Source of the DNA: Candidatus Nitrospira allomarina
GTDB taxonomy: Bacteria > Nitrospirota > Nitrospiria > Nitrospirales > UBA8639
Length of the DNA: 64,000 nucleotides
Direction: 5' to 3'
NCBI RefSeq assembly: GCF_032050975.1
Contig: NZ_CP116967.1
Coordinates: 2,229,001 to 2,293,000 of the forward strand
Part shown: positions 1 to 64,000 of the stretch, piece after piece
Position numbering within the stretch: the first letter of the stretch is position 1
How the letters are laid out: every line of letters starts with the position of its first letter
Program-made: the position numbers and the translations under genes
The notes under the pieces: model-generated
Databases searched by the model: none
What the model was told of the DNA's origin: nothing
What the model saw: only the letters and a program-made list of their open reading frames with translations

Positions 1-510
1 CCGGACATGCACCCTGTCACGCAAATGCTTCACGAGCTCTATGCCAATGTCGGGGATCTGTCCGATGATATCCGGCGTTTGGCCTACCAGTATCATCCGT
101 CGATCCTGGATGACCTTGGCTTGGGCTCGGCTCTTCGCTCGTTGTGCGAAGACTTTGAGAAGTGGGAAGGGATCTCGGTCACGTGTGAATTGGCTGATAG
201 AGCAGGAAGAATTTCACAAGCGGTGGGCACATGTCTGTACCGTGTGGCACAAGAGAGCCTGCGGAATGTGGTAAGACATGCTCAGGCTTCGGCAGTCCAT
301 CTCGTTTTACGGAATGAAGGACCGGACATTATTCTCTCAATTCACGACAATGGAAAAGGATTCGAGGTGGACGGGGTTCTTTCTCGAGGGTTGGGATTTG
401 TCAGCATGAGAGAGCGGGTTCGTCTGGTGGGTGGAACCCTGTTCGTGGAGAGTCAGCCTGGCTATGGAACAACTGTGAAGGTGTCAATTGCTGTAAACGC
501 TCAGTCGTGA
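1..510 (+). CDS. NarX/DegS-type sensor histidine kinase, C-terminal part
   Basis: This is the end of a sensor kinase cut by the left edge of the window; the frame is open to base 1. It shows the tail of a HisKA_3 dimerisation helix (LAYQYHPSILDDLGL) and then an HATPase_c domain with an N box (YRVAQESLRNVVRHA), a G1 box (DNGKGF) and a G2 box (GLGFVSMRERV). The phospho-accepting His must lie upstream of the window. The kinase is followed by two NarL-type response regulators on the same strand, so it is their likely partner. Its catalytic part closely resembles the complete kinase at 35570-37297. The signal it senses cannot be read from this fragment. Confidence 0.9.
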   Translation, partial: PDMHPVTQMLHELYANVGDLSDDIRRLAYQYHPSILDDLGLGSALRSLCEDFEKWEGISVTCELADRAGRISQAVGTCLYRVAQESLRNVVRHAQASAVHLVLRNEGPDIILSIHDNGKGFEVDGVLSRGLGFVSMRERVRLVGGTLFVESQPGYGTTVKVSIAVNAQS

Positions 511-629
511 GACCTTAGGAGTTATGGGCAACAATGGGGAGACAGAAATCAGGAAGGATGCCCGCTACAAACTGTGGGGCATGAACATCTCTGTCATCGT
601 GAGTGAAGCGAAGGATCTGGCTGAGCCGA

Positions 630-678
630 GACCTCGTCAACCTGGGCACAGATCCTTCGCCGCTGGCTCAGGATGACA
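630..678 (-). repeat. Dispersed repeat, copy 1 (inverted relative to 53225-53273)
   Basis: Read on the minus strand, this stretch carries a CATCCTGAGCC core followed by GGCGAAGGATCTGTG and CCAGGTTGA. The same words in the same order occur on the plus strand at about 53225-53273, with a few mismatches. It lies between a kinase end and a response regulator start and shows no coding signal. It looks like a short dispersed intergenic repeat; how it moves is unknown. Confidence 0.55.
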
Positions 679-802
679 TACTCTTCCACCATCCCCGCCG
701 GCAACCGATGTCGAGAATGGTAGTAGGGGGGACGGATAAGGACTGGGACCAACGAATGCCTATGCGAATGAGCAAAAAGTGGAACGACATAGGGCATAGG
801 TT

Positions 803-1450
803 ATGGTGACACGACCCCGTATCCTATTAGCCGATGACCATGCATTGGTCCTGGAAGGCCTGGCCAAACTGGTCACTGAGGATTGCGACCTTGTCGGGAA
901 AGTGGAGGATGGACGAGCCCTTATCCAGGCCGCTCAGAAGTTGGAACCGGATGTCATCGTTTTAGACATTTCCATGCCAAAATTGAATGGATTGGATGCC
1001 GCCCGTCAACTGAAGAAATTACTTCCATCGATCAAGCTGATTTTTCTGACCATGCATGCGGATCCTCTATATGCAAAGGAAGCCTTTCAAATCGGGGCCT
1101 CCGGCTTTCTCTTAAAACGTTCTGCGGCTTCAGAGTTGATGCAAGCTATCAATGCCGTAATGAAAGGCCAGTACTACGTGACCCCGGCCATTGCCAAGGA
1201 TTTTCTGAGTACGTTCACTCAGGAAATGCCGGCTCCTCAAGATGAGGCAAGCTCTCTCACGCCTCGGCAGCGGGAAGTGCTGCAACTTATTGCCGAAGGC
1301 TACAGCACCAAAGAGATGGCGACAATTTTACACGTATCTCCCAAAACCATTGAATTTCATCGAGCCAAGATTTTTCGGGAATTAAACTGTCAAAGCACGG
1401 CGGAATTAACGAGATATGCCATTACCCATGGTCTCGTGTCTCCGGAATAG
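803..1450 (+). CDS. NarL/FixJ-family response regulator
   Basis: The 215-residue protein is a canonical two-domain transcription factor. The receiver domain (about 4-120) has the acidic pair D11-D12, the phospho-accepting D55 in VLDISMP, T83 and K105. A LuxR-type helix-turn-helix (about 148-210) follows, with LTPRQREVLQLIAEG and the recognition region TKEMATILHVSPKTIEFHRA. It lies downstream of the kinase fragment and upstream of a close paralogue, RR2, which points to one signalling locus with two outputs. Targets are not shown directly. The CTAGG palindromes found nearby are candidate binding sites for this protein or RR2. The ATG has only a weak AGG-type ribosome site. Confidence 0.92.
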   Translation: MVTRPRILLADDHALVLEGLAKLVTEDCDLVGKVEDGRALIQAAQKLEPDVIVLDISMPKLNGLDAARQLKKLLPSIKLIFLTMHADPLYAKEAFQIGASGFLLKRSAASELMQAINAVMKGQYYVTPAIAKDFLSTFTQEMPAPQDEASSLTPRQREVLQLIAEGYSTKEMATILHVSPKTIEFHRAKIFRELNCQSTAELTRYAITHGLVSPE

Positions 1451-1469
1451 AAATTTGGGGAATCTCTAA

Positions 1470-1509
1470 ACTAGGAAAATTTCTCTCGAAAACTAGGGAT
1501 TTCCCTAGT
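1470..1509 (+). promoter_or_regulatory. CTAGG tandem palindrome element, copy A (before RR2)
   Basis: A CTAGG half-site begins at 1471, and exactly 22 bp later a palindrome of 18 bases reads ACTAGGGATTTCCCTAGT (1492-1509). An AT-rich stretch near 1528-1535 (TTTATATT) could be the -10 region, which would put the palindrome centre near -40. The spacing and palindrome recur at 2304-2343 and 6626-6665. It is probably an activator site for a dimeric LuxR-family regulator and may autoregulate RR2. Confidence 0.7.
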
Positions 1510-1578
1510 GGTGGTTTGCCCGTCCTTGTTTATATTACTTACCCCATTCAGACGGGGAACAATTTTTTGAAGGGTCAA

Positions 1579-2274
1579 GTGCCGGTGCCGGTCTCACATC
1601 CTTCTTATCCAAGCTCATGTGCCGGGAAATCCTCAAGGGACCTTCCCCGTATTATGTTGGCAGATGATCATCCCATGGTCTTAGAGGGGGTGGCAAAGCT
1701 TGTAGAGGATTTTGGCGTGGTCGTGGGGAAAGTGGAAGATGGACGATTACTGATTGAAGTCGCTTCACATTTGAACCCGGATGTGGTGATCATGGATATT
1801 TCAATGCCGAGTTTAAATGGGCTGGAATCGGCACGCCATCTCCAAAAACTTGTTCCCCGTAGTAAAATCATTTTTCTGACGATGCATGCGGATCCCGCTT
1901 ATATTACTGCGGCATTTGAGGCCGGAGCCTCCGGATATCTCATGAAACGGTCTGCCGGTTCAGAACTGCAGTTGGCGGTAAAGACGGTGTTGGCGGGCCG
2001 CCGGTATGTCACGCCTCTCGCCCTGCGGGGGGAGGTCTCGCTTAATGATTTCCTGGGAGGGGAAAAATCGTTGTTTAAGCTACTTATTCCTCGTCAGCGG
2101 GAAGTCTTGCAGTTGATCGCCGAAGGCCGTTCCACCAAAGCCATCGCTACCCTTCTCAATATTTCCACCAAAACGGTAGAATTTCATAAAGCCAAGGTCA
2201 TGGAAACTTTAGGGATGCATACGATTCCAGAGTTAACCCAGTTTGCGGTTGCTCAAGGCCTGGTTGAGAAGTAG
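1579..2274 (+). CDS. NarL/FixJ-family response regulator (RR2)
   Basis: This second NarL-type regulator is a close paralogue of the one at 803-1450. From the GTG at 1579, which has AAGGG just upstream, the protein has 231 residues. The receiver shows D29-D30 and the acceptor D73 in IMDISMP, a Thr in FLTMHAD, and a Lys in YLMKRSAG. The C-terminal LuxR helix-turn-helix contains PRQREVLQLIAEGRSTKAIA. The N-terminal 20 residues before the first strand are unusual, so a start at an upstream TTG (1516) or at ATG 1654 cannot be excluded; the last would remove the first strand. The CTAGG element lies 70 bp upstream of the GTG, so the gene may control its own expression. Confidence 0.88.
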   Translation: MPVPVSHPSYPSSCAGKSSRDLPRIMLADDHPMVLEGVAKLVEDFGVVVGKVEDGRLLIEVASHLNPDVVIMDISMPSLNGLESARHLQKLVPRSKIIFLTMHADPAYITAAFEAGASGYLMKRSAGSELQLAVKTVLAGRRYVTPLALRGEVSLNDFLGGEKSLFKLLIPRQREVLQLIAEGRSTKAIATLLNISTKTVEFHKAKVMETLGMHTIPELTQFAVAQGLVEK

Positions 2275-2303
2275 GCAATTCCGATCATCTCTCCGCACTT
2301 CAT

Positions 2304-2343
2304 CCTAGGATTATTTCCCGAAAGGACTAGGGGTTTCCCTAGT
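2304..2343 (+). promoter_or_regulatory. CTAGG tandem palindrome element, copy B (before the CBS-receiver gene)
   Basis: CTAGGA begins at 2305 and a palindrome, ACTAGGGGTTTCCCTAGT, occupies 2326-2343. The two CTAGG words are again 22 bp apart. A GTATTTTAC stretch near 2364-2373 is a plausible -10 region, placing the palindrome near -43. The layout matches copies A and C, and the next gene starts at 2452, leaving room for an untranslated leader. Confidence 0.7.
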
Positions 2344-2451
2344 TCTTTTTTTTAACGTCGATCGGTATTTTACACCCTCACTTTAGCCACAAATTCCCCC
2401 TTTACTTTGATGGTTTCATGGTTGAAACCCATGTGAAAGAGAGGCTCACGG

Positions 2452-3492
2452 ATGAACCACCTTTTTTCATCTTCTCCGTCGGCGGAAAATCTGATGAATA
2501 CCGCAGCCGTTCCTCTTCGACCCGGTCGTTTTGAGAAGGGTTTGGCTTTGCAATTTCTCTCCGGTCAATACAGCGGATGGCCGGTAGTCGATTCCACCAG
2601 AGAAATCCTGGGCGTCGTGACCGAACTTCGTCTGTTACAAGCCTGTTCCCGCGTGAATTCCCTGGATGAACTCATGGTCGAAGACACCATGTCTACGCCG
2701 GTATTTGTGTTTGAGCAGGATCCGCTCGATGTCGTGATGAAGTTGATGGTTCAAAGCCAGGTTTTGAGAATGCCGGTGGTTCGTGAGCGGCAGCTTGTCG
2801 GAGTCATTTCCCGGGGAGATGTCTTACGGTATAGCCTCCCGTTATCTTCGCCTGCCTCCCAATTCGTGTTTTCCTGTGGCTGGTGTGAACGGGTTTATGA
2901 TCCCTCTGAGAGGCTGATCGGAACAGATGACTGGCAAACCTTGGATGCCTATTTATCAAGCCATCAACTCACATTTTCGGATATCGAGCCGGCGCAAACC
3001 TATTGCCCTTCCTGTCTGGAAATTCTTCAGGCGCTTCAAACCACATCGCATGGCAGCTCGCGTGCCGGGACCGTTGTCCATCAGGAGGTCCGTCCCTGTT
3101 TGTTGGTGGTCGATGATGATCCATCCATAGCCGGGTTGTTGGTTCAAGCCCTTCAGGAGTGGGGCTATGAGGTGCTTGTTGCGAGAAATGGGCGGGAGGG
3201 CCTTGATCTGTTGGGCGGCCGTTGCGTGGATGGAATTTTACTGGATATGCACATGCCCATCATGGATGGGCGTACCATGTTGGATGAACTACGGTGGTTG
3301 GGACATCAGATGCCGGTGCTCATGATGTCGGGAGCGTCAGAGACATCCTTGCTCCGGCGGATGTTGCAGGAAGGTGCTCAAGGATTTTTCCTGAAACCGT
3401 TTCATCTCGCTTCCGTCCAACAGGCCTGTCGCAAGATTTTTCAAAACGATGAGGATAAGGCAGAGGTCTCCTCTCGTTTCCATGTGGCTTGA
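2452..3492 (+). CDS. Tandem CBS, cysteine-motif and receiver-domain fusion protein
   Basis: The 346-residue soluble protein joins three modules. Two CBS motifs (about 30-130; VVDSTREILGVVTE and MPVVRERQLVGVISRGD) probably bind an adenine nucleotide. A middle segment (about 138-195) carries C142-x2-C145 and C185-x2-C188 and resembles the CxxC...SHG..CPxC segment found in many bacterial signalling proteins; it probably binds zinc or another metal. The C-terminal receiver (about 214-335) has D221-D223 and the acceptor D265 in LLDMHMP. There is no DNA-binding output domain. Preceded by regulatory element B, it may join nucleotide sensing to phosphorelay input. The ATG at 2452 fits the family start; GAGAGG upstream can act as ribosome site. 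Confidence 0.87.
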   Translation: MNHLFSSSPSAENLMNTAAVPLRPGRFEKGLALQFLSGQYSGWPVVDSTREILGVVTELRLLQACSRVNSLDELMVEDTMSTPVFVFEQDPLDVVMKLMVQSQVLRMPVVRERQLVGVISRGDVLRYSLPLSSPASQFVFSCGWCERVYDPSERLIGTDDWQTLDAYLSSHQLTFSDIEPAQTYCPSCLEILQALQTTSHGSSRAGTVVHQEVRPCLLVVDDDPSIAGLLVQALQEWGYEVLVARNGREGLDLLGGRCVDGILLDMHMPIMDGRTMLDELRWLGHQMPVLMMSGASETSLLRRMLQEGAQGFFLKPFHLASVQQACRKIFQNDEDKAEVSSRFHVA

Positions 3493-3542
3493 TTGAAAAC
3501 AGGAATCCGGTTAGGGCTGATGGATTTTTATAGGGGGGAGCC

Positions 3543-3713
3543 ATGAATGAACATAGGGCCGGTCGTATAAATGGAACCCTTGGTAACGGGAGGAGAGAAG
3601 TCTGCGCCCATCAACGCCTGGTAGACGAACCGGTCAATGAGAAAGGCGCGAAAACGGGGCACCTGGTTTGTCGGGAATGTGGTGAGGTCATCCATAATCC
3701 TGTGAAAGTCTGA
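3543..3713 (+). CDS. Small putative zinc-ribbon protein (56 aa)
   Basis: This short gene has a strong ribosome site, GGGGGGAG, just before its ATG. The product has 56 residues. It is basic at the N-terminus, has a CAH motif near residue 21 and ends in LVCRECGEVIHNP, a CxxC knuckle. With only one clear CxxC pair it may use the upstream Cys/His or dimerise to hold a metal. It follows the CBS-receiver gene by 50 bp on the same strand and may be co-transcribed. I do not recognise a named family. Confidence 0.55.
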   Translation: MNEHRAGRINGTLGNGRREVCAHQRLVDEPVNEKGAKTGHLVCRECGEVIHNPVKV

Positions 3714-3985
3714 ATTCGATGGAGATGAATGCCATTCTCCGGGTCTTATTGAAAGAAGGTAAAAGGCCTGTGACGCTTCATGACGCTGATTGTGCCAGAG
3801 CAGAGTGCGTTGTGTGGCCGCGACAGACCACACGAGGGTTTGAACGATTTGTTATGTCTGTACCCATGAGTCTTCAATCCGGTTTGATCGTCGCAGAAAA
3901 GGGCGCGTCTCTATTCTGCTCATCTGTCTTGAGATGATGTCGAGGTATACTAATTTCAGGGCAATACAAGGCGGAGGTTGATTCA

Positions 3986-4231
3986 ATGAAAGATATTTCA
4001 TGCGAGTCCAACAAACAGGGAGAAATGCAAAGTCTGCCGGTTTCTGTCGATGTAACTCAGGATATGAGGCATGATGGTTCTTCCGATTCGCTGGAGATCA
4101 AGATTGACAATCTTGCCCATGAGATCTCCAGGCGGGGAGGTGAGCATAAAGGCCCAAGTTTAGCCAGTTGGTTGAAAGCCGCAAGGGAGATTCTGTCCGA
4201 GGATTCTGAACGGCCGCAATTAACTGCCTAA
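3986..4231 (+). CDS. Small DUF2934-like protein
   Basis: The 81-residue protein starts at an ATG with a good ribosome site (GGCGGAGG). Residues about 42-75 (LAHEISRRGGEHKG, then SLASWLKAAREIL) match the pattern of the short DUF2934 helix pair, whose consensus runs IA..AYELWEARG...G.DLEDWLQAERE. The N-terminal 40 residues are polar and look unstructured. No enzymatic motif is present. Related segments occur in the proteins at 7871-8119 and 16315-16878, so this genome uses the module repeatedly. The function of DUF2934 is unknown to me. Confidence 0.6.
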   Translation: MKDISCESNKQGEMQSLPVSVDVTQDMRHDGSSDSLEIKIDNLAHEISRRGGEHKGPSLASWLKAAREILSEDSERPQLTA

Positions 4232-4402
4232 AGCCTGTTTGCTTGGTTCGAGAGTTTTAATCGGGTCCTTATTTCCACGCCGGAATTCTGACTATTCAAA
4301 ATGTTTTCTATCTTCTGAAGCTGAGTTTCTGTTGGTGACGGCGGGGATGACTACGGGGGACGGATAGACTCGGTATTTTTGATTCGGACTTCCATCAGAA
4401 AC

Positions 4403-4443
4403 CTAGGAGAATTATCTTGGTTTTTAGAAAAATACTCAGTATT
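4403..4443 (+). promoter_or_regulatory. Degenerate CTAGG element, copy D (before guanylyltransferase 1)
   Basis: CTAGGA begins at 4403. About 21 bp later TTTAGAAAAATACTCAGT (4423-4440) matches copy C of the palindrome at 12 of 18 positions. It contains its own perfect 13-bp palindrome, AATACTCAGTATT (4431-4443). Downstream, TTTATAAAGGACC (4455-4467) closely resembles TTTATAAGGACC after copy C, before the paralogous gene. This supports a shared promoter design, though this copy has diverged. Confidence 0.5.
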
Positions 4444-4527
4444 CGTCTTACTACTTTATAAAGGACCGAGTAGCTATATTCATAGCTTTCATACAATTTT
4501 TTCGTGCAAAGGAAGGAGCTCCGCCCT

Positions 4528-5505
4528 ATGTCTCAATCCCATGCCTTATGGTCCGTGATTCTCGCCGGTGGGAAGGGGGAACGAACGCGTCCGTTTATTG
4601 AACGATGGTTAGGCTATCCCAAACCCAAACAGTACTGTGCATTCGTGGGAAACCGGTCGATGCTGCAACACACCTTAGACCGTGCGGATCGCCTTGGGGC
4701 TCCTCATAAAAAAATCACGGTGGTGGCCCAAACCCATCAAGGGTTCGCGGGTGAGGCCTTAGGAGGTCAGCGGGCAGGACAAGTGATTCTTGAACCGAAC
4801 TATTGCGGCACCGCCTCCGGGATGTTTCTCCCTCTCACCTATGTCCGGGCATGGGATCCTAGTGCCACAGTGGTCATTTTTCCTTCTGACCATTTTGTGT
4901 TTCCGGAAAATCGTTTTCTTGAATTGGTTCGGCGTGCCATAAGCGGGAGTCGTATTCTTCAGGATCGACTCCTGTTGTTGGGGGTACGTCCCACTCATCT
5001 TGAATTGGACTATGGCTGGATGAATGTGGGGGGGGTATTGGGCTGGAGTGGAGGATCGTGTATTCGGCAAGTCGATTCATTTGTTGAGCAACTGGACCAC
5101 ATTCAGGCCCTCAATGCCATGGCCAAAGGAGCACTCTGGAACACATCGGTAATCGTTGGCAAAGTTTCAACCATCTGGAGGCTTGGATGGCAATTCGTTC
5201 CTGCCATCATGGAACGGTTTGAGCGATTAGGAAAAGCCATCGGGAGCACTCATGAGGGTCGCATGCTTCGTCAGTTATATCAGAAAATGCCCATATTAGA
5301 TGTGTCTACCGAATTTCTCCAGCGCGTTCCTGAGCGCCTGGGAATGATTGAGCTGGAAGACGTGCTTTGGAGTGATTGGGAAGGCTCAGACCGTATTCGT
5401 CACACACTGAATGTAATTGGAAAGGAACCTGCGTTCCCCTCTGAGCTTGTCACCATGCCCTGTTCCTCATCTCATGCACTCTCCTTCCTTGAAGTGACCC
5501 GGTGA
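4528..5505 (+). CDS. Mannose-1-phosphate guanylyltransferase-like nucleotidyltransferase 1
   Basis: The 325-residue enzyme belongs to the NTP_transferase superfamily and most resembles GDP-mannose pyrophosphorylases. Those use mannose-1-phosphate and GTP to make GDP-mannose for polysaccharides. The pyrophosphorylase signature VILAGGKGERTRPFI is at residues 10-24, followed by PKPKQYCAF, LEPNYCGTASG and the metal-site region IFPSDHFVFP. The usual C-terminal isomerase or hexapeptide domain is missing. The ATG at 4528 has AAGGAG 11 bp upstream; a GTG at 4504 is an alternative. The paralogue at 6764-7744 is about the same length. Sugar specificity is inferred. Confidence 0.8.
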   Translation: MSQSHALWSVILAGGKGERTRPFIERWLGYPKPKQYCAFVGNRSMLQHTLDRADRLGAPHKKITVVAQTHQGFAGEALGGQRAGQVILEPNYCGTASGMFLPLTYVRAWDPSATVVIFPSDHFVFPENRFLELVRRAISGSRILQDRLLLLGVRPTHLELDYGWMNVGGVLGWSGGSCIRQVDSFVEQLDHIQALNAMAKGALWNTSVIVGKVSTIWRLGWQFVPAIMERFERLGKAIGSTHEGRMLRQLYQKMPILDVSTEFLQRVPERLGMIELEDVLWSDWEGSDRIRHTLNVIGKEPAFPSELVTMPCSSSHALSFLEVTR

Positions 5506-6145
5506 GTCGTAAACGCGTATTAGCAATAAGCAACCCCAAGAACCGGAAGAACAGCCTGGCGCAACTCGGCAAGGCAGGAGATTGTCGGGTAGGCCACCAC
5601 GAGCGAAGTCTGGAACAGCCATACTTGCTGCCTCATCCCGCGAAGGACGGCGGAGATCTGTCCTCAATGAAAACCGCAGGGGTTTCCGAGGCATACGGTT
5701 AGAAATGACTTCGATGGGACTCAGTTGTCGATACACGATATCAATTGTGCCGACTCTGCTCGGGTACCCTCCCGCCCAATCCTGAAAGGAAATCATCTTG
5801 GAATGACCCAATTCCGTCTTGGTTCCTCATAATAAATCTTGGGAATGACCCATGGGGCTGATTCCCCGTTTTTCTCCCTTAGTTGTTGCAATCTTCAACA
5901 GTTCCCCATTAAACCCTGTAGCTTTTTTGGCCAAGAGACCTTTCCCGGCCTAGTCCTTTTCCTCAGAACCCATTGCGAACAGAGAGAATTGGTTCGAGGC
6001 CCTCTCCTGGCATAACCCTCGCTAAAGAAAAAATAGCGGGTCCCTACCTTCAGTGGCAGGTGAGCCATTTACCGGGGTGCTTCCGTGGAAGGTACGACGT
6101 GAGGCCCGGTCACAAATTAGTGTCTCGGGGGTGAAAGATAAAGGT
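5506..6145 (+). other. Intergenic stretch without a convincing gene
   Basis: About 640 bases lie between guanylyltransferase 1 and the SpoIIAA-like gene. Short frames exist on both strands but none has a ribosome site with a recognisable protein. Two imperfect direct copies of CTTGG(G)AATGACCCA lie near 5799 and 5836. The promoter of the next gene probably lies near the 3' end. Confidence 0.5.
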
Positions 6146-6502
6146 ATGTATCGGATTTTAGATGAAAGTGAAGCCGGAAGTGTGGGAATTCGGGTTGAGG
6201 GGAAATTATCAGTCGAAGAGTATGATCTCTTGAATGCCTACCTGGAACAGTTAATGCAAGAAGTTGGGCCGATTAATTTCTTGTGCGATTTGGCAACCCT
6301 TGAAGGCGAAAATGGGCAAGCCTTATGGGAGGAGATGACTGATCATCTGCGGAACGCCCAAGCATATCAACGAATTGCGGTGGTGGGAAACCGACGATGG
6401 TCGGAGGGCGGACCAAAGGTTTCTGTTCCCTGGCCCAGTACTCAGTTCAAATATTTCACACCAGACCAGACCGACGAGGCCTGGCATTGGGTAAAGGGGT
6501 GA
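6146..6502 (+). CDS. SpoIIAA-like (STAS-related) protein
   Basis: The 118-residue product begins MYRILDESEAGSVGIRVEGK, the usual start of SpoIIAA-like proteins (PF11964). These have an STAS-like fold and are thought to act in signalling or lipid-related binding. The middle (PINFLCDLATLEGE) and the segment AYQRIAVVGNRRWSEGG also fit that family. I placed the start at ATG 6146 because homology begins there. A GTG at 6131 and an ATG at 6053 are in frame upstream, and the ribosome site is not clear. It sits between two sugar-nucleotide transferase genes but has no obvious link to them. Confidence 0.68.
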   Translation: MYRILDESEAGSVGIRVEGKLSVEEYDLLNAYLEQLMQEVGPINFLCDLATLEGENGQALWEEMTDHLRNAQAYQRIAVVGNRRWSEGGPKVSVPWPSTQFKYFTPDQTDEAWHWVKG

Positions 6503-6625
6503 GATGCTCAAAACCATGGCCATGGATTCCGTAGAGAAAGCGTGGCCGTGAAAAAATGTGGCGTTCGTGGGTGAACGGCTGTTTGAGTTGAAATTTTGAT
6601 CAGGTATTCTCGATTCTTAATATCT

Positions 6626-6665
6626 CCTAGGGACTTTTTCCTGATTGACTAGGGAAATTCCTAGT
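6626..6665 (+). promoter_or_regulatory. CTAGG tandem palindrome element, copy C (before guanylyltransferase 2)
   Basis: CTAGGG begins at 6627 and the palindrome ACTAGGGAAATTCCTAGT lies at 6648-6665. The CTAGG spacing is again 22 bp. TTTATAAGGACC at 6686-6697 may hold the -10 region, putting the palindrome centre near -41, the classical position for an activator touching RNA polymerase. This copy drives the paralogue of the gene behind copy D. Confidence 0.7.
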
Positions 6666-6763
6666 TCCTTCCTTGGGGGGAATGTTTTATAAGGACCTTT
6701 TTAAAGTGGGGATATCCGTCATTGTGCTTTGGCATTCATGACCCAGGGAGGGAGATGAAGAAC

Positions 6764-7744
6764 ATGCTGAGAGCCGGAGCCAATCCGTTGTGGTCGATTA
6801 TTTTAGCTGGGGGTGAAGGGGAAAGGACCCGCCCGTTTATCGAACAGTGGTTGGGCGGGCATAAACCCAAGCAGTATTGTACCTTTGTCGGAAATCGATC
6901 CATGCTTCAACATACGCTGGATCGGGCCGACCGATTGGTCAGACCTGAACACAAAGTCACGGTGATCGGTCGAAACCATCGGGAGTTTTTGAATAACGCT
7001 GTGGAGGGAGATACCTCTGGACACGTTATTGTTCAGCCCCAGAATTGCGGAACAGCCGCAGGAGTGTTCCTTCCACTGACCTTTGTTCGAGCCTGGGATG
7101 CTGACGCTACAGTCGTCATTTTCCCATCCGATCATTTTGTCTTTCCGGAAGCTCGTTTTCTCGAAACGATCAGGCGGGGGATTCGCGCAAATCACTTTCT
7201 CCAGGATCGTTTGGTCCTGTTTGGCGTGTCTCCTTCACATCCTGAGCTGGACTATGGGTGGATTAACCTGGGCGAAGTTCTGGGTTGGAGCAATGGATCA
7301 TGTATTCGCCAGGTTGGTTCCTTTCTTGAAAAACCAGACCTTCTTGAAGGGCAACAGGTCATGGCAAGCGGCGCTCTTTGGAACACCCTGGTGATTGTGG
7401 CAAAAGTGGCCACGCTCTGGAAACTTGGTTGGCAACACCTACCGGTTATGATGGAGCGGTTTGAACGGTTAGGCGCGACGATTGGAACTGTGCACGAACA
7501 TGAAACGCTTCACGACATCTATCGAGATATGCCTGTTCTGGACTTTTCTCGTGCATTGCTTCAAAGGATTCCTGAGCATCTGGGAGTGATGGAATTCGAG
7601 GAAGTGCTGTGGAGTGATTGGGGACAACCCGAACGCATTGCCCATACACTCAACACTCTTGGGAAAAAACCTGCATTTCCTTCCGAAATTTTGCAAAGGT
7701 CCTTGGCTCCCACCGATGCCATTCCTCACCTGGGGGTGACGTGA
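6764..7744 (+). CDS. Mannose-1-phosphate guanylyltransferase-like nucleotidyltransferase 2
   Basis: The 326-residue protein is a close paralogue of the one at 4528-5505. It shares the signature IILAGGEGERTRPFIEQWLG, PKQYCTFVGNRSMLQHT, VQPQNCGTAAG and IFPSDHFVFPEARF, and ends in a similar short tail. It should also transfer a nucleotide to a sugar phosphate. I chose ATG 6764 because GGGAGGG lies about 11 bp upstream, as in the paralogue; ATG 6755 and TTG 6722 are alternatives. A broken third copy lies at about 14208-14453. Two kept copies with the same upstream element suggest one regulated function, possibly stress-induced polysaccharide or glycoconjugate synthesis. Confidence 0.8.
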   Translation: MLRAGANPLWSIILAGGEGERTRPFIEQWLGGHKPKQYCTFVGNRSMLQHTLDRADRLVRPEHKVTVIGRNHREFLNNAVEGDTSGHVIVQPQNCGTAAGVFLPLTFVRAWDADATVVIFPSDHFVFPEARFLETIRRGIRANHFLQDRLVLFGVSPSHPELDYGWINLGEVLGWSNGSCIRQVGSFLEKPDLLEGQQVMASGALWNTLVIVAKVATLWKLGWQHLPVMMERFERLGATIGTVHEHETLHDIYRDMPVLDFSRALLQRIPEHLGVMEFEEVLWSDWGQPERIAHTLNTLGKKPAFPSEILQRSLAPTDAIPHLGVT

Positions 7745-7870
7745 TGGTGAATAAGCTAAGTATTAACTAACCGAAACACCTCAAAATTCCTCCTCAGCCG
7801 GTGGGATCAAGGGCGTAATCAGCAAAAAGACGTCATTATAAGAGCGGTCCCTTGAGAAGTTCATGAGAGT

Positions 7871-8119
7871 ATGACCCCTGGTGGCACCGATTCCATGAAC
7901 TCTCAATCTCTCGTTGGGAATGTGCAAGGAGGCATCATCCGGGGTGCGTATGAATTAATTCATTGTCGAGACGGACACCCTGGGCAGGATCCCGATAATT
8001 GGGAAGTTTTTGAGCAAGAAATATTGGGCAAAGATGGATCATCATCGCTCAGGAAATCTGTTCATCAGCCAAATGACAGGAATTCCCATTCTCACATCTT
8101 GCCATTTTATTCGGAATGA
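7871..8119 (+). CDS. Small DUF2934-like protein
   Basis: This 82-residue product contains RGAYELIHCRDGHPGQDPDN followed by WEVFEQEILG. That fits the DUF2934 pattern of an AYEL helix, a GxPG.D loop and a W..AEQEI helix. The N- and C-terminal regions are short and polar. The start is uncertain: ATG 7871 gives the full frame, while ATG 7895 lies nearer the conserved part, and neither has a strong ribosome site. It follows guanylyltransferase 2 by 126 bp on the same strand. Function unknown. Confidence 0.55.
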   Translation: MTPGGTDSMNSQSLVGNVQGGIIRGAYELIHCRDGHPGQDPDNWEVFEQEILGKDGSSSLRKSVHQPNDRNSHSHILPFYSE

Positions 8120-8747
8120 TGGCCCGGTTTCCTGAAATTTGTTTCGCTGTTCCTGCCGGTAGATTGCGGCTGTCTCAAAACCATGATGCCTTTCCTGTTT
8201 CTAAAGAGAAGACGTCTATATGATATGCAGGAGCAGGTTTTGTGGTTTCATCTTCATCTCCTTAGTCGTACCAATCGATGGACTTTGCAGGTGTTAGTTG
8301 GTCTCAAAATCAATGACGTGACCAATTCCAGACTCCGGGTGACTTTCAACAACCGGAAACAAACAACACAGGACGGCAAAAGCGGGATCGAGAAAACAAG
8401 CAGCCTAAAAAACACGAAAGGCACCTGGCCTGAAATGCCAAAAAGATTAAGTCCTAACGGCCAATCGGGAAAGGTCAATTTTTTTCAATGGGAATAGGAT
8501 GCGGTATGGGTCGGTAAAGACGGTAGGTAGCCAGACCCACCCTGTTCTTCCTCTCTCGGGCTGCCATGGATGCAAAAATCCATGAGCCAAAGCTCTATGT
8601 GCAGAACAACCAGAGCCCAACGTTCAGCCCGTGGACATGGATCCAGTCCTGTTCACCAGTTCCTTTTCCATGGGTTACTCCGCTTGGGATTGTGTTGGAC
8701 TGATTGAGAGTCTACCTCGTGAAACAGAATGAGAATGTTATCTTTTC
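8120..8747. other. Intergenic stretch without a convincing gene
   Basis: About 630 bases without a supported gene. The longest frame (8183-8497, plus) is rich in Lys, Arg and Asn without a family pattern or ribosome site. I see no repeat or clear hairpin here. Confidence 0.45.
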
Positions 8748-8999
8748 ATGGGAGAAATGATGCGTGGTTCAAGATGGGCCTTGATCATATTGGGGATTTT
8801 GGGGGTATTCACGTTCGGGTGTTTGCCCACGCCATCAGTGAGTGGAGAGATCAGTTCTTCAGGGTTTCTTCAAGGGAATGGTATGGTAGAGCGGGACTGG
8901 TCTACATGCCGCTCTCTGGACTGTATCCCCAACATCATGACTTCGCTCCTTTCTCCGGTCAGCATGGTTTCAGATTCGACCTCTCATACTTCCCCGTAA
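8748..8999 (+). CDS. Small putative lipoprotein
   Basis: The frame encodes 83 residues. MRGSRWALIILGILGVFTFG followed by Cys makes a convincing signal peptide with a lipobox (FTFGC), so the product would be anchored by a lipidated Cys near residue 25. The rest is short, Ser/Thr rich and not recognised, with CRSLDC as a possible disulphide or metal pair. Any of the ATG codons at 8748, 8757 and 8760 could be used. It stands alone. It may be a real small lipoprotein or the remains of a longer one. Confidence 0.45.
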   Translation: MGEMMRGSRWALIILGILGVFTFGCLPTPSVSGEISSSGFLQGNGMVERDWSTCRSLDCIPNIMTSLLSPVSMVSDSTSHTSP

Positions 9000-9233
9000 G
9001 AGCGTTCTAACCCCCACATGTATATTTTAATGGGACAATACCCACCGAATCAGGGGTAGTATCCGGTAATTCCCAAAAGAGTCCGTTAAGGCAAAAGGCC
9101 TTTATAAGGAGGCAGTGGATTGAGAGCGATCCACACGTAATTTTGTTGGTGTGTCGAGCGGGATAGAGCTGCGGAAATACGAGTCGGCGTTACCTCATGC
9201 GGAGGCATGCGGATCCACCGGACTTCTTTTGTC

Positions 9234-9869
9234 TCATCCCGCCAAAGCCGGAAATAACCCTTTTATCCCGTTGGCAATTATCTCCACGGCGATAGCGGAC
9301 AGGATCAGGCCCATGATACGCGTAAAAACATTTATCCCGGTTTTCCCTAACCGCTTGGAGATCAACGGGGCCATATGCAATGCCATCCACAGGCAGAGGC
9401 CGATAATTATGATGGTCAATCCGAGCAGCATTTCATGCCCCAGGTTGGTGCCTTTATGTGCTTCAACTACAACGGTGCTGATCCCACCGGGCCCCGCCAG
9501 TAATGGGGTTGCTAACGGGACGACGGCAATATCGTGTTTTCTGTTGGACTCTTCAGCCTCTTCCTTGGTTTGCACCGTGGGGCTCAATTCTGCCTGAAGC
9601 ATGGAAATGGCCATAAGGAGGATGAGGATCCCGCCGCCCACTCTAAAAGAACTCACGCTGATCCCGAAGATTGCCAGTGTCCATTCGCCCCCGACCAAGG
9701 CGACTAACAGAATCAGGGTCGCAGAGAATGACGCGATCTTGGCAATTTTTTGTCTGGTCTTTGTGCTTTCACCGGGGGTCAGCGTGATGAAGAGGGAAAT
9801 AGCTCCCAAAGGATTGGTCACGGCTAACAGCGCCACAAAAATTTTTAGATATTCAGTAAAATCAAACAT
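9234..9869 (-). CDS. MarC-family inner membrane protein
   Basis: The 211-residue protein is a six-helix membrane protein of the MarC/UPF0056 family. It starts EYLKIFVALLAVTNPLGAIS, the family N-terminus, and contains IAVVPLATPLLAGPGGIST, the conserved central motif. The length is typical. The ATG at 9869 has GGAGA upstream on the minus strand. Despite the name, MarC proteins have no proven role in antibiotic resistance and the substrate is unknown. The gene is alone and opposite to its neighbours. Confidence 0.88.
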   Translation of the reverse strand: MFDFTEYLKIFVALLAVTNPLGAISLFITLTPGESTKTRQKIAKIASFSATLILLVALVGGEWTLAIFGISVSSFRVGGGILILLMAISMLQAELSPTVQTKEEAEESNRKHDIAVVPLATPLLAGPGGISTVVVEAHKGTNLGHEMLLGLTIIIIGLCLWMALHMAPLISKRLGKTGINVFTRIMGLILSAIAVEIIANGIKGLFPALAG

Positions 9870-10240
9870 CGGGTCTCCATTTATTTGTTCCTCTCATACA
9901 CCTGCGTATCAGGGATGTGGCACTTCCTCAATTCTCACCGGCCACAAAAGGCATGAGTAATGATGGGGTATGACATCGCAAACCTGTGCAGTCACGTGAG
10001 ACCTTTCATCATCAAAATCAAAGAAAAATTTCCGCTCATTTCATACTGCCGCATTGTCATATTTGGGCCGAACGTTCCACTGGCCTTGCTGCCATGGGAT
10101 TATCTGTTGTTGATTCGGCTATCTTTCATTCATCCAGCCGGGGGAAATGGAATTGAGAAAAGAAAATACAGGAAAGAGAGACATCAGGTAAACTGGAATG
10201 GGGAAGGTGGTTTCTGTTGTTATGAGTTGAAAGGAGCGCA
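9870..10240. other. Divergent intergenic region
   Basis: These 371 bases separate the MarC gene (minus strand) from the Usp gene (plus strand), so both promoters must lie here. I could not pick a convincing -35/-10 pair, and the CTAGG element is absent. A short plus frame at 9960-10244 has no ribosome site or family pattern. Confidence 0.4.
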
Positions 10241-11182
10241 ATGATGAAAGTGTTGTTGGCGGTAGAGCAAACTCGTATTTCTGAAGGGGCCATTCAGATT
10301 CTCAGCAGGTTGACACTGCCCGGTGGATCCGATCTGTTTCTTCTCCATGTGAACCCCGTCCCTCAAAAGATTACGGGTCTGGCGAAGGAACGGATTTTGA
10401 AAATCTCCCAGCAGGTACAAGAGGTGCAAAAGCAGGCGCTTGAACAGGCGCGTGAGTTTCTGGGTAAGGTCGAAAAAAGGCTGAATCATCAGGATGTGGA
10501 TGTGTGTTCTCTTGTAAAAAAGGGCTTTCCTGGAGAGGAAATTTTAAAAACCATTCACGCGAAAGCCGTCGATCTGGTGGTTCTCGGATCACGTGGTTAT
10601 TCCAAAACGAAGGGGATTTTACTCGGGAGTGTGAGTCAATGGGTGTTACAGGAAGCGCCCTGCTCGGTGTTGATCGCTCGGCCTATGGCTCGGTTGAAAA
10701 AGCCTGTTCGAGGCATGAAACTTCTCCTGGCTACTGATGGATCTGCCGATTCACGAGCGGCCGTCGACTTTATTAAAAGCCTGACTTTACCCCCTTCCTC
10801 ACATATCACCATTCTCCATGTCGTCAAAAAACATGTGTTCGAAACCGAACAAACGTTGATTGCCGACAGTAAGAAGGAGGATGAATTTGCCAAATTGGCC
10901 GAAGAACTCCTTGCCATCCGAGGGCGGGAAGGAGCGAAACTCCTTGAACAGACTCGAAAGGTCTTGAGTGCTCCTGAACTTCACATTCAAGAGCGATTGG
11001 TATTTGGCAATCCAGGAGATGAAATTCTTAAAGCTGTTCGATATGTTCAAGCTGATCTTGTTGTCCTGGGTTCCCGTGGCTCGACCGGGGTCAAGCGGGC
11101 GTTTCTTGGCAGTGTATCGAACAAGGCTGTTTACGGTGCCGGATGTTCGGTGGCGGTCATTCGTCATAAATACAAAGAGTAG
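10241..11182 (+). CDS. Tandem universal stress protein (two UspA domains)
   Basis: The 313-residue cytoplasmic protein has two UspA folds (about 1-145 and 158-310). Each ends with the ATP-binding signature G-x2-G-x9-G-S: GSRGYSKTKGILLGSVS in the first and GSRGSTGVKRAFLGSVSN in the second. Both halves also keep the first-strand Asp/Glu region (LLAVEQTRIS; LLATDGSADS). Such proteins bind ATP and help survival under energy, oxygen or stationary-phase stress. An AAAGGAG ribosome site lies just before the ATG. A second tandem Usp is at 18593-19543. A remnant of an acyl-CoA synthetase follows. Confidence 0.9.
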   Translation: MMKVLLAVEQTRISEGAIQILSRLTLPGGSDLFLLHVNPVPQKITGLAKERILKISQQVQEVQKQALEQAREFLGKVEKRLNHQDVDVCSLVKKGFPGEEILKTIHAKAVDLVVLGSRGYSKTKGILLGSVSQWVLQEAPCSVLIARPMARLKKPVRGMKLLLATDGSADSRAAVDFIKSLTLPPSSHITILHVVKKHVFETEQTLIADSKKEDEFAKLAEELLAIRGREGAKLLEQTRKVLSAPELHIQERLVFGNPGDEILKAVRYVQADLVVLGSRGSTGVKRAFLGSVSNKAVYGAGCSVAVIRHKYKE

Positions 11183-11358
11183 TGTCCGGAAATCTGAGAG
11201 AAGAATTTCTGGAATGTTGTGTGCCTGGTCCTCGTGGCCCTCGCCTTGTGCCAACAAAAGAAGACAGTAGAAGGGACTCGCTGCTCCTTTTTCACTCGAT
11301 ACCGTATCCACAGTGGCGTTCGGTGTTGCAGAAGTGTTTGCAATTATTCCATCTGTGA

Positions 11359-11553
11359 ATGAAAATTTGTGTTGTGAGCATTCGAAATTTCAAGTACCTG
11401 TTTAAGCCACGCGTTATTACGGTAATTGGGGCTTCGAATCGGCCTCATCGAGTGGGAAGTGTGGTGATGCAGAATCCTCATGACGGAAAATTCAGCGTTA
11501 TGGTTTTCTGCCTTCTGATGGTTATCAAGCGAAGCCAGCATTATGAACCCTGA
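11359..11553 (+). pseudogene. Remnant of an ADP-forming acyl-CoA synthetase / GNAT protein (CoA-binding N-terminus)
   Basis: The frame contains YLFKPRVITVIGASNRPHRV, then GSVVMQN and GKFSVMVF. This matches the start of the CoA-binding domain in ADP-forming acetyl-CoA synthetases and Pat-type acetyltransferases (consensus LF.PRSVAVIGASDRPGSVG..V..NL..GGF.G). The similarity stops after about 45 residues and the frame ends at 11553, where several hundred more residues would be expected. It is therefore a truncated relic. Intact relatives often sit beside universal stress proteins, which fits its position after the Usp gene. Confidence 0.65.
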
Positions 11554-11570
11554 GTGAAAAACGGCGGCAG

Positions 11571-12791
11571 TCATGCCGGAGTCTCCAATGGCCTGGATGG
11601 CTTTTGGAAAGGCTCTTTGGCTGGCTTGCTGATAGGAAAGCTTTTCTCTTGAGAATCTGCATCCATCATGCTCTGAAGGAGATACTCAGCTTGTTGGTAT
11701 GATTGATCCGGATTGTCCACTATCAAAAGAAAATGCCCCATTTTGCGTCCTGGCGCGGCGTGTGTTTTTCCATAAAGATGAAGCCGGACCTGCGGATGAG
11801 CCAGAAGTCGATCCCACTTGGGCGGTCCGTTTCGCCATAGATCTCCGAGGAGATTCACCATCACGACGGGATGCATGAGAGAGGTATCCCCCAATGGTAA
11901 TCCGCAAATGGCGCGGAGATGTTGTTCGAATTGGGACGTCACGCAGGCCCCAAACGTGAAATGTCCACTGTTATGAGGCCGGGGAGCGATCTCATTGATC
12001 AACAAGGTGTCGTCCTCGAGAAGAAAGAATTCCACCGCCATGACTCCGCAGTAGTCAAGCGCTTCTGAGAGGGAAACGGCTAGCTCCTCCGCCCGTAAAC
12101 GGATCGTGTCCGTCACCCGGGCTGGAACGCGTGTGGTATGGAGGATGTTCTGCCGATGTGCATTCTCCGCCAGGGGATAGAGTTGAATATCTCCCTGAGG
12201 ACTGCGGGCCAGCACGACCGATAGTTCCATCTTGAAGTGCGCGACGGCTTCCAAAACAGACGGGACTTCTTTTAATTCTCGCCAGGCCTCATTCAAATGG
12301 TTCACGCCGGCAACCCGGATTTGGCCTTTGCCGTCATATCCTGCACGGCGCTTCTTTAAAATAGCCGGGAATGCCACGTGTTGAGCCGCAGCGGTCAAGG
12401 TGGCGTGATCTTTGATCGAGGCAAAAGGAGTTTGTGGAAAGCCGTGATCCTGAAGAAATTCCCGTTGAACCAGTCGATCCTGGATGAGAGCGAGCACTGA
12501 AGAGGATGGACGGGTCGCTTGACCCGTTTCAATGTCGGCAAGAAGCATCCAAGGCACCAGTTCGGTCTCAATGGTCACCACATCAACCTGAGAGACAAAG
12601 TCCATCACGCGTTGTGTGTTCGACAGTTCTGATTGCACAAAAAAATCCGCAACCTGGGCGGCCGGACAATTCTCAACAGGATCTAACACGCCAGTCCGAT
12701 ACCCCATCCGGCGGCCTTCCATGGCCAGCATTCGACCAAGCTGGCCTCCGCCCAATATCCCGATTGTTCCACCAGGAAGGATGATCTTCAT
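11571..12791 (-). CDS. purK: 5-(carboxyamino)imidazole ribonucleotide synthase
   Basis: The 406-residue enzyme uses ATP and bicarbonate to carboxylate AIR to N5-CAIR in purine synthesis. It is an ATP-grasp protein: the N-terminal nucleotide-fold motif [20 protein letters not shown], the lysine strand [15 protein letters not shown], the metal-binding region [20 protein letters not shown] and the following RPHNSGH are all present. The C-terminal 40 residues extend slightly past the usual end. Its start overlaps the end of purE by 4 bp, so the two are translationally coupled and form the standard purE-purK operon. Confidence 0.95.
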
Positions 12792-13288
12792 ATGAGTTTC
12801 TCCAGTGCAGGGTTGTGTCGTTGGTCATAATAGGCCTTAAGTCGTTGGCCGATGCCGTGATCAGATACGGCAAGAATGGCTGCTGCCTGTAATGCGGCAT
12901 TGACTGCTCCATCCTCGCCGATCGCATGGGTCGCAACCGGGATGCCCTTTGGCATTTGGACTATGGATAAGAGCGAATCAAAGCCTTGCAGGGCTCGAGA
13001 CCGCACCGGCACTCCGAGAACCGGAAGTATCGTTTTTGCCGCGGCCATTCCCGGCAGGTGTGCGGCTCCTCCTGCCCCGGCAATGATCACGTGGATGCCG
13101 CGGCTTTGGGCCGATCCGACATACTCAAAGAGAAAATCCGGTGTGCGGTGGGCTGACACAATCCGGCATTCATGGGGAACGGCCAATTCCGTGAGAATCA
13201 GACTTGCGTGCCGCATGGTCTCCCAATCACTACTACTCCCCATGATAATCGCTACGAGTGGATTGGAATGATCAGATTCGGTATTCAT
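12788..13288 (-). CDS. purE: N5-carboxyaminoimidazole ribonucleotide mutase
   Basis: The 166-residue cytoplasmic enzyme converts N5-CAIR from PurK to CAIR. The class I PurE landmarks are present: [12 protein letters not shown] near the N-terminus, SAHRTPD with the active-site His, [13 protein letters not shown], and a C-terminal [11 protein letters not shown] helix. The length is typical. It is the first gene of a two-gene minus-strand operon; the overlapping purK start suggests equal production of both enzymes. The ATG at 13288 lies a few residues before the first strand, as in relatives. Confidence 0.95.
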
Positions 13289-13500
13289 GGATTAGGTTGC
13301 CTCCCCCAAAATATTACCCCTTTACAAGCATCCACCCTGAAAGCACCCGGTTTCGTGAACAGATCGTGAGGCGGCAATCCAGGGTAATGAAAGGTGCAGT
13401 CTCCTGCGATAAGCCTGGGCCTTTATCCCTCGGCCCCGGCTCTGCCCCTATTTGTCGGCAGCGTTTTAGCCAGTACGCCCTACTGTACCCCGCTTCACCA

Positions 13501-13626
13501 TCATAATTCCATAATTTCTGCACCGCCGACCACCACCACTTCCGGCCGAACGGTTTCAGGTGGGTGGTCCCGGGAGAATTTGATATCCTTTGTTCCCACA
13601 AACCCACATCGCTCCCATTTCGTCAT
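13501..13626 (-). CDS. Possible small ORF of 41 residues
   Basis: On the minus strand an ATG at 13626 opens a 41-codon frame whose product begins MTKWERCGFVGTKDIKFSRD and ends EVVVVGGAEIMEL. The composition looks protein-like, and the single CGF start recalls small rubredoxin- or ribbon-type proteins, but only one Cys is present and no family was recognised. It lies upstream of purE on the same strand. It may be a real small gene or the tail of a decayed one. Confidence 0.25.
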   Translation of the reverse strand: MTKWERCGFVGTKDIKFSRDHPPETVRPEVVVVGGAEIMEL

Positions 13627-14207
13627 CAGCAGGTCCTGGCTCACGTATCCTATCCACACTTTTTGGAAATGAATGTAAATTTGGACAGGGCAATTTTCTT
13701 GAATCGGGGAATGCCCCTTTTCTGTATAGAGACCTCAATACCAAGTAACTGAACGTCTTTTTCCCTTAAAGCCATTGCACGTCATGATGCCCGGAATACT
13801 GCGGACGGATTCACTTTCTTAAGTCCCGCCTTTCAACGGGGAAATCCTCAATCATCCATGCCGAAAGCCAAAACTGACACCAGATACAACAATTCACGAA
13901 GGCGCCGTGGAATAAGAAATATACAGAGTTTGAGTTTTAGGCCTTCCTTTTAATGCTTTTTAAAATTCCATATTCCACGAAAAGAACTGTAGATATTTGC
14001 CACGTCCGTGCAAAATTTTTTGTAGCCAAATGGGTCATCGGTTTGGGGACGGGGAAATGATCCCTGATGGCGGAAGTCCAATTTAAAAGAAAATTACCTC
14101 ATGGTACCGAACTTGAAGAGCACATAAGGAAACACCAATTAAGTGAGCGAAACTATTGGAAGAACTGAAAGTTCTTTGCCCTTTTTGCATTCGCAAAACT
14201 AAAGGTT
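13627..14207. other. Intergenic stretch without a convincing gene
   Basis: About 580 bases with only short frames and a locally AT-rich part around 13900-14030. No family match, repeat or clear hairpin was found. It may be debris, since a decayed guanylyltransferase copy follows directly. Confidence 0.4.
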
Positions 14208-14453
14208 TTGAGAAGGGTTTTGGGTTTACTGAAAAGGGGAATTCATGAAAGACCAAAGCACAGCAAAGGGAGAACGCTGGTCACTGCTCTTGGCTGGAGA
14301 AGAAGGGGGAGCGAACGCGTCCGTTTATTGCGCAGTGATGGGGGACATCGTTCCATGTTGCAACATACGTGGGATCGTGGGGACCTCTTGACACATTCTG
14401 AACACAAAATATCCGTCATTGCTCAGAACCACTTTCGAGAAGTGGTATCTTAG
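14208..14453 (+). pseudogene. Decayed third copy of the guanylyltransferase
   Basis: Around 14290-14330, in shifted frames, the DNA reads like the LAGGEGERTRPFI signature of the two intact paralogues (GGGGGAGCGAACGCGTCCG and CCGTTTATTG). From about 14340 the frame reads GHRSMLQHTWDRGDLLTHSE then HKISVIAQNHFRE. This aligns with NRSMLQHTLDRADRLVRPEH and HKVTVIGRNHREF of the copy at 6764-7744. The WLG.KPKQYC segment between the two parts is lost, and the frame ends at 14453. It is a frameshifted, deleted relic; weaker traces may continue to about 14600. Confidence 0.7.
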
Positions 14454-14854
14454 TCGGCGAATCGATCCTGCGTCCAGGTAATTGGACGACCTTGGAACAG
14501 TGAACCTCTGGCAGGATTTTAGATGGAAGTCCTGTCCTGACCCTTTTTTAATGGAACGCCCAGATTGCCTGATCAACGCCATTATCCTCCTCCGATTTCT
14601 TAGGACATTTTGAGATGGGCTCCTATTGTGTGGGACGGAACAGGACATCCGCGAGGAACCTATGGGCAGATATCAAGGGTTTATCACAGCTGCACCGGAA
14701 GGTGTCTTTTTATAGGCTTGGTAGGAGGAGCATTGAGTGGGTAACTATGTCACCTTTCGTGAGAAAGAGACGAAGATATTAAAATTTAAGATAAAGGAAG
14801 AATTGTTACTATAGTGGCAAGCTGTAGGCAGCACTTTAAACAGGAGGGATATTT

Positions 14855-15328
14855 ATGCGTGCACTGGCATATGTGTTGATAGGAGTGTTGGGGGGGATGG
14901 GCGCAATGAGCCTTAGCCAAAAGGGAGGACCAATTCCTACTACTATGTTGGCACCGGTGAGTTATGCGATGACGTCTGCAGAGCCAGCTTCTGAACTAGC
15001 AGAAGAAAAACCCTGGACAGGCGCCGATTTATTAGAGATGGCGCAGCTCTATGACCAAAAAGCCGATGAGCTTCAAAGTGAAGCGGTGAGATTGGAACAG
15101 CGAGCCATAAGCCTTGCAGAAAAGCCTCATATGGATCCGAAGGGCTTTACCAGGACGGGGTGGATGCTGATCGCCTCGTCGCGATGGAAGTCGGCAAAAG
15201 AGCTACGAGAAATGGCCGCCATGCATCGTTCGGAAGGAAAACGTCTCCTGGTATTGGAAAAAAACGGTGAGGTCCCCACTGAAGACTTGGATAAGGAAGG
15301 GAATGCCTCTCAGAAGCATGGCACATGA
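14855..15328 (+). CDS. Exported helical protein of unknown function
   Basis: The 157-residue product starts with a hydrophobic segment (ALAYVLIGVLGGMGAMSL) that can act as a signal peptide or membrane anchor. A disordered Ala/Pro/Glu linker follows. Then comes a long charged helical part (about 55-135) in heptad-like order: LLEMAQLYDQKADELQSEAV, RLEQRAISLAEKP, and WKSAKELREMAAMHRSEGKR. It is probably a periplasmic coiled-coil protein. CAGGAGGG upstream is a strong ribosome site. No enzyme motif is present and I do not recognise the family. It is monocistronic. Confidence 0.7.
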   Translation: MRALAYVLIGVLGGMGAMSLSQKGGPIPTTMLAPVSYAMTSAEPASELAEEKPWTGADLLEMAQLYDQKADELQSEAVRLEQRAISLAEKPHMDPKGFTRTGWMLIASSRWKSAKELREMAAMHRSEGKRLLVLEKNGEVPTEDLDKEGNASQKHGT

Positions 15329-15658
15329 GTTGTGGTGTTTTTCAGATTTACTTCAAGTTAGGACACCCTGAGTTCGTATTTTTTCCTTGTCCACCCTGCT
15401 TTCGCAGAGAGTTGTATTGGCACTGACCTGCCAGCGGCCCTTGGTCGTGCCAAAAACGTTCTTTTGATATCATCATTATTAGTTTACCATGACCATGGCC
15501 GCGGAAATGGGAGCGGGGGGGATATTCCTTGCTCTATCTCTAGATGATCATTCTGAGGACAGGTCAAATCGTGCGGGAAATGTATCCCGGAACTCAAGGG
15601 GGAGGAACGGTTTGTCGCGACGACAAAGAGGATGATTGGGTTCAGCTTGAGCATGTGA

Positions 15659-15925
15659 AGACCTCCTGCCATCGCTAAGCGGTTGCTCAAATTTTCAGGA
15701 ACGGCCACGTTCGTGAATCTCCCCAAATTTGCCAATGCCTTGGATGACGTCCCGTTGAAGAAAGACGTTCATCTCGATTTTGACGACTTACGGTATATCG
15801 ACCACGCCTGCCTGAACTTGCTGAGTTCCTGGAAGAAGTTTCATGAAACCCAAGATGGAACAGTGTCTGTCGATTGGGAAAAGTTTGAATCAAAGATGCT
15901 TGAGAAACAGACGATCGATACATAG
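15659..15925 (+). pseudogene. Remnant: C-terminal STAS domain of a SulP-type anion permease
   Basis: The frame reads LKFSGTATFVNLPKFANALD, VPLKKDVHLDFDDLRYIDHA and CLNLLSSWKKFHE. This matches the STAS tail fused to bacterial SulP (sulfate/bicarbonate-type) transporters, especially the FxNLPKLxxAL and YIDHxxLxxL motifs. There is no transmembrane part: the frame is closed by a stop at 15656 and nothing upstream encodes the ten or more helices of a SulP protein. A free-standing STAS protein starting at TTG 15683 is possible, but the beginning in mid-homology favours a relic. Confidence 0.55.
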
Positions 15926-16314
15926 GGGTCCCTTCCCATCCAGGAAACTTCATTTTGTCTGCTTGGAGAGCTGAAATGGAAGGAAATGAGCCGAAGATGT
16001 CCCGCATACCTGTCTTTTATTGAAGTCTCTGTAGTTGGGAGGGCCGAGTAATACGAGTCTCCCAAGAATTTCCGGTAATGAAAATTGTGGGGAATCATTC
16101 CGCTGAAAGAGGTTCCGGCACTAATTCGGATGTGGGGCAATTTGCCTCTATAAAAAATGCCCCTTCCTTTGATTTTGTACAGACAACCACGGTGCTCCTT
16201 GAGTTGCAATGAATATTCATTGATATATTTACGAAATGAAAATGGTATAGAATTTGTACTATGTACCGTGGAAGAGTGGCTGAGTAGTTCCTTTGAGAGG
16301 GAGGTTATATCTTA

Positions 16315-16878
16315 ATGATTATGATTGTAACATTTCACGAGGAATTTCGAGGAAAGATTTCCGCTTTTCTCTCTGAGAAAGGTTATGAAGTCTGTGTTCC
16401 TCCTCATAGACAGGATGTGATTCCCCTGGTAAAGGAAAAATCCCCCTTAGTGGTCCTATTGGATATGTATGTGGCGACACCAAACGGATTAGACGTGCTA
16501 AAGGAGTTACGAGCCCATAAATATCATGGAGGAATTGTGGCGCTGGCTGGAACTTCGGTGCGTTCCTTAATGTCACAAGCGTCACAGCTTGGTGTGGATC
16601 AGGTGATTGGAGGATTTCAAGGCGATGGCGGAGCGCTGAATCTTGATCAGGTGGAGTCAGCGATAAAAATGGCATTACACTCAAGCATTGCTAAACGCGC
16701 ATTTCAATTGTATGAGGCACGGGGGCGGACGAAAGGGAGGGACCTGGAAGATTGGTTTGAAGCCGAACGGCAAATTTTGAAGAAGACCTTGCCGTTGTCA
16801 TCAGGGGAAAGCAAACAGAGAGCTAAAACTGAAAGCGGATCTCAGAAGCCAAAGAAAATCCCCAAAAAATTAACCTGA
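16315..16878 (+). CDS. Degenerate receiver domain fused to DUF2934
   Basis: The 187-residue protein has a receiver-like domain (about 1-122) followed by a clear DUF2934 module (about 125-160: IAKRAFQLYEARGRTKGRDL then EDWFEAERQILK) and a Lys-rich tail. The receiver keeps the acceptor position (VVLLDMYV), but the acidic pair that holds Mg2+ is replaced by FHEE after the first strand (MIMIVTFHEEFR) and the conserved Lys is not evident. Phosphorylation may therefore be weak or absent. GGGAGG lies upstream of the ATG. It precedes malQ, a Usp and a P-type ATPase. How DUF2934 acts is unknown. Confidence 0.75.
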   Translation: MIMIVTFHEEFRGKISAFLSEKGYEVCVPPHRQDVIPLVKEKSPLVVLLDMYVATPNGLDVLKELRAHKYHGGIVALAGTSVRSLMSQASQLGVDQVIGGFQGDGGALNLDQVESAIKMALHSSIAKRAFQLYEARGRTKGRDLEDWFEAERQILKKTLPLSSGESKQRAKTESGSQKPKKIPKKLT

Positions 16879-17010
16879 GGGACCAAAAGTTGGGTCAAGG
16901 TGAATGCACAAACGTCCAAGAATATTTGGCTGGTGTCACCAAGAATCAGGAACATCATTTGGGTTTAACCCGTCAACTGAATAGTTTTTCGGTGCATTCA
17001 GCCGGTAATC

Positions 17011-18543
17011 ATGGTGAATCTGGCTAGAGGAAGTGGAATCTTATTGCATCCGACGTCCCTCCCGGAGGGATGGGGTATTGGAGATTTAGGACCCACGGCC
17101 TATCAATTTGTCGATTTTTTAAAGGTCGCCGGTCAGAGTTGGTGGCAGATGTTGCCACTGGGGCAGACCGGGTATGGCAATTCCCCCTACATGTGCTTTT
17201 CCGCCTTTGCAGGAAACCCCTTACTCATTAGCCCGGAAAAACTTGTGGAGGATGGATTTGTATCGGCATCCGATGCGGGTCGGCCTCCGTCTTCTCCACC
17301 CGACCATGTGGATTACCCTCTGGTCATTGTGCATAAGCAACTAATCTTCGAAAAGTCTTTTGAGCAGTTTAAGGCCAATCCTCCAGCCGAACATCGCCAA
17401 GCCTTTTTGTTGTTTCGTGAGAAACATGCTTCCTGGTTAGAAGACTTCTCCCTCTTTATGTCTTTGAAAGAAAGTTATGCGGGGCAAGCATGGACTCGAT
17501 GGGATAAGCCATTGATCGTACGAGATCCTCAAGCCCTGCAGGACTGCTGTCGTCGCCTCAGGGAGAAGATTGATTATCATCAGTTTCTTCAGTATCTGTT
17601 TTTTCACCAATGGTCCGACCTGAGACAGTATGCTCATGCCAGGGGGGTCAGAATTATCGGGGACCTCCCGATCTATATCGCGCATGATAGTTCAGACGTC
17701 TGGGCGCATCCTGATTCATTCTATTTAGATGATCAATATCAACCATCTGTGGTGGCCGGGGTGCCGCCGGACTATTTCAGTGCAACAGGACAACGGTGGG
17801 GAAATCCGATTTACCGGTGGGACGTGAGAGCCGGGTCCGGTTACCAATGGTGGATCGATCGATTTCGTGCCAATCTTGCTCTTGTCGATATGATTCGATT
17901 GGATCATTTCCGGGGGTTTGAGGCCTATTGGGAAATCCCGGCTTCTGAACCTCATGCCATCCATGGTCGATGGGTGAAAGGTCCAGGAGGCGAATTGTTT
18001 GCAGCCGTGAAAGCCGCACTGGGTGATGTGCCGGTAATCGCCGAGGACCTTGGGGTGATCACTCCCGAGGTGGAGGCGTTACGGGATACGTGTGGTTTTC
18101 CCGGTATGCGAATTTTACAAATGGCCTTTGGCAACGATCCCAAGGCCCATCATTATCGACCCCATCACTATACCTGGAATTCCATCGTTTATACGGCCAC
18201 GCATGACCATAATACGACGGTCGGGTGGTTTACCGCTGAACCGGGGAAGGAAACCACCCAATCCAAAGAAGAGATCAAGGAGGAGCGCGTGAGTGTATTG
18301 CGCTATCTGGGGACCGACGGGCGGGACATTCATTGGGATGTGATTCGACTGGCCATGAGCTCTGTTGCCCAACTCGCCATGATTCCCCTTCAGGACGTCT
18401 TGGGATTGGGGAGTGAATGCCGGATGAATCGACCCGGCACGCTCAAGGGGAACTGGGAGTGGCGGACTCATCCTGGGCAATTGACGGAGAAGGTTGGGAG
18501 CCGACTCCGTGACTTGACAGGTTTATTTGATCGATTGCCATGA
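17011..18543 (+). CDS. malQ: 4-alpha-glucanotransferase (amylomaltase, GH77)
   Basis: The 510-residue cytoplasmic enzyme moves alpha-1,4-glucan segments between maltodextrins during glycogen or maltodextrin turnover. GH77 landmarks are complete: GILLHPTSLPEGWGIGDLGP at the N-terminus, GDLPIYIAHDSSDVWAHP, the nucleophile D298 in IRLDHFRG, the acid/base E345 in VIAEDLGVITPEV, and D399 in THDHNT. The positions match the roughly 500-residue amylomaltases. With the two GH13 genes at 25903 and 32760 it forms a glycogen-mobilising set. The start at ATG 17011 fits the family N-terminus. Confidence 0.96.
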   Translation: MVNLARGSGILLHPTSLPEGWGIGDLGPTAYQFVDFLKVAGQSWWQMLPLGQTGYGNSPYMCFSAFAGNPLLISPEKLVEDGFVSASDAGRPPSSPPDHVDYPLVIVHKQLIFEKSFEQFKANPPAEHRQAFLLFREKHASWLEDFSLFMSLKESYAGQAWTRWDKPLIVRDPQALQDCCRRLREKIDYHQFLQYLFFHQWSDLRQYAHARGVRIIGDLPIYIAHDSSDVWAHPDSFYLDDQYQPSVVAGVPPDYFSATGQRWGNPIYRWDVRAGSGYQWWIDRFRANLALVDMIRLDHFRGFEAYWEIPASEPHAIHGRWVKGPGGELFAAVKAALGDVPVIAEDLGVITPEVEALRDTCGFPGMRILQMAFGNDPKAHHYRPHHYTWNSIVYTATHDHNTTVGWFTAEPGKETTQSKEEIKEERVSVLRYLGTDGRDIHWDVIRLAMSSVAQLAMIPLQDVLGLGSECRMNRPGTLKGNWEWRTHPGQLTEKVGSRLRDLTGLFDRLP

Positions 18544-18592
18544 CCCACGCCTTAGGAATCAAAAAAAATTAAAGCTTTTGTGAGAAAGGGAG

Positions 18593-19543
18593 ATGACGAT
18601 GAAAATTTTAGTGGCGGTTGATCCTTCCGAACATGCAGAGGAGGCCATTCGATTTGTGAAATCGGTGGATTGGCCAAAGGCATCAGAAATCTATTTAATC
18701 CATGTGATCGAGATGAAACATGCGTCTCCTCTGATACCGTCGGGTGGACCTTCCAGTTGGGATCGGGTCATTTCCGAAGCAAGGGGGAAACTATTCACCG
18801 AAGCGAAGGGTCTTCTTGAGCACATGAAGAAGGAGATTCTTGAAGAACGGGCTGTGAACATTAAGTCATTGGTGATGGAAGGGCTACCGGGTGCGGAAAT
18901 TTTACAGGTGGTGGAGGACTATCAAATTGACCTGGTCATTTTAGGGACACGTGGCCTTTCCAATGTCAAACGGTTTCTTCTTGGGAGTACCAGTGATTGG
19001 GTGATGAGGGAAGCCCCATGTTCAGTGTTATTGGTTCGTGAAAAACTCAGTAAGGTGACGATGGGAAAATCCGCCGCCAAAATTCTTTTAGCCACCGATG
19101 GTTCAGCGGTGGCTTTGAGTACTGTGGATATGCTCGGCTTGTTGACCTGTAAGACCCCTCCAAAGGTGATGGTGACGCATGTGGTGGGAAGACCGGCTTA
19201 CCTGGAGGGTTGGTATTGGGGAAAAGGAAAAGCGGCATTTAAACAATTAGCCAAAAAAGTATTGGAGAACGCCCAAAAAGAAGGTGCCAGCCATCTGGAC
19301 GAAATGAGCCAAAGAGTCAAAGGGCTCGGTATGGAAGTCGATACCGTGTTGACCAAAGGAGATCCTGCTGAAGAAATTGTCAAAATTGCCGAGCGTTCGA
19401 AGGTAAAATTGATTATGGTTGGATCAAAAGGACTCATAGGGGGTAAGCCGGTCCCATTGGGAGGGGTCGTTAGAAAAATTGCTCGCTATGCTCCATGTTC
19501 TGTGTTGCTCACGCGCCCTGACCGATCCGAGAAAAAGGTTTGA
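18593..19543 (+). CDS. Tandem universal stress protein (two UspA domains)
   Basis: The 316-residue protein has two Usp domains (about 1-145 and 157-310). The first has ILVAVDPSEHAEEA and the ATP motif GTRGLSNVKRFLLGSTSD. The second has ILLATDGSAVA and GSKGLIGGKPVPLGGVV, where one signature Ser is replaced by Gly, so nucleotide binding in the second half may be altered. An AAGGGAGATG start region gives a good ribosome site. It lies 49 bp after malQ and upstream of a P2-type ATPase on the same strand, a grouping typical of energy-stress gene sets. Confidence 0.9.
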   Translation: MTMKILVAVDPSEHAEEAIRFVKSVDWPKASEIYLIHVIEMKHASPLIPSGGPSSWDRVISEARGKLFTEAKGLLEHMKKEILEERAVNIKSLVMEGLPGAEILQVVEDYQIDLVILGTRGLSNVKRFLLGSTSDWVMREAPCSVLLVREKLSKVTMGKSAAKILLATDGSAVALSTVDMLGLLTCKTPPKVMVTHVVGRPAYLEGWYWGKGKAAFKQLAKKVLENAQKEGASHLDEMSQRVKGLGMEVDTVLTKGDPAEEIVKIAERSKVKLIMVGSKGLIGGKPVPLGGVVRKIARYAPCSVLLTRPDRSEKKV

Positions 19544-19672
19544 TGCGTGATCTCTTTCTCCAGAAACATTCAAGACCATCAACCTGTAAAGGACGGAAGG
19601 ACCAGGGTGTTCCCACAGAGAGGCAGGGAATTTTGAACCCGCTTCTCATGTGTTGTCCTTCCTTCAATTGAA

Positions 19673-22408
19673 ATGAGCACGATGCCGGTTTCCGATCGAA
19701 AAAGGTCAGACGTCTGCTGGCATGCCTTGGATGGTGAATCTGTCCTCAAGGCAGTGGCCAGTCAGTTTGGGGGCTTAACGCAGGATGTTGCTGTCCAACG
19801 TCTGGCGCTCTATGGCCCCAATCGATTACGTCCCCCTAAAAAGCAATCCTCCTGGCAGCGGTTTCTTGCCCAGTTCCACAATATTTTAATTTATATCCTT
19901 CTCGGAGCGGGTGTCGTGACTGCCATTCTGGGTCATTGGGTGGATACCGGTGTGATTTTGGGCGTGGTGATCATCAATGCCGTTATCGGATTTCTTCAGG
20001 AAGGCAAAGCCGAAAGGGCGATGGATGCCATTCGCCGGATGTTGTCGGTGCAGGCCTGTGGACTTCGTGATGGAACCCGTTGTCCGATTCCCGCGGAAAG
20101 CCTTGTGCCTGGGGATATTGTGTTTCTGCAATCCGGAGACAAAGTTCCGGCGGATCTGCGTCTTCTGAAGGTGAAAGATTTGCGTATTGAAGAAGCCGCC
20201 TTGACCGGTGAGTCCGTCCCGGTTGACAAACACATGAAACCGGTCCCGGAAACCGCGTCCATTGGTGATCGAAGGGGCATGGCCTATTCGGGAACTCTGG
20301 TGACCTATGGAACGGGAACCGGGGTGGTGGTTGCGACCGGAGATGCCTCCGAAATTGGACGGATCAGCGCCATGCTGGCCAGGGTGCAGACCTTGACCAC
20401 CCCACTTCTCCGAAAGATCGGAGAATTCGGGAGCCGATTGAGTATTGCCATTATCACCGGAGCGGTTGGTGTGTTCCTTTTCGGAGTGTTTTTCCGGGAG
20501 TATGGGTTCAGTGATATGTTTCTGGCCAGCGTAGGATTAGCCGTTGCCGCCATTCCCGAAGGCCTTCCGGCCATTATGACCATCACGCTTGCCATCGGGG
20601 TTCAAGCGATGGCCCGACGTCAAGCGATTATTCGACGGCTGCCGGCTGTTGAAACCCTTGGCTCTGTGACCGTTATTTGTTCAGATAAAACCGGCACGCT
20701 GACACGAAATGAAATGACCGTTCAAACGTTGGCGACTGCGCCCTATACCGTGGAGGTCAGTGGTGTCGGCTATGATCCGCATGGAGGATTTTCTCTGCTT
20801 GGCAACCCGGTTGTGCTGGCTGACCTTCCAGACGTGATGGAACTCGCTCGAGCCGGAATGTTGTGTAACGATGCGGATCTGGACCACGTGGAGGGGGTCT
20901 GGCGGATCAACGGAGATCCGACGGAGGGGGCGTTGGTGACTCTTGGGAGAAAAGCCGGATTGGATTACCGATTCGAACATGAGATGTGGCCACGAACGGA
21001 TGTGATCCCCTTCGAATCGCAACATCGGTTTATGTCGACGTTGCATCACGACCATGCCGGGCATGGATTTATGTATATCAAGGGTGCCCCTGAACGGGTG
21101 TTAGAGATGTGCGCGTTTCAGCGGAGTCTGGGGGAGGATCATCCGTTGAATAGCCGGTCGTGGCATGATCGGATCGAACAGATGGCGAGTCGTGGTCAAC
21201 GAGTGCTGGCGGTGGCCGTTGCATCCACCAATCACGAACATCGAGAGTTACGGTTTCGAGATGTGGAGCAGGGCCTGACACTGTTAGGCCTCTTTGGCAT
21301 TGTTGACCCACCACGGCCTGAAGCCATTGAAGCGGTCCGACAATGCCAACAAGCCGGGATTCGAGTCAAAATGATTACCGGGGATCATCTGGTGACGGCC
21401 AGAACGATTGGCTTGCAGATGCATATTGGAGATGGGAAACAGGCTCTCTCGGGACAGGTACTGGAAACGTTGAGCGATGAGGAATTGAAGCGTGTGGTAA
21501 GGGATATCGATATCTTTGCCCGGACGAGTCCGGAGCATAAGTTACGGCTGGTGCAAGCCCTCCAGGCCGGTGGGGAAGTGGTGGCCATGACCGGAGATGG
21601 GGTGAATGATGCGCCGGCACTCAAGCGGGCGGATGTCGGAGTGGCCATGGGAGTAAAGGGGACGGAAGTGGCGAAGGAAGCGGCGGAAATGGTGCTGGCC
21701 GATGATAATTTTGCCTCGATTGCGCATGCCGTTGAGGAAGGCCGTCGGGTCTATGACAATATTCAAAAGTCCATTCTGTTTATTCTTCCCACCAATGTCG
21801 CCGAAGCCGGAGTGATTGTAGCCGCTATTCTGTTAGGGACCATGTTGCCGATTACGCCGGTACAAATCCTGTGGGTCAACATGATCACCGCCGTGACGTT
21901 GGCCTTGTCCTTAACCGTCGAACCTCCTGAATCGGATGTCATGCGACGTCCCCCTCGAAGCCCCGGGGAAGCCATTTTGTCACGGTTTCTGCTGTGGCGA
22001 ATCGGCTTTGTATCCACCTTAGCGGTGGCCGGCACGTTTGGACTGTTCCTGTGGGAGACTGACCAGGGGGCATCTATCGAAACCGCGAGGACGATAGCCG
22101 TCAACATGCTGGTGGTCTTTGAAGCCTTTTATTTATTAAATGCCCGGTCTTTTTATGGTTCGGTTCTGTCCCGGAACGGATTGTTTGGTAACCCCTATGT
22201 GCCCCTGACCATAGGAATGGTGTTAGGCATTCAGGGCCTCTTTACCTATACCGAAGTAATGCAGACGCTTTTTCATACTACCGGCATTGATGGACTTGCC
22301 TGGCTTCGAATTATTGGAATAGGTGTGGTGATTTATTTGCTGGTCGAATTGGAAAAATGTGTGTTTCGGATTATTCTGAAACTCAGAACTCCCGATGTGA
22401 AAATTTGA
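19673..22408 (+). CDS. P2-type cation-transporting ATPase
   Basis: The 911-residue inner membrane pump has all P-type ATPase modules: an N-terminal cation_ATPase_N segment, the actuator motif [10 protein letters not shown], the M4 ion-binding motif IPEGLP (P295-E296-G297-L298), the phosphorylation site [12 protein letters not shown] (D338), and the hinge [20 protein letters not shown]. The C-terminal six-helix region contains [13 protein letters not shown]. The type is P2, related to Ca2+ pumps such as PacL and to mycobacterial CtpF, so Ca2+ or another hard cation is likely. The start ATG has a weak ribosome site. It is surrounded by Usp and phosphoketolase genes. Confidence 0.94.
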
Positions 22409-22553
22409 CAAATGCGTCGGGAGTCAGAATGGCTTTTGAGTAGGCATCGGAAAGCATTTGGGAATACCCGGAGAGGAGACATCACCATAATCTGTGCTTC
22501 GTACAAAGGGAAAAGACTGATTTTGATAAAAGGGTGAAATGGAGGGAAAGAAA

Positions 22554-24935
22554 ATGAGAACCGGTGTGTCAAAAAAATCAACAGTGACCAGGGACGAGCT
22601 TCAGCGTATGGATGCCTATTGGCGTGCGGCGAATTATTTGTCCGTGGGGCAGATCTATCTTCATGATAACCCGTTACTCAAAAAGCCGTTGACGCTCGAC
22701 CACATTAAATTGCGGCTTCTGGGGCATTGGGGGACGACTCCGGGATTAAACTTTCTGTATGTCCACCTGAATCGGGTTATTAAGAATCATGATCTCAACA
22801 TGATTTATATTGCCGGTCCCGGACATGGCGGTCCGGGGTTGGTGGCCAACACGTATTTAGAAGGGACCTACACCGAGGTGTATCCCAACATCTCCCAGGA
22901 TGCCGAAGGCTTGAAAAAACTTTTTAAACAGTTCTCTTTTCCAGGCGGAATTCCCAGTCACGTGGCTCCCGAAACGCCGGGATCCATCCATGAAGGTGGT
23001 GAGCTCGGCTATTCGCTGTCGCATGCATTTGGGGCGGCGTTTGATAATCCGGATCTGATTGTGGCCTGTGTGGTGGGTGATGGCGAAGCCGAAACCGGTC
23101 CCCTGGCGACGGCCTGGCATTCCAATAAATTTTTGAATCCGAAGTTGGATGGGGCCGTGTTACCCATTTTGCATCTCAATGGGTACAAAATCGCCAACCC
23201 CACGGTGCTGGCTCGAATCAATCATGACGAATTGAACAGCTTATTGGTCGGTTACGGCTATAAGCCCTTTTTCGTGGAAGGGGATGACCCGGAGGCCATG
23301 CATCAAATTATGGCGGACACACTGGATGAGGTGATGAAGGAGATTCATGCCATTCAGCATCGGGCCAGGGAAAAGGGGGAGACCTCCCGGCCCTGCTGGC
23401 CGATGATCGTCTTGCGCAGCCCCAAGGGGTGGACCGGTCCAAAAGAAGTCGATGGGAAGAAGACCGAGGATTCCTGGCGGTCTCATCAAGTCCCCTTTGC
23501 CGAGATGGCCACCAAGAAGGATCATATTAAACTGCTTGAAAAGTGGATGAAGAGCTACAAACCTGAGGAATTATTTGACGAGACCGGCAAACTGATTCCA
23601 GAACTGGCGGAATTAGCTCCGAAGGGCGAACGACGAATGGGCGCGAATCCTCATAGTAACGGTGGCCTGCTGCTCAAAAATCTCAAGATCCCCGATTTTC
23701 AGAACTACGCCGTGGATGTTCCTAAACCCGGGAAGGTCGTGGCTGAAGCCACGAGGGTGATGGGCGCTTTCCTCCGGGATGTGATGAAACACAACATGAG
23801 CAATCGGAATTTTTTGGTCTTTGGTCCTGATGAAACTGCTTCAAACCGGCTAAGCGCGCTGTTTGAGGTAACAGGGCGGCGATGGGTTGCCGACACCATT
23901 TCGGGGGACGATCACTTAGCCCTGGATGGGAGGGTGTTCGAAATACTCAGTGAACATACCTGCCAGGGGTGGTTGGAAGGATATTTACTGACGGGACGAC
24001 ACGGGTTTTTCTCATGTTACGAGGCGTTTATTCACATCATCGATTCGATGTTCAATCAGCATGCCAAGTGGCTGAAAGTCACGGGGAGTGAGATCCCGTG
24101 GCGAAGACCCATTGCCTCCCTCAACTATCTCCTGACGTCCCATGTGTGGCGTCAGGATCACAATGGGTTTTCTCATCAGGATCCTGGATTTATCGACCAC
24201 GTGGCAAATAAAAAAGCCGAGGTGATTCGTATTTATCTCCCCCCTGATGCCAATAGTTTGCTATTCGTGACGGATAAATGTCTCCGGAGCCGAAATCGTG
24301 TCAATGTCATTGTGGCTGGAAAACAACCGGGTCTGCAATTTCTCAACATGGATGCAGCCATCAAGCATTGTACCGCCGGTATCGGGATTTGGGATTGGGC
24401 CAGTAACGATAAAGGGGGAGAACCCGATGTGGTCATGGCCTGTGCCGGTGATGTTCCAACCTTGGAAACTTTGGCTGCCGTAGACTTACTTCGCAAGCAG
24501 GTCCCCGATCTGAAGGTTCGGGTGGTGAATATTGTGAACCTCATGAAACTGCAACCTCAGAGCGAACATCCGCACGGGTTGTCGGACAAGGAGTTCGATA
24601 CGCTCTTTACGACGGATAAACCCGTCATCTTTGCTTTTCATGGATATCCCTGGTTGATTCATCGTTTGACGTATCGGAGAACGAATCATAAAAATCTTCA
24701 CGTTCGAGGCTATAAAGAAGAGGGCACGACGACCACACCGTTCGATATGGTTGTTCTTAACGACCTTGACCGGTATCATCTCGTGGCGGATGTGATCGAT
24801 CGTGTGCCGAAACTAGGATACCTTGCGGCCTATGCCAAGCAGGCTATTCGCGATAAAAAAATCGATCATAAGACGTACATCGCCAAGTACGGCGACGATA
24901 TGCCGGAAATTAAAGATTGGAAATGGCCGTTTTAG
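22554..24935 (+). CDS. xfp: Xylulose-5-phosphate/fructose-6-phosphate phosphoketolase
   Basis: The 793-residue thiamine diphosphate enzyme splits xylulose 5-phosphate (and often fructose 6-phosphate) with phosphate to give acetyl phosphate plus an aldose phosphate. The XFP signature regions are present: GPGHGGPG near 90, the TDP/Mg site region [18 protein letters not shown], and [16 protein letters not shown]. The C-terminal XFP domain contains [20 protein letters not shown] at 22541-22546 fixes the start at ATG 22554 rather than 22539. Near the Usp, ATPase and glucan enzymes, it offers a route from stored sugar to acetyl phosphate. Confidence 0.96.
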
Positions 24936-25089
24936 TTTTTTCACGCCCCATTACGATAACGATGCGTGTGTCGATGTATGGCCTGCTCCGTTACCATAAT
25001 TCGACCGGCTCGATTATTGTGGTATCCTCTCTCATGTGCATGATCTAGAATTTTTGTTTGCCCTGATGAATCTTTTAAGGAGTCATACG

Positions 25090-25512
25090 ATGGAGCGCCG
25101 AGACATTTATATTACTGAATTCGATCTGAATAGACTCAGTGAACTCTTAGAAGTCTGGCAAACGTTCAGAGGCAGCAAAAGTACAAGCATCCATCTGGAA
25201 AGCTTAATGGAAGAATTGGAACGGGCACATGTCGTTCTCCCAAAGGATATTCCGCCTGATGTCGTCACGATGAACTCACGCGTCAGGCTATCAGACATGA
25301 GCAAAGGGGAAGAGCTGGTGTATACGCTGGTCTTTCCGCGTGATGCGGATACGGCGACGGGTAAGATTTCGATTCTTGCTCCGGTTGGAACAGCCATTCT
25401 CGGGTATAGGGTCGGGGACAGTATTGAATGGCAGGTGCCTATCGGAACACGGAAGTTGAAAATAGAAGAGATTCTCTATCAACCCGAGGCTGCTGGAGAT
25501 TTCCATCTGTAA
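25090..25512 (+). CDS. rnk: Rnk-type nucleoside diphosphate kinase regulator (GreA/GreB-like)
   Basis: The 140-residue protein has the Rnk layout: a short N-terminal helical region (MERRDIYITEFDLNRLSELL) and a GreA/GreB C-terminal FKBP-like domain with TLVFPRDADTATGKISILAP, VGTAILGYRVGD and WQVPIGTRKLKIEEILYQPE. Rnk binds RNA polymerase at the secondary channel and was named for its effect on nucleotide kinase levels. AAGGAG lies 7 bp before ATG 25090, so this start is preferred to the upstream GTG at 25036. Its place in the energy-stress region fits a role in adjusting transcription. Confidence 0.88.
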   Translation: MERRDIYITEFDLNRLSELLEVWQTFRGSKSTSIHLESLMEELERAHVVLPKDIPPDVVTMNSRVRLSDMSKGEELVYTLVFPRDADTATGKISILAPVGTAILGYRVGDSIEWQVPIGTRKLKIEEILYQPEAAGDFHL

Positions 25513-25902
25513 TTGCTCTATCAATTCACATGAACCACATGAAAACGTGCTTAGATTAAGATCAACAAACGATTAGCTGCACCGGACGGGAGGAATGCTT
25601 TATGATTCATGCTGCCGGTCATCACAAGGGATAGAATTTCCAATAACATCTTTCCTATCGAGTAGGTCTTCCGGGAAATATGCTTTCTTATCATTATGGA
25701 GGGTGTCGTATTTATAAAGAGATCCTTGCCCCCGATCTATTCACAATGGATTTTTTTTATTTCAGGGACTGTCCGGTTTGTCTGTTGGATTTCGTGCCTT
25801 TCCTCCCATACCTTTATGGCAGAGAGCACTGTCGATGGCATCATATCCCTGATCGTGTAGAATTTCTCAGTCGACTTGAATGAGACGCAGGGATGGAATC
25901 TT

Positions 25903-27441
25903 ATGAAACCGCAATCTTCGGTTTTTTCATTTCGCTCGCACCCACATCTCTATGAAATCAATACCTGGGTGTGGTTGCATGACCTCTCTCAGAAATTGAA
26001 CCGAACGATTCGTCTTGGTGACGTGCCTGATCATGAATGGGATGAGCTTCAGGCAAAGGGATTTGATTGTCTGTGGCTCATGGGCCTCTGGGAGCGCAGT
26101 CCTCTGGGCCGGCGGATTGCAAGACAACATGCTGACTTGCAGAAAGAATACGCCAAAGCGCTTCCCGATTGGCAGGAATTTGAGGTCGTGGGTTCCCCCT
26201 ATGCCATTCGGGCGTATCAGCCTGATCCTGAGCTGGGGTCCTGGGAGCAATTGCAGGACGTATTGGGAAAACTTCATGACCGCGGAATCAAATTGATTCT
26301 GGATTTTGTACCCAATCACACCGCATTGGATCATGAGTGGACCACCAGTCATCCGGAGTATTATGTCCAAGGAACCTCCAGGGATGTCACAAACTTCCCC
26401 TCGCAATTTTTTCCCATCGAAACATCACAAGGCATTCGATATCTGGCACATGGCAAGGATCCCAATTGCCCTTCTTGGACGGACACCGCACAATTAGACT
26501 ACTTCAATCCTGATACCCGTAAGGCGTTGATTCGTGAATTGCAACAAGTTGCCAATTACTGCGATGGCGTTCGCTGTGATATGGCCATGTTAGTGCTCAA
26601 TGAGGTGTTCGCACAGACATGGAAAAATCATGTGAAGGGCAATGTCTGGCCTGCCGGGGAGTTCTGGACAGAAGCCATCTCCCTCCTGCCGCATTGTATG
26701 TGGATTGCAGAGGTGTATTGGGATCGTGAATGGGAGCTTCAACAACTTGGTTTTCAGTTTACCTACGACAAAAGATTGTATGATCGGCTTCGCCATTCGA
26801 CCCCACATGAGGTCGCCCTGCATCTTCAGGCTGATACGAGCTTTCAAAGCAAACTTGTGCGGTTTTTGGAAAATCACGATGAGCCGAGAAGTGCTGTGGC
26901 GTTTGGTAACGTCCGTCTCCCCGCGGTCGGGGTCCTGATGGCCACATTGCCGGGCATGCGTATGTATCACCAAGGCCAACTCACTGGAAAACGTATCCGG
27001 ATTCCGGTTCAACTCTGTCGAGCCCAGGACGAACCCCCTGATGAAGCGACCGTCGCGTTTTATGACCGAATTCTTGCGATCACCAATGAAGACGTGTTTC
27101 ACGCCGGGAAATGGGCCATGCTCACTGTGCGTTCGGCCGGGGATGATTCTTTCAATAATGTCGTGGCGTATCAATGGACATCCGACCGGGATTTTAGGCT
27201 TATCGCGGTAAACCTGAGTCCCATGGTTGCCCACGCGTATATTCGTCTGAATGGAGCGCTTGGGATGGAATCGAACACCTCCCCTCACTACACCTTGTAT
27301 GACGAGTTCAGCGATCTATCCTTTGAGGGTAAGCGAAAGGATCTCATTCAAAGCGGATTGTACGTCCGTCTCGATCCTTTCGGGTGCCATATCTTTTCTA
27401 TGGGAGTAAAAGAAGGGGGAAATTTAAAATTGAAAAAATAA
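25903..27441 (+). CDS. GH13 alpha-amylase-family glycosidase
   Basis: The 512-residue protein has a GH13 barrel without a signal peptide. Conserved regions are LILDFVPNHTALDH (region I), DGVRCDMAML with nucleophile D226, WIAEVYWDREWEL with acid/base E270, and FLENHDEPRS with D326. The N-terminal INTWVWLHDLSQKL replaces the usual YEI.. start, and Cys follows the nucleophile Arg where most family members have Asp or Phe one residue away. The start at ATG 25903 has AGGGA upstream; TTG 25876 is possible. It is probably cytoplasmic and acts on maltodextrins or glycogen. Confidence 0.88.
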   Translation: MKPQSSVFSFRSHPHLYEINTWVWLHDLSQKLNRTIRLGDVPDHEWDELQAKGFDCLWLMGLWERSPLGRRIARQHADLQKEYAKALPDWQEFEVVGSPYAIRAYQPDPELGSWEQLQDVLGKLHDRGIKLILDFVPNHTALDHEWTTSHPEYYVQGTSRDVTNFPSQFFPIETSQGIRYLAHGKDPNCPSWTDTAQLDYFNPDTRKALIRELQQVANYCDGVRCDMAMLVLNEVFAQTWKNHVKGNVWPAGEFWTEAISLLPHCMWIAEVYWDREWELQQLGFQFTYDKRLYDRLRHSTPHEVALHLQADTSFQSKLVRFLENHDEPRSAVAFGNVRLPAVGVLMATLPGMRMYHQGQLTGKRIRIPVQLCRAQDEPPDEATVAFYDRILAITNEDVFHAGKWAMLTVRSAGDDSFNNVVAYQWTSDRDFRLIAVNLSPMVAHAYIRLNGALGMESNTSPHYTLYDEFSDLSFEGKRKDLIQSGLYVRLDPFGCHIFSMGVKEGGNLKLKK

Positions 27442-27686
27442 CAATACCCTTCGAGCGATTGAATGTGAATCAATTCATTTCGTCACCCCACACCAAGTTT
27501 TCAGGCGAAGGATTTTGCTCCGGCACCCAGTTTTGTTGAGCAACGCATCCAAAAATGGTTGGGAGAATACTACTGTTGGAGACAACTGTGAAAAAGGAAT
27601 ATTCAATTCGTCCATGTTGCGTTATTTTTCCTAGGGAATGTGTGTGAAGGCTGTTTCCGAACCTTGGATTCTCCACGACTACATTG

Positions 27687-28067
27687 TTAGATCCTGGGTT
27701 GATAAGGGGCTATTTGCCGGATATAGGCGATTACCTCCCGAATCTCCTCTGAACTCAATCGATCCCACCAACCATGCATTGGGCTAAAGACCAAGCCCCA
27801 AATAACGCTTGCACGTAGGTCCAACTCGCTTTTACCGGTGGATTCCGGAGAATGGAAATCTGTTGGGGGCACGATTAATGCGGATGAATCCGGGCCTCTT
27901 CCGTCGCCCGCCTTCCCATGACACCGAAGGCAATGCAGACGATAAATTGTTTCTCCCGCAGAGATCATCGTGGTCTGCTGAGCCCGGACTTCTCCAGGCC
28001 ATAGCAAGATGCCGACACAACTGATAACGGGTATGACCAGACTGAGAAGGCCTTGTTTTTTTTTCAT
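27687..28067 (-). CDS. Periplasmic monohaem cytochrome c
   Basis: The 126-residue protein begins with a signal peptide (MKKKQGLLSLVIPVISCVGI then LLWPGEVRAQ) and has one haem site, CLRCH, near residue 48. The probable distal ligand lies in FSPMHGWW near residue 98. A C-terminal helix, EEIREVIAYIRQIAPYQP, closes the class I fold. It is a near sibling of the cytochrome at 63503-63868, with the same WGL.FSPMHGWWD.L segment. It stands alone between a GH13 gene and a CBS remnant. Its electron partners are unknown. Confidence 0.88.
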   Translation of the reverse strand: MKKKQGLLSLVIPVISCVGILLWPGEVRAQQTTMISAGETIYRLHCLRCHGKAGDGRGPDSSALIVPPTDFHSPESTGKSELDLRASVIWGLVFSPMHGWWDRLSSEEIREVIAYIRQIAPYQPRI

Positions 28068-28159
28068 CGGGTAAAATTAGTAAGTTTCATGGAAATGCGA
28101 TCCTGTCGCACCTTGCAACACCCTTTCCCTTTTTTTATGGACCCAAATTGCAACACTTT

Positions 28160-28445
28160 TCCAATGTTCAGTTTTCACTAAGTCTTTTTGCTCTAATTCC
28201 AAACCTACCCATGCCCCTAAAAGATCTTGCCGGGTAAGGCATCCTATCCCCACACAATTTTTTTTCTACTGGAAGTACCAGAAAATGATGGTTTTTCATG
28301 ATTTTGACAGCCTCCGCTAAGGAACTAGGAATAGCGGTAGGGTCCGGCACCATGATCTCCTTTGCGGTTAATTGCCTGACATCCCCGCTTCCAGCACGGC
28401 TAGCACGTCAAATTGGCTGATGAACCCCACACAGTGCCCGCTTCA
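28160..28445 (-). pseudogene. Remnant of a CBS-domain protein
   Basis: Read on the minus strand, one frame gives VGFISQFDVLAVLEAG (end of one CBS motif). After a shift near 28385 the next frame gives DVRQLTAKEIMVPDPTAIPS, SLAEAVKIMKNHHFLVLPVE and KKLCG (start of a second CBS motif). The join is exactly where an intact protein would continue, so this is a frameshifted CBS pair with no start and a truncated end. CBS proteins of this kind bind adenosine ligands and accompany Usp proteins in energy-stress gene sets. Confidence 0.65.
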
Positions 28446-28960
28446 TGAAAGATTTGACTTCTCCGGACCATCTGGATGGTTCAATGGACAATATTATTTT
28501 TCCACAAATTTTTACCTTTATCCGTTCTACGTTACCTTATGTGTTGCCCTCTGTTCGGTAATGGGTAAGACGTGTACATGGTATTGTTTCCGTAATCACC
28601 TGAAATCAGAATTTTTGCTTCTATATGGTTATTGAAGCAAGCCCCGTGCCTTTATGAACAACCTCTCTCTTTCGTCATCCTGCCGGTGGTCATCGGTGAC
28701 TTATCCACAACGAAGACCTGAGGGATGTCGGATGAACCGGGGGCATGACAGACCTTTTTCCTTTTCCCCGTCAGTCATGAGGAAAATATAAAAGTTGCAG
28801 TTTGACTCCCTGGACATTATTCATCCTAATTGGCATTGTTGTTAGTAGAGGTAAAAAATTGGGCCACTGATTCCCATTTCTTTTGTACATGAATGAGAGA
28901 TTCACGTACCAATCATCAGGAGGAAGGGTCTATGGGTTTGCAAAGTTAAGGAGGTTCTGC
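28446..28960. other. Intergenic stretch without a convincing gene
   Basis: About 515 bases, partly AT-rich, between the CBS remnant and the MlaC-like gene. No frame with family similarity was seen. The promoter of the MlaC-like gene is probably in the AT-rich part around 28780-28880. Confidence 0.4.
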
Positions 28961-29587
28961 GTGACCACCACATGTTCCAGGGAGAAAAGAATTTTTCTCG
29001 GAGCCCTATTTCTTTTGGTCGCGTTCAGTATGGTGAGTGTTGCCCTGTGTGTGAAATCTCCAACCGGGGTAGTCAGAGGCACAATCGATGAGGTCATCCG
29101 ATTGGTGAGCGACGAAGGTCTCAAGGCGGCAGACCAAGCGACCCATCGCCGGCAATTGTTGGAGGAGATTATTGGACAACATTTTGATTTTGAAGAGATG
29201 GCTAAACGATCACTGGCCGCACATTGGAGAGATCGAAGTGAGGCGGAACATCAGGAATTTGCGGCATTGTTTCAATCGCTTCTTTCAAAAACCTATGCAG
29301 GGAAAATTGAGAACTATTCCGGAGAAAAAGTCCAGTATCTTAAGGAACGGCTGAAAGATTCCTATGCAGAAGTACAGACCACCATTGTGTCAAATACAAC
29401 GGAAATCTCTCTCGATTACCGGCTCCTACTAAAAGATGGCGACTGGCGGGTCTATGATGTAGTGGTTGATGGAGTGAGTCTTGTGAAAAATTACCGGGTG
29501 CAATTCGATCGCATTATTCGGGATTCCTCCTACGAAGAATTGGTGAAGACCTTGCGAGACAAGTCCGGTGCCATCACGGCTCCCTAA
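28961..29587 (+). CDS. mlaC: MlaC-like periplasmic phospholipid-binding protein
   Basis: The 208-residue product has an N-terminal hydrophobic signal (IFLGALFLLVAFSMVSVALC) and the MlaC/Ttg2D pattern: RRQLLEEIIGQHFDFEEMAK, SLAAHWRDRSEAEHQEFAAL, FQSLLSKTYAGKIENYSGE, GDWRVYDVVVDGVSLVKNYR and the end FDRIIRDSSYEELVKTL. MlaC carries phospholipid between the outer and inner membrane Mla complexes. The start is the GTG at 28961, which has a strong TAAGGAGG site 7 bp upstream. The partner transporter genes mlaE-mlaF-mlaD lie 8 kb away at 37758-40644, so the system is split. Confidence 0.85.
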   Translation: MTTTCSREKRIFLGALFLLVAFSMVSVALCVKSPTGVVRGTIDEVIRLVSDEGLKAADQATHRRQLLEEIIGQHFDFEEMAKRSLAAHWRDRSEAEHQEFAALFQSLLSKTYAGKIENYSGEKVQYLKERLKDSYAEVQTTIVSNTTEISLDYRLLLKDGDWRVYDVVVDGVSLVKNYRVQFDRIIRDSSYEELVKTLRDKSGAITAP

Positions 29588-29843
29588 GGGATGCTTAGGA
29601 TGAAAACCCGTATTTTAATTCATCGAGGACCAGAATCCTACCGGTCAACGCGCAACCTCTTGAAATGGCCGAACGGAAAGCCATCGCCTGCTCGTGTTAC
29701 CGGGTGGGTTGGTGCGAGACTTCACCTTGATGATTCGCATAGATGTGGTTGAGGTCATACCCCATAGGCGAAATGGTTCGACGCGCGGCTCTCACCAAGA
29801 GAATCGGAGATCAGTAATCTTTGATCGCGATCCCAACGCTGGT

Positions 29844-30366
29844 TTAGGATTCCGATTGTTTTTCTTGCCCTCCATCCTTGGTGATCTTGCTTATGAAATT
29901 TGGGACTAATCCTTCTGAAAAGCCGGCGAGGAAGGCCCAGACGATGGCCTTGGCAACATCGGCATTCGTAGCCGGTATGCTCGAAGCAGCAAAATCTTTG
30001 TAGCTCACGTATTTCGCCGGCTCTACGAACTCCGGAAAGAGCGATCCCTGTATCAAGCCCGCCATGAAAATTGTATACAACACAAAGGCAAAGATCCCGC
30101 CGACAAATGGGGACACATAGATTTGGATTCGGACTGGACTCATGGGTTTTGGCTGTGCTCAGGTTCTGAATCCGACGAAAGCTATTAACCACTCCGCCTA
30201 CGGTTCCGGATACAAAAATCAGCGCCTCATATGGAACCAATCCGAACGTGGCGAGAAAGGCGGTCGTCGTCACGGCTCCGACGACCAGAATGATTGCGAT
30301 GGCAATATGCGTGGCTTGGTTGGGATCCGTCCGTAGTTTCGATTGCTGGCTATCGTTTGTATTCAT
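29844..30366 (-). pseudogene. Membrane protein gene with a frameshift
   Basis: Two overlapping minus-strand frames together make one sensible protein. The first (from ATG 30366) reads MNTNDSQQSKLRTDPNQATH, then two membrane helices (AIAIILVVGAVTTTAFLATF; ALIFVSGTVGGVVNSF). Near 30145 it runs into nonsense (CRRDLCLCVV...). The second frame begins about there and reads IYVSPFVGGIFAFVLYTIFM and AIVWAFLAGFSEGLVPNFIS, ending KDGGQEKQSES. The shift falls near a CAAAACCC run. It is either a real indel or a base-call error. The family is not recognised; it may be a small inner membrane protein with about three helices. Confidence 0.65.
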
Positions 30367-30584
30367 AGGTCGCCAAGCGTAGACTTTGTCATAATGTGAT
30401 TGCAAGCTGTTTCTCATTTCCCTTCAGTCCCTGTAGCTCCCGGCCGGGTTGCTGCTCCTGCGGAAGGCGCTTCCTGATTTAATGTCGGAAGTAGAACGGG
30501 AAACCCCAGTTTTGCACTGATATTTGTCCGGAAAGAGTTCAAGCGGGGTATCTGTCAACTGCAATCAAAGATTTCCCAGTGAAA

Positions 30585-31955
30585 ATGAACGTGACTGAGG
30601 AGCCTCCCCAGCAGACAAACTCACCGAAAAGTGTTCATCGAATCAGCATGTTTACCGCCACGTGCGTGCTGGTCAGCAATGTGGTGGGCACCGGGGTCTT
30701 CACCACGACAGGTTTTATGGCCCGGGACATCGGGGATCCATGGCTGATTCTTCTGGTATGGGGAGCGGGCGCGTTATTGGCTCTCACGGGGGCGATGTGT
30801 TACAGCGAGCTGGGTGCAGCATTCCCTTTTGTCGGGGGAGACTATGTGTATCTTCGGGAAGCCTACCATCCATTTTTTGCATTCCTAAGTGGGTGGGCTT
30901 CATTTACCGTGGGCTTTGGAGCCGCCATTGCCGCAGGCGCCATGGGATTTGCCTCCTATGTGGTTCAACTCATCCCATATGAACCGGCTTCCACTTTCCT
31001 GATCAAGGGATTTGCCTTAGGCTTGATTTGGAGTCTGACTGCGGTTCATGTGGCAGGCGTTGGTCCTGGCGGGCTCCTTCAACAGCTGTTCACCGTCTTA
31101 AAAGTTGGAGCAATCCTGCTTCTCATAGTTGGAGCCTTCACGGTAGGTCATGGTGATTGGGAACATTTAGTCGTGCCACCGAGAAAGCCGGATGTCGGGC
31201 TGGGAACGCTGGTGGTGTCCTTTATTTTTGTGACCTATGCCTATTCGGGATGGAATGCCGCAGGGTACATTGCCGGAGAAATACTCAATCCGACCCGTTC
31301 TATTCCCCGAACGATGATAGGAGGGACTCTGCTGGTTGGCACGGTCTATGTGGTGCTGAACGTGGTATATTTCTACGCCTTACCGATTCAAGCTTTGGCC
31401 GCACCTCCACTCATGCCGGTGGCGGAAAAAGTCGCGGTGGGAATGTTTGGTCAGGCGGCCGCTGAATTTGTCACTATCATGTTGTGTATTTCCATCGCCG
31501 GCGCGGTGAGCGCGATGATATGGACCGGGCCTCGGGTCTACTATGCCATGGCCAGAGACGGGTTTCTGCCGGCCTTCTTTTCGGATACGGAACACCATCA
31601 TGGCACCCCGGTTCGTTCCATTGTTCTCCAAAGTCTGTGGGTGACTGTATTAGTGCTTTTAGGAACCTTTGAGCAGTTGGTGATTTACAGCGGAATGGTG
31701 ATCACTGCCTTCACAGCGCTGACAGTCGGGGCCGTGATCATTCTTCGTCAACGGCGTCCGCAATTAGTTCGTCCCTACCGGGTTCCCTTCTATCCTGTCT
31801 TGCCCGTGGGGTATATCCTGGTTGCGGGAGTGATCATGCTTTTTCTCAGTGTGGAAAAACCGGTTGAAACCCTTTGGGCCTGTCTGACCCTGAGTGCTGG
31901 GATTCCCCTGTACTTCCTGATGAGAAAGCATAATGGAGTATCTGGGGCCAGATGA
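30585..31955 (+). CDS. Amino acid permease (APC superfamily)
   Basis: The 456-residue inner membrane protein has about twelve hydrophobic segments and the APC signatures: SNVVGTGVFTTTGFMARDIG in helix 1, LALTGAMCYSELGAAFPFVG with the helix 2-3 GGDYVYLREAY loop, and SFIFVTYAYSGWNAAGYIAG in helix 6. It belongs with the LAT/YfnA-like transporters of amino acids; the substrate cannot be told. I preferred ATG 30585 to GTG 30579. Its stop overlaps the start of the next gene by 4 bp, so the two are translationally coupled. Confidence 0.9.
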   Translation: MNVTEEPPQQTNSPKSVHRISMFTATCVLVSNVVGTGVFTTTGFMARDIGDPWLILLVWGAGALLALTGAMCYSELGAAFPFVGGDYVYLREAYHPFFAFLSGWASFTVGFGAAIAAGAMGFASYVVQLIPYEPASTFLIKGFALGLIWSLTAVHVAGVGPGGLLQQLFTVLKVGAILLLIVGAFTVGHGDWEHLVVPPRKPDVGLGTLVVSFIFVTYAYSGWNAAGYIAGEILNPTRSIPRTMIGGTLLVGTVYVVLNVVYFYALPIQALAAPPLMPVAEKVAVGMFGQAAAEFVTIMLCISIAGAVSAMIWTGPRVYYAMARDGFLPAFFSDTEHHHGTPVRSIVLQSLWVTVLVLLGTFEQLVIYSGMVITAFTALTVGAVIILRQRRPQLVRPYRVPFYPVLPVGYILVAGVIMLFLSVEKPVETLWACLTLSAGIPLYFLMRKHNGVSGAR

Positions 31956-32731
31956 ACATAGCAATCACACAGAGGAGAAAAATTCATACACTTGCCTTCT
32001 TTGTGATACTTGGTGGAGTATGGTCTATTGGGGCGGGATGTGAAAATGGAAAGCAGGCTATGACCCAGGAGAGCAATCACTCACGACAGGTTGAACGGGA
32101 TTCGATGGTGGATACCCAAATCGTGGGGGGAGGTGTCACCGATCCAGCTGTTGTCGCGGCCATGCGCCGGGTTCCACGGCACCGGTTTATGCCTGAGTCA
32201 CAGGCTGAAGATGCTTATGGAGATTTTCCACTTTCCATCGGTTATGGGCAGACGATTTCTCAGCCTTTCATTGTTGCGTATATGACGCAAGCCCTGAAGT
32301 TGAAGCCGGATGAGAAGGTCCTGGAGATAGGCACGGGTTCCGGGTATCAGGCCGCCATACTAGCTGAATTAGTTTCAAAAGTATTTACCATAGAAATTGT
32401 CGAACCACTTGCCGTCAGTGCAAAAAAAACTCTGGCAGAACTTGGCTACGACAATGTGATTGTGCGGTCTGGTGATGGCTATAAGGGTTGGCCGGGCGAA
32501 GGCCCGTTTGATGCGATCATTTTGACGGCGGCGCCGAATCATATTCCCGAACCACTCTTAGAACAACTGGCGATCGGCGGGCGTCTCATTCTTCCCGTCG
32601 GAGACTACCCTCAACGTCTTCTGTTCATTCGTCGTACTGAGGAGGGATACCAGGAAACCGAGTTGTTACCCGTGGTGTTTGTGCCCATGACGGGCGAAGC
32701 CTTAACGAATCCTCCCGCAACCGGGCCTTGA
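31952..32731 (+). CDS. pcm: Protein-L-isoaspartate O-methyltransferase with export signal
   Basis: The 259-residue protein contains the complete PCMT domain (about 50-255): MVDTQIVGGGVTDPAVVAAM, VPRHRFMPE, the GYGQTISQPFIVAYM motif, the SAM-binding loop VLEIGTGSGYQAAILAEL, and IILTAAPNHIPEPLLEQL. It repairs isoaspartyl residues in aged proteins. The N-terminus is unusual: KIHTLAFFVILGGVWSIGAG followed by Cys is a lipoprotein signal, so the enzyme is predicted to be anchored outside the cytoplasm. Its start overlaps the permease stop by 4 bp. SAM supply outside the cytoplasm would be a puzzle. Confidence 0.9.
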   Translation: MNIAITQRRKIHTLAFFVILGGVWSIGAGCENGKQAMTQESNHSRQVERDSMVDTQIVGGGVTDPAVVAAMRRVPRHRFMPESQAEDAYGDFPLSIGYGQTISQPFIVAYMTQALKLKPDEKVLEIGTGSGYQAAILAELVSKVFTIEIVEPLAVSAKKTLAELGYDNVIVRSGDGYKGWPGEGPFDAIILTAAPNHIPEPLLEQLAIGGRLILPVGDYPQRLLFIRRTEEGYQETELLPVVFVPMTGEALTNPPATGP

Positions 32732-32759
32732 CGAACTTCTCCCCCGGTGACCACATTCT

Positions 32760-34613
32760 TCACTCATAGATGACGAATCCGCCCGCCGGAAGGGTGAGCA
32801 CGACTGCTTTGCCATTTCTCGACTCAACGGTCGTCTCCTGACCGATCTGTCCCGCATTGGTTGAATAGAGACACGTGAGTGTGTGGCCGGCCTGATGCAG
32901 TCCGTCATCAACCGTCACCCAGGCGCTTCGGGGTGCCGCGTAGTCGGTATTCATCGCCAGGAGAATTTCCCGGTCATTGAAAATTCTGGACCAGGGAATC
33001 ACTGATCGAATCTGCCCACCCAGCATGCGCGGGAGCCCGAAGTCGATCCCATTTCCGGAAATTTCTCTCAGGTATTGTCGACCCCGTCGTAACGCAAGCT
33101 TGTTACGGCGAATGCCTAAAAGGATCGAGAGTTGCCGGTATGCCGGACTCTCTTCATTAAAGAAATGCCGTTGATGGCTTTGAAAGGCGCCAAATTCTCC
33201 TCCGAACATACATTCGCGAATGAATTGATCACTCTGCCCGTGCCCGTCAAAATACTGTTCGCTGCCATAGTACATGCAGGGAATGCCCATCGTGAGAGCG
33301 TTCAGCGCAAGGACATTCAAGAGTCCGTCCTGCCCGTCAGGATCAGCACAAAATCTGGCTTTGTCTTCTCCCTTTCGTACTTGATCATGATCATCAAACA
33401 GGGTAACCACCCGGTTGCGAAACCAGACGTGGGATTCTTTCTGAACCAGGATGGAGTTCCGGAATAGCTGGAAATACTCCTCCGGGTTGCGATAGCCCTT
33501 CACCAGGTATTCCATTTTGTCCGGAATGTCGTCGACGCCAAGTGCGGCATCCAGACCCGTGGTTTCCAACGTTTGAAACGCGCGGGTTCTGCCACCGGTA
33601 ATTTCTCCAATGAGGTAAAAGTTTTCTTTGCCGATGGATTTGGTGAATTCATGGATCACCGATGCGAAGTACCGGGTGGCTCCCAGGTCCATATGTTTGA
33701 CAGTATCAACCCGATACCCATCGACGTCCGCAAAGGCAATCCAGAATTTGTACACCTCGGCCAGGGCCTTCAGGGCATCGGACGGTTGATATTGATCAAC
33801 GTCGCCAGAACCGAGTTGGATATTTTTCAGGTCAAGGAAATCCCCCTCAAGAAATTCAGGTGAAAAATCCCAATTGGTGATATGGCCTTTTCGGGTAAAG
33901 GCCTGAGGGTCTTGGAATTCCTGCGGCCAGATGGCGCCATGTGGCCAGGCGGCAGGATGGCTTGCGATGTCGAGTTGTTGGAAGGGGAGAGTCGGTTCTC
34001 CGAATTGATCATGGAACCCCTGTACGTCATAGGGTTGGCCATCCCAGCGGGGATCGTTGAAGATCTGCCCGTTATGTTCGGTCCGATAGCGGTTGGGATT
34101 GTATCGAAACACATCTCCCGTGTGGTTGAGGATAATATCCAGAATAACGTAGATCCCGTGAGCGTGAGCGGTCCGGACAAGTGTTCTCAGATCTTCTCGT
34201 TGACCAAAATGCGGGTCGACATCCAAAAAATTTTGAATCCCATATCCATGATAGGTGTCTTTAAATTTCACTTGTTTGAAAATGGGACTGATCCAAATGG
34301 CGGTCACACCGAGACGTTCAAGGTATCCCAGCTTGCTCGTCAATCCGGATAAATTCCCTCCGCAAAACTTCTGTCCCGCTGCCTTCCAATGCGATGCATC
34401 CGCATTGCCTGCATCGGTTGACTGAAAGAGGGGAGTCGAGCCACGCCGGACGATGGTCCCGTCATTGCTTTTGTAGCCTTTTTCCTGTCCGTCCGAAAAA
34501 CGGTCGAGCATTAAAAAGTATAAGACCTGATCCTCCCATGCGGCGGGAGAAGGAAAAAACTTCCGGTCACTGAGAGCAGGCAGATCCACCTCTTGAAGAT
34601 TCCTTTCTGTCAT
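32760..34613 (-). CDS. GH13 alpha-amylase-family glycosidase (large)
   Basis: The 617-residue protein is a GH13 hydrolase without a signal peptide. It has WEDQVLYFLMLDRFSDGQEK at the N-terminus, region I VILDIILNHTGDVF, nucleophile D303 in DGYRVDTVKH, acid/base E337 in LIGEITGG, and D410 in LFDDHDQ. A C-terminal beta domain follows. The insertion between regions I and II (RWDGQPYDVQGFHDQFGEPT) resembles maltogenic or glycogen-debranching subfamilies. GGAG seven bases before ATG 34613 favours that start over 34625. It faces pcm tail-to-tail and shares the maltodextrin theme with malQ and the GH13 gene at 25903. Confidence 0.9.
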   Translation of the reverse strand: MTERNLQEVDLPALSDRKFFPSPAAWEDQVLYFLMLDRFSDGQEKGYKSNDGTIVRRGSTPLFQSTDAGNADASHWKAAGQKFCGGNLSGLTSKLGYLERLGVTAIWISPIFKQVKFKDTYHGYGIQNFLDVDPHFGQREDLRTLVRTAHAHGIYVILDIILNHTGDVFRYNPNRYRTEHNGQIFNDPRWDGQPYDVQGFHDQFGEPTLPFQQLDIASHPAAWPHGAIWPQEFQDPQAFTRKGHITNWDFSPEFLEGDFLDLKNIQLGSGDVDQYQPSDALKALAEVYKFWIAFADVDGYRVDTVKHMDLGATRYFASVIHEFTKSIGKENFYLIGEITGGRTRAFQTLETTGLDAALGVDDIPDKMEYLVKGYRNPEEYFQLFRNSILVQKESHVWFRNRVVTLFDDHDQVRKGEDKARFCADPDGQDGLLNVLALNALTMGIPCMYYGSEQYFDGHGQSDQFIRECMFGGEFGAFQSHQRHFFNEESPAYRQLSILLGIRRNKLALRRGRQYLREISGNGIDFGLPRMLGGQIRSVIPWSRIFNDREILLAMNTDYAAPRSAWVTVDDGLHQAGHTLTCLYSTNAGQIGQETTVESRNGKAVVLTLPAGGFVIYE

Positions 34614-34857
34614 GACGGACTCCATTGATTGTGTACGGTGGGTATCTCAACGTATGGCTGAAAGATGGGTGGCATTCGGGTGCGGTCTGTCAGATGGCCG
34701 GTCTGCCGAATGTTGGTCATCTCACAACCCTACCCATTAGCCGCGCGATCGAAGCACAGCGAAGAGAGCATCGGCTTGATGGGCTGGTTATGTATGGCTA
34801 AATTCTCTCGATCATTGATTCAAAGATGTCTTCATCTAATTGACCATCATTAAAGTT

Positions 34858-35166
34858 TCATCTCGTGAAGATACTCCAAAGAGTTCTGCAGAAATGCTTG
34901 TAATCATCTGTGTTGGCTTCCGCAGCCTTGATGGCGTGAGTCACTTGACTCAAATTTACAAGAAAATCTTCTACTTTTTCATCATCTATATTCACCGATG
35001 ATCGAGCAAACTCTATCTCTCTGCTAAGAAAATCAAATTCCCTCACGATCTCGTCAAATATATAATCTTGATCATCAACGCTAGTTGCCACAGGAGAACA
35101 CCAGTCGGCCGATGGTTGAGCATATGGGTATCGATCATGGTCGCTTACCTCCCAATCTCCCAACAA
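34858..35166 (-). CDS. Hypothetical acidic protein
   Basis: The 102-residue product is acidic and mostly helical (IFDEIVREFDFLSREIEFAR, DEKVEDFLVNLSQVTHAIKA). There is no signal peptide, membrane helix or catalytic motif, and I do not recognise a family. The gene and its flanks (34800-35500) are more AT-rich than the surroundings, which may mean a separate origin. No strong ribosome site was seen before 35166. Weak but plausible gene. Confidence 0.4.
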   Translation of the reverse strand: MLGDWEVSDHDRYPYAQPSADWCSPVATSVDDQDYIFDEIVREFDFLSREIEFARSSVNIDDEKVEDFLVNLSQVTHAIKAAEANTDDYKHFCRTLWSIFTR

Positions 35167-35569
35167 ATCCTGGACGGTTCGAAGGTCAAAACCGCTTTCG
35201 AGTAGAGGCGTGAAAAAAATCGTATTGTACTTCTGTGGAAAATTTTTGTTTAGTTACCGTGGAACTCCCGTCCCCACAAAGAGGTCGGCCATGATGAAGA
35301 GGATTCTTGAGTAATATGCAAACTTTGTCAAGGATTGATCGGGTTGGTGATGCTGGGGTTGGGTTTGCTTCTGCTGTTCGCCCCAAGGCAATTATTCTAA
35401 TCTCAAACTGGCGGAGGAAAAGAATTGAAGAATCCTTGTGATAAATGAATAAGAGTTTTAAAGTAACATATTTCTAGAAGATACACAGAATTGGCCTTGC
35501 GAATGTCCGTATGACGTTGGAAACTGACAAGGGTCTTACAACGTTCCCTGGAGAGTGTGTGGAGGTTCC
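35167..35569. other. AT-rich intergenic stretch
   Basis: About 400 bases between the acidic hypothetical gene and the membrane kinase. No supported gene was found. The AT-rich tract near 35430-35480 probably holds the kinase promoter, but no clear box pair could be assigned. Confidence 0.35.
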
Positions 35570-37297
35570 GTGTTGGCTAAACACGAACACGATCTCTTGT
35601 ATGGGCAGCAGATAAAGCAACTCTATGCCCTTGCACCGGTTGGGATTATTGCCTCTCTGGTTAATGGATCAATTCTGACTGTTATTCAATGGAACGTAAT
35701 CTCACATGGACTGTTACTTACCTGGTTCGCCAGCTTGGTTCTGCTCAACGGGGTATGGGCCCTGCTCTGGTATCAATTTAGCCACGCATCTCGACATCCG
35801 CAGGACTCCCATCGCTGGGGGCGTAGTTTTCTAGGCGGGACCCTTGCCTCCGGCATTCTTTGGGGGGCAACCGGTGTCGTACTCTTTCCCGAAAGTTCTA
35901 TTCCGCATCAGATTTTTTTGGCCTTTGTGTTAGGAGGCATGATTGCCGGTGCGACCGCTGTGTATGCGGCCTTACAAGGAGCTTTTCTGGCCTATGCTCT
36001 CCCGACCATTACCCCGCTTCTCGTTCGGTTCTTGGTCCTGGGTGATAAACAGCATATGGCCATGGGAGGTATGTGTCTCCTTTTTGTGACCATGATGTTT
36101 GTCACCTTACGACGCAACCATACTGTCACGTTGGCTTCAATGACCTTAAATCTTGAATTGGGAAAGGCCAATCAATCATTACAAAGCGAAATTCGTCAAC
36201 GTGAACAGGCAGAGGTGGCTCTTCGGGAAAGCCGGGAACAGTTACATTCCATTGTGCAATCAACCGATGAGGGGATCATTTCATTGAATAGTCAGGGGAA
36301 GGTCATGCTGTGGAATACAGGAGCGGAAGCCTTGTTTGGCTTTTCGATGGAGGAGATGAGAGGTCAGACGTTAGAGTGCATTATTCCCGAACGGTTTCGT
36401 CTGGCTCATCAACAGGGGATCTTGCGGGCATCGCGGGCGGGGAGAAAGACCGTTGAGGGAGAAATGTTTGAGCTGATGGGACTTCGACGGGACGGCAGCG
36501 AATTCCCTCTTGAGCTGTCTTTAGGGTATTGGCACAAGCACGGAGAGATCTTTTTTACGGGTATTGTCCGGGATATCACGGCACGCAAGGAGGCAGGACG
36601 GGCCCTCCAGCATAGAGAGCGGGAACTCGAGCAGAGCCAGGAAGAGCTTCGGGCTCTTGGTGCACAGCTCATTTCCGCTCAGGAGGATGAGCGACGCCGT
36701 CTCTCTCGTGAATTGCACGATGATATGAATCAACGCTTAGCCATGGTCTCGCTCGAGATTGATTCTATTCAGAGGTCTCTGCCGGAGTCGGATCCGATGC
36801 AAAAGCCTCTTCAACACCTGAATGATCAAGTGTCTGCGCTTTCCGATAGCGTTCTGCATCTGGCCTATCAGCTTCATCCTTCGATTTTGGATGACCTGGG
36901 TTTAGTCGTGGCACTCCAGTCCTCAATTAAAGAATTTTCCCAATGGGAGAACATTGCGGTCATGTTTCAGCACCGTGATGTCCCTCAGCTCCTGCCTCAG
37001 GATATTGCGTCGTGTGTGTATCGGGTGACGCAGGAATGTTTACGAAATGTGGCGAAGCATGCGCAGGCGTCTCAAGTGTCTGTGGAGGTGAGAGGGGTAG
37101 AGGGTGGCCTCCAGCTCGTCATTACGGATAACGGTATAGGATTCATCCCTGAGTCCGGCTTGCGAGGCACTCGCGGGTTAGGGCTCATTGGAATGAAAGA
37201 ACGAATTCGTGTGGTGCGAGGCACATTTGAGGTCAAAGCCTCACAGGGCAAAGGCACCACTGTTACTGCCTGGATTCCTCTCTCCACAACAAGTTAA
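35570..37297 (+). CDS. Membrane-bound PAS sensor histidine kinase (NarX-type)
   Basis: The 575-residue kinase has about six N-terminal membrane helices (roughly 15-190), a short coiled linker, a PAS domain (about 220-345: SIVQSTDEGIISLNSQGKVM, LWNTGAEALFGFS), and a HisKA_3 domain with the phospho-accepting His near 383 in RELHDDMNQRLAMV. The HATPase_c has YRVTQECLRNVAKHA, DNGIGF and GLGLIGMKERI. GGAGG at 35561-35565 supports a start at GTG 35570 or TTG 35573. No response regulator adjoins it. Its catalytic half is very like the kinase fragment at 1-510, so it may feed the NarL regulators near the window start. Confidence 0.9.
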   Translation: MLAKHEHDLLYGQQIKQLYALAPVGIIASLVNGSILTVIQWNVISHGLLLTWFASLVLLNGVWALLWYQFSHASRHPQDSHRWGRSFLGGTLASGILWGATGVVLFPESSIPHQIFLAFVLGGMIAGATAVYAALQGAFLAYALPTITPLLVRFLVLGDKQHMAMGGMCLLFVTMMFVTLRRNHTVTLASMTLNLELGKANQSLQSEIRQREQAEVALRESREQLHSIVQSTDEGIISLNSQGKVMLWNTGAEALFGFSMEEMRGQTLECIIPERFRLAHQQGILRASRAGRKTVEGEMFELMGLRRDGSEFPLELSLGYWHKHGEIFFTGIVRDITARKEAGRALQHRERELEQSQEELRALGAQLISAQEDERRRLSRELHDDMNQRLAMVSLEIDSIQRSLPESDPMQKPLQHLNDQVSALSDSVLHLAYQLHPSILDDLGLVVALQSSIKEFSQWENIAVMFQHRDVPQLLPQDIASCVYRVTQECLRNVAKHAQASQVSVEVRGVEGGLQLVITDNGIGFIPESGLRGTRGLGLIGMKERIRVVRGTFEVKASQGKGTTVTAWIPLSTTS

Positions 37298-37441
37298 CTC
37301 CAATTGAGAAATTTGGTCTTTCTTTCCAACAAATCTCTCCCTCCATTCAAGCCTATCCTTATATGTCTGAAATCTTTTGGCAAACAATATTCATCTTTAC
37401 TCCTGTGAAAGAAGCGACAGCAAGGGTTGTGCTCAAAGGGT

Positions 37442-37466
37442 AAAACACTCAGGACTGAGGGTTTTT
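37442..37466 (+). terminator. Possible rho-independent terminator after the kinase gene
   Basis: AAAAC-A-CTCAG-GA-CTGAG-G-GTTTT can fold as a ten-pair stem with one mismatch and a two-base loop, followed by T and C. It lies 145 bp after the kinase stop and before the mla operon. The A-run before and T-run after would let it work in both directions. The tight loop lowers confidence. Confidence 0.35.
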
Positions 37467-37757
37467 CAGAGAATATTGAAAATGGATAACCTCTCCGATG
37501 TGGCATTTCGCGCCATTGCCTCAAATGTGGGAATTATGATTGTTGGGTAGGATTTCTAAGAGATTTTACGAAAAAATCCTAAGTCTGGGATTCTAGCAGG
37601 GATTTTCAAGAAATCACGTTGCGGGAGGAAAGGTGTGACGTTGCCCATGTTGCCGGGCATTCCCATTGCAGTTGGTTTGTCCTAGAGAAGAACGCCAGGC
37701 CCGGCTTTGGTTCACAAAACCTTTTGGGTATCTTCTGACGCAATTTTCCGGTTACCT

Positions 37758-38885
37758 ATGACTGGAACACCTCAAGATAGAGAGCCTCATGTCCTCATCA
37801 TGGATGATTCCATCATTCGTTGTGAAGGATCATGGATCATACCGCATCTCACAATGCTGAATACGGTACTGACGGACATCCAGTGGCCACTGGTGAGAGA
37901 TCTGGTTTGGGATGTGGTGAATATTCGGGCCATGGATACGGGTGGGGCGATTGTGCTCTATCGGACGATTATGGAGCTTCGTGCCAAAGGATATCAAGTC
38001 TCGCTTAAAGGCCTCCGTCCCGAGTTTGAGGAACTGGTGCAATTAATCGCAAGCCATTGGGATCGAGTCCATCCTGCATTGCCTGGGAAAGAGCCTAAGC
38101 AGGAAACCTTCCAATGGTGGGTGTCCCGGCATACCGGTCTTATGGTGAAAGCTCTCGCGTTTGTCGGAGAAGCGACAGTTCATATCTTCCGTTCACTCCG
38201 TCGACCTTCATTAATCCGGTGGAGGGCGTTGTTTCACAGCCTGGACCGGGATGGATATCATGCGTTGCCGATAACCGGATTACTCGCCTTTCTCATGGGA
38301 GTGGTGATTGCGTATCAGGGTGCCGAACAATTGCGTCAGTTTGGAGCCAATATTTTTGTGGTGGATCTCGTCGGCATCTCATTGTTTCGTGAAATTTCTC
38401 CCTTGATCGTGGCTATTCTGATTGCCGGGCGTTCGGGATCAGCCTATGCCGCTCAGATTGGAACAATGAAGGTGACGGAAGAGTTGGATGCCGTCAGGAC
38501 CCTGGGACTTTCGCCCATGCAATTGCTGGTACTTCCGCGGGTCTTTGCGCTTGTCCTCGCGGTTCCCCTTTTGACGGTGTATGCGGATATTCTGGGAGTC
38601 ATTGGAGGGGCATTGGTTGCCTCCAGTCAGCTGAATGTCAGCGGAGTGGAGTTTGTAGGTCGATTCGAAGAGTCCGTAGCGCTCCGGCACTTTTTCATCG
38701 GGATTGGGAAAGCCCCGTGTTTTGCCGTTATCATTGCCATGGTCGGCTGTTATCAGGGGTTTCAGATCCGGGGTAATGTCGATGATGTGGGAAAGAGAAC
38801 CACGATTGGCGTGGTCCAAAGTATTTTTCTGGTTATCGTGTTCGATGCGGTATGCAGCATTGTCTTTAGTTGGTGGAATATTTAA
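37758..38885 (+). CDS. mlaE: MlaE-type ABC permease with N-terminal STAS domain
   Basis: The 375-residue protein fuses two Mla parts. The N-terminal part (about 15-105) is STAS-like, as in MlaB (LVWDVVNIRAMDTGGAIVLY, then GYQVSLKGLRPEFEELV). The rest is the MlaE permease with conserved GVVIAYQGAEQLRQFGAN, FREISPLIVAILIAGRSGSA, AQIGTMKVTEELDAVRTLGL and CYQGFQIRGNVDDVG. It forms the membrane part of the retrograde phospholipid ABC transporter. The start is uncertain: ATG 37758 gives the STAS domain its full length, with an upstream TTG 37707 as alternative. mlaF begins 2 bp after its stop. Confidence 0.9.
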   Translation: MTGTPQDREPHVLIMDDSIIRCEGSWIIPHLTMLNTVLTDIQWPLVRDLVWDVVNIRAMDTGGAIVLYRTIMELRAKGYQVSLKGLRPEFEELVQLIASHWDRVHPALPGKEPKQETFQWWVSRHTGLMVKALAFVGEATVHIFRSLRRPSLIRWRALFHSLDRDGYHALPITGLLAFLMGVVIAYQGAEQLRQFGANIFVVDLVGISLFREISPLIVAILIAGRSGSAYAAQIGTMKVTEELDAVRTLGLSPMQLLVLPRVFALVLAVPLLTVYADILGVIGGALVASSQLNVSGVEFVGRFEESVALRHFFIGIGKAPCFAVIIAMVGCYQGFQIRGNVDDVGKRTTIGVVQSIFLVIVFDAVCSIVFSWWNI

Positions 38886-38887
38886 CG

Positions 38888-39682
38888 ATGGCTTCAGGCA
38901 CTATTCATACTTCAGATCCTGTCATTGAAGTGAGCCACGTGTGTACCCGATTTGGTGACGCCGTTGTCCATGAGGACGTCAATTTAACGATTATGCCGGG
39001 AGAGATATTTGCCATCGCCGGTGGCAATGGTTCAGGGAAATCCACACTCCTCCGGGAAATCATTGGATTACATACACCGGTGGAGGGAGCGATTCGCCTC
39101 TTCGGACATAACGTGTCAGGGTTGGGAGAGCGGGGCGCTCACAATGTGTACCGTCGATTGGGGGTCATGTTTCAGCAGGGCGGTTTATTCAGTTCGCTGA
39201 CGCTGGCCGAAAATGTGGCCGTGCCGCTAAGAGAGCACACCGATGTTTCAGCGGAATTGATCCGCGATATTGTGGCCATGAAAATATCCACGGTCGAATT
39301 GCCCAGGGACAGTGCCGATAAATTCCCCAGTGAATTAAGTGGGGGTATGCGGAGACGAGCGGCGTTGGCACGGGCGATTGTCATGGATCCGGAGCTCCTG
39401 TTTTTAGATGAACCCACTGCCGGTTTGGATCCCATCATTGCGGCGGGATTTGATGCCTTGGTCCTGCAACTGAAAGCGGTACTAGGATTAACGGTGGTTA
39501 TGGTCACGCATGACCTTGATTCTCTCTGGCGCATCGCCGATCGGGTTGCCGTGCTCGGGAACGGCACCATCCTGGGGGTAGGCACGATGCACGAACTGGC
39601 GAAATCAAGCGACCCCCTCATTCATGAATATTTCCATGGTCCCCGGGGGAGGTCGGCCCAGAGTCAATATGAGGTTTCATGA
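38888..39682 (+). CDS. mlaF: MlaF-type ABC transporter ATPase
   Basis: The 264-residue ATPase powers the Mla transporter. Walker A is GGNGSGKST, the Q loop is GVMFQQGGLFSSLTLAENVA, the signature is ELSGGMRRRAALARAI, Walker B is LLFLDEPTAGLDP and the switch His is in MVTHDLDSL. The FSSLTLAENVA.PL motif is typical of MlaF. The first ATG after the mlaE stop (38888) was taken. Its stop overlaps the mlaD start by 4 bp (ATGA), so the operon is translationally coupled. Confidence 0.93.
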   Translation: MASGTIHTSDPVIEVSHVCTRFGDAVVHEDVNLTIMPGEIFAIAGGNGSGKSTLLREIIGLHTPVEGAIRLFGHNVSGLGERGAHNVYRRLGVMFQQGGLFSSLTLAENVAVPLREHTDVSAELIRDIVAMKISTVELPRDSADKFPSELSGGMRRRAALARAIVMDPELLFLDEPTAGLDPIIAAGFDALVLQLKAVLGLTVVMVTHDLDSLWRIADRVAVLGNGTILGVGTMHELAKSSDPLIHEYFHGPRGRSAQSQYEVS

Positions 39683-40644
39683 TGGAGCCGCGAGGGAATT
39701 ACGTCATTGTCGGAGTGTTCGTCTTTGTGCTGGGTGCGATTGCGGTGGGAATGGTGTTGTGGTTGGGGAAATCAGATTACCGCGGTGTGTACGACCAGTA
39801 CCATGCCTACATGCGTCAATCCGTATCCGGGTTAAGCGTCGACTCGACGGTAAAGTATCGTGGGGTGAATGTGGGGCGTGTGAAGGAGATTGCGTTGAAT
39901 CCGGATAATGCCGAGGAGGTGCGTTTGACGCTTGATATTCTTCGGGGCACGCCTATCAAGACCGATACGGTGGCGACGTTGGAAACGCAAGGATTAACCG
40001 GATTGGCGACGATGAATTTGGAAGGAGGAAGCCGCGAGGCTCCGAGATTGGAACCCGAGCCGGGTCAAGAATATCCGGTCATTCAGACGAAACCCTCGCT
40101 CTTCTTTCGTTTGGATATGGCCATTTCGCGTCTCCTCTCAGAGCAGGGGCTTTCCAAGCTTTTGAGTAGCCTGCATGGGTTGAGTGAAAACACTGCGGCT
40201 TTCATGAATGAGGAAAACCGGGTAAAGATGGAAGGCATTCTGAATGATCTTGCCAGGGTGTCTCACACATTGAGTAGGCAACAGGAAGCCATCGTCCTGG
40301 GCATTGACCGGGCGACTGAAGCTGCCGAAAATCTGGCCATCCTGACCTCCACGGTGAACCAGGACATGCCAAGGCTGGTCGCGCGAATTCACCAGAGTGT
40401 GACAGCGGTCAAGACGGTGGCGGAAGAATTGGCCCGAACCGGTAAAACAGTGGAATCCATCGTTGAGGAAACCCAGCCGGAGATTCAGCAATTCACGCGT
40501 CAAACATTGGGTGAAACCGGGCTATTAGTCATCGAACTCCGGCAGCTGACAAATACGTTGCAACGAGTGGCTCATCAAATCGAGCAGGAACCGGATTCAC
40601 TGATTTATGGTCGACCCTCTCAACCCAGAGGACCCGGTGAGTAA
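39679..40644 (+). CDS. mlaD: MlaD-type MCE-domain substrate-binding protein
   Basis: The 321-residue protein has one N-terminal membrane helix (YVIVGVFVFVLGAIAVGMVL) and an MCE domain (about 40-125) with VSGLSVDSTVKYRGVNVGRV, KEIALNPDNAEEVRLTLDI and TQGLTGLATMNLEGGS. A long helical tail (about 150-300) follows, as in longer MCE proteins that form a hydrophobic tube. It ties the MlaEF complex to MlaC in the periplasm. The start overlaps the mlaF stop. The next lipoprotein gene begins 4 bp after its stop. Confidence 0.92.
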   Translation: MMEPRGNYVIVGVFVFVLGAIAVGMVLWLGKSDYRGVYDQYHAYMRQSVSGLSVDSTVKYRGVNVGRVKEIALNPDNAEEVRLTLDILRGTPIKTDTVATLETQGLTGLATMNLEGGSREAPRLEPEPGQEYPVIQTKPSLFFRLDMAISRLLSEQGLSKLLSSLHGLSENTAAFMNEENRVKMEGILNDLARVSHTLSRQQEAIVLGIDRATEAAENLAILTSTVNQDMPRLVARIHQSVTAVKTVAEELARTGKTVESIVEETQPEIQQFTRQTLGETGLLVIELRQLTNTLQRVAHQIEQEPDSLIYGRPSQPRGPGE

Positions 40645-40648
40645 TGAC

Positions 40649-41284
40649 ATGAAAGTCATGTTCCTACTGGCGGCAATATGTCTTTCGACCGCACTTTCCG
40701 CTTGTGCACTCTCTCGAGGGACGGATGAGCCGATGCGGTCGTATGTCCTGGAAATTGGGGAAGGTGGGGAAGAGCGGGGAACGGATAGATCCCGTCCATC
40801 GAATTTGCCGAGTCTGCTGGTTTCACTCCCTCAGCCTGCGTCGGGCTATGAATCGCAACGAATGGCCTATGAACAGGTTCCCTATGAAATTCGCTATTTT
40901 GCCACCAGCCAATGGGTGGATTCCCCCGCCCGAATGCTGGCCCCGTTAATCATGAATGCACTTGAAGGCAGTGGGGAATGGGGTGCGGTGATTCAACTGC
41001 CTTCCGGGCTTCGAGGGGACTATCGCTTGGACCTCTCCCAGGTGGCGTTGGTTCAGGAATTCACGCAACAGGCGAGTCGAATTCGCTTAAGCCTGCGGGC
41101 ACAATTGACGACGGTGTTGGCACCTCGTGTCATCGGAACGCGGAGTTTTGAATTTTATGAAGCGGCACCCAGCGAAGATGCCTATGGTGGCGTGCAAGCT
41201 GCCCAAAAAGTTGTTGGGAAGTTGGTGGTTGAGCTACAGCACTGGTTGCAGGGGTGTCTGCACACCGGGCAACCATCGAACTGA
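40649..41284 (+). CDS. PqiC-like ABC-transport auxiliary lipoprotein
   Basis: The 211-residue product begins MKVMFLLAAICLSTALSAC, a lipoprotein signal with an LSAC lipobox. The rest fits the ABC_trans_aux/PqiC family: SYVLEI near the N-terminus, RMAYEQVPYEIRYFATSQW then WVDSPARMLAPLIMNALEGS, and the late RLDLSQVALVQEFTQ and AAQKVVGKLVVELQHWL. Such lipoproteins join MCE systems at the outer membrane. The ATG at 40649 is preferred since GGTGAG lies 8 bp upstream and the lipobox fits. It closes the mlaE-F-D operon and may replace a missing MlaA-type partner. Confidence 0.85.
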   Translation: MKVMFLLAAICLSTALSACALSRGTDEPMRSYVLEIGEGGEERGTDRSRPSNLPSLLVSLPQPASGYESQRMAYEQVPYEIRYFATSQWVDSPARMLAPLIMNALEGSGEWGAVIQLPSGLRGDYRLDLSQVALVQEFTQQASRIRLSLRAQLTTVLAPRVIGTRSFEFYEAAPSEDAYGGVQAAQKVVGKLVVELQHWLQGCLHTGQPSN

Positions 41285-41324
41285 AGAGTCATTTTTCTTC
41301 CGCAGGGACGGAGGGAGGCTGAAC

Positions 41325-41579
41325 ATGGTTTCTGAACATCTACGATTGTGTAGTGCCTGTCACGGGATAATCGGAATGGGGGATGGAGGTGGGCTTTTTA
41401 ATCCGCCACCCGCAGATTTGAAAGCTCCGGCAACTCAGGAAAAAACGAATGAGGGACTCTTGGACACGATCCGGAACGGACATCCCAACACGGCCATGGG
41501 AAAGTGGGAATATGCCTTATCGGAGGAGGAAATGAAAGAAGTCCTGGCGTATATCAGAACGTTCGGGGGAGCAAAATAG
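41325..41579 (+). CDS. Small cytochrome c domain without signal peptide
   Basis: From ATG 41325, which has a GGAGG site upstream, the product has only 84 residues. It contains CSACH at residues 9-13, then a loop LFNPPPADLKAP, a probable distal Met in NTAMGKWEYALS, and the closing helix MKEVLAYIRTFGG. The domain is a complete class I cytochrome c from the haem site onward, but there is no signal peptide; the upstream in-frame extension into the lipoprotein gene is not hydrophobic. Haem attachment needs export, so it may be a truncated gene or one made from a lost upstream start. Confidence 0.65.
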   Translation: MVSEHLRLCSACHGIIGMGDGGGLFNPPPADLKAPATQEKTNEGLLDTIRNGHPNTAMGKWEYALSEEEMKEVLAYIRTFGGAK

Positions 41580-41680
41580 TCGTGTGATCAACTTAGAAAA
41601 GAAGTTCGTAGTTCTCAATTGGATTGCTGGCCATGTTTCAGGCGCTTGCTTTTTTTTATTATGTCCATTATTCTGGACAT

Positions 41681-42058
41681 ATGGAAATAAATGATGCTCT
41701 TCTCGCTTTTACGGCTTTGTCCCAGGATACGCGGCTACGTGTCTTTCGTCTGCTGGTGGAATATGGTACGGAAGGGGCACCCGCCGGGACGCTGAGCGAG
41801 GCCTTGGCCATTCCCCATAACACTTTATCTTTTCACCTCTCGCATATGAGCAACGCGGGGCTGGTCCTTTCTCAGCGAAAAGGCCGGTCCATCATCTACA
41901 GCGCCAACTTTGAATTTTTCACCGACCTGATTCGCTATATGGTCAAAGACTGTTGCCGCAAAGATATGGCCAGTATCCGGGATAATAAAAAAAAGAAGTG
42001 CAGCATTATCGAACTCTCGAATTGTTGCTCACCCACTCACAAGGAGGCATATCCATGA
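41681..42058 (+). CDS. arsR: ArsR-family arsenic-responsive repressor
   Basis: The 125-residue winged-helix repressor has the ArsR pattern DALLAFTALSQDTRLRVFRL, the recognition helix region IPHNTLSFHLSHMSNAGLVL, and the wing SQRKGRSIIYSAN. The C-terminus carries cysteines (MVKDCCRKDM, CSIIELSNCC) likely to bind arsenite; the classical CVC pair in the DNA-binding helix is absent, as in some other ArsR subtypes. It should repress the operon that follows. The ATG at 41681 fits the family start. Its stop overlaps arsI by 4 bp. Confidence 0.9.
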   Translation: MEINDALLAFTALSQDTRLRVFRLLVEYGTEGAPAGTLSEALAIPHNTLSFHLSHMSNAGLVLSQRKGRSIIYSANFEFFTDLIRYMVKDCCRKDMASIRDNKKKKCSIIELSNCCSPTHKEAYP

Positions 42059-42528
42059 AGCGTCTTCATATTCATATCGGAGTCGAGCAGTTGGAAGAAG
42101 CCATCGGGTTTTACAGCAAGTTGTTCGGGGCCGAACCGGTTAAAACTAAACCGGACTATGCCAAATGGATGCTCGAAGATCCCCGCGTTAACCTGGCTAT
42201 CTCTACGAGGACATCCACGAAAGGCGTGGATCACCTGGGCATTCAGGTCGAGGAGGGGCAGGAGTTGGCGGACATTCGGCAACGGCTTAAAGGCGGGGAT
42301 CTCCCGGTGGGGGAAGAAGGGGAGACTCTTTGCTGTTATGCCAAATCGGATAAATCCTGGGTAGTGGATCCTGCCGGAGTCCCGTGGGAAGCCTACCGCA
42401 CGATGGAAGACGCGGAAATCTTTTCAACCCATTCGGCGGACAGGGAACCCGCCTGTTGCGCACCGGCGGTCTCTGCGAGTGCCGAGACGAACATACCGGT
42501 AGAGGAATCCAGCGGTTGTTGTAGCTAA
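42055..42528 (+). CDS. arsI: ArsI/CadI-type glyoxalase-fold organoarsenical lyase
   Basis: The 157-residue protein is a vicinal oxygen chelate fold protein of the ArsI/CadI group. It starts MKRLHIHIGVEQLEEAIGFY and has KGVDHLGIQVE. The vicinal cysteine pair C93-C94 in ETLCCYAKSDKSWVVDPAGV corresponds to the ArsI As(III)-binding thiols, followed by PWEAYRTM with the metal-ligand Glu. ArsI splits the C-As bond of trivalent methyl or aromatic arsenicals. A Cys-rich tail (ACCAP, SSGCCS) may add metal binding. It lies between arsR and arsC with overlapping ends, which supports an arsenic role over cadmium. Confidence 0.85.
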   Translation: MKRLHIHIGVEQLEEAIGFYSKLFGAEPVKTKPDYAKWMLEDPRVNLAISTRTSTKGVDHLGIQVEEGQELADIRQRLKGGDLPVGEEGETLCCYAKSDKSWVVDPAGVPWEAYRTMEDAEIFSTHSADREPACCAPAVSASAETNIPVEESSGCCS

Positions 42529-42950
42529 TGTCTGTTGAGCCAAAAAAAATCCTGGTTCTCTGCACAGGTAATTCGTGCCGCTCCATCATGGCCGAAGCCC
42601 TTATTAACCATATGGGCCAAGGACGATTCCGGGCGTGGAGTGCAGGCAGTCATCCGGCCAAATACGTCCATCCGGGTTCCATCTCGACCTTGAAGCGGCA
42701 TGGAATTGATCCGGGCAAGCCATACAGCAAATCGTGGGATGATATGATTTCACAGTCTTTTGACCTGGTCATCACGGTCTGCGATCAAGCGGCCGGAGAA
42801 GCCTGCCCGATCTTTTCAGGTCACCCGCGTAAGCAGCATTGGAGTATTCCTGATCCGGGCAGAGTGATAGGTACGAAAGAAGAGATTAACGCTGCCTTTG
42901 ACCAGGCCTTTTTCCTGCTCAAGTCAAGGATCGAAGAGGTATTGTCATGA
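42528..42950 (+). CDS. arsC: Arsenate reductase (thioredoxin-coupled, LMW-phosphatase type)
   Basis: The 140-residue enzyme reduces arsenate to arsenite. The P-loop CTGNSCRS has the catalytic C12. The redox pair lies in [12 protein letters not shown], with HWSIPDPG downstream holding the usual Asp. This is the Staphylococcus pI258-like type that uses three cysteines and thioredoxin, not the glutaredoxin type. Its start overlaps the arsI stop by 1 bp and its stop overlaps acr3 by 4 bp, so it is part of one tightly coupled operon. Confidence 0.93.
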
Positions 42951-44017
42951 CCCCGTCCACCCTACGCCGTTTATCATTTCTCGACCGTTATCTCACGGGG
43001 TGGATCCTCCTGGCCATGGCGGCCGGCGTCACGATCGGCTCGGTTTTCACCGAGGTCCCGGCATTGGTGAACAACCTTTCGCTTGGAACTACCAACATCC
43101 CTATCGCCATTGGCCTCATGCTCATGATGTATCCCCCCCTTGCTCGTGTGAAGTATGAAGAGCTGCCCTTGATCTTTCATGATTGGAAAATTCTCCTCCT
43201 GTCACTCGTTCAAAACTGGGTCATCGGCCCCTTGCTCATGTTTGGCCTGGCCGTCATGTTTCTCCACGATTCGCCGGAATATCTGACCGGGCTCATCCTC
43301 ATTGGACTGGCGCGCTGTATTGCCATGGTGCTGGTCTGGAATCAACTGGCTGAAGGCGACAATCAATATGTGGCAGCCCTGGTGGCCTTCAACAGCCTCT
43401 TTCAATTGATCTTCTTCAGTGGATTGGCCTGGTTCTATTTGGACATTCTGCCGGGGGTATTAGGGCTGGCTGTGGAAGTCGTCGACGTCAGTTTTCAGAC
43501 GATTGCCGAAAGTGTCTTCATCTATCTGGGTATTCCCTTTGTGTTCGGGTTCCTCTCCCGCTGGATCGGGATCAGGCAAAAAGGCCGCGAGTGGTATGAA
43601 CAGGGATTTCTCCCGACAATTGCTCCTCTCACGCTAATGGCATTGCTGTTCACTATCTTTGCCATGTTTACGCTCAAGGGCGGCATGGTGCTCAGGCTGC
43701 CCGGAGACGTGGTTCGCATTGCCCTCCCACTCATTCTCTACTTCGTCATCATGTTTCTTGTCAGCTTTAGTATGGGCAAGCTCATCGGGGCCGAATATGG
43801 CAAAACCACGGCCACCTCCTTCACGGCAGCCAGCAATAATTTTGAACTGGCCATCGCCGTGGCCATCGCGGCATTCGGCCTGGGATCGTCCGTCGCGTTT
43901 GCCACCGTCATCGGACCTTTAGTTGAAGTACCGGTACTCTTAGCTCTCGTCCATGTCGCGCTCTGGTTAAAACAGAAATGGTTTGTTAAAGACCCGGCAT
44001 CCGTTCTCCTTACCTGA
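42947..44017 (+). CDS. acr3: ACR3-family arsenite efflux permease
   Basis: The 356-residue protein has ten membrane helices and the ACR3 signature motifs: [30 protein letters not shown], and the conserved transport Cys in [20 protein letters not shown], with [20 protein letters not shown] and [12 protein letters not shown] near the end. It exports arsenite from the cytoplasm, using the proton gradient. It is the last of four overlapping ars genes. The C-terminus is short and normal. Confidence 0.95.
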
Positions 44018-44125
44018 CCATCAAGTCCATACGGCCTGCCCGTTCATTCGTTGATTGCCTAATAATTTCAGACATGCCAACATATGCACATGAAGACTCT
44101 GGAACGCGTCATCGAGGATAATACA

Positions 44126-45166
44126 ATGAGGGGGACCATGGTGGATCGTCTACACCAAATAAGCACCGTCATCATTGGGCTGATCATCCCACTGGTTTTT
44201 TCCGGATGCACCAATCATCCCACGAAAGCCGAAGCCGCCTCTCTCAAACCGGTGGAGATTAAAGAATGGCAGGTGCCTTGGGACCAGACGAGACCGCGTG
44301 ATCCGTATGTGGATCAACAGCAACGCGTGTGGTTCGTAGGGCAGGGAGGTGATTATATTGCCGTGCTGGACCCTGAGCTCGGGCAGTTTCACCAATTTAA
44401 ACTGGATCCCGGGACCGGTCCGCACAATCTGATTGTGGATAAGGAAGGTCAGGTCTGGTATGCGGGCAATCGCGCCGCCCACATCGGGAAACTAGATCCG
44501 TCCACCGGCAAGATCATTAAATATCCCATGCCCGATCCAAAAGCCCACGATCCGCATACTCTGGTGTTTGGCCATGATCGGGACATCTGGTTTACGGTAC
44601 AACAGGGGAATTTCGTAGGGCATTTCGATATGGCCACCGGAACGATTCAACTCATGCCCCTCCCAACCGCACAAGCTCGCCCCTATGGCATGGTCCTGGA
44701 TCCCACCCACTCCCCATGGTTTACTGAGTTTGGTACCAATAAGTTGGGGACGGTAGATCGGGCGACAATGACCGTTCAAGAATTTGCGCTCTCACGGACC
44801 GAAACACGACCACGACGACTGGTGGTGACCTCGGACGGGGTCATTTGGTATGTGGATTATGCCGAAGGGTATCTTGGATCCTACAACGCCAAAACAGGCG
44901 ACATTCAGGAATGGCTGGCGCCGGGAGAAACTGATGCCAAACCATACGGGATGACCGTCGATGATCAGGACCGGGTGTGGTTTGTGGAAACCGGCTCGCA
45001 TCCTAATCGCCTCGTCGGGTTCGATACACGAACCCACACGTTCATAAGTCTGACGGATATTCCCAGCGGCGGTGGAAGCATCCGACATATGGTCTATCAC
45101 CAACCAACCAAAACCATTTGGTTCGGCACGGATGCCAACACCATCGGTCGCGCCAGAATGCCCTAG
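44126..45166 (+). CDS. Virginiamycin B lyase-like beta-propeller lipoprotein
   Basis: The 346-residue product begins with a lipoprotein signal (ISTVIIGLIIPLVFSG then Cys). It is followed by a seven-blade propeller of the Vgb/streptogramin lyase type, with repeats such as DPYVDQQQRVWFVGQGGDYI, HTLVFGHDRDIWFTVQQGNF and PYGMTVDDQDRVWFVETG. Vgb opens streptogramin B rings, but most genomic relatives have no known substrate and the active His/Glu set cannot be confirmed here. ATG 44126 was chosen; ATG 44138 is also possible. It follows acr3 by about 110 bp and may not belong to the ars operon. Confidence 0.75.
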   Translation: MRGTMVDRLHQISTVIIGLIIPLVFSGCTNHPTKAEAASLKPVEIKEWQVPWDQTRPRDPYVDQQQRVWFVGQGGDYIAVLDPELGQFHQFKLDPGTGPHNLIVDKEGQVWYAGNRAAHIGKLDPSTGKIIKYPMPDPKAHDPHTLVFGHDRDIWFTVQQGNFVGHFDMATGTIQLMPLPTAQARPYGMVLDPTHSPWFTEFGTNKLGTVDRATMTVQEFALSRTETRPRRLVVTSDGVIWYVDYAEGYLGSYNAKTGDIQEWLAPGETDAKPYGMTVDDQDRVWFVETGSHPNRLVGFDTRTHTFISLTDIPSGGGSIRHMVYHQPTKTIWFGTDANTIGRARMP

Positions 45167-45186
45167 AATCTCCTCCTTGGCCCTTC

Positions 45187-45535
45187 TGTCATTTCGACCA
45201 GAGGGAGAAATCCTTTTTTCTATGGCACATACCTACTATGTCTATGTTCTGACCAATTGGACCAACAATCTCATGTATGTAGGAAGGACCAACGACTTAG
45301 AACGCAGACTGTTCGAACATAAGAAGAAGCTTGTGAAAGGGTTTACCCAAAAATACAACATAAACAAACTCGTGTATTTTGAAGAATCTCAAAAAGTGAA
45401 TGCAGCCATCATGCGAGAAAAAGAAATTAAAAAATGGAGGAGAGAGAAAAAGGACTCCTTAGTAAACGGCGGAAATCCACAATGGAGGGATTTAAGTCTC
45501 GAATTTCAGGATTCCTCACTTCGTTCGGAATGACA
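45187..45535 (+). mobile_element. Putative cassette: GIY-YIG nuclease gene within imperfect inverted repeats
   Basis: A 27-base left end (45187-45213) starts TGTCATTTCGACC and ends GAGAAATCC. A right end (45509-45535) starts GGATTCCTCACTTCG and ends CGGAATGACA. In inverted orientation they match at 21 of 27 positions. They flank almost exactly the GIY-YIG gene, whose stop codon lies inside the right repeat. Repeats of this type (TGTCATT..GA..GA.GAGAAATC) are known as widely dispersed short sequences in many bacteria. The layout suggests a small self-moving or nuclease-mobilised unit of about 350 bp. Confidence 0.5.
45222..45533 (+). CDS. GIY-YIG single-domain endonuclease (UPF0213-like)
   Basis: The 103-residue protein has the GIY-YIG nuclease core: YYVYVLTNWTNNLMYVGRTN with the two signature tyrosines, then DLERRLFEHKK with the conserved Arg, a basic segment, and REKEIKKWRREKKDSLVN carrying the metal-binding Glu. 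No other domain is attached. Homology begins at the ATG 45222; the longer in-frame extension to 45072 overlaps the preceding gene in another frame and is unlikely. The last residues (DSSLRSE) are encoded by the right inverted repeat, so gene end and repeat are fused. Confidence 0.8.
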   Translation: MAHTYYVYVLTNWTNNLMYVGRTNDLERRLFEHKKKLVKGFTQKYNINKLVYFEESQKVNAAIMREKEIKKWRREKKDSLVNGGNPQWRDLSLEFQDSSLRSE

Positions 45536-45675
45536 ATCTTGAGTGTGAATTCAAATCATGAAGAACCATGCCTATTATTCCTTCTTGTCTTATTCTTTTT
45601 TGAACAAAAATGATAAGGTGAAACAGCATCATTAAAAAAGCAATGAAGGGCAACCGCATTAAATAAGGAGTCTTC

Positions 45676-47382
45676 ATGTTCATGAAGCGATATTCGTCGA
45701 AATATGCGCCGGGACGATCCTGTCTCCGGTACTTTCTCATCGCCATCTTCGTCATGGCACTTCCACAGTTAAGCCTTGGCGAGATGGGCGACGCTTCGGC
45801 TTCATCGGAGGGGAGTGCGGCTTTAGGTCAATTGGGAAGCATTGAATTTCCCGCATCAGGGTCCAGGGAAGCCCATCCCCATTTCCTAAGGGGTGTCGCG
45901 GCCCTGCATTCGTTCTGGTACGAAGAAGCCATCGAGGCTTTTCGTCGAGCGACCACGATTGATCCAAATTTTGTGATGGGATATTGGGGTGAAGCGATGG
46001 CGAATAACCATCCCGTCTGGCAGGAAGAAAATGTTGAGTCGGCACGGGCGGCGCTGGGAAAAGTATCCGATTCGGCGCCGGCAACGGTTAGAGAGCGTCA
46101 GTATCTCCAGGCCGTGAACACGTTATTTGGGGGGGGAGACAAGTTTGCCCGTGATCAGGGGTATGCGGCGCGCATGGAAAACCTTGCCAGCGAGTATCCC
46201 GAAGATCTGGAAGCCACCTGCTTGTATGCTCTGTCCCTGCTCGGGTTAGCCGTCCACTATGATGAGAAGCCGTATCTTCAGGAGAAATATCGCGTCCAGG
46301 CAGGTGCCTTGGCCTTAGGGGTGTATGGAGTGAATCCCAATCATCCGTGCGCCGCGCATTACACCATTCATGCCTTTGACGATCCCATCCACGCCATCCT
46401 GGCCCTTCCTCAAGCCCGTCGCTATGCCCAGATCGCTCCCGAAGCGCATCATGCGCAACATATGCCCGCCCACATATTTGTTCAACTGGGCATGTGGGAC
46501 CATGCAGCGGCCTCCAACAAAAACGGTTGGAAAATTTCACAGGCATGGGTCAAGGACAAGCAGTTACCATTATCCCTTCAGGATTATCACAGCCTGTACT
46601 GGTTGCAGTATGCCTACCTCCAACAAGGCCGATACAACGCCGCTGCCGCCCTGATATTGGAGAAGCAACAGGATATGGCGCAATCGTCATCCGGCGAACA
46701 GACACCGGTCCTTGGCTATGACCGGAAGGTCAGCCGGAATTACGATCAGATGGTGGCCGCCTTTATTATAGAAACCGAACGATGGGAGCTCGCGGACCAA
46801 GCCTGGAATGTGAATGACCACCGCTTTGGCAATGAGTCCCCATCCATGTCCGTCTATATCCGGGAATTCGCGCAGAGCATGGCCACACTGCGGAATCAAC
46901 CAATCGCTTACCAGGTACATCCCGGGTTAAATCCTCCGGTCCCGGAACCTTCCACGGAATCGTCTGATCCAATCAATTCACAAATCTGGAAATTGCAAAA
47001 CGCAGGGTTGAAGCATCTCATCAACGGCGACCACTCAGATGTCATTCGTATGCTTGATCGCGCCACCGCCCTGGAAGAATCCCTCCCGCCTCCTTCCGGC
47101 CCGCCTGATCTCATCAAACCCTCACATGAACTGTATGGCGAGTTACTGTTGGGCATCGACCGGCCGAAAGAAGCGCAACAACAATTTGAACAATCACTGT
47201 TAAGGCATCCCAAGCGGGCACGTTCACTTCTAGGTCTGGCACGGGCGGCAGCACAAATGGGCCATATACAAGCGACTCGTCAAGCCTATAGCAATTTTCT
47301 AGACATATGGAATCAGGCCGATTCGGATCTCCCCGAGGTGAATGAAGCAAAACAGTTCATTCAGCAAGCGGTCCAGCAATAA
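45676..47382 (+). CDS. Secreted TPR-repeat protein
   Basis: The 568-residue protein has an N-terminal signal segment (YFLIAIFVMALPQLSLGE), then helical repeats. TPR-like units are FLRGVAALHSFWYEEAIEAF with RRATTIDPNFVMGYWGEAMA near 75-115, and HELYGELLLGIDRPKEAQQQ with FEQSLLRHPKRARSLLGLAR near 485-535. A central region (about 215-330) contains NHPCAAHYTIHAFDDP and HAQHMPAHIFVQLGMWDHA, a His-rich patch found in related periplasmic TPR proteins. It probably mediates protein contacts; the His cluster might bind metal. AAGGAG precedes ATG 45676. It stands alone. Confidence 0.8.
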   Translation: MFMKRYSSKYAPGRSCLRYFLIAIFVMALPQLSLGEMGDASASSEGSAALGQLGSIEFPASGSREAHPHFLRGVAALHSFWYEEAIEAFRRATTIDPNFVMGYWGEAMANNHPVWQEENVESARAALGKVSDSAPATVRERQYLQAVNTLFGGGDKFARDQGYAARMENLASEYPEDLEATCLYALSLLGLAVHYDEKPYLQEKYRVQAGALALGVYGVNPNHPCAAHYTIHAFDDPIHAILALPQARRYAQIAPEAHHAQHMPAHIFVQLGMWDHAAASNKNGWKISQAWVKDKQLPLSLQDYHSLYWLQYAYLQQGRYNAAAALILEKQQDMAQSSSGEQTPVLGYDRKVSRNYDQMVAAFIIETERWELADQAWNVNDHRFGNESPSMSVYIREFAQSMATLRNQPIAYQVHPGLNPPVPEPSTESSDPINSQIWKLQNAGLKHLINGDHSDVIRMLDRATALEESLPPPSGPPDLIKPSHELYGELLLGIDRPKEAQQQFEQSLLRHPKRARSLLGLARAAAQMGHIQATRQAYSNFLDIWNQADSDLPEVNEAKQFIQQAVQQ

Positions 47383-47653
47383 CTCTCGGATGGGTCTTCT
47401 CCGGCATTCGCAATCGGGAATGCATCGTCTCTCTCTGACTCATTCCCGCTAGCTTCTGACGGAAATGTATTTAGTTATCAAAGAATTGAGGACATGAAAA
47501 TGGCGACTGCTCTGAGAATGTGCCCTGGGACACTAGCCTGCTGGCCCCCTCGGGCACTGCCTGTGGAAGATGGTCGATGGGTCCTTAAGAGTGATAGCCA
47601 GGAATGATTGGGATTGTCATCGCTTTGTACTTTGGATTGAGGTATGATTCTTT

Positions 47654-48142
47654 ATGGTGACGAACCGACTTTCTCTCGTATTCTCTTTCCTGTGTGGAAT
47701 CTTTCTTATCGGGTGCACTTCTCTCCCCGCATCATCTGTCCAACCTGAGTCGCCGGAAGTTCTGCTGGTCAATATCACTCCGTTAGACGCCACGATGTTT
47801 GAACAACGCTTGCAAGTCGACTTGCGTGTTCGGAATCCCAATGATTTTGACCTAGAGGTTACCGGCCTCGATTTCACCCTGCATCTTAATGATCAACGAC
47901 TTGCCCGAGGTCTGACGAATAAGGCCTCGATTCTTCCGAGACTGGGGGATGCCGTCATTTCCGTGGAGACCACGACCTCCACACTCGATGTCATACGCCA
48001 ACTCCTTCAACTCTCACAACGGCAGGAAGTCTCCTACCAGGTCCACGGCGTCCTCTATAGCCAAGGTGCCCGTTTACCCTTTGAAAATAAGGGAGTGTTG
48101 CTGGACACCAACGAAATTTCCGGCTCATCTCCAGGTTCCTGA
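47654..48142 (+). CDS. LEA14-like (LEA_2 domain) lipoprotein
   Basis: The 162-residue product has a lipoprotein signal (LSLVFSFLCGIFLIG then Cys) and one LEA type 2 domain (about 35-150): LLVNITPLDATMFEQRLQVD, LRVRNPNDFDLEVTGLDFTL, HLNDQRLARGLTNKAS and RLPFENKGVLLD. Proteins with this immunoglobulin-like fold are linked to desiccation and stress but their action in bacteria is unclear. It would sit on the periplasmic side of a membrane. No operon partner is seen. Confidence 0.82.
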   Translation: MVTNRLSLVFSFLCGIFLIGCTSLPASSVQPESPEVLLVNITPLDATMFEQRLQVDLRVRNPNDFDLEVTGLDFTLHLNDQRLARGLTNKASILPRLGDAVISVETTTSTLDVIRQLLQLSQRQEVSYQVHGVLYSQGARLPFENKGVLLDTNEISGSSPGS

Positions 48143-48386
48143 AGGAGCACCTGGTCCCTTCATTAGAGGTATTTCTCCTCCAGAGTTTTTATAAGCCAGC
48201 CTATTCCCCCCCAATTTAAAAAGTTCAACATCAGTTATTGATGTGGGACTCGAATTTTCCTGACCCCTCTGAGCCAAGAGGAAAACACAATTTTTGCCCA
48301 TAATTGCTTGTGGTCTTCCTCCTCGGGCACAATCTCTTGTGATTGGAATGACATTTATCCCAAGTCAGGGAAAGGAAATAATCCAT

Positions 48387-48932
48387 ATGAGTCTGTTTGT
48401 TGACCGGATGATACGCGCGGCTAAACTCGATGTTCGCCTTTATGAAGAGGTGGAAGCGGATAGGCGTTCGATGGGCCAGGCGATGGGAGTTGTGGTGTTA
48501 TCCAGCCTGGCTGGTGGTATCGGATTTATGCAAGAGGCCCGTTTGATGGGGCTGGTCATTGGAACAGTCGGGTCCCTGCTCGGATGGTATGTCTGGGCGC
48601 TCATGACTTACCTTATTGGGACGAAACTTCTTCCTGAACCGCAAACCCGCGCGGATCATGGTGAACTCTTACGGACGATCGGCTTTTCGAGTGCTCCTGG
48701 CCTCATTCGAGTGTTCGGCATTATCCCGGGTCTGAGCGGGTTTGTGAATCTTCTTGCCGGTGTTTGGATGCTCGTGGCCATGGTCATTGCGGTGCGCCAA
48801 GCCTTGGATTATCAGAGCACCTACCGCGCCATTGGGGTGTGTCTTATCGGCTGGATTATTCAGGCTATCCTGCTCGCGCTGCTGGTGACTACGATGGGCG
48901 GGGTGCCTGAACTCATGCTGGAGCAACCGTGA
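48387..48932 (+). CDS. Yip1-domain inner membrane protein
   Basis: The 181-residue protein begins MSLFVDRMIRAAKLDVRLYE, the typical start of bacterial Yip1 proteins. It has about five membrane helices: AMGVVVLSSLAGGIGFM, GLVIGTVGSLLGWYVWALMT, LIRVFGIIPGLSGFVNLLAG, VWMLVAMVIAVRQAL and IGVCLIGWIIQAILLALLVT. GGAAAGGAA upstream supports ATG 48387, while in-frame upstream codons to 48294 lack homology. The role of bacterial Yip1 proteins is unknown. A broken phosphodiesterase gene follows on the same strand. Confidence 0.82.
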   Translation: MSLFVDRMIRAAKLDVRLYEEVEADRRSMGQAMGVVVLSSLAGGIGFMQEARLMGLVIGTVGSLLGWYVWALMTYLIGTKLLPEPQTRADHGELLRTIGFSSAPGLIRVFGIIPGLSGFVNLLAGVWMLVAMVIAVRQALDYQSTYRAIGVCLIGWIIQAILLALLVTTMGGVPELMLEQP

Positions 48933-48981
48933 CTTCTCCCAACAGATTTTTTGAAAATGATCGGCCCTCCCGAGGTGTGTG

Positions 48982-49971
48982 ATGCCATGCGCTTGGTCCC
49001 GTACGAAGTCACCGCAAGCCACGTGGCGATTTTACATAGCCGCACTCGCCGGCATGACACTCTGGCTGGGATGTGCTTCGTCGCCATCCGGAATGGCTCC
49101 GGTTTCCTGTGAAGTCTCTCGCCTGCAGACGGCCGATCTTCCTGAGCGGGGAATCTCCGCTCACCGCGGGGGGCAGTTGGGATGTCCGGTGAACACGAAC
49201 GGTGCGTTTCAGCGGGCCATCTGCCTTGGCGTTCACCAGATTGAACTGGATGTGCGATCGACTGCGGATGCCGTACTTGTTGTTTCACATGATGATCGCG
49301 TGACAGACGAGCAGGGGTGAACCCTGCGCATTTCCGAGTCGACTCTCGCCCAAGTCCAAAGCCTGCAGCTCGGGCCGTGTCCAGGCGAGGAGGCCGGACA
49401 GCGTATTCCCACATTTGAAGAGGCTCTTGCCATTATGCCGCACAATATCTGGATCAATGTGGATATCAAACAGAACAATCCTCTGGTCGGGAGGCTCGTT
49501 GCCGAGACGGTCGCCAAAGCCCAACGCTTCAATCAGATTATCTTCGGCGCGCGTGAGGGTACCGCTCCGGCCGTGCGCCGCGTGGCAGGAAAGGCCGAAG
49601 AAGAGAGCTGGGTCGCCAACATGAGCCGGGAGATCTTTCGCTCCCAGTACGTTGACACCACTATTAATTCCTGTGATGAGTTCATCCAGCTGTCCTTTTT
49701 GCGTGGGCGGCCAAGCGTCGAGACCATGGAGCAACTGAATCAGGCAGGAATCCGTGTGAACTATTCGTGGCTCGGAGATGAAGACGAGGGGGAGCTCAGG
49801 CAAGATCTGGGGGAACTGTTCGCCCGTGGAGTGGACTTTGTCTTGGTCGACCATGTCGGGCAGGCCTTGAAAGGGGCGTGCGCTCTGGGAATCACTCCTG
49901 TGGTTCCGCACTGGAATGGCACTGCTCCCTTCACCTGCCGCGAGCCTCCTCGCTTCGCACCCGAACGATGA
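48982..49971 (+). pseudogene. Glycerophosphodiester phosphodiesterase-like lipoprotein gene with one in-frame stop
   Basis: One frame from ATG 48982 to TGA 49971 encodes a lipoprotein signal (IAALAGMTLWLG then Cys) and a GDPD barrel: ISAHRGGQLGCPVNTNGAFQ, GVHQIELDVRSTADAVLVVS, HDDRVTDEQG and WINVDIKQN, ending VDFVLVDHVGQALKGACALG. It is interrupted only by a TGA at 49318-49320, after DEQG, where relatives have Arg or Thr; CGA to TGA is one change. The reading frame is otherwise open on both sides for the whole domain. Either a recent nonsense mutation, readthrough, or an error in the sequence. The enzyme would split glycerophosphodiesters in the periplasm. Confidence 0.8.
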
Positions 49972-50059
49972 TTATTCCTCTTCTTACTGTGGATCATTCC
50001 ATTCACGTTCTTCTATGGTTACTTCAACTTCTTATTCACCTGACAGCAGATGGAACATA

Positions 50060-50815
50060 ATGAATCAAACAACCAGATTTGAAATACCCGGAACAGATTC
50101 TAAACGCATTGTCGGTGACCGCATTTCCGGCCAGGAACGACAATTACTTTTTGTGACCGGTTTTCTATCCAAGCGGTGGGGCAATAAAAGCAAGGCTCTG
50201 GCCGGTTTGTGTAAGGAGCGAGGCTGGGGCTTTTGCTGTTTTGATTTTCGTGGTAATGGCGAATCAGAGGGCGCCTTCGCCGACTATACGTTGTTGGACT
50301 GGCTTGCGGACGCGCGAAGCGTGACAACAATGCTGGCCGATGGTCCGCCTGTGACCATTATCGGATCATCGTTAGGTGGCTGGCTGGCATGGCTTCTGGG
50401 ACAGGAATTTCCTCACGTGCAACAATTGGTGCTCCTGGCTCCGGCATTTAATATGATGGGAAAACGCGCGCAGGATATTGCTCCTGAACGACGCCAACGG
50501 TGGCAGGAGACCGGATGGATGCCGTGGGACGACGACGCCTTGCATAAGGACTTTCCGCTCTCGTGGAAATGGGTGGAAGAAAGCGAAGCGTTATGGGCCA
50601 GGCGAATAGATTCACCCAAAAGGGTGTCCACGCGCATTGTGCATGGACTTCAGGACGTCGTAATCCTTCCGAAAGGAAGCTGGCAATTTACCGAACACCT
50701 GCTCACACAAGATCCTCAACATCCGATCGAGCTGCTTTTGAAAACCGGGGATCATCGGTTTAGCAGCCCCGCTAATCTTCAGACATTCCTGGAGGTTGCT
50801 CAACAGCTTCAGTAA
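50060..50815 (+). CDS. Alpha/beta hydrolase
   Basis: The 251-residue cytoplasmic protein has the alpha/beta hydrolase fold. LLFVTGFLSKRWGNKSKALA forms the oxyanion region, DFRGNGESEG follows, then the nucleophile elbow IIGSSLGGWLAWLLGQEFP (G-S-S-L-G), the acid in IVHGLQDVVILP, and the base His in LLLKTGDHRFS. Relatives include small carboxylesterases and YqiA/RBBP9-like proteins; the substrate is unknown. The ATG at 50060 lies before the conserved part; the frame extends upstream into the end of the GDPD gene without similarity. Confidence 0.85.
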   Translation: MNQTTRFEIPGTDSKRIVGDRISGQERQLLFVTGFLSKRWGNKSKALAGLCKERGWGFCCFDFRGNGESEGAFADYTLLDWLADARSVTTMLADGPPVTIIGSSLGGWLAWLLGQEFPHVQQLVLLAPAFNMMGKRAQDIAPERRQRWQETGWMPWDDDALHKDFPLSWKWVEESEALWARRIDSPKRVSTRIVHGLQDVVILPKGSWQFTEHLLTQDPQHPIELLLKTGDHRFSSPANLQTFLEVAQQLQ

Positions 50816-50918
50816 GAAACCGGACCATGTTTTTTTTAACATCAGAGATTGTCGGCCACCTCCTTTCACCGCTATTGCTTCAGCCGGAATTTTTAAACCC
50901 AGGAAAGGAATAATCACC

Positions 50919-51290
50919 ATGACTGCACCGAGCCATCCTCATGCCATTACCATTACGCCCAATCCGAATCGGGTCAAAGTGACCTTTAACGGGACGGTCA
51001 TTGCGGATACCAGGCGAGCCCTGACATTGCGGGAGGGACCTGTGCCACCGGCTCACTATCTTCCGCGTGAAGATGTGACGATGTCCTGCCTTCGCCCCAC
51101 GACTCATTCCACGCACTGCCCTTTTAAGGGGGACGCGTCGTATTTCAGCGTAAGCGTGGAGGGCAAAACCGCCGAGAATGCGGTCTGGACGTATGAGACT
51201 CCCTTAGCTTCCGTGGCCGACATCAAGAATTACGTGGCTTTTTATCCCGAAAAGATGGATGCCATTGAGGAGCTTCCTTCCGCGTCATGA
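50919..51290 (+). CDS. DUF427-domain protein
   Basis: The 123-residue protein matches DUF427: NRVKVTFNGTVIADTRRALT, HYLPREDVTMSCLRPTTHST, HCPFKGDASYFSVSVEGK, AVWTYETPLASVADIKNYVA and FYPEKMDAIEE. The HCPFKG.A.Y motif is diagnostic. The family has a small beta fold and no established reaction; the conserved His, Cys and Lys suggest ligand or metal binding. GGAAAGGAA precedes the ATG. Two further small conserved genes follow on the same strand. Confidence 0.88.
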   Translation: MTAPSHPHAITITPNPNRVKVTFNGTVIADTRRALTLREGPVPPAHYLPREDVTMSCLRPTTHSTHCPFKGDASYFSVSVEGKTAENAVWTYETPLASVADIKNYVAFYPEKMDAIEELPSAS

Positions 51291-51321
51291 TATTTAAGGA
51301 TGGAACCATTCAATTCGGTTT

Positions 51322-51348
51322 TTGGCCCATGATGACATCATGGGCCAA
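51322..51348. repeat. Perfect 27-bp palindrome
   Basis: TTGGCCCATGATG, a central A, then CATCATGGGCCAA form a perfect inverted repeat with 13-bp arms and a single central base. It lies 32 bp after the DUF427 stop and 135 bp before the GYD gene. No T-run follows on either strand, so it is not a typical terminator. It may be an operator or a recombination trace. Confidence 0.6.
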
Positions 51349-51482
51349 GAAGTCGCCCGTGAACCTTTTCAGGTAATCAGAGCATGGCTGTTTTTTATTG
51401 CCTCTTTCAATTAGGATAGATGTATCTCGTCTCTAGGACAAACATTTTCATCATTATTCACTTTTTCCCGGGGAGGTATATT

Positions 51483-51806
51483 ATGCCGATCTATGTGAGT
51501 TTAGTGAATTTTACCCATGACGGGCTGATGACCATGAAGGCTAAGGGTGTGCAGCGGTCGGACATGGTAAAGAAAAATGTCGAATCCTTGGGTGGGAAGA
51601 TGCTACACGCCTTTTATTGCCTGGGGGAATATGATGTGGTGGCCATTTTAGAATTTCCCAATAATCGCGCGGCCATGAAGGCCGGTGTGCTCAATGCCTC
51701 CATGGGACATATTCGCATTAAGACGATGCCGGCCGTATCCCGCGATGAGTGGAAATCGGTCCTGAGTGAAACGTGGGGCAAACCCAAAAAGAAGAAGCGA
51801 GGGTGA
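51483..51806 (+). CDS. GYD-domain protein
   Basis: The 107-residue protein has the GYD domain: MPIYVSLVNFTHDGLMTMK at the start and AFYCLGEYDVVAILEFPNNR, where the GEYD motif replaces GxYD, then AAMKAGVLNASMGHIRIKTM. The C-terminus is basic (WGKPKKKKRG). GYD proteins have a ferredoxin-like fold and no known reaction. GGGGAGG lies before the ATG at 51483, so the upstream in-frame start is rejected. It lies between two other small conserved genes. Confidence 0.85.
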   Translation: MPIYVSLVNFTHDGLMTMKAKGVQRSDMVKKNVESLGGKMLHAFYCLGEYDVVAILEFPNNRAAMKAGVLNASMGHIRIKTMPAVSRDEWKSVLSETWGKPKKKKRG

Positions 51807-52026
51807 CCTGCTCTTCAAGTCATTTGGCATCGGGCCGGGCAATGCGTGATTTTTCCGGTCTCTAAGGGTGAGGCCTAGATTGTCTTCCCTTGCGTATCCA
51901 TTTCATGGCATGCTCGTGGTTGTGCAGCTAGGCCATTTCCCCTCATAATCTTTCATCAGGCCTTTGGAGCATAATTGTCGGTGATCACCGTTGACGAACA
52001 GATTCATCCTGTCGGGAGGTATCTTT

Positions 52027-52386
52027 ATGGGGCCAACGAAAGCTGTCGTAAAAGACTGTGGGATCTATGATGCGAAAACCGGGAATTTGATTAAGGATGG
52101 GTTTCCTACCCCTGAGTCGATCCAGGATTATGCTGCTCATCATTATCTCGTGCTCCCTGTGGTCAATAAAGACTGTCAACCATGGTTGCTCGATGGCCAA
52201 CCGATTTTTTGCCTACGTGGCACCCGCTATGAAAACCTCAAGGACGAAGTGTTGCATCTGGCACGATGTCCGGACTGTGGCGGTATGGGGATCCGGGATG
52301 ATGAACCGGTCGTCGAATCCGATTGTATCCGGTGCGTGTCCTGCGGCCATGAGTTTGATACCCGCTTGGAGATGATGGAAAGTTGA
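52027..52386 (+). CDS. Hypothetical protein with C-terminal zinc ribbon
   Basis: The 119-residue product starts at ATG 52027 with a GGGAGG site upstream. Residues 1-80 (VKDCGIYDAKTGNLIKDGFP, TPESIQDYAAHHYLVLPVVN) are not recognised. The C-terminus holds a clear zinc ribbon: ARCPDCGGMGIRDDEPV followed by CIRCVSCGHEFDTRLEM. It may bind nucleic acid or protein. A 55-residue zinc protein follows on the same strand. Confidence 0.65.
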   Translation: MGPTKAVVKDCGIYDAKTGNLIKDGFPTPESIQDYAAHHYLVLPVVNKDCQPWLLDGQPIFCLRGTRYENLKDEVLHLARCPDCGGMGIRDDEPVVESDCIRCVSCGHEFDTRLEMMES

Positions 52387-52706
52387 GCGAGGTGTTCGTC
52401 CGCGATCCTGTATGAATTTTTCTTCTGATTCGCCTGGGACGATCATGTTGAATAGCGATTTTCATGAAGGCCACAGGAGACCTCCTCGTCTCAGACAATC
52501 TGCCTTTGGCTTGATGAGACTCCGGTCTGTCCAATTCTGTCATGGTGCTAATTCCCTCCGAACGTGCATTCAGCCATGCCCTCCCCATGTTCTTTTGGAT
52601 ATGTCTCACACTGATCTTTGGTGGAATGCCAGTCCTCTCGGTAAATTAGCGGATATCCCGGATGTCGAGAGATATCTCCGCTCCATCCCATTGCCGGAGA
52701 AAAGAT

Positions 52707-52874
52707 ATGCCCAATGCGAAACGGGAAAAGCCCTGCTATTTGTGTAAGGAAGCAGGGTCGGAAAGTTTAAGTTATTTGGTGTGTATACAATGCTCCCGGC
52801 ATTTTTGTCGTCTTCATGGTGACCCGCAAATGGATGAATGTATTAAATGCCTCGAAGGCAACGAAGAAACCTAG
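52707..52874 (+). CDS. Small cysteine-rich putative binuclear zinc protein, copy 1 (55 aa)
   Basis: The 55-residue protein has eight likely zinc ligands: C10-x2-C13, C26-x2-C29, C34-x2-H37 and C45-x2-C48, with the core RHFCRLHGDP and ECIKCLEG. The spacing suits a cross-brace of RING or B-box type, unusual in bacteria. GGAGA upstream supports ATG 52707. A paralogue with identical ligand spacing is at 56988-57155. The stop codon touches the left end of a MITE-like repeat. Function unknown; protein or nucleic-acid binding is a guess. Confidence 0.7.
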   Translation: MPNAKREKPCYLCKEAGSESLSYLVCIQCSRHFCRLHGDPQMDECIKCLEGNEET

Positions 52875-53147
52875 AGGGGGCTGTTGAAAAAAGCCGCCAG
52901 CGGCGTTCTCGGCATTTTTCCGTGCTCACGTACTGGAAGTACGCTCTGCGCGCAAAACAAAAGTTGTGCCCTTCGGGACAGGGCAGGCAATTTCCGGCCT
53001 TCCCTTCGACGTGACTCAGGGCAGGACTGGACGAACCCTTCGAAATGCTCAGGGCATGCTTTTTTGAACCCCCCCGAGGCCTCTAATATGCAACGTGCCT
53101 GTGGGTCAATATGCCCTTGGAAATTATTATTCAACACTCCCTAGAGG
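52870..53147. mobile_element. MITE-like non-coding element
   Basis: A 278-bp non-coding stretch is bounded by imperfect inverted ends, CCTAGAGGGGGCTGTTGAA at 52870-52888 and TTCAACACTCCCTAGAGG at 53130-53147. Inside are GCCGCCAGCGGC, an inverted CGTAC-TGGAA-GTACG, and CTCAGGGCA-type words. No transposase is encoded. It starts at the stop codon of the zinc protein gene. Its build is that of a miniature inverted-repeat element needing a transposase from elsewhere. Confidence 0.55.
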
Positions 53148-53224
53148 TGTGCTGAAAAGGTCAGTCTTCCAGGATTGAGTTCATGAGAGGCCAATTTCTC
53201 AGTAAAATAATCTTTGATTCATTT

Positions 53225-53273
53225 GTCATCCTGAGCCCATGGCGAAGGATCTGTGTCCAGGTTGAGGCCCCGC
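53225..53273 (+). repeat. Dispersed repeat, copy 2
   Basis: This stretch reads CATCCTGAGCCCATGG then CGAAGGATCTGTGTCCAGG and GTTGAGG. It corresponds, with few mismatches, to the minus strand of 630-678. It lies between the MITE-like element and the RbgA gene, in non-coding DNA, so it forms part of a repeat-rich junction. Confidence 0.55.
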
Positions 53274-53325
53274 ACGACTGAGGAATATTCTTCGTCTGCA
53301 GAAAAGCCGAAAATGCAATCTGACC

Positions 53326-54183
53326 TTAGAGGCGAGCGTCTCGAGTTTCCGGCGTCTCCAGGCTAATCCGGCCCAGCGTGCCATTGCGAAATTCCGTCAA
53401 GAGAATTTTCGCCGCTTTTTCCCGATCCAATTCTCCACCTTTGCCTTTCCGCAAACAACCGCGTTTTGTGGCAATGGCTTCGAGCACGCCCGTGCTATCC
53501 AGACCCTCTGTGAGAAAGCCGTAGCGTTTCGTCAGCAAAGTAGGGTAGCGCGAGAGAAGGATGGTGGCCAGAAACTCGGCAATTTCTTCCTCGACCATCA
53601 CCTTGGCGGTGACTGCGTGGATAGTCGCGAGCAGGAGTCCCACGACAGGATGTTCGATTTTTGGCCACAAGAGGCCGGGTGAGTCAATGAGCGTCATGTG
53701 GTCGTTCAAAGTGTGGCGTTGCTGGACTTTCGTCACGGCGGGTTCGTTGCCGACTTTTGCGAGGCGGCGTTTGAGCAGGCTATTCATGAGCGTGGATTTT
53801 CCCACATTGGGGATGCCCATGATCAGCATGCGAAGCGGCTTGCTGGTGCTATGACGATGCGGGGCCAGGAGCTGACAGAGCCCGGGTACTTTGGCGGCCT
53901 GGCCGGCCTGGTGACAGGAGAGAGCGACGGCGTTGACGTCAGATTCCCGGTTGAATTCGTTCAACCAGGCTTGAGTGACGGCGGGGTCGGCAAGATCGGC
54001 TTTGTTGAGCACCTTCAGGCAAGGGCGCTGTCGGTGCAGCCGCAGTTCCGTGATCAACGGGTTGCTGCTGGCATCCGGCATGCGCGCATCCAGTATTTCG
54101 ACCAGGACATCGATGGCTTCCATCGCTTTGGCCGCTTCCTTGCGCGCGACATTCATGTGGCCGGGAAACCATTGTATGGACAT
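53326..54183 (-). CDS. ylqF: YlqF/RbgA-type ribosome assembly GTPase
   Basis: The 285-residue protein is a circularly permuted GTPase. The motifs appear in the order G4 (LNKAD), G1 (GIPNVGKST), G2 (VTK) and G3 (DSPG), as in RbgA. It begins MSIQWFPGHMNVARKEAAKA, the typical start, and has a C-terminal helical domain for 50S binding (FLTEGLDSTGVLEAIATKRG). It helps late assembly of the large ribosomal subunit. The genes to its right on the minus strand (helicase, zinc ribbon) probably precede it in transcription, with a 28-bp gap. Confidence 0.93.
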   Translation of the reverse strand: MSIQWFPGHMNVARKEAAKAMEAIDVLVEILDARMPDASSNPLITELRLHRQRPCLKVLNKADLADPAVTQAWLNEFNRESDVNAVALSCHQAGQAAKVPGLCQLLAPHRHSTSKPLRMLIMGIPNVGKSTLMNSLLKRRLAKVGNEPAVTKVQQRHTLNDHMTLIDSPGLLWPKIEHPVVGLLLATIHAVTAKVMVEEEIAEFLATILLSRYPTLLTKRYGFLTEGLDSTGVLEAIATKRGCLRKGKGGELDREKAAKILLTEFRNGTLGRISLETPETRDARL

Positions 54184-54211
54184 AGGGACGAGGCTTCCTG
54201 TAAAAATGACC

Positions 54212-55819
54212 TCAGAGCGGATAGATCTTATGGACCCATTGCATGACTTTATGGAGTTCAGATTCGGTCATGGCGGCGCGGGATTTCCGAAACTTCGAAT
54301 AGACCGCCCGATTGACCGTACCATGTGACAGTTTCCGCGATTGCTCGTGCGCGCGGACATGTTGTTCAATTTTTTTCCGCAATCGATCTAATCGTTCTTT
54401 CGGGGTCTCCTGGTGCATTTCTGTTTGGCCCTGTGTCGCCAGGTTCGCCCACAACCCCTGGTTCCGCATTTCCAGGACGCCGGACCGTAGAGGTTGAATA
54501 CTTGATTCCGCCCGCTCCGTCGGGAGAAGGCCCTGCGCATCAGGGTATGCTCCTTCTCCGAGGATTTGAGTCGATGAAGGGCTGTCGGCAATTGCGGTTG
54601 TGCGTTGGTCCAGAATGTATCCCAGACATTCCCGGAATGGCCGGTCGTCCGGAGCGTAAATGTAGGCCCGTTGCTCGGCATAAGGTCCCGCCAGCGGATC
54701 CATGCGGGTGGCTCGATGAACGACCTGTTCGATCCATGGCTTGGTCCGGATATGGGTCAAGCAGATAAGATGGGTAATGGCCGGCACATCTAAGCCTTCA
54801 TAGGCCATGGCCACCGTAATCAGGCAATCCACGGCTCCGCTACCCTGTCGTTTAAACGCTTTGATGGCCTGATAGGCTGCAGTGGAATCCTCACTTGTGG
54901 CAATTCTGGCCGGCACACCTCGTTCCTGAAGCCAAGCCGTATACTTCTGCGCCTGCTCAATGTTCGCGGCCACCACCAGCAGCTTCGAGCGTGAATGGGT
55001 GGTGCGATGGACCTGCCAATCTTTCACGCCCGTGCTCAAGAGTTCCAGTGCCGCTTCCGTCTTCAACGCCGTCAGGAGTGCTGCTGCCGTCTGCTTCCCG
55101 GCATGCGCCAGGCTTTCGACGTGGTGCTCGGTTCCCTGAGCATCCAACCAGGTTGCCTGACAGTTCGCGTAATGGACGGTCAAATCAATACAGGCATGTT
55201 CCCGCAAAGCATCGGCTAGGGTGTAGTGGATGACGGCCCGGGATTCCGTGCTGTCCCAGTCAAGCCGGTTTCCTCGGTCGGTGGTCGAATACGGCAGAAA
55301 GGCTATCGGTGTGCCTTCACCACGTTCGAAGGTCCCGCTCATCAACACTCGCAGAACCGCCCGTTCATAGAGGGGCTGAATGGCCTCATGCCATAGTCCG
55401 CCCTCTTCGAGATGGTGCGGTTCATCCAGAACGAGGATATACCGCTTTCGGCGGAATTCTTTGGCGTTGATCTTGCGGGTATCGGCAGCCAGGGCCTGAT
55501 AGGTCGTGACATAGGCCGCACATCCTCTCGTCGGATGTTCCTGGTTGGTGGTCATCATGGCCTCCAGCCGATGGCCTAAGAGAGCCCGGTGGCTGGGATC
55601 CTGGAAGCCTCGCGCTCCCTGGTCCTGTAAGACGCTACGCGGGACAATCCAGCATAGGGCGTCGGCAATGGCCGGAATCAAGCGGGACGCCAGTATCTGA
55701 GGCAGCAGGCTTTTGCCTCCACCGGGTGTGACAGCACAGACAATGTCTGTCAGTCTTCGCCCGCCTAGAATTTGGTCGCAGATGTCCGCTAATTCCTTCT
55801 GATGCCGCCGTAGCTTCAT
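54212..55819 (-). CDS. Superfamily 2 DExH helicase (type III restriction-like)
   Basis: The 535-residue protein has SF2 motifs: Walker A VTPGGGKSLLPQILASR, TTYQALAA, motif II LVLDEPHHLEEGG, motif III MSGTFERGEG, motif V VAMAYEGLDVPAITHLIC and motif VI IEQVVHRATRMDPLAG. There is no endonuclease or methylase domain, so it is a helicase alone. The C-terminal third (ERLDRLRKKIEQHVRAHEQS, SKFRKSRAAMTESELHKVMQ) is helical and recalls phage or plasmid helicases. A small zinc-ribbon gene ends 2 bp upstream, and the two are probably co-transcribed. This suggests a mobile or defence origin. Confidence 0.85.
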   Translation of the reverse strand: MKLRRHQKELADICDQILGGRRLTDIVCAVTPGGGKSLLPQILASRLIPAIADALCWIVPRSVLQDQGARGFQDPSHRALLGHRLEAMMTTNQEHPTRGCAAYVTTYQALAADTRKINAKEFRRKRYILVLDEPHHLEEGGLWHEAIQPLYERAVLRVLMSGTFERGEGTPIAFLPYSTTDRGNRLDWDSTESRAVIHYTLADALREHACIDLTVHYANCQATWLDAQGTEHHVESLAHAGKQTAAALLTALKTEAALELLSTGVKDWQVHRTTHSRSKLLVVAANIEQAQKYTAWLQERGVPARIATSEDSTAAYQAIKAFKRQGSGAVDCLITVAMAYEGLDVPAITHLICLTHIRTKPWIEQVVHRATRMDPLAGPYAEQRAYIYAPDDRPFRECLGYILDQRTTAIADSPSSTQILGEGAYPDAQGLLPTERAESSIQPLRSGVLEMRNQGLWANLATQGQTEMHQETPKERLDRLRKKIEQHVRAHEQSRKLSHGTVNRAVYSKFRKSRAAMTESELHKVMQWVHKIYPL

Positions 55820-55821
55820 AA

Positions 55822-56046
55822 TTATCCCTCGGCCATCTCCAATGGGGTCCTGGGATGCTCTGGGATTCGACGGGCTTTGTTCTTTTGGGATGGGGGAACT
55901 GGCGATTTCGAGCGATTACTCGCGCTAACGGGATCCTCAATGTTTCCGCATTGGAGGCAACGGTCCATGAGGACTAACTGACTGCTGCCCTCTCTATCAT
56001 AAACGGACTCTTTCACAATCAGTCCACCGCATCGCTTACAGGCCAT
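55822..56046 (-). CDS. Small zinc-ribbon protein
   Basis: The 74-residue protein starts MACKRCGGLIVKESVYD and has a second pair in DRCLQCGNIEDPV, giving a CxxC...CxxC ribbon in the first 40 residues. The rest is a basic, proline-rich tail (SNRSKSPVPPSQKNKARRIP). Similar short ribbon proteins are common in Nitrospirota as I recall. It sits 2 bp before the helicase gene on the same strand, so it may act with it, perhaps in nucleic-acid binding. AAGGAA lies upstream of the ATG. Confidence 0.7.
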   Translation of the reverse strand: MACKRCGGLIVKESVYDREGSSQLVLMDRCLQCGNIEDPVSASNRSKSPVPPSQKNKARRIPEHPRTPLEMAEG

Positions 56047-56987
56047 AAAGAACTTCCTTTCTTCAAAAAAAAGACATGTGTTGTGACAGGGTTGTGCCTC
56101 ATGCTGTTCGAGTCCTTCCCTGAGATCTTCTCTGATCTGATGCCGGGCATTTCCGACGACTGAAGTCCGAAATCACTTCTCTTAAGAAACAGACGACCGG
56201 TACCAAAGTAACAGAGATGTACCGGAAGGTTTCTTGGTCCCCATTCCTCTTTGAAACATTGAGAAAATTGCAATTGATGATTGGGAAACGCACATGGAGA
56301 GCGAAGCGGTTTTCCCTCTCTTAGGGATCCAACTGTTCATGGCATGGACCCGGAAACCGGGGTCAGTGTCACGCTCTTTGCCGGCATGTGGCCATACTCA
56401 TAAGGCCACCGTAGGGGAATTACCTGATCTGTACCAATTTCTGCCTTAGCCTTTCGTGAATATTCTTAAACAAGTAAGAACTTTTCCAAACAGGGAACAT
56501 TTCAGGGTGAATAGACATACCCAAAATGTCGTCAATTTGCAATCGAATAATGACGCGCTGCCTTAAAAATTACGCGATCCGTAGGATCGCAATCCCAAAT
56601 ACATTCCGCAGAAGGTCTAAGATGTCTTTCGACGTGGGGGCTAGATTGTAAACCCATCTTCTACAGGAGGCCAAGACCCCTGGGAATTTTTTCCGCCCTC
56701 CATCCCGCAGAAGGAGTAGAAGTGTCAAAGCGTTGTGAAACATTGCCAGGAGGTTCAAACATGCGGTAGGCTCCCCCTCCCTGTTACGGATCAGCGTCCG
56801 CTCCCCTCGTCATTGCGAGATGCACGCCCTTCCTGACATCCATGTCAATTTCATGAAGATGGTCTAAGGCCACTCTTGGCCATGACGCACCGAAAACCTT
56901 GGCGCCGTATCTGTGTCTTCGGGATGTGGCTTGTGCGCGCGATGTTTTAAGATTCGTTGAGGAAATTGCCAATTAAGGAGACGATTG
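56047..56987. other. Intergenic stretch of about 940 bases without a convincing gene
   Basis: This separates the minus-strand helicase group from the plus-strand zinc protein, so two promoters must lie here. Short frames on both strands lack ribosome sites and family patterns. No CTAGG element or clear hairpin was seen. It could be the remains of lost genes. Confidence 0.4.
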
Positions 56988-57155
56988 ATGCCAAAAGCGA
57001 AACGAGAAAAGAATTGTTATGTGTGTGAGAATGCGGATTTAATTCGAATGAGTTTTATGACCTGCCGGCAATGCGCCCGTCATTTTTGTAGCCGTCATGG
57101 CGACCCAAAATTGGATGAATGTACCAATTGTCTTGAGGGTGATGAGGAAACCTAG
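56988..57155 (+). CDS. Small cysteine-rich putative binuclear zinc protein, copy 2 (55 aa)
   Basis: The 55-residue product starts at ATG 56988 with a strong AAGGAG site. Ligands C10, C13, C26, C29, C34, H37, C45 and C48 have exactly the spacing of the copy at 52707-52874, and the ends (LDECTNCLEGDEET versus MDECIKCLEGNEET) are nearly the same. The parts between the ligands differ (ENADLIRMSFMT against KEAGSESLSYLV), so the pair is not a recent duplication. It is a RING- or B-box-like candidate. No operon partner is visible. Confidence 0.75.
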   Translation: MPKAKREKNCYVCENADLIRMSFMTCRQCARHFCSRHGDPKLDECTNCLEGDEET

Positions 57156-57661
57156 ACGATCGATCAATTTTTCGCATGGAGAGAGGTGTTGAGCTATGAT
57201 GTGTTGATGCAGGAGGTATCGGGTCGAATCTGCTAACGGTCATCTTTGTATGCGGGTTTCCGAAATGAATTCTCCGCCCCTTGGTCTCTTCTCGTGACTG
57301 TGGTAATTGGGTTTCTCGGATCAACACAGATTGTGTTTAACAGTGGGAACATTTACAATGTCGGCGCCTACCACATTGAAAAGGCTCACGTGCATGGTTT
57401 TTTTGAGATCACCTTGATCTATGTGCCTGTGACAACATCTTGAAAGGACATTTCCCGAGTACGGCCAGGTTCCTGTAGGAAGCATCGCCATGGATTGTAC
57501 TCTGCCGGATTTCCTTTCACTCCACTCCTGGGAGTCCTTCACTTCCAATTTTCCTCAAACGTTCGAATGTTTCTTGTCATCTTTTGCCGGACATATCGTC
57601 TGTGGAAAGTCTGTCGAGATGAGCCCGTACAAGCTCCCGACCGTAAGGGCCGGGTTTGTCC
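57156..57661. other. Intergenic stretch upstream of the hybrid kinase
   Basis: About 500 bases with no supported gene. A plus frame at 57246-57443 contains one hydrophobic run (LLVTVVIGFLGSTQIVF) but no ribosome site or family, so I do not call it. The kinase promoter is probably within the last 200 bases. Confidence 0.4.
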
Positions 57662-60538
57662 ATGAGTGAAGAACATTTCCGGAATATCGTTGAGAGAGTG
57701 GGAATTTCCATCTGGGAGGAAGACTTCACTCGCGTCAAAGCGTTGATCGATGACCTTGCTAGAGAGGGGGTAAGAGATTTTCGTCGCTATTTTATTGAGC
57801 ATCCGGATGTGGTGGAACGGGCAATCGGACTGGTCAGCATTCTCGATGTGAACTCTGCCATGGTCAGGATGTTTGCAGCGACAAGCCGTGTGGAGCTTTT
57901 GCAATCGCTTCACCAAATTTTTCTGCCTGAGACCCATGAAATGTTTCTAGAGGAAATGGTTAGCATTGCTGAACATCAACAGCTTTTTGAATCGGAAACG
58001 GTCCTGAAAACGCTGCGGGGTGACCGTCTCCATGTCTTGTTCACCATCACCTTCCCTCCTCCCGATCAATCGTTTGATCGCATCGTGGTAACCCTGACGG
58101 ACATTACGAAACGCAAACGTGCGGAAGAGGCTCTGCGCGAAAGCGAGGAGCGTTACCGCTCGCTGACGGCGGCGATCACGTCTTTAGTCTGGACCACCGA
58201 TGCCAGGGGCCGGTTCGTGACCCCTCAACCGGGGTGGGCTGCCTATACCGGCCAGTCCTGGGAACAATTGCGGGAATTCGGGTGGAATGAGGCTATTCAT
58301 CCCGATGACCGGGAGACCATTCAACGGGTCTGGAATGCGGCCTGCATGTCCGAAACGTTCTTTGAATTTTCCGGGCGGTTGTGGCATGCCTCAAGCAATG
58401 CCTATCGTCATGTCGAAGCACGGGGTGTGCCGATTCGGAATGCGGACGGTACGGTGCGGGAATGGATCGGTAAATGTCTTGACGTGGAAGACCGTTCGCA
58501 AGCCGAAAAAGCCTTGCAGGAGAGCGAACATCGATTCAGCAAATTCATGCAACATTTGCCCGGCCTGGCCTGGATCAAGGATTTGCAGGGACATTATGTC
58601 TACGCCAATGAGACTGCGGAACTGGTGTTTCAGACTCCGCGGGAGCGGCTCTATGGAAGAACCGATGAGGAAATATTTCCTCAGGACGTCGCTGACCAAT
58701 TTAAAGAAAACGACCGGCAGGCCCTGATCAGCGAAACGGGTGTGCAAGTGGTTGAGACGCTCCGGCATCAGGATGGGGTGCTCCATCATTCGATTGTGAG
58801 CAAATTTCCGATACTGGGCGCCGATGGGCGACCGGTCCTGATCGGCGGAATGGCTATTGACATTACCGCGCGGAAGCAGGCTGAGCAGTTGCTCCTGGAA
58901 AGCGAGAGTGAGGCGCGCCGTCTTTTAGCGCTGAATCAGACAATCATGATGAATATGGGGGAGGGTCTGTACACCCTCGACTCCCAGGGTCTCGTCAGCT
59001 ATGTGAATCCGGAGGCGGAGCGATTATTGGGATGGACATCCGGAGAATTGCTGGGTCGCTCGATGCACCGGATGGTACATTACCAATATCCGGACGGTTC
59101 ACCATTTCCGATTGAAGAATGCGCGGGCTTTCAAGTTTTAGCCAACGGCAAGGTCTTGAGAGACTTCGAAGATACCTTTATCAGAAAAGACGGGAGTTTC
59201 TTTCCGGTTTCCTATTCCTCCTCACCCCTGCGTGACCAGAATGACCAGATTGCAGGTGTCGTCATCGTTTTTCAGGATATTTCCCAACGCAAGCAGGCTG
59301 AGGAGAATTTGCGACGTTGGAAGGATGAATTGGAAGTCCGTGTGCAAACTCGAACCGGAGAGTTGCTGTCTTCCAAGAATCGCCTGCGTTCATTGGCTGC
59401 CCAACTCAGTTTGGCGGAAGAGCACCAACGTCGAAAGCTGGCGAGAGATTTGCACGATTATCTCGTGCAATTGCTGGTGGTGGGGAGGATGAAATTACAT
59501 GAATTGAAGGAGGGAGTGCCGCTCTCGCCTGAGGCGGAGGTGCTGACCGGGGAAGTGGAGTACGTGCTACAGCAGGCGTTGACCTATTCGCGAACGACTA
59601 TCGCGGAACTGAGTCCTCCCGCCTTGCATGAAACCGGTTTGGCGGTATCATTAAAGTGGCTGGCTGAAAGAATGGAAAAACATGGTCTACGGGTGGAGGT
59701 CAACACCAGTGACTATCAGCCTATCCATCTGTCCGAGGATCGGGTGATCCTGTTGTTTCAGTCGGTACGCGAATTATTATTTAACGTGCTCAAGCATGCC
59801 GGCGTGTATGAGGCGACAGTTCGGATGTCTTCGGGACAGGTCGGGAAGGCGTGTATTGCTGTGGTGGATCACGGAAAGGGACTGCATGCCGGTGCGATGC
59901 AACAAGCCATGGAACCCGGGCATCTGGGTTTGTTTGCGGTACAGGAGCGGATGGAGGCCATGGGAGGAAGAGTGGAATTCACTTCGGCTCCGGGAAAAGG
60001 CACTTCTGTGCGGTTGGTGTTGCCGATCGACGGGTCGATTCCAGTAGAGGATGACACGGAATCGCGACGCGAAAAAAATTCTGCACAGTCACGCGGATTG
60101 GAGCACACGACCGTCAATCCACAATTCGAAGAGGTCGCTGGCATCGGACATACTTCAGTGAGACCACGGATCCGGGTGATGTTAGTCGACGACCATGTGA
60201 TGTTTCGAACAGGTATGCAGAAATTACTGGAACGGTATCCGGATGTCGAGATTGTGGGAAATGCCAATGATGGAGAGGAAGCGGTGATGGTGGTCCCTCA
60301 GCTCATGCCCGATGTCGTGGTGATGGATAACAATATGCCCAGACTCAACGGCATTGACGCCACAAAACAGATTTGCCGCGAATGGCCGGCTGTCAAGGTC
60401 ATTGGTTTGTCCATGTACGATGGGAAAGAGATTCGGGCGGCGATGCTGGATGCCGGCGCGGTCGATTATCTGCAGAAAAATGGCACCGTCACAGAGCTGT
60501 ACCAAGCCATCTGTGCTCTGTTTCCAAAGCCGTCATGA
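57662..60538 (+). CDS. Multi-PAS hybrid sensor histidine kinase with C-terminal receiver
   Basis: The 958-residue cytoplasmic protein has four PAS-type domains (about 5-155, 165-280, 285-410 and 425-540). A HisKA_3 domain follows with the phospho-accepting His near 598 in ARDLHDYLVQLLVVGR, then an HATPase_c (FQSVRELLFNVLKHAG, HGKGLH, GLFAVQERMEAMGG) and a receiver (about 835-955) with the acceptor D889 in VVVMDNNMPRLNG. The receiver has no HTH, so a partner must carry the output. The start is ATG 57662 rather than TTG 57656. No regulator gene adjoins it. Confidence 0.92.
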   Translation: MSEEHFRNIVERVGISIWEEDFTRVKALIDDLAREGVRDFRRYFIEHPDVVERAIGLVSILDVNSAMVRMFAATSRVELLQSLHQIFLPETHEMFLEEMVSIAEHQQLFESETVLKTLRGDRLHVLFTITFPPPDQSFDRIVVTLTDITKRKRAEEALRESEERYRSLTAAITSLVWTTDARGRFVTPQPGWAAYTGQSWEQLREFGWNEAIHPDDRETIQRVWNAACMSETFFEFSGRLWHASSNAYRHVEARGVPIRNADGTVREWIGKCLDVEDRSQAEKALQESEHRFSKFMQHLPGLAWIKDLQGHYVYANETAELVFQTPRERLYGRTDEEIFPQDVADQFKENDRQALISETGVQVVETLRHQDGVLHHSIVSKFPILGADGRPVLIGGMAIDITARKQAEQLLLESESEARRLLALNQTIMMNMGEGLYTLDSQGLVSYVNPEAERLLGWTSGELLGRSMHRMVHYQYPDGSPFPIEECAGFQVLANGKVLRDFEDTFIRKDGSFFPVSYSSSPLRDQNDQIAGVVIVFQDISQRKQAEENLRRWKDELEVRVQTRTGELLSSKNRLRSLAAQLSLAEEHQRRKLARDLHDYLVQLLVVGRMKLHELKEGVPLSPEAEVLTGEVEYVLQQALTYSRTTIAELSPPALHETGLAVSLKWLAERMEKHGLRVEVNTSDYQPIHLSEDRVILLFQSVRELLFNVLKHAGVYEATVRMSSGQVGKACIAVVDHGKGLHAGAMQQAMEPGHLGLFAVQERMEAMGGRVEFTSAPGKGTSVRLVLPIDGSIPVEDDTESRREKNSAQSRGLEHTTVNPQFEEVAGIGHTSVRPRIRVMLVDDHVMFRTGMQKLLERYPDVEIVGNANDGEEAVMVVPQLMPDVVVMDNNMPRLNGIDATKQICREWPAVKVIGLSMYDGKEIRAAMLDAGAVDYLQKNGTVTELYQAICALFPKPS

Positions 60539-60676
60539 CGCTTTGGATTAGCTGAATACTGGTGCAAAAGCCATTAACGACAACCTTACCTCATGGTGGT
60601 TCTGAAGATCGTTCACTTCGGCCTACTGCTTGTATTCCACACTCGGTAATCCTCTTCTATCCAGGCTCTTTTCGCC

Positions 60677-61984
60677 ATGAGTAAGCCGCCGGTTCCCCCT
60701 ATACGTAAGCGAAATATCAATTTCTACATGAAATGTCTGCCGTTATTATTGGAGATCATGATGTTGTCAGGCTGTAGCCTGAACTCAGTTCCCACGCCTG
60801 ATCATACCGGGAACGTCGATTCAGCCGTCATTGTCGTACCCGGCTATTATGGGACGCAGTTGGTTCAAGAGTCGGATGGCAGTCTGGTGTTTATTACGCT
60901 CAGCCAGGTGCTGTTTGGAGATCAGTCCTTGACAATACCTGTGCCCGGCTTGGGCTTTCAAAAAACGATTGATCTGCAACCGGATGGCATCTTTGAGACG
61001 TTTCGCGTCGTCCCGCTTGTCTATTCCATTGACGTGTATGGCTCCCTCCTGGACCGACTACGGGCTTCCAAACCCAGGGGCGGGGAGGTGATTCCCTTTA
61101 CCTATGATTGGCGGGGGGACCTAATGGATGCCGTGAGAAGTTTTGATGGTCATATCCGAAAACTTCGGGACCAAGGCAAGAAAGATATTTCTGTTGTTGC
61201 ACATAGTATGGGTGGCCTGATTGTCAGCTACTATTTACGGTATGGCACACAGAATATTGACACTGCCGTCGAGACCTGGGAGGGAGCTGAAGAGTTCAGC
61301 CGCGTGGTGATGGCCGGGGTGCCCTTTCTGGGGGCCATGAACTCGTTTCGGAATATGAACTTTGGTGCGACCATCGGTTGGAATTCCTCGCTTCTCAGCC
61401 ATGAGGCATACGCGTCTTTCCCGGCCAGTTACTATCTCTTACCGGTTGCCGGTTCTGATGAACTGATCACACAGGAACTGAAGCCCTTACAGGGTGTGAT
61501 CAGAAATGCCGGACAGTGGCAACAGTCCGGATGGGGATTGCTGAAGGATAAACAAACCTTAACCAAAGAAGTCGTTGATGGGCGGGCCGCCTACCTGTCC
61601 TTTTGGCTTCGTCGATCGGAACAGTTTTTGGAACTTCTTCACGCACCTCTCTCTTCGCCAAACCCGCATCAACTTTCCCTTCTGTACCTGTATGGGAAAG
61701 GCACATCGACCTTGGCTAAAGGGGTGTGGACGGGTAATCCTGGAAAGGGCCCTGATTCCTTGATGTTTGAGGATCCTGATCCCGTAGCCTCTGGTCTGGC
61801 AGTGAATCATCCCACTGTCTATGCGGATGGAGATGGGACAGTGACGGTGTTATCCGCTTGGCTTCCGGAGGCCTTTCATCGGAGCTTTCACCCCACCGTA
61901 CGGGACTATGAGGTTGGACATACCGAGTTGGTCACGACCCCGGACATCCAGGACGATATCATAAAATTTCTTGATAAACGGTAA
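60677..61984 (+). CDS. LCAT-like acyltransferase/lipase lipoprotein
   Basis: The 435-residue product begins with a signal ending MLSGC, a lipobox. It has the lecithin:cholesterol acyltransferase-type alpha/beta fold: VIVVPGYYGTQLVQESDGSL near the start, VIPFTYDWRGDL, the nucleophile elbow VVAHSMGGLIVSYYLRYG (G/AHSMGG), VVMAGVPFLGAMN, and a late DGDGTVTVLSAWL followed by the base His in YEVGHTELVTTPD. It probably acts on lipids or ester-linked acyl groups in the periplasm. It is monocistronic. Confidence 0.85.
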   Translation: MSKPPVPPIRKRNINFYMKCLPLLLEIMMLSGCSLNSVPTPDHTGNVDSAVIVVPGYYGTQLVQESDGSLVFITLSQVLFGDQSLTIPVPGLGFQKTIDLQPDGIFETFRVVPLVYSIDVYGSLLDRLRASKPRGGEVIPFTYDWRGDLMDAVRSFDGHIRKLRDQGKKDISVVAHSMGGLIVSYYLRYGTQNIDTAVETWEGAEEFSRVVMAGVPFLGAMNSFRNMNFGATIGWNSSLLSHEAYASFPASYYLLPVAGSDELITQELKPLQGVIRNAGQWQQSGWGLLKDKQTLTKEVVDGRAAYLSFWLRRSEQFLELLHAPLSSPNPHQLSLLYLYGKGTSTLAKGVWTGNPGKGPDSLMFEDPDPVASGLAVNHPTVYADGDGTVTVLSAWLPEAFHRSFHPTVRDYEVGHTELVTTPDIQDDIIKFLDKR

Positions 61985-62419
61985 AGGCAAGTTTCCACCT
62001 GAATAATCGATGCAGGCCTCATGATTGTGTGGTTGAGTGTGCCTGGAAAAACATTGTGACCAACTGAGAATCCTCAAAATTAACTTTTTGACATAGGAGC
62101 TATTCGTGGCCTTGTATCCTGCTCTGGATCCGAAACCGGTGGTTCCCTTACGGGCCTTCTGGCTTTGGCTGTCGGAAGCAGGATTGCGGGTAATCTGATG
62201 ATGCTTGCTGTGGCCAGGAATGTGATGATTGCCAGCGGGCGAAGGAAGAAGGTTATATCTTAGAGTTTCAGGAATTTTGCTCGGATCGGAGCGCCATTGA
62301 CGATTATCCAAACGCTGGTCTATGCCATGTAGCTTGAATGGAGTGTGAGGTAGGAGAGTGTTGCAGAAACTTCATGACCCGCTTTATGCGTTACAGCGCT
62401 TTTGTGCGGCAAAAAACGT
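61985..62419. other. Intergenic stretch with an unresolved open frame
   Basis: Between convergent genes, about 435 bases. A plus frame from about 62095 to 62263 reads GGSLTGLLALAVGSRIAG, NLMMLAVARN and MIASGRRKKVIS before a stop. It looks like a hydrophobic protein end but has no good start codon. It may be a remnant. Confidence 0.3.
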
Positions 62420-62770
62420 TTACGGTGAGAGTGCACGGATGTAATGCACAAGGTCCAGAACCTGTTCATCGGTGAAGGTGTCCGTCCAGCCATGCATTTC
62501 GCCTCCCCCTTTTTTGATCATGGAAAAGAGTTCCTGGTCGGATTTGGCCTGTGTCATTTGCGAGGTCAAATTGGCAGGATCCTGTTCAAGGAAAGGACGT
62601 AGAACGCCTCTCCCGTCCCTCTGAGGACCATGGCAATCTTGACAATATTGTTGAAAGAGCGCTTTGCCGGGTTGGGCCTGCTCTTCCATGGCTAGGGCCG
62701 GGAGAAAAAATATCAGGCTCATGATCGTCGAGATGAGGATCGCTCCCTTAGATGAATGCAAAGGTTTCAT
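62420..62770 (-). CDS. Periplasmic monohaem cytochrome c
   Basis: From ATG 62770 the product has 116 residues. A signal peptide (GAILISTIMSLIFFLPALAM) is followed by QPGKALFQQYCQDCHGPQRD with the haem site CQDCH. Then come PANLTSQ, a probable distal ligand in GGEMHGWTDTFTDEQ, and the closing helix VLDLVHYIRALSP. It shares the MHGW motif with the cytochromes at 27687 and 63503. The start is uncertain: ATG 62782 adds four residues, and longer in-frame starts lie upstream. Role: electron transfer, partner unknown. Confidence 0.85.
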   Translation of the reverse strand: MKPLHSSKGAILISTIMSLIFFLPALAMEEQAQPGKALFQQYCQDCHGPQRDGRGVLRPFLEQDPANLTSQMTQAKSDQELFSMIKKGGGEMHGWTDTFTDEQVLDLVHYIRALSP

Positions 62771-62929
62771 GTGGATAAACATCAAGATAAAGGGTTCAGA
62801 GCCCCACATCTTTAAAAACCTTTGGGGCCTATCCATCGTCACACCAGTGGCCTCCTTGCCAGTTGGCACTTCCTGTTCCACTGGGAACCTTTTTGCTCTT
62901 GGTCAATACTGATTCGCCGCGTTTAGGGT

Positions 62930-63370
62930 CTATTCCTTTTTCTGGATGAGCACTGCGGACCGTACCGAACCGCCACCGGTCTCCACATTCACAAAAATTA
63001 TTCCTGTGGAAAGGTTGTCGGGCGCCGTTGCTTCTATTCTCTCATTTCCCTTGAGGGTGAAATCCTTCGCATTTTCGTACCCGAAGGTGACCGAGTGCAG
63101 GCATTCTTTTTTTTGCCCAAAATCTTCTCCAATGATGACCACTTTAGCACCTGCCTGAAATTCATCGGGTTCAATTTTTGTAATTTTTGGCCGGCGGCTT
63201 GGATCACAAACCGGATCCGCCTTGATTGTTTCCTCACTAGAGACCGAAGGTGAATCGGTGGTGGCCATTTGGGAGGGAAGGCCTGTTTGGGCATTTGCTT
63301 CGGTCATCCATAGGATGTTGAATCCGGTAAGGGGTCCCATCATGATAAGCAGTAGAATTGTAAGTCTCAT
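62930..63370 (-). CDS. Periplasmic IPT/TIG-domain protein
   Basis: The 146-residue protein has a signal peptide (MRLTILLLIMMGPLTGFNIL to ANAQ) and a single IPT/TIG immunoglobulin-like domain (about 60-146): PKITKIEPDEFQAGAKVVII, GEDFGQKKECLHSVTFG, IEATAPDNLSTGIIFVNVET and GGGSVRSAVLIQKKE. Two Cys (DPVCDP and KKECLH) could form a disulphide. AGAGGAA upstream supports ATG 63370; the longer frame to 63499 is not hydrophobic. It lies between two cytochrome genes on the same strand and may help dock them. Confidence 0.75.
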   Translation of the reverse strand: MRLTILLLIMMGPLTGFNILWMTEANAQTGLPSQMATTDSPSVSSEETIKADPVCDPSRRPKITKIEPDEFQAGAKVVIIGEDFGQKKECLHSVTFGYENAKDFTLKGNERIEATAPDNLSTGIIFVNVETGGGSVRSAVLIQKKE

Positions 63371-63502
63371 AAGAATTCCTCTCTGGTATAAAAATGAGAA
63401 ACAAGCCGTACCTACTTCAAGGATGTTGTATTTAACCCTGAGTGAATCCCCTAAAGCTAGCCCTCTCTTAAAATTTGATGGCGGTCCTTTTTCCATCAAA
63501 TT

Positions 63503-63868
63503 TTAAGGCACTGAAGGTTCATAAGGCGCGAGTCGTCTGATGTAGGCGGTGACTGCCCGGATTTCTTCGACAGTGAGCTTGTCCCACCACCCGTGCATAG
63601 GACTGAAGGCCAGTCCCCAGATGATTGCTGAACGAAGGTCCGTCTCCGATTTGGCCCGGGATTCCATGCGTTGAAAATTGGCGGGCGGGACGACAAGCGC
63701 GGCAGCGTCCGGTCCATCGCCTTTTCCCTGGATACCGTGGCACCTCAGGCAGTGGGCCTGATACACAATCTCGCCTTGCAAGGGATCGACTTGCGGTTCC
63801 TGGGCTTCGGTGGGTATGGCCCACCCGATCAGCAGTATCACACTCCAAACCATGATGCGAGCTTTCAT
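63503..63868 (-). CDS. Periplasmic monohaem cytochrome c
   Basis: The 121-residue product has a signal peptide (MVWSVILLIGWAIPTEAQ), the haem site CLRCH in YQAHCLRCHGIQGKGDGPDA, LVVPPANFQRMES, the probable distal ligand in FSPMHGWWDKLT, and a C-terminal helix (IRAVTAYIRRLAPYEP). It is a close sibling of the cytochrome at 27687-28067. AAGGAG lies before ATG 63868. It probably leads a minus-strand group with the IPT/TIG protein and the cytochrome at 62420. Function: periplasmic electron transfer. Confidence 0.88.
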   Translation of the reverse strand: MKARIMVWSVILLIGWAIPTEAQEPQVDPLQGEIVYQAHCLRCHGIQGKGDGPDAAALVVPPANFQRMESRAKSETDLRSAIIWGLAFSPMHGWWDKLTVEEIRAVTAYIRRLAPYEPSVP

Positions 63869-63939
63869 GAGATGTCTCTCCTTGTGAGTGTCCAAAAGGC
63901 ATTATTCTGGTGAGGCTCGGGGTACGAACGCGTTCCGTC

Positions 63940-64000
63940 TTATTTTTTAGTTTGCGATGGTTTGGATTTTTGGCCGGGACGTACCGAGCGGTTGGGGCCT
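63940..64000 (-). CDS. Possible C-terminal end of a minus-strand gene
   Basis: The minus frame entering from the right edge reads GPNRSVRPGQKSKPSQTKK and stops at TAA (63940-63942). The basic, disordered tail looks like the end of a real protein, and the 70-bp gap to the next cytochrome start fits an operon. The fragment is too short to identify. Confidence 0.35.
   Translation of the reverse strand, partial: GPNRSVRPGQKSKPSQTKK

Follow-up and report, generated by a model that had tools for sequence, protein, structure and literature searches.

A two-part inverted-repeat element recurs upstream of three genes in a 64,000-nucleotide stretch of the Candidatus Nitrospira allomarina genome (the window), which raises the question of what protein recognises it and with what effect on transcription. 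So far as we are aware, there are few firm results on how Nitrospira-type nitrite oxidisers regulate their genes. The analysis described below indicates that the element very probably serves as the operator of a small two-component regulon that reinforces itself, in which the palindrome would be bound by one phosphorylated response regulator (RR1~P), and later by a second (RR2), with activation of the class II type.

Copies of the element and the genes they precede

The genes and element copies at the locus are as follows.

1..510, + strand: C-terminal part of a histidine kinase that begins 5' of the window (PAS repeats, HisKA_3, HATPase_c; Pfam)
803..1450, + strand: RR1, a NarL/LuxR-family response regulator, receiver and GerE HTH (Pfam Response_reg 4e-27, GerE 5e-19)
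1471..1484, + strand: copy 1, unit 1, CTAGG half-site and T-tract (CTAGGAAAATTTCT; sequence, pattern search, alignment)
1492..1509, + strand: copy 1, unit 2, palindrome ACTAGGGATTTCCCTAGT, an exact CTVGGGAWWTCCCBAG match (PMC9774167)
1579..2274, + strand: RR2, a second NarL/LuxR-family response regulator (Pfam), probable start GTG 1579 after GAAGGG
2305..2318, + strand: copy 2, unit 1, CTAGG half-site and T-tract (CTAGGATTATTTCC)
2326..2343, + strand: copy 2, unit 2, palindrome ACTAGGGGTTTCCCTAGT
2452..3492, + strand: predicted target gene, CBS domain, Cys-rich module (CxxC...YCPxC) and receiver (Pfam CBS 3e-15, Response_reg 2e-24)
4403..4440, + strand: decayed fifth copy (CTAGG...TTAGAAAAATACTCAGT) before a paralogous nucleotidyltransferase gene (sequence)
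4531..5505, + strand: nucleotidyltransferase paralogue a, apparently a former target in this lineage (Pfam NTP_transferase 3e-13)
6627..6641, + strand: copy 3, unit 1, CTAGG half-site and T-tract (CTAGGGACTTTTTCC)
6648..6665, + strand: copy 3, unit 2, palindrome ACTAGGGAAATTCCTAGT, with one departure from symmetry
6752..7744, + strand: predicted target gene, sugar-1-phosphate nucleotidyltransferase (Pfam 5e-18)

The histidine kinase, which is 937 aa long at its longest start and carries four PAS stretches, HisKA_3 (3e-12) and HATPase_c (3e-11) by Pfam, is the likely partner of RR1. None of the NCBIfam equivalog cut-offs was reached; the best match was that of RR1 to MctR, at 175 of 300 bits (the kinase reaches 147 of 700), and membership of the MctS/MctR system was rejected because both scores fall under the cut-off. 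The RR2 gene probably starts near 1579, since transcription is predicted to start 3' of the TTG at 1516; this placement is based on the position of the −10 hexamer, the Shine-Dalgarno-like GAAGGG and the ORF starts in relatives. The product of the target nucleotidyltransferase gene resembles mannose-1-phosphate guanylyltransferase, but at a score below the family cut-off (TIGR01479, 98 bits versus 373).

The earlier note had reported three copies of the element at this locus, and the pattern CTAGG-N17-CTAGGG-N4-CCCTAG indeed matched at 1471-1508 and 2305-2342, both with no mismatch, and at 6627-6664 with one (TCCTAG for CCCTAG). The 22-bp step from CTAGG to CTAGG was exact in all three copies. 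The palindromes had been described as near-identical; that of copy 3 is imperfect. All three copies lie between genes and, as had been claimed, precede the genes for a response regulator, a CBS-receiver protein and a sugar nucleotidyltransferase: copy 1 is located between RR1 and RR2, copy 2 between RR2 and the CBS-receiver gene, and copy 3 5' of the nucleotidyltransferase gene. The element is present 5' of RR2 but absent 5' of RR1. Allowing up to three mismatches gave four matches in the window, one of them being copy 2 read on the opposite strand, where shuffling leads one to expect 0.09; no shuffle reached four.

The genome scan that the earlier note had proposed, carried out on the complete 4.55-Mb sequence by pattern and by a sequence model (R1) built from 30 sites, identified four sites at one mismatch or fewer, all upstream of genes and not scattered: the three in the window and one at 459185-459222 on the minus strand, 1.8 Mb from the others. 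The fourth site precedes genes for a 162-aa PAS protein and a 217-aa CPBP-type membrane protein. Model R1 returned the same four sites (E values from 3e-13 to 2e-9), and no further matches at E≤10 across the whole genome except the reverse strands of these sites, which indicates that the predicted regulon is very small. At up to two mismatches, the bare palindrome matched 56 times and its reversed control 250 times; CTAG is rare, and the intact sites therefore stand out.

Alignment of the sites gave the order CTAGGGA-n-TTTTTC, a spacer, ACTAGGG-ATTT-CCCTAGT and then a TATWWT-like hexamer. Within unit 1 the T-tract was conserved as strongly as the half-site (T at 0.97 in the best column; half-site G at 0.91), and four or five T residues were retained at every one of the seven sites whose half-site is degraded, although some of these sites had been chosen by a matrix that includes those columns. 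Both observations argue that unit 1 is not simply a worn second palindrome. The earlier note had placed two sites on one face of the helix; as the upstream unit lacks a second palindrome, its partner may be a second dimer, but equally a monomer or the alpha-CTD of RNA polymerase. Judged from the alignment, the conserved T-tract between the two units of the element is a feature new here.

Promoter geometry

A −10-like hexamer was located downstream of each copy.

1531..1536, + strand: TATATT, predicted RR2 promoter, first base 22 bp past the palindrome end (sequence; positional peak over 68 sites)
2366..2371, + strand: TATTTT, predicted promoter of the CBS-receiver gene, 23 bp past the palindrome end
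6688..6693, + strand: TATAAG, 23 bp past the palindrome end of copy 3

The offsets of TANNNT peaked at 22-23 bp past the palindrome in 34 of 68 sites, compared with 0-7 sites at other offsets; the 68 sites were partly picked by a matrix containing the −10 columns, whereas the four sites of the genome itself and the sites found by pattern were not. By this spacing the palindrome would extend from about −52 to about −35, with its centre near −43.5. Together with a −10 hexamer and no good −35, this fits a class II activator, whose operator is centred near −41 to −44. A sigma-70 scan for −35/−10 pairs found nothing beyond shuffles and did not list the element promoters, as expected for promoters that have no −35. 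The CrbR operator is situated at −52 to −36 (PMC5715377), and the operators of PAS-LuxR proteins sit in the −35 region (PMC9774167). LuxR-type HTH proteins are thus known to activate from such a position.

The same geometry could be read in the opposite sense, namely that the regulator represses: its site would overlap the −35 region, and RNA polymerase would be kept out. From about −43 an operator is known to serve repression as well as activation, and the presence of a site before RR2 is what one would see in negative feedback. The −10 hexamer, however, is conserved and no −35 accompanies it, as at activator-dependent promoters, and the upstream unit with its T-tract is nearly as conserved as the palindrome at a fixed spacing, which favours activation. 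We consider repression improbable.

Candidate regulator and conservation in relatives

The element was found 20-90 bp 5' of the same genes in relatives: those for an RR2-type regulator, a CBS-receiver or receiver protein, the nucleotidyltransferase and the PAS protein. Each positive genome of the genus contained one to five matches to the forward pattern and none or one to the reversed control. Orthologues of the nucleotidyltransferase and PAS-protein genes mostly carried a site of 43-56 bits (23 bits in one case) 50-90 bp upstream, whereas their paralogues scored below 3 bits or negative, a lone 12-bit site belonging to a neighbouring gene; the nucleotidyltransferase element is thus found upstream of orthologues only. 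The relatives of these two genes in genomes lacking the response regulator are paralogue-like, and such relatives are without a site in genomes bearing the regulator too. The copy before the nucleotidyltransferase paralogue is decayed at locus L255 and intact at L233, L236 and L238; listed by genome, it is decayed also in G011 and intact in G018, G019 and G020.

Sites also co-occurred with RR1. With model matches at E<1e-5, a site was detected in all 15 genomes of the genus that have an RR1 relative and in one of the six that do not; by Fisher's test, which ignores phylogeny, p=3e-4 within the genus and 2.5e-6 over 30 genomes of the family. In genome G012 a site was present (E 3.5e-6) and no RR1 was detected in an assembly that is 81% complete, and in G025, which has RR1, the site is weak but at the expected place. 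RR1 orthologues were found in four families (f1-f4). The kinase gene adjoins RR1 in nearly all loci examined across the order Nitrospirales, and the site directly follows the pair in most of them. At 19 RR1-orthologue loci from other genera and families, a search for palindromes with 11 or more matches in 14 positions gave 18 on the strand of the response regulator, against 1.35 expected, and all were 3' of RR1. The sites at loci L194-L196 of other families showed no clear unit 1. Among the genes that follow the sites in other families are those for a small protein with a CxxC...YCPxC module, zinc-ribbon proteins, receiver proteins and a small winged-helix-like protein. The module of that small protein is the one seen in the CBS-receiver protein.

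The linkage of kinase, RR1 and site across the order and the co-occurrence of site and RR1 make RR1, probably together with RR2, the likely candidate for binding the element. RR1 combines a receiver with a GerE domain, is encoded beside a HisKA_3 kinase and has a palindrome linked both to the regulator and to its predicted targets, as befits a NarL/LuxR-family two-component system. The recognition-helix pattern S.KT[VI]EFH[KR] is common to RR1, RR2 and their orthologues across the order. The earlier note had proposed a dimeric LuxR/NarL-type regulator, naming the neighbouring response regulators as the first to consider, that activates a small regulon through a motif to be expected upstream of orthologues in related genomes. 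The motif is present there, and comparative genomics supports the proposal through the order-wide linkage of kinase and RR1, the co-occurrence, the recurrence of the same targets in relatives and the class II spacing of the −10 hexamer.

A point against binding by RR1 is that these genomes encode numerous LuxR-type regulators, any other of which might bind. One could therefore envisage a different LuxR-type HTH protein, PAS-LuxR-like or orphan and encoded elsewhere, with RR1 and RR2 as mere neighbours and targets, and all four sites of this genome do lie within one mismatch of CTVGGGAWWTCCCBAG (PMC9774167). Yet the site stays directly 3' of the kinase-RR1 pair in other families, though other targets differ there, it co-occurs with RR1, and both RR1 and RR2 consist of a receiver and GerE rather than PAS and GerE. 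Binding by such a protein seems to us a shade less probable even than repression.

Copy 2 hairpin, proposed circuit and known systems

The palindrome of copy 2 is part of a longer inverted repeat.

2320..2353, + strand: extended 13-bp hairpin and T run over copy 2, resembling an intrinsic terminator (RNA fold −18.3 kcal/mol, z −3.9)

This hairpin may end the RR2 transcript. Among sites of the CBS-receiver class, seven of 11 had a T run and a stem extended outward by 6-7 bp, whereas sites of the other classes were mostly extended by 0-3 bp and without a T run. The sequence thus points to one copy of the element doubling as a conserved intrinsic-terminator-like hairpin, which is likewise new here. 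That all the elements are transcript ends, the likeness of their palindromes reflecting intrinsic terminators alone, is very improbable: the stem, T run and folding energy at copy 2 and the extended sites of its class would agree with it, but many shuffles fold at least as well as copies 1 and 3 do (z −1.5 and +0.4), the other classes are little extended, and the fixed positions of unit 1 and of the −10 hexamer are left unexplained. We rejected this reading because only sites of the CBS-receiver class bear it out. Chance resemblance, a dispersed repeat or a mobile element, which three copies within 5.2 kb might bring to mind, is hardly credible and was rejected on the evidence of the shuffles, the reversed-pattern control, the distant fourth copy and a conservation confined to the site, at orthologous genes across genera.

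We return to the reading of the element as an operator for RR1~P and RR2. The sites, their spacing and conservation, the linkage to the kinase-RR1 pair and the co-occurrence with RR1 were observed, and we infer from them that the regulator binds and activates, where transcription starts and what phosphorylation does. The PAS-repeat HisKA_3 kinase would phosphorylate RR1, and RR1~P, later also RR2, would bind ACTAGGG-N4-CCCTAGT as a dimer at about −52 to −35. The bound dimer would touch RNA polymerase from the class II position, and transcription would start at a promoter that has a −10 hexamer and no consistent −35. The upstream unit (CTAGGGA and the T-tract, 22 bp away at about −73 to −60) would give a second contact, made either by a dimer or monomer of the regulator or by alpha-CTD at a site in the T-tract. 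The predicted targets are RR2, as positive feedback, the CBS-receiver protein, the sugar nucleotidyltransferase and the operon of the PAS protein and CPBP membrane protease; of the two regulators, RR1 would act as the constant one and RR2 as a second, induced one. A more elaborate version, which we put forward only tentatively, is a composite operator of a kind not previously described, in which the dimer occupies the palindrome, the half-site and T-tract at the 22-bp phase recruit a second regulator or alpha-CTD, and the palindrome of the CBS-receiver gene also ends the RR2 transcript, thereby coupling occupancy and termination.

The sequence evidence leads us to regard the operator and its small regulon as real, undescribed and conserved, and as being of a known kind. 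The analysis yields a base-level operator, a likely regulator and kinase, and, for one complete genome, four predicted targets that are single genes or operons, with conservation order-wide, and the regulatory circuit is thereby open to testing in vitro or in a surrogate host.

Our literature search turned up no Nitrospira paper that describes a regulon or a motif of this sort. RpuS/R was rejected as a known counterpart, since its paper has no inverted-repeat site. Systems of the NarX/NarL, FixL/FixJ, DevR (DosR) and RcsB type likewise have regulators composed of a receiver and GerE, and the HisKA_3 kinase is as in NarX; the nearest solved structures to the response regulator were VraR, DesR, NarL, EvgA, RcsB and DevR. 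The published operators of NarL, FixJ, DevR (DosR) and RcsB type differ in sequence from the element. In CrbS/CrbR, which acts on the ACTU motif of Pseudomonas fluorescens, a LuxR-family response regulator likewise activates from an inverted repeat, at the position given above, beside a sigma-70-type promoter, but the operator (TACTACCATCGTCGAAT type) and the targets (acetate use) are unlike those considered here, and the available part of that source reports no 22-bp upstream unit (PMC5715377).

The earlier note had not recognised the site, but its palindrome fits the PAS-LuxR operator CTVGGGAWWTCCCBAG, known from PimM and its relatives in Streptomyces polyene clusters, where it is likewise bound in the −35 region by an activator with a GerE/LuxR-type HTH (PMC9774167). 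The 16-bp palindrome sequence is the same, copy 1 matching exactly and copies 2-4 with one mismatch; at up to one mismatch, the consensus occurs at six places in this genome, four of them element sites, and a control pattern at one. PAS-LuxR proteins regulate secondary metabolism as single-component systems, whereas the candidate here contains a receiver domain and is paired with a kinase, its predicted targets are signalling and sugar-nucleotide genes, and its element has a half-site/T-tract unit 22 bp upstream. In neither RR1 nor RR2 did Pfam detect a PAS domain joined to the LuxR HTH; both have a receiver domain instead. As the candidate falls outside the PAS-LuxR proteins, what appears to be shared is the operator sequence and not family membership: a PimM-type palindrome in a distant phylum, where it is probably used by a phosphorylated response regulator.

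Decayed copies of the element

In front of nucleotidyltransferase a, the paralogue of the sugar nucleotidyltransferase target, lies a decayed copy of the element, the candidate response-regulator operator (window 4403-4440); the element is intact ahead of the orthologue in several relatives. A remnant is also found outside the window, in front of a broken superoxide-dismutase-like gene:

Minus strand of L010, at 6476-6990, which lies some 3.0-3.5 kb ahead of the window: element remnant (ACCAG...TTTTTCC...CCTAGG) and broken superoxide-dismutase-like gene

In the relative G011 (L157, from 1993), the superoxide-dismutase-like reading frame is open, and the element in front of it is still recognisable.

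Genes near the locus

The ORF caller starts RR2, the response regulator that is a candidate target, at TTG 1516 in the window, which is upstream of the predicted transcription start; GTG 1579, just past window 1516-1578, is the more likely start. Close to the locus is also a tandem universal stress protein gene (window 10241-11182), upstream of which no element was found with the sequence model.

Cysteine-rich proteins and a doubled site

The CBS-receiver target protein (window 2452-3492) carries a Cys-rich module, CGWC...YCPSC (2850-3030), between its CBS and receiver domains, and in other families this module occurs as a free-standing small protein downstream of the site. A small zinc-ribbon ORF, CAHQRLVDEP...CRECGEV, occupies window 3543-3713; a small protein resembling it is encoded close to the RR1 (candidate binder) locus in another family (L222). 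In two genomes of one other family (L023 and L024), there is a site with two nearly equal CTAGGGAGAT units, and the gene downstream of this doubled site is outer-membrane-porin-like.
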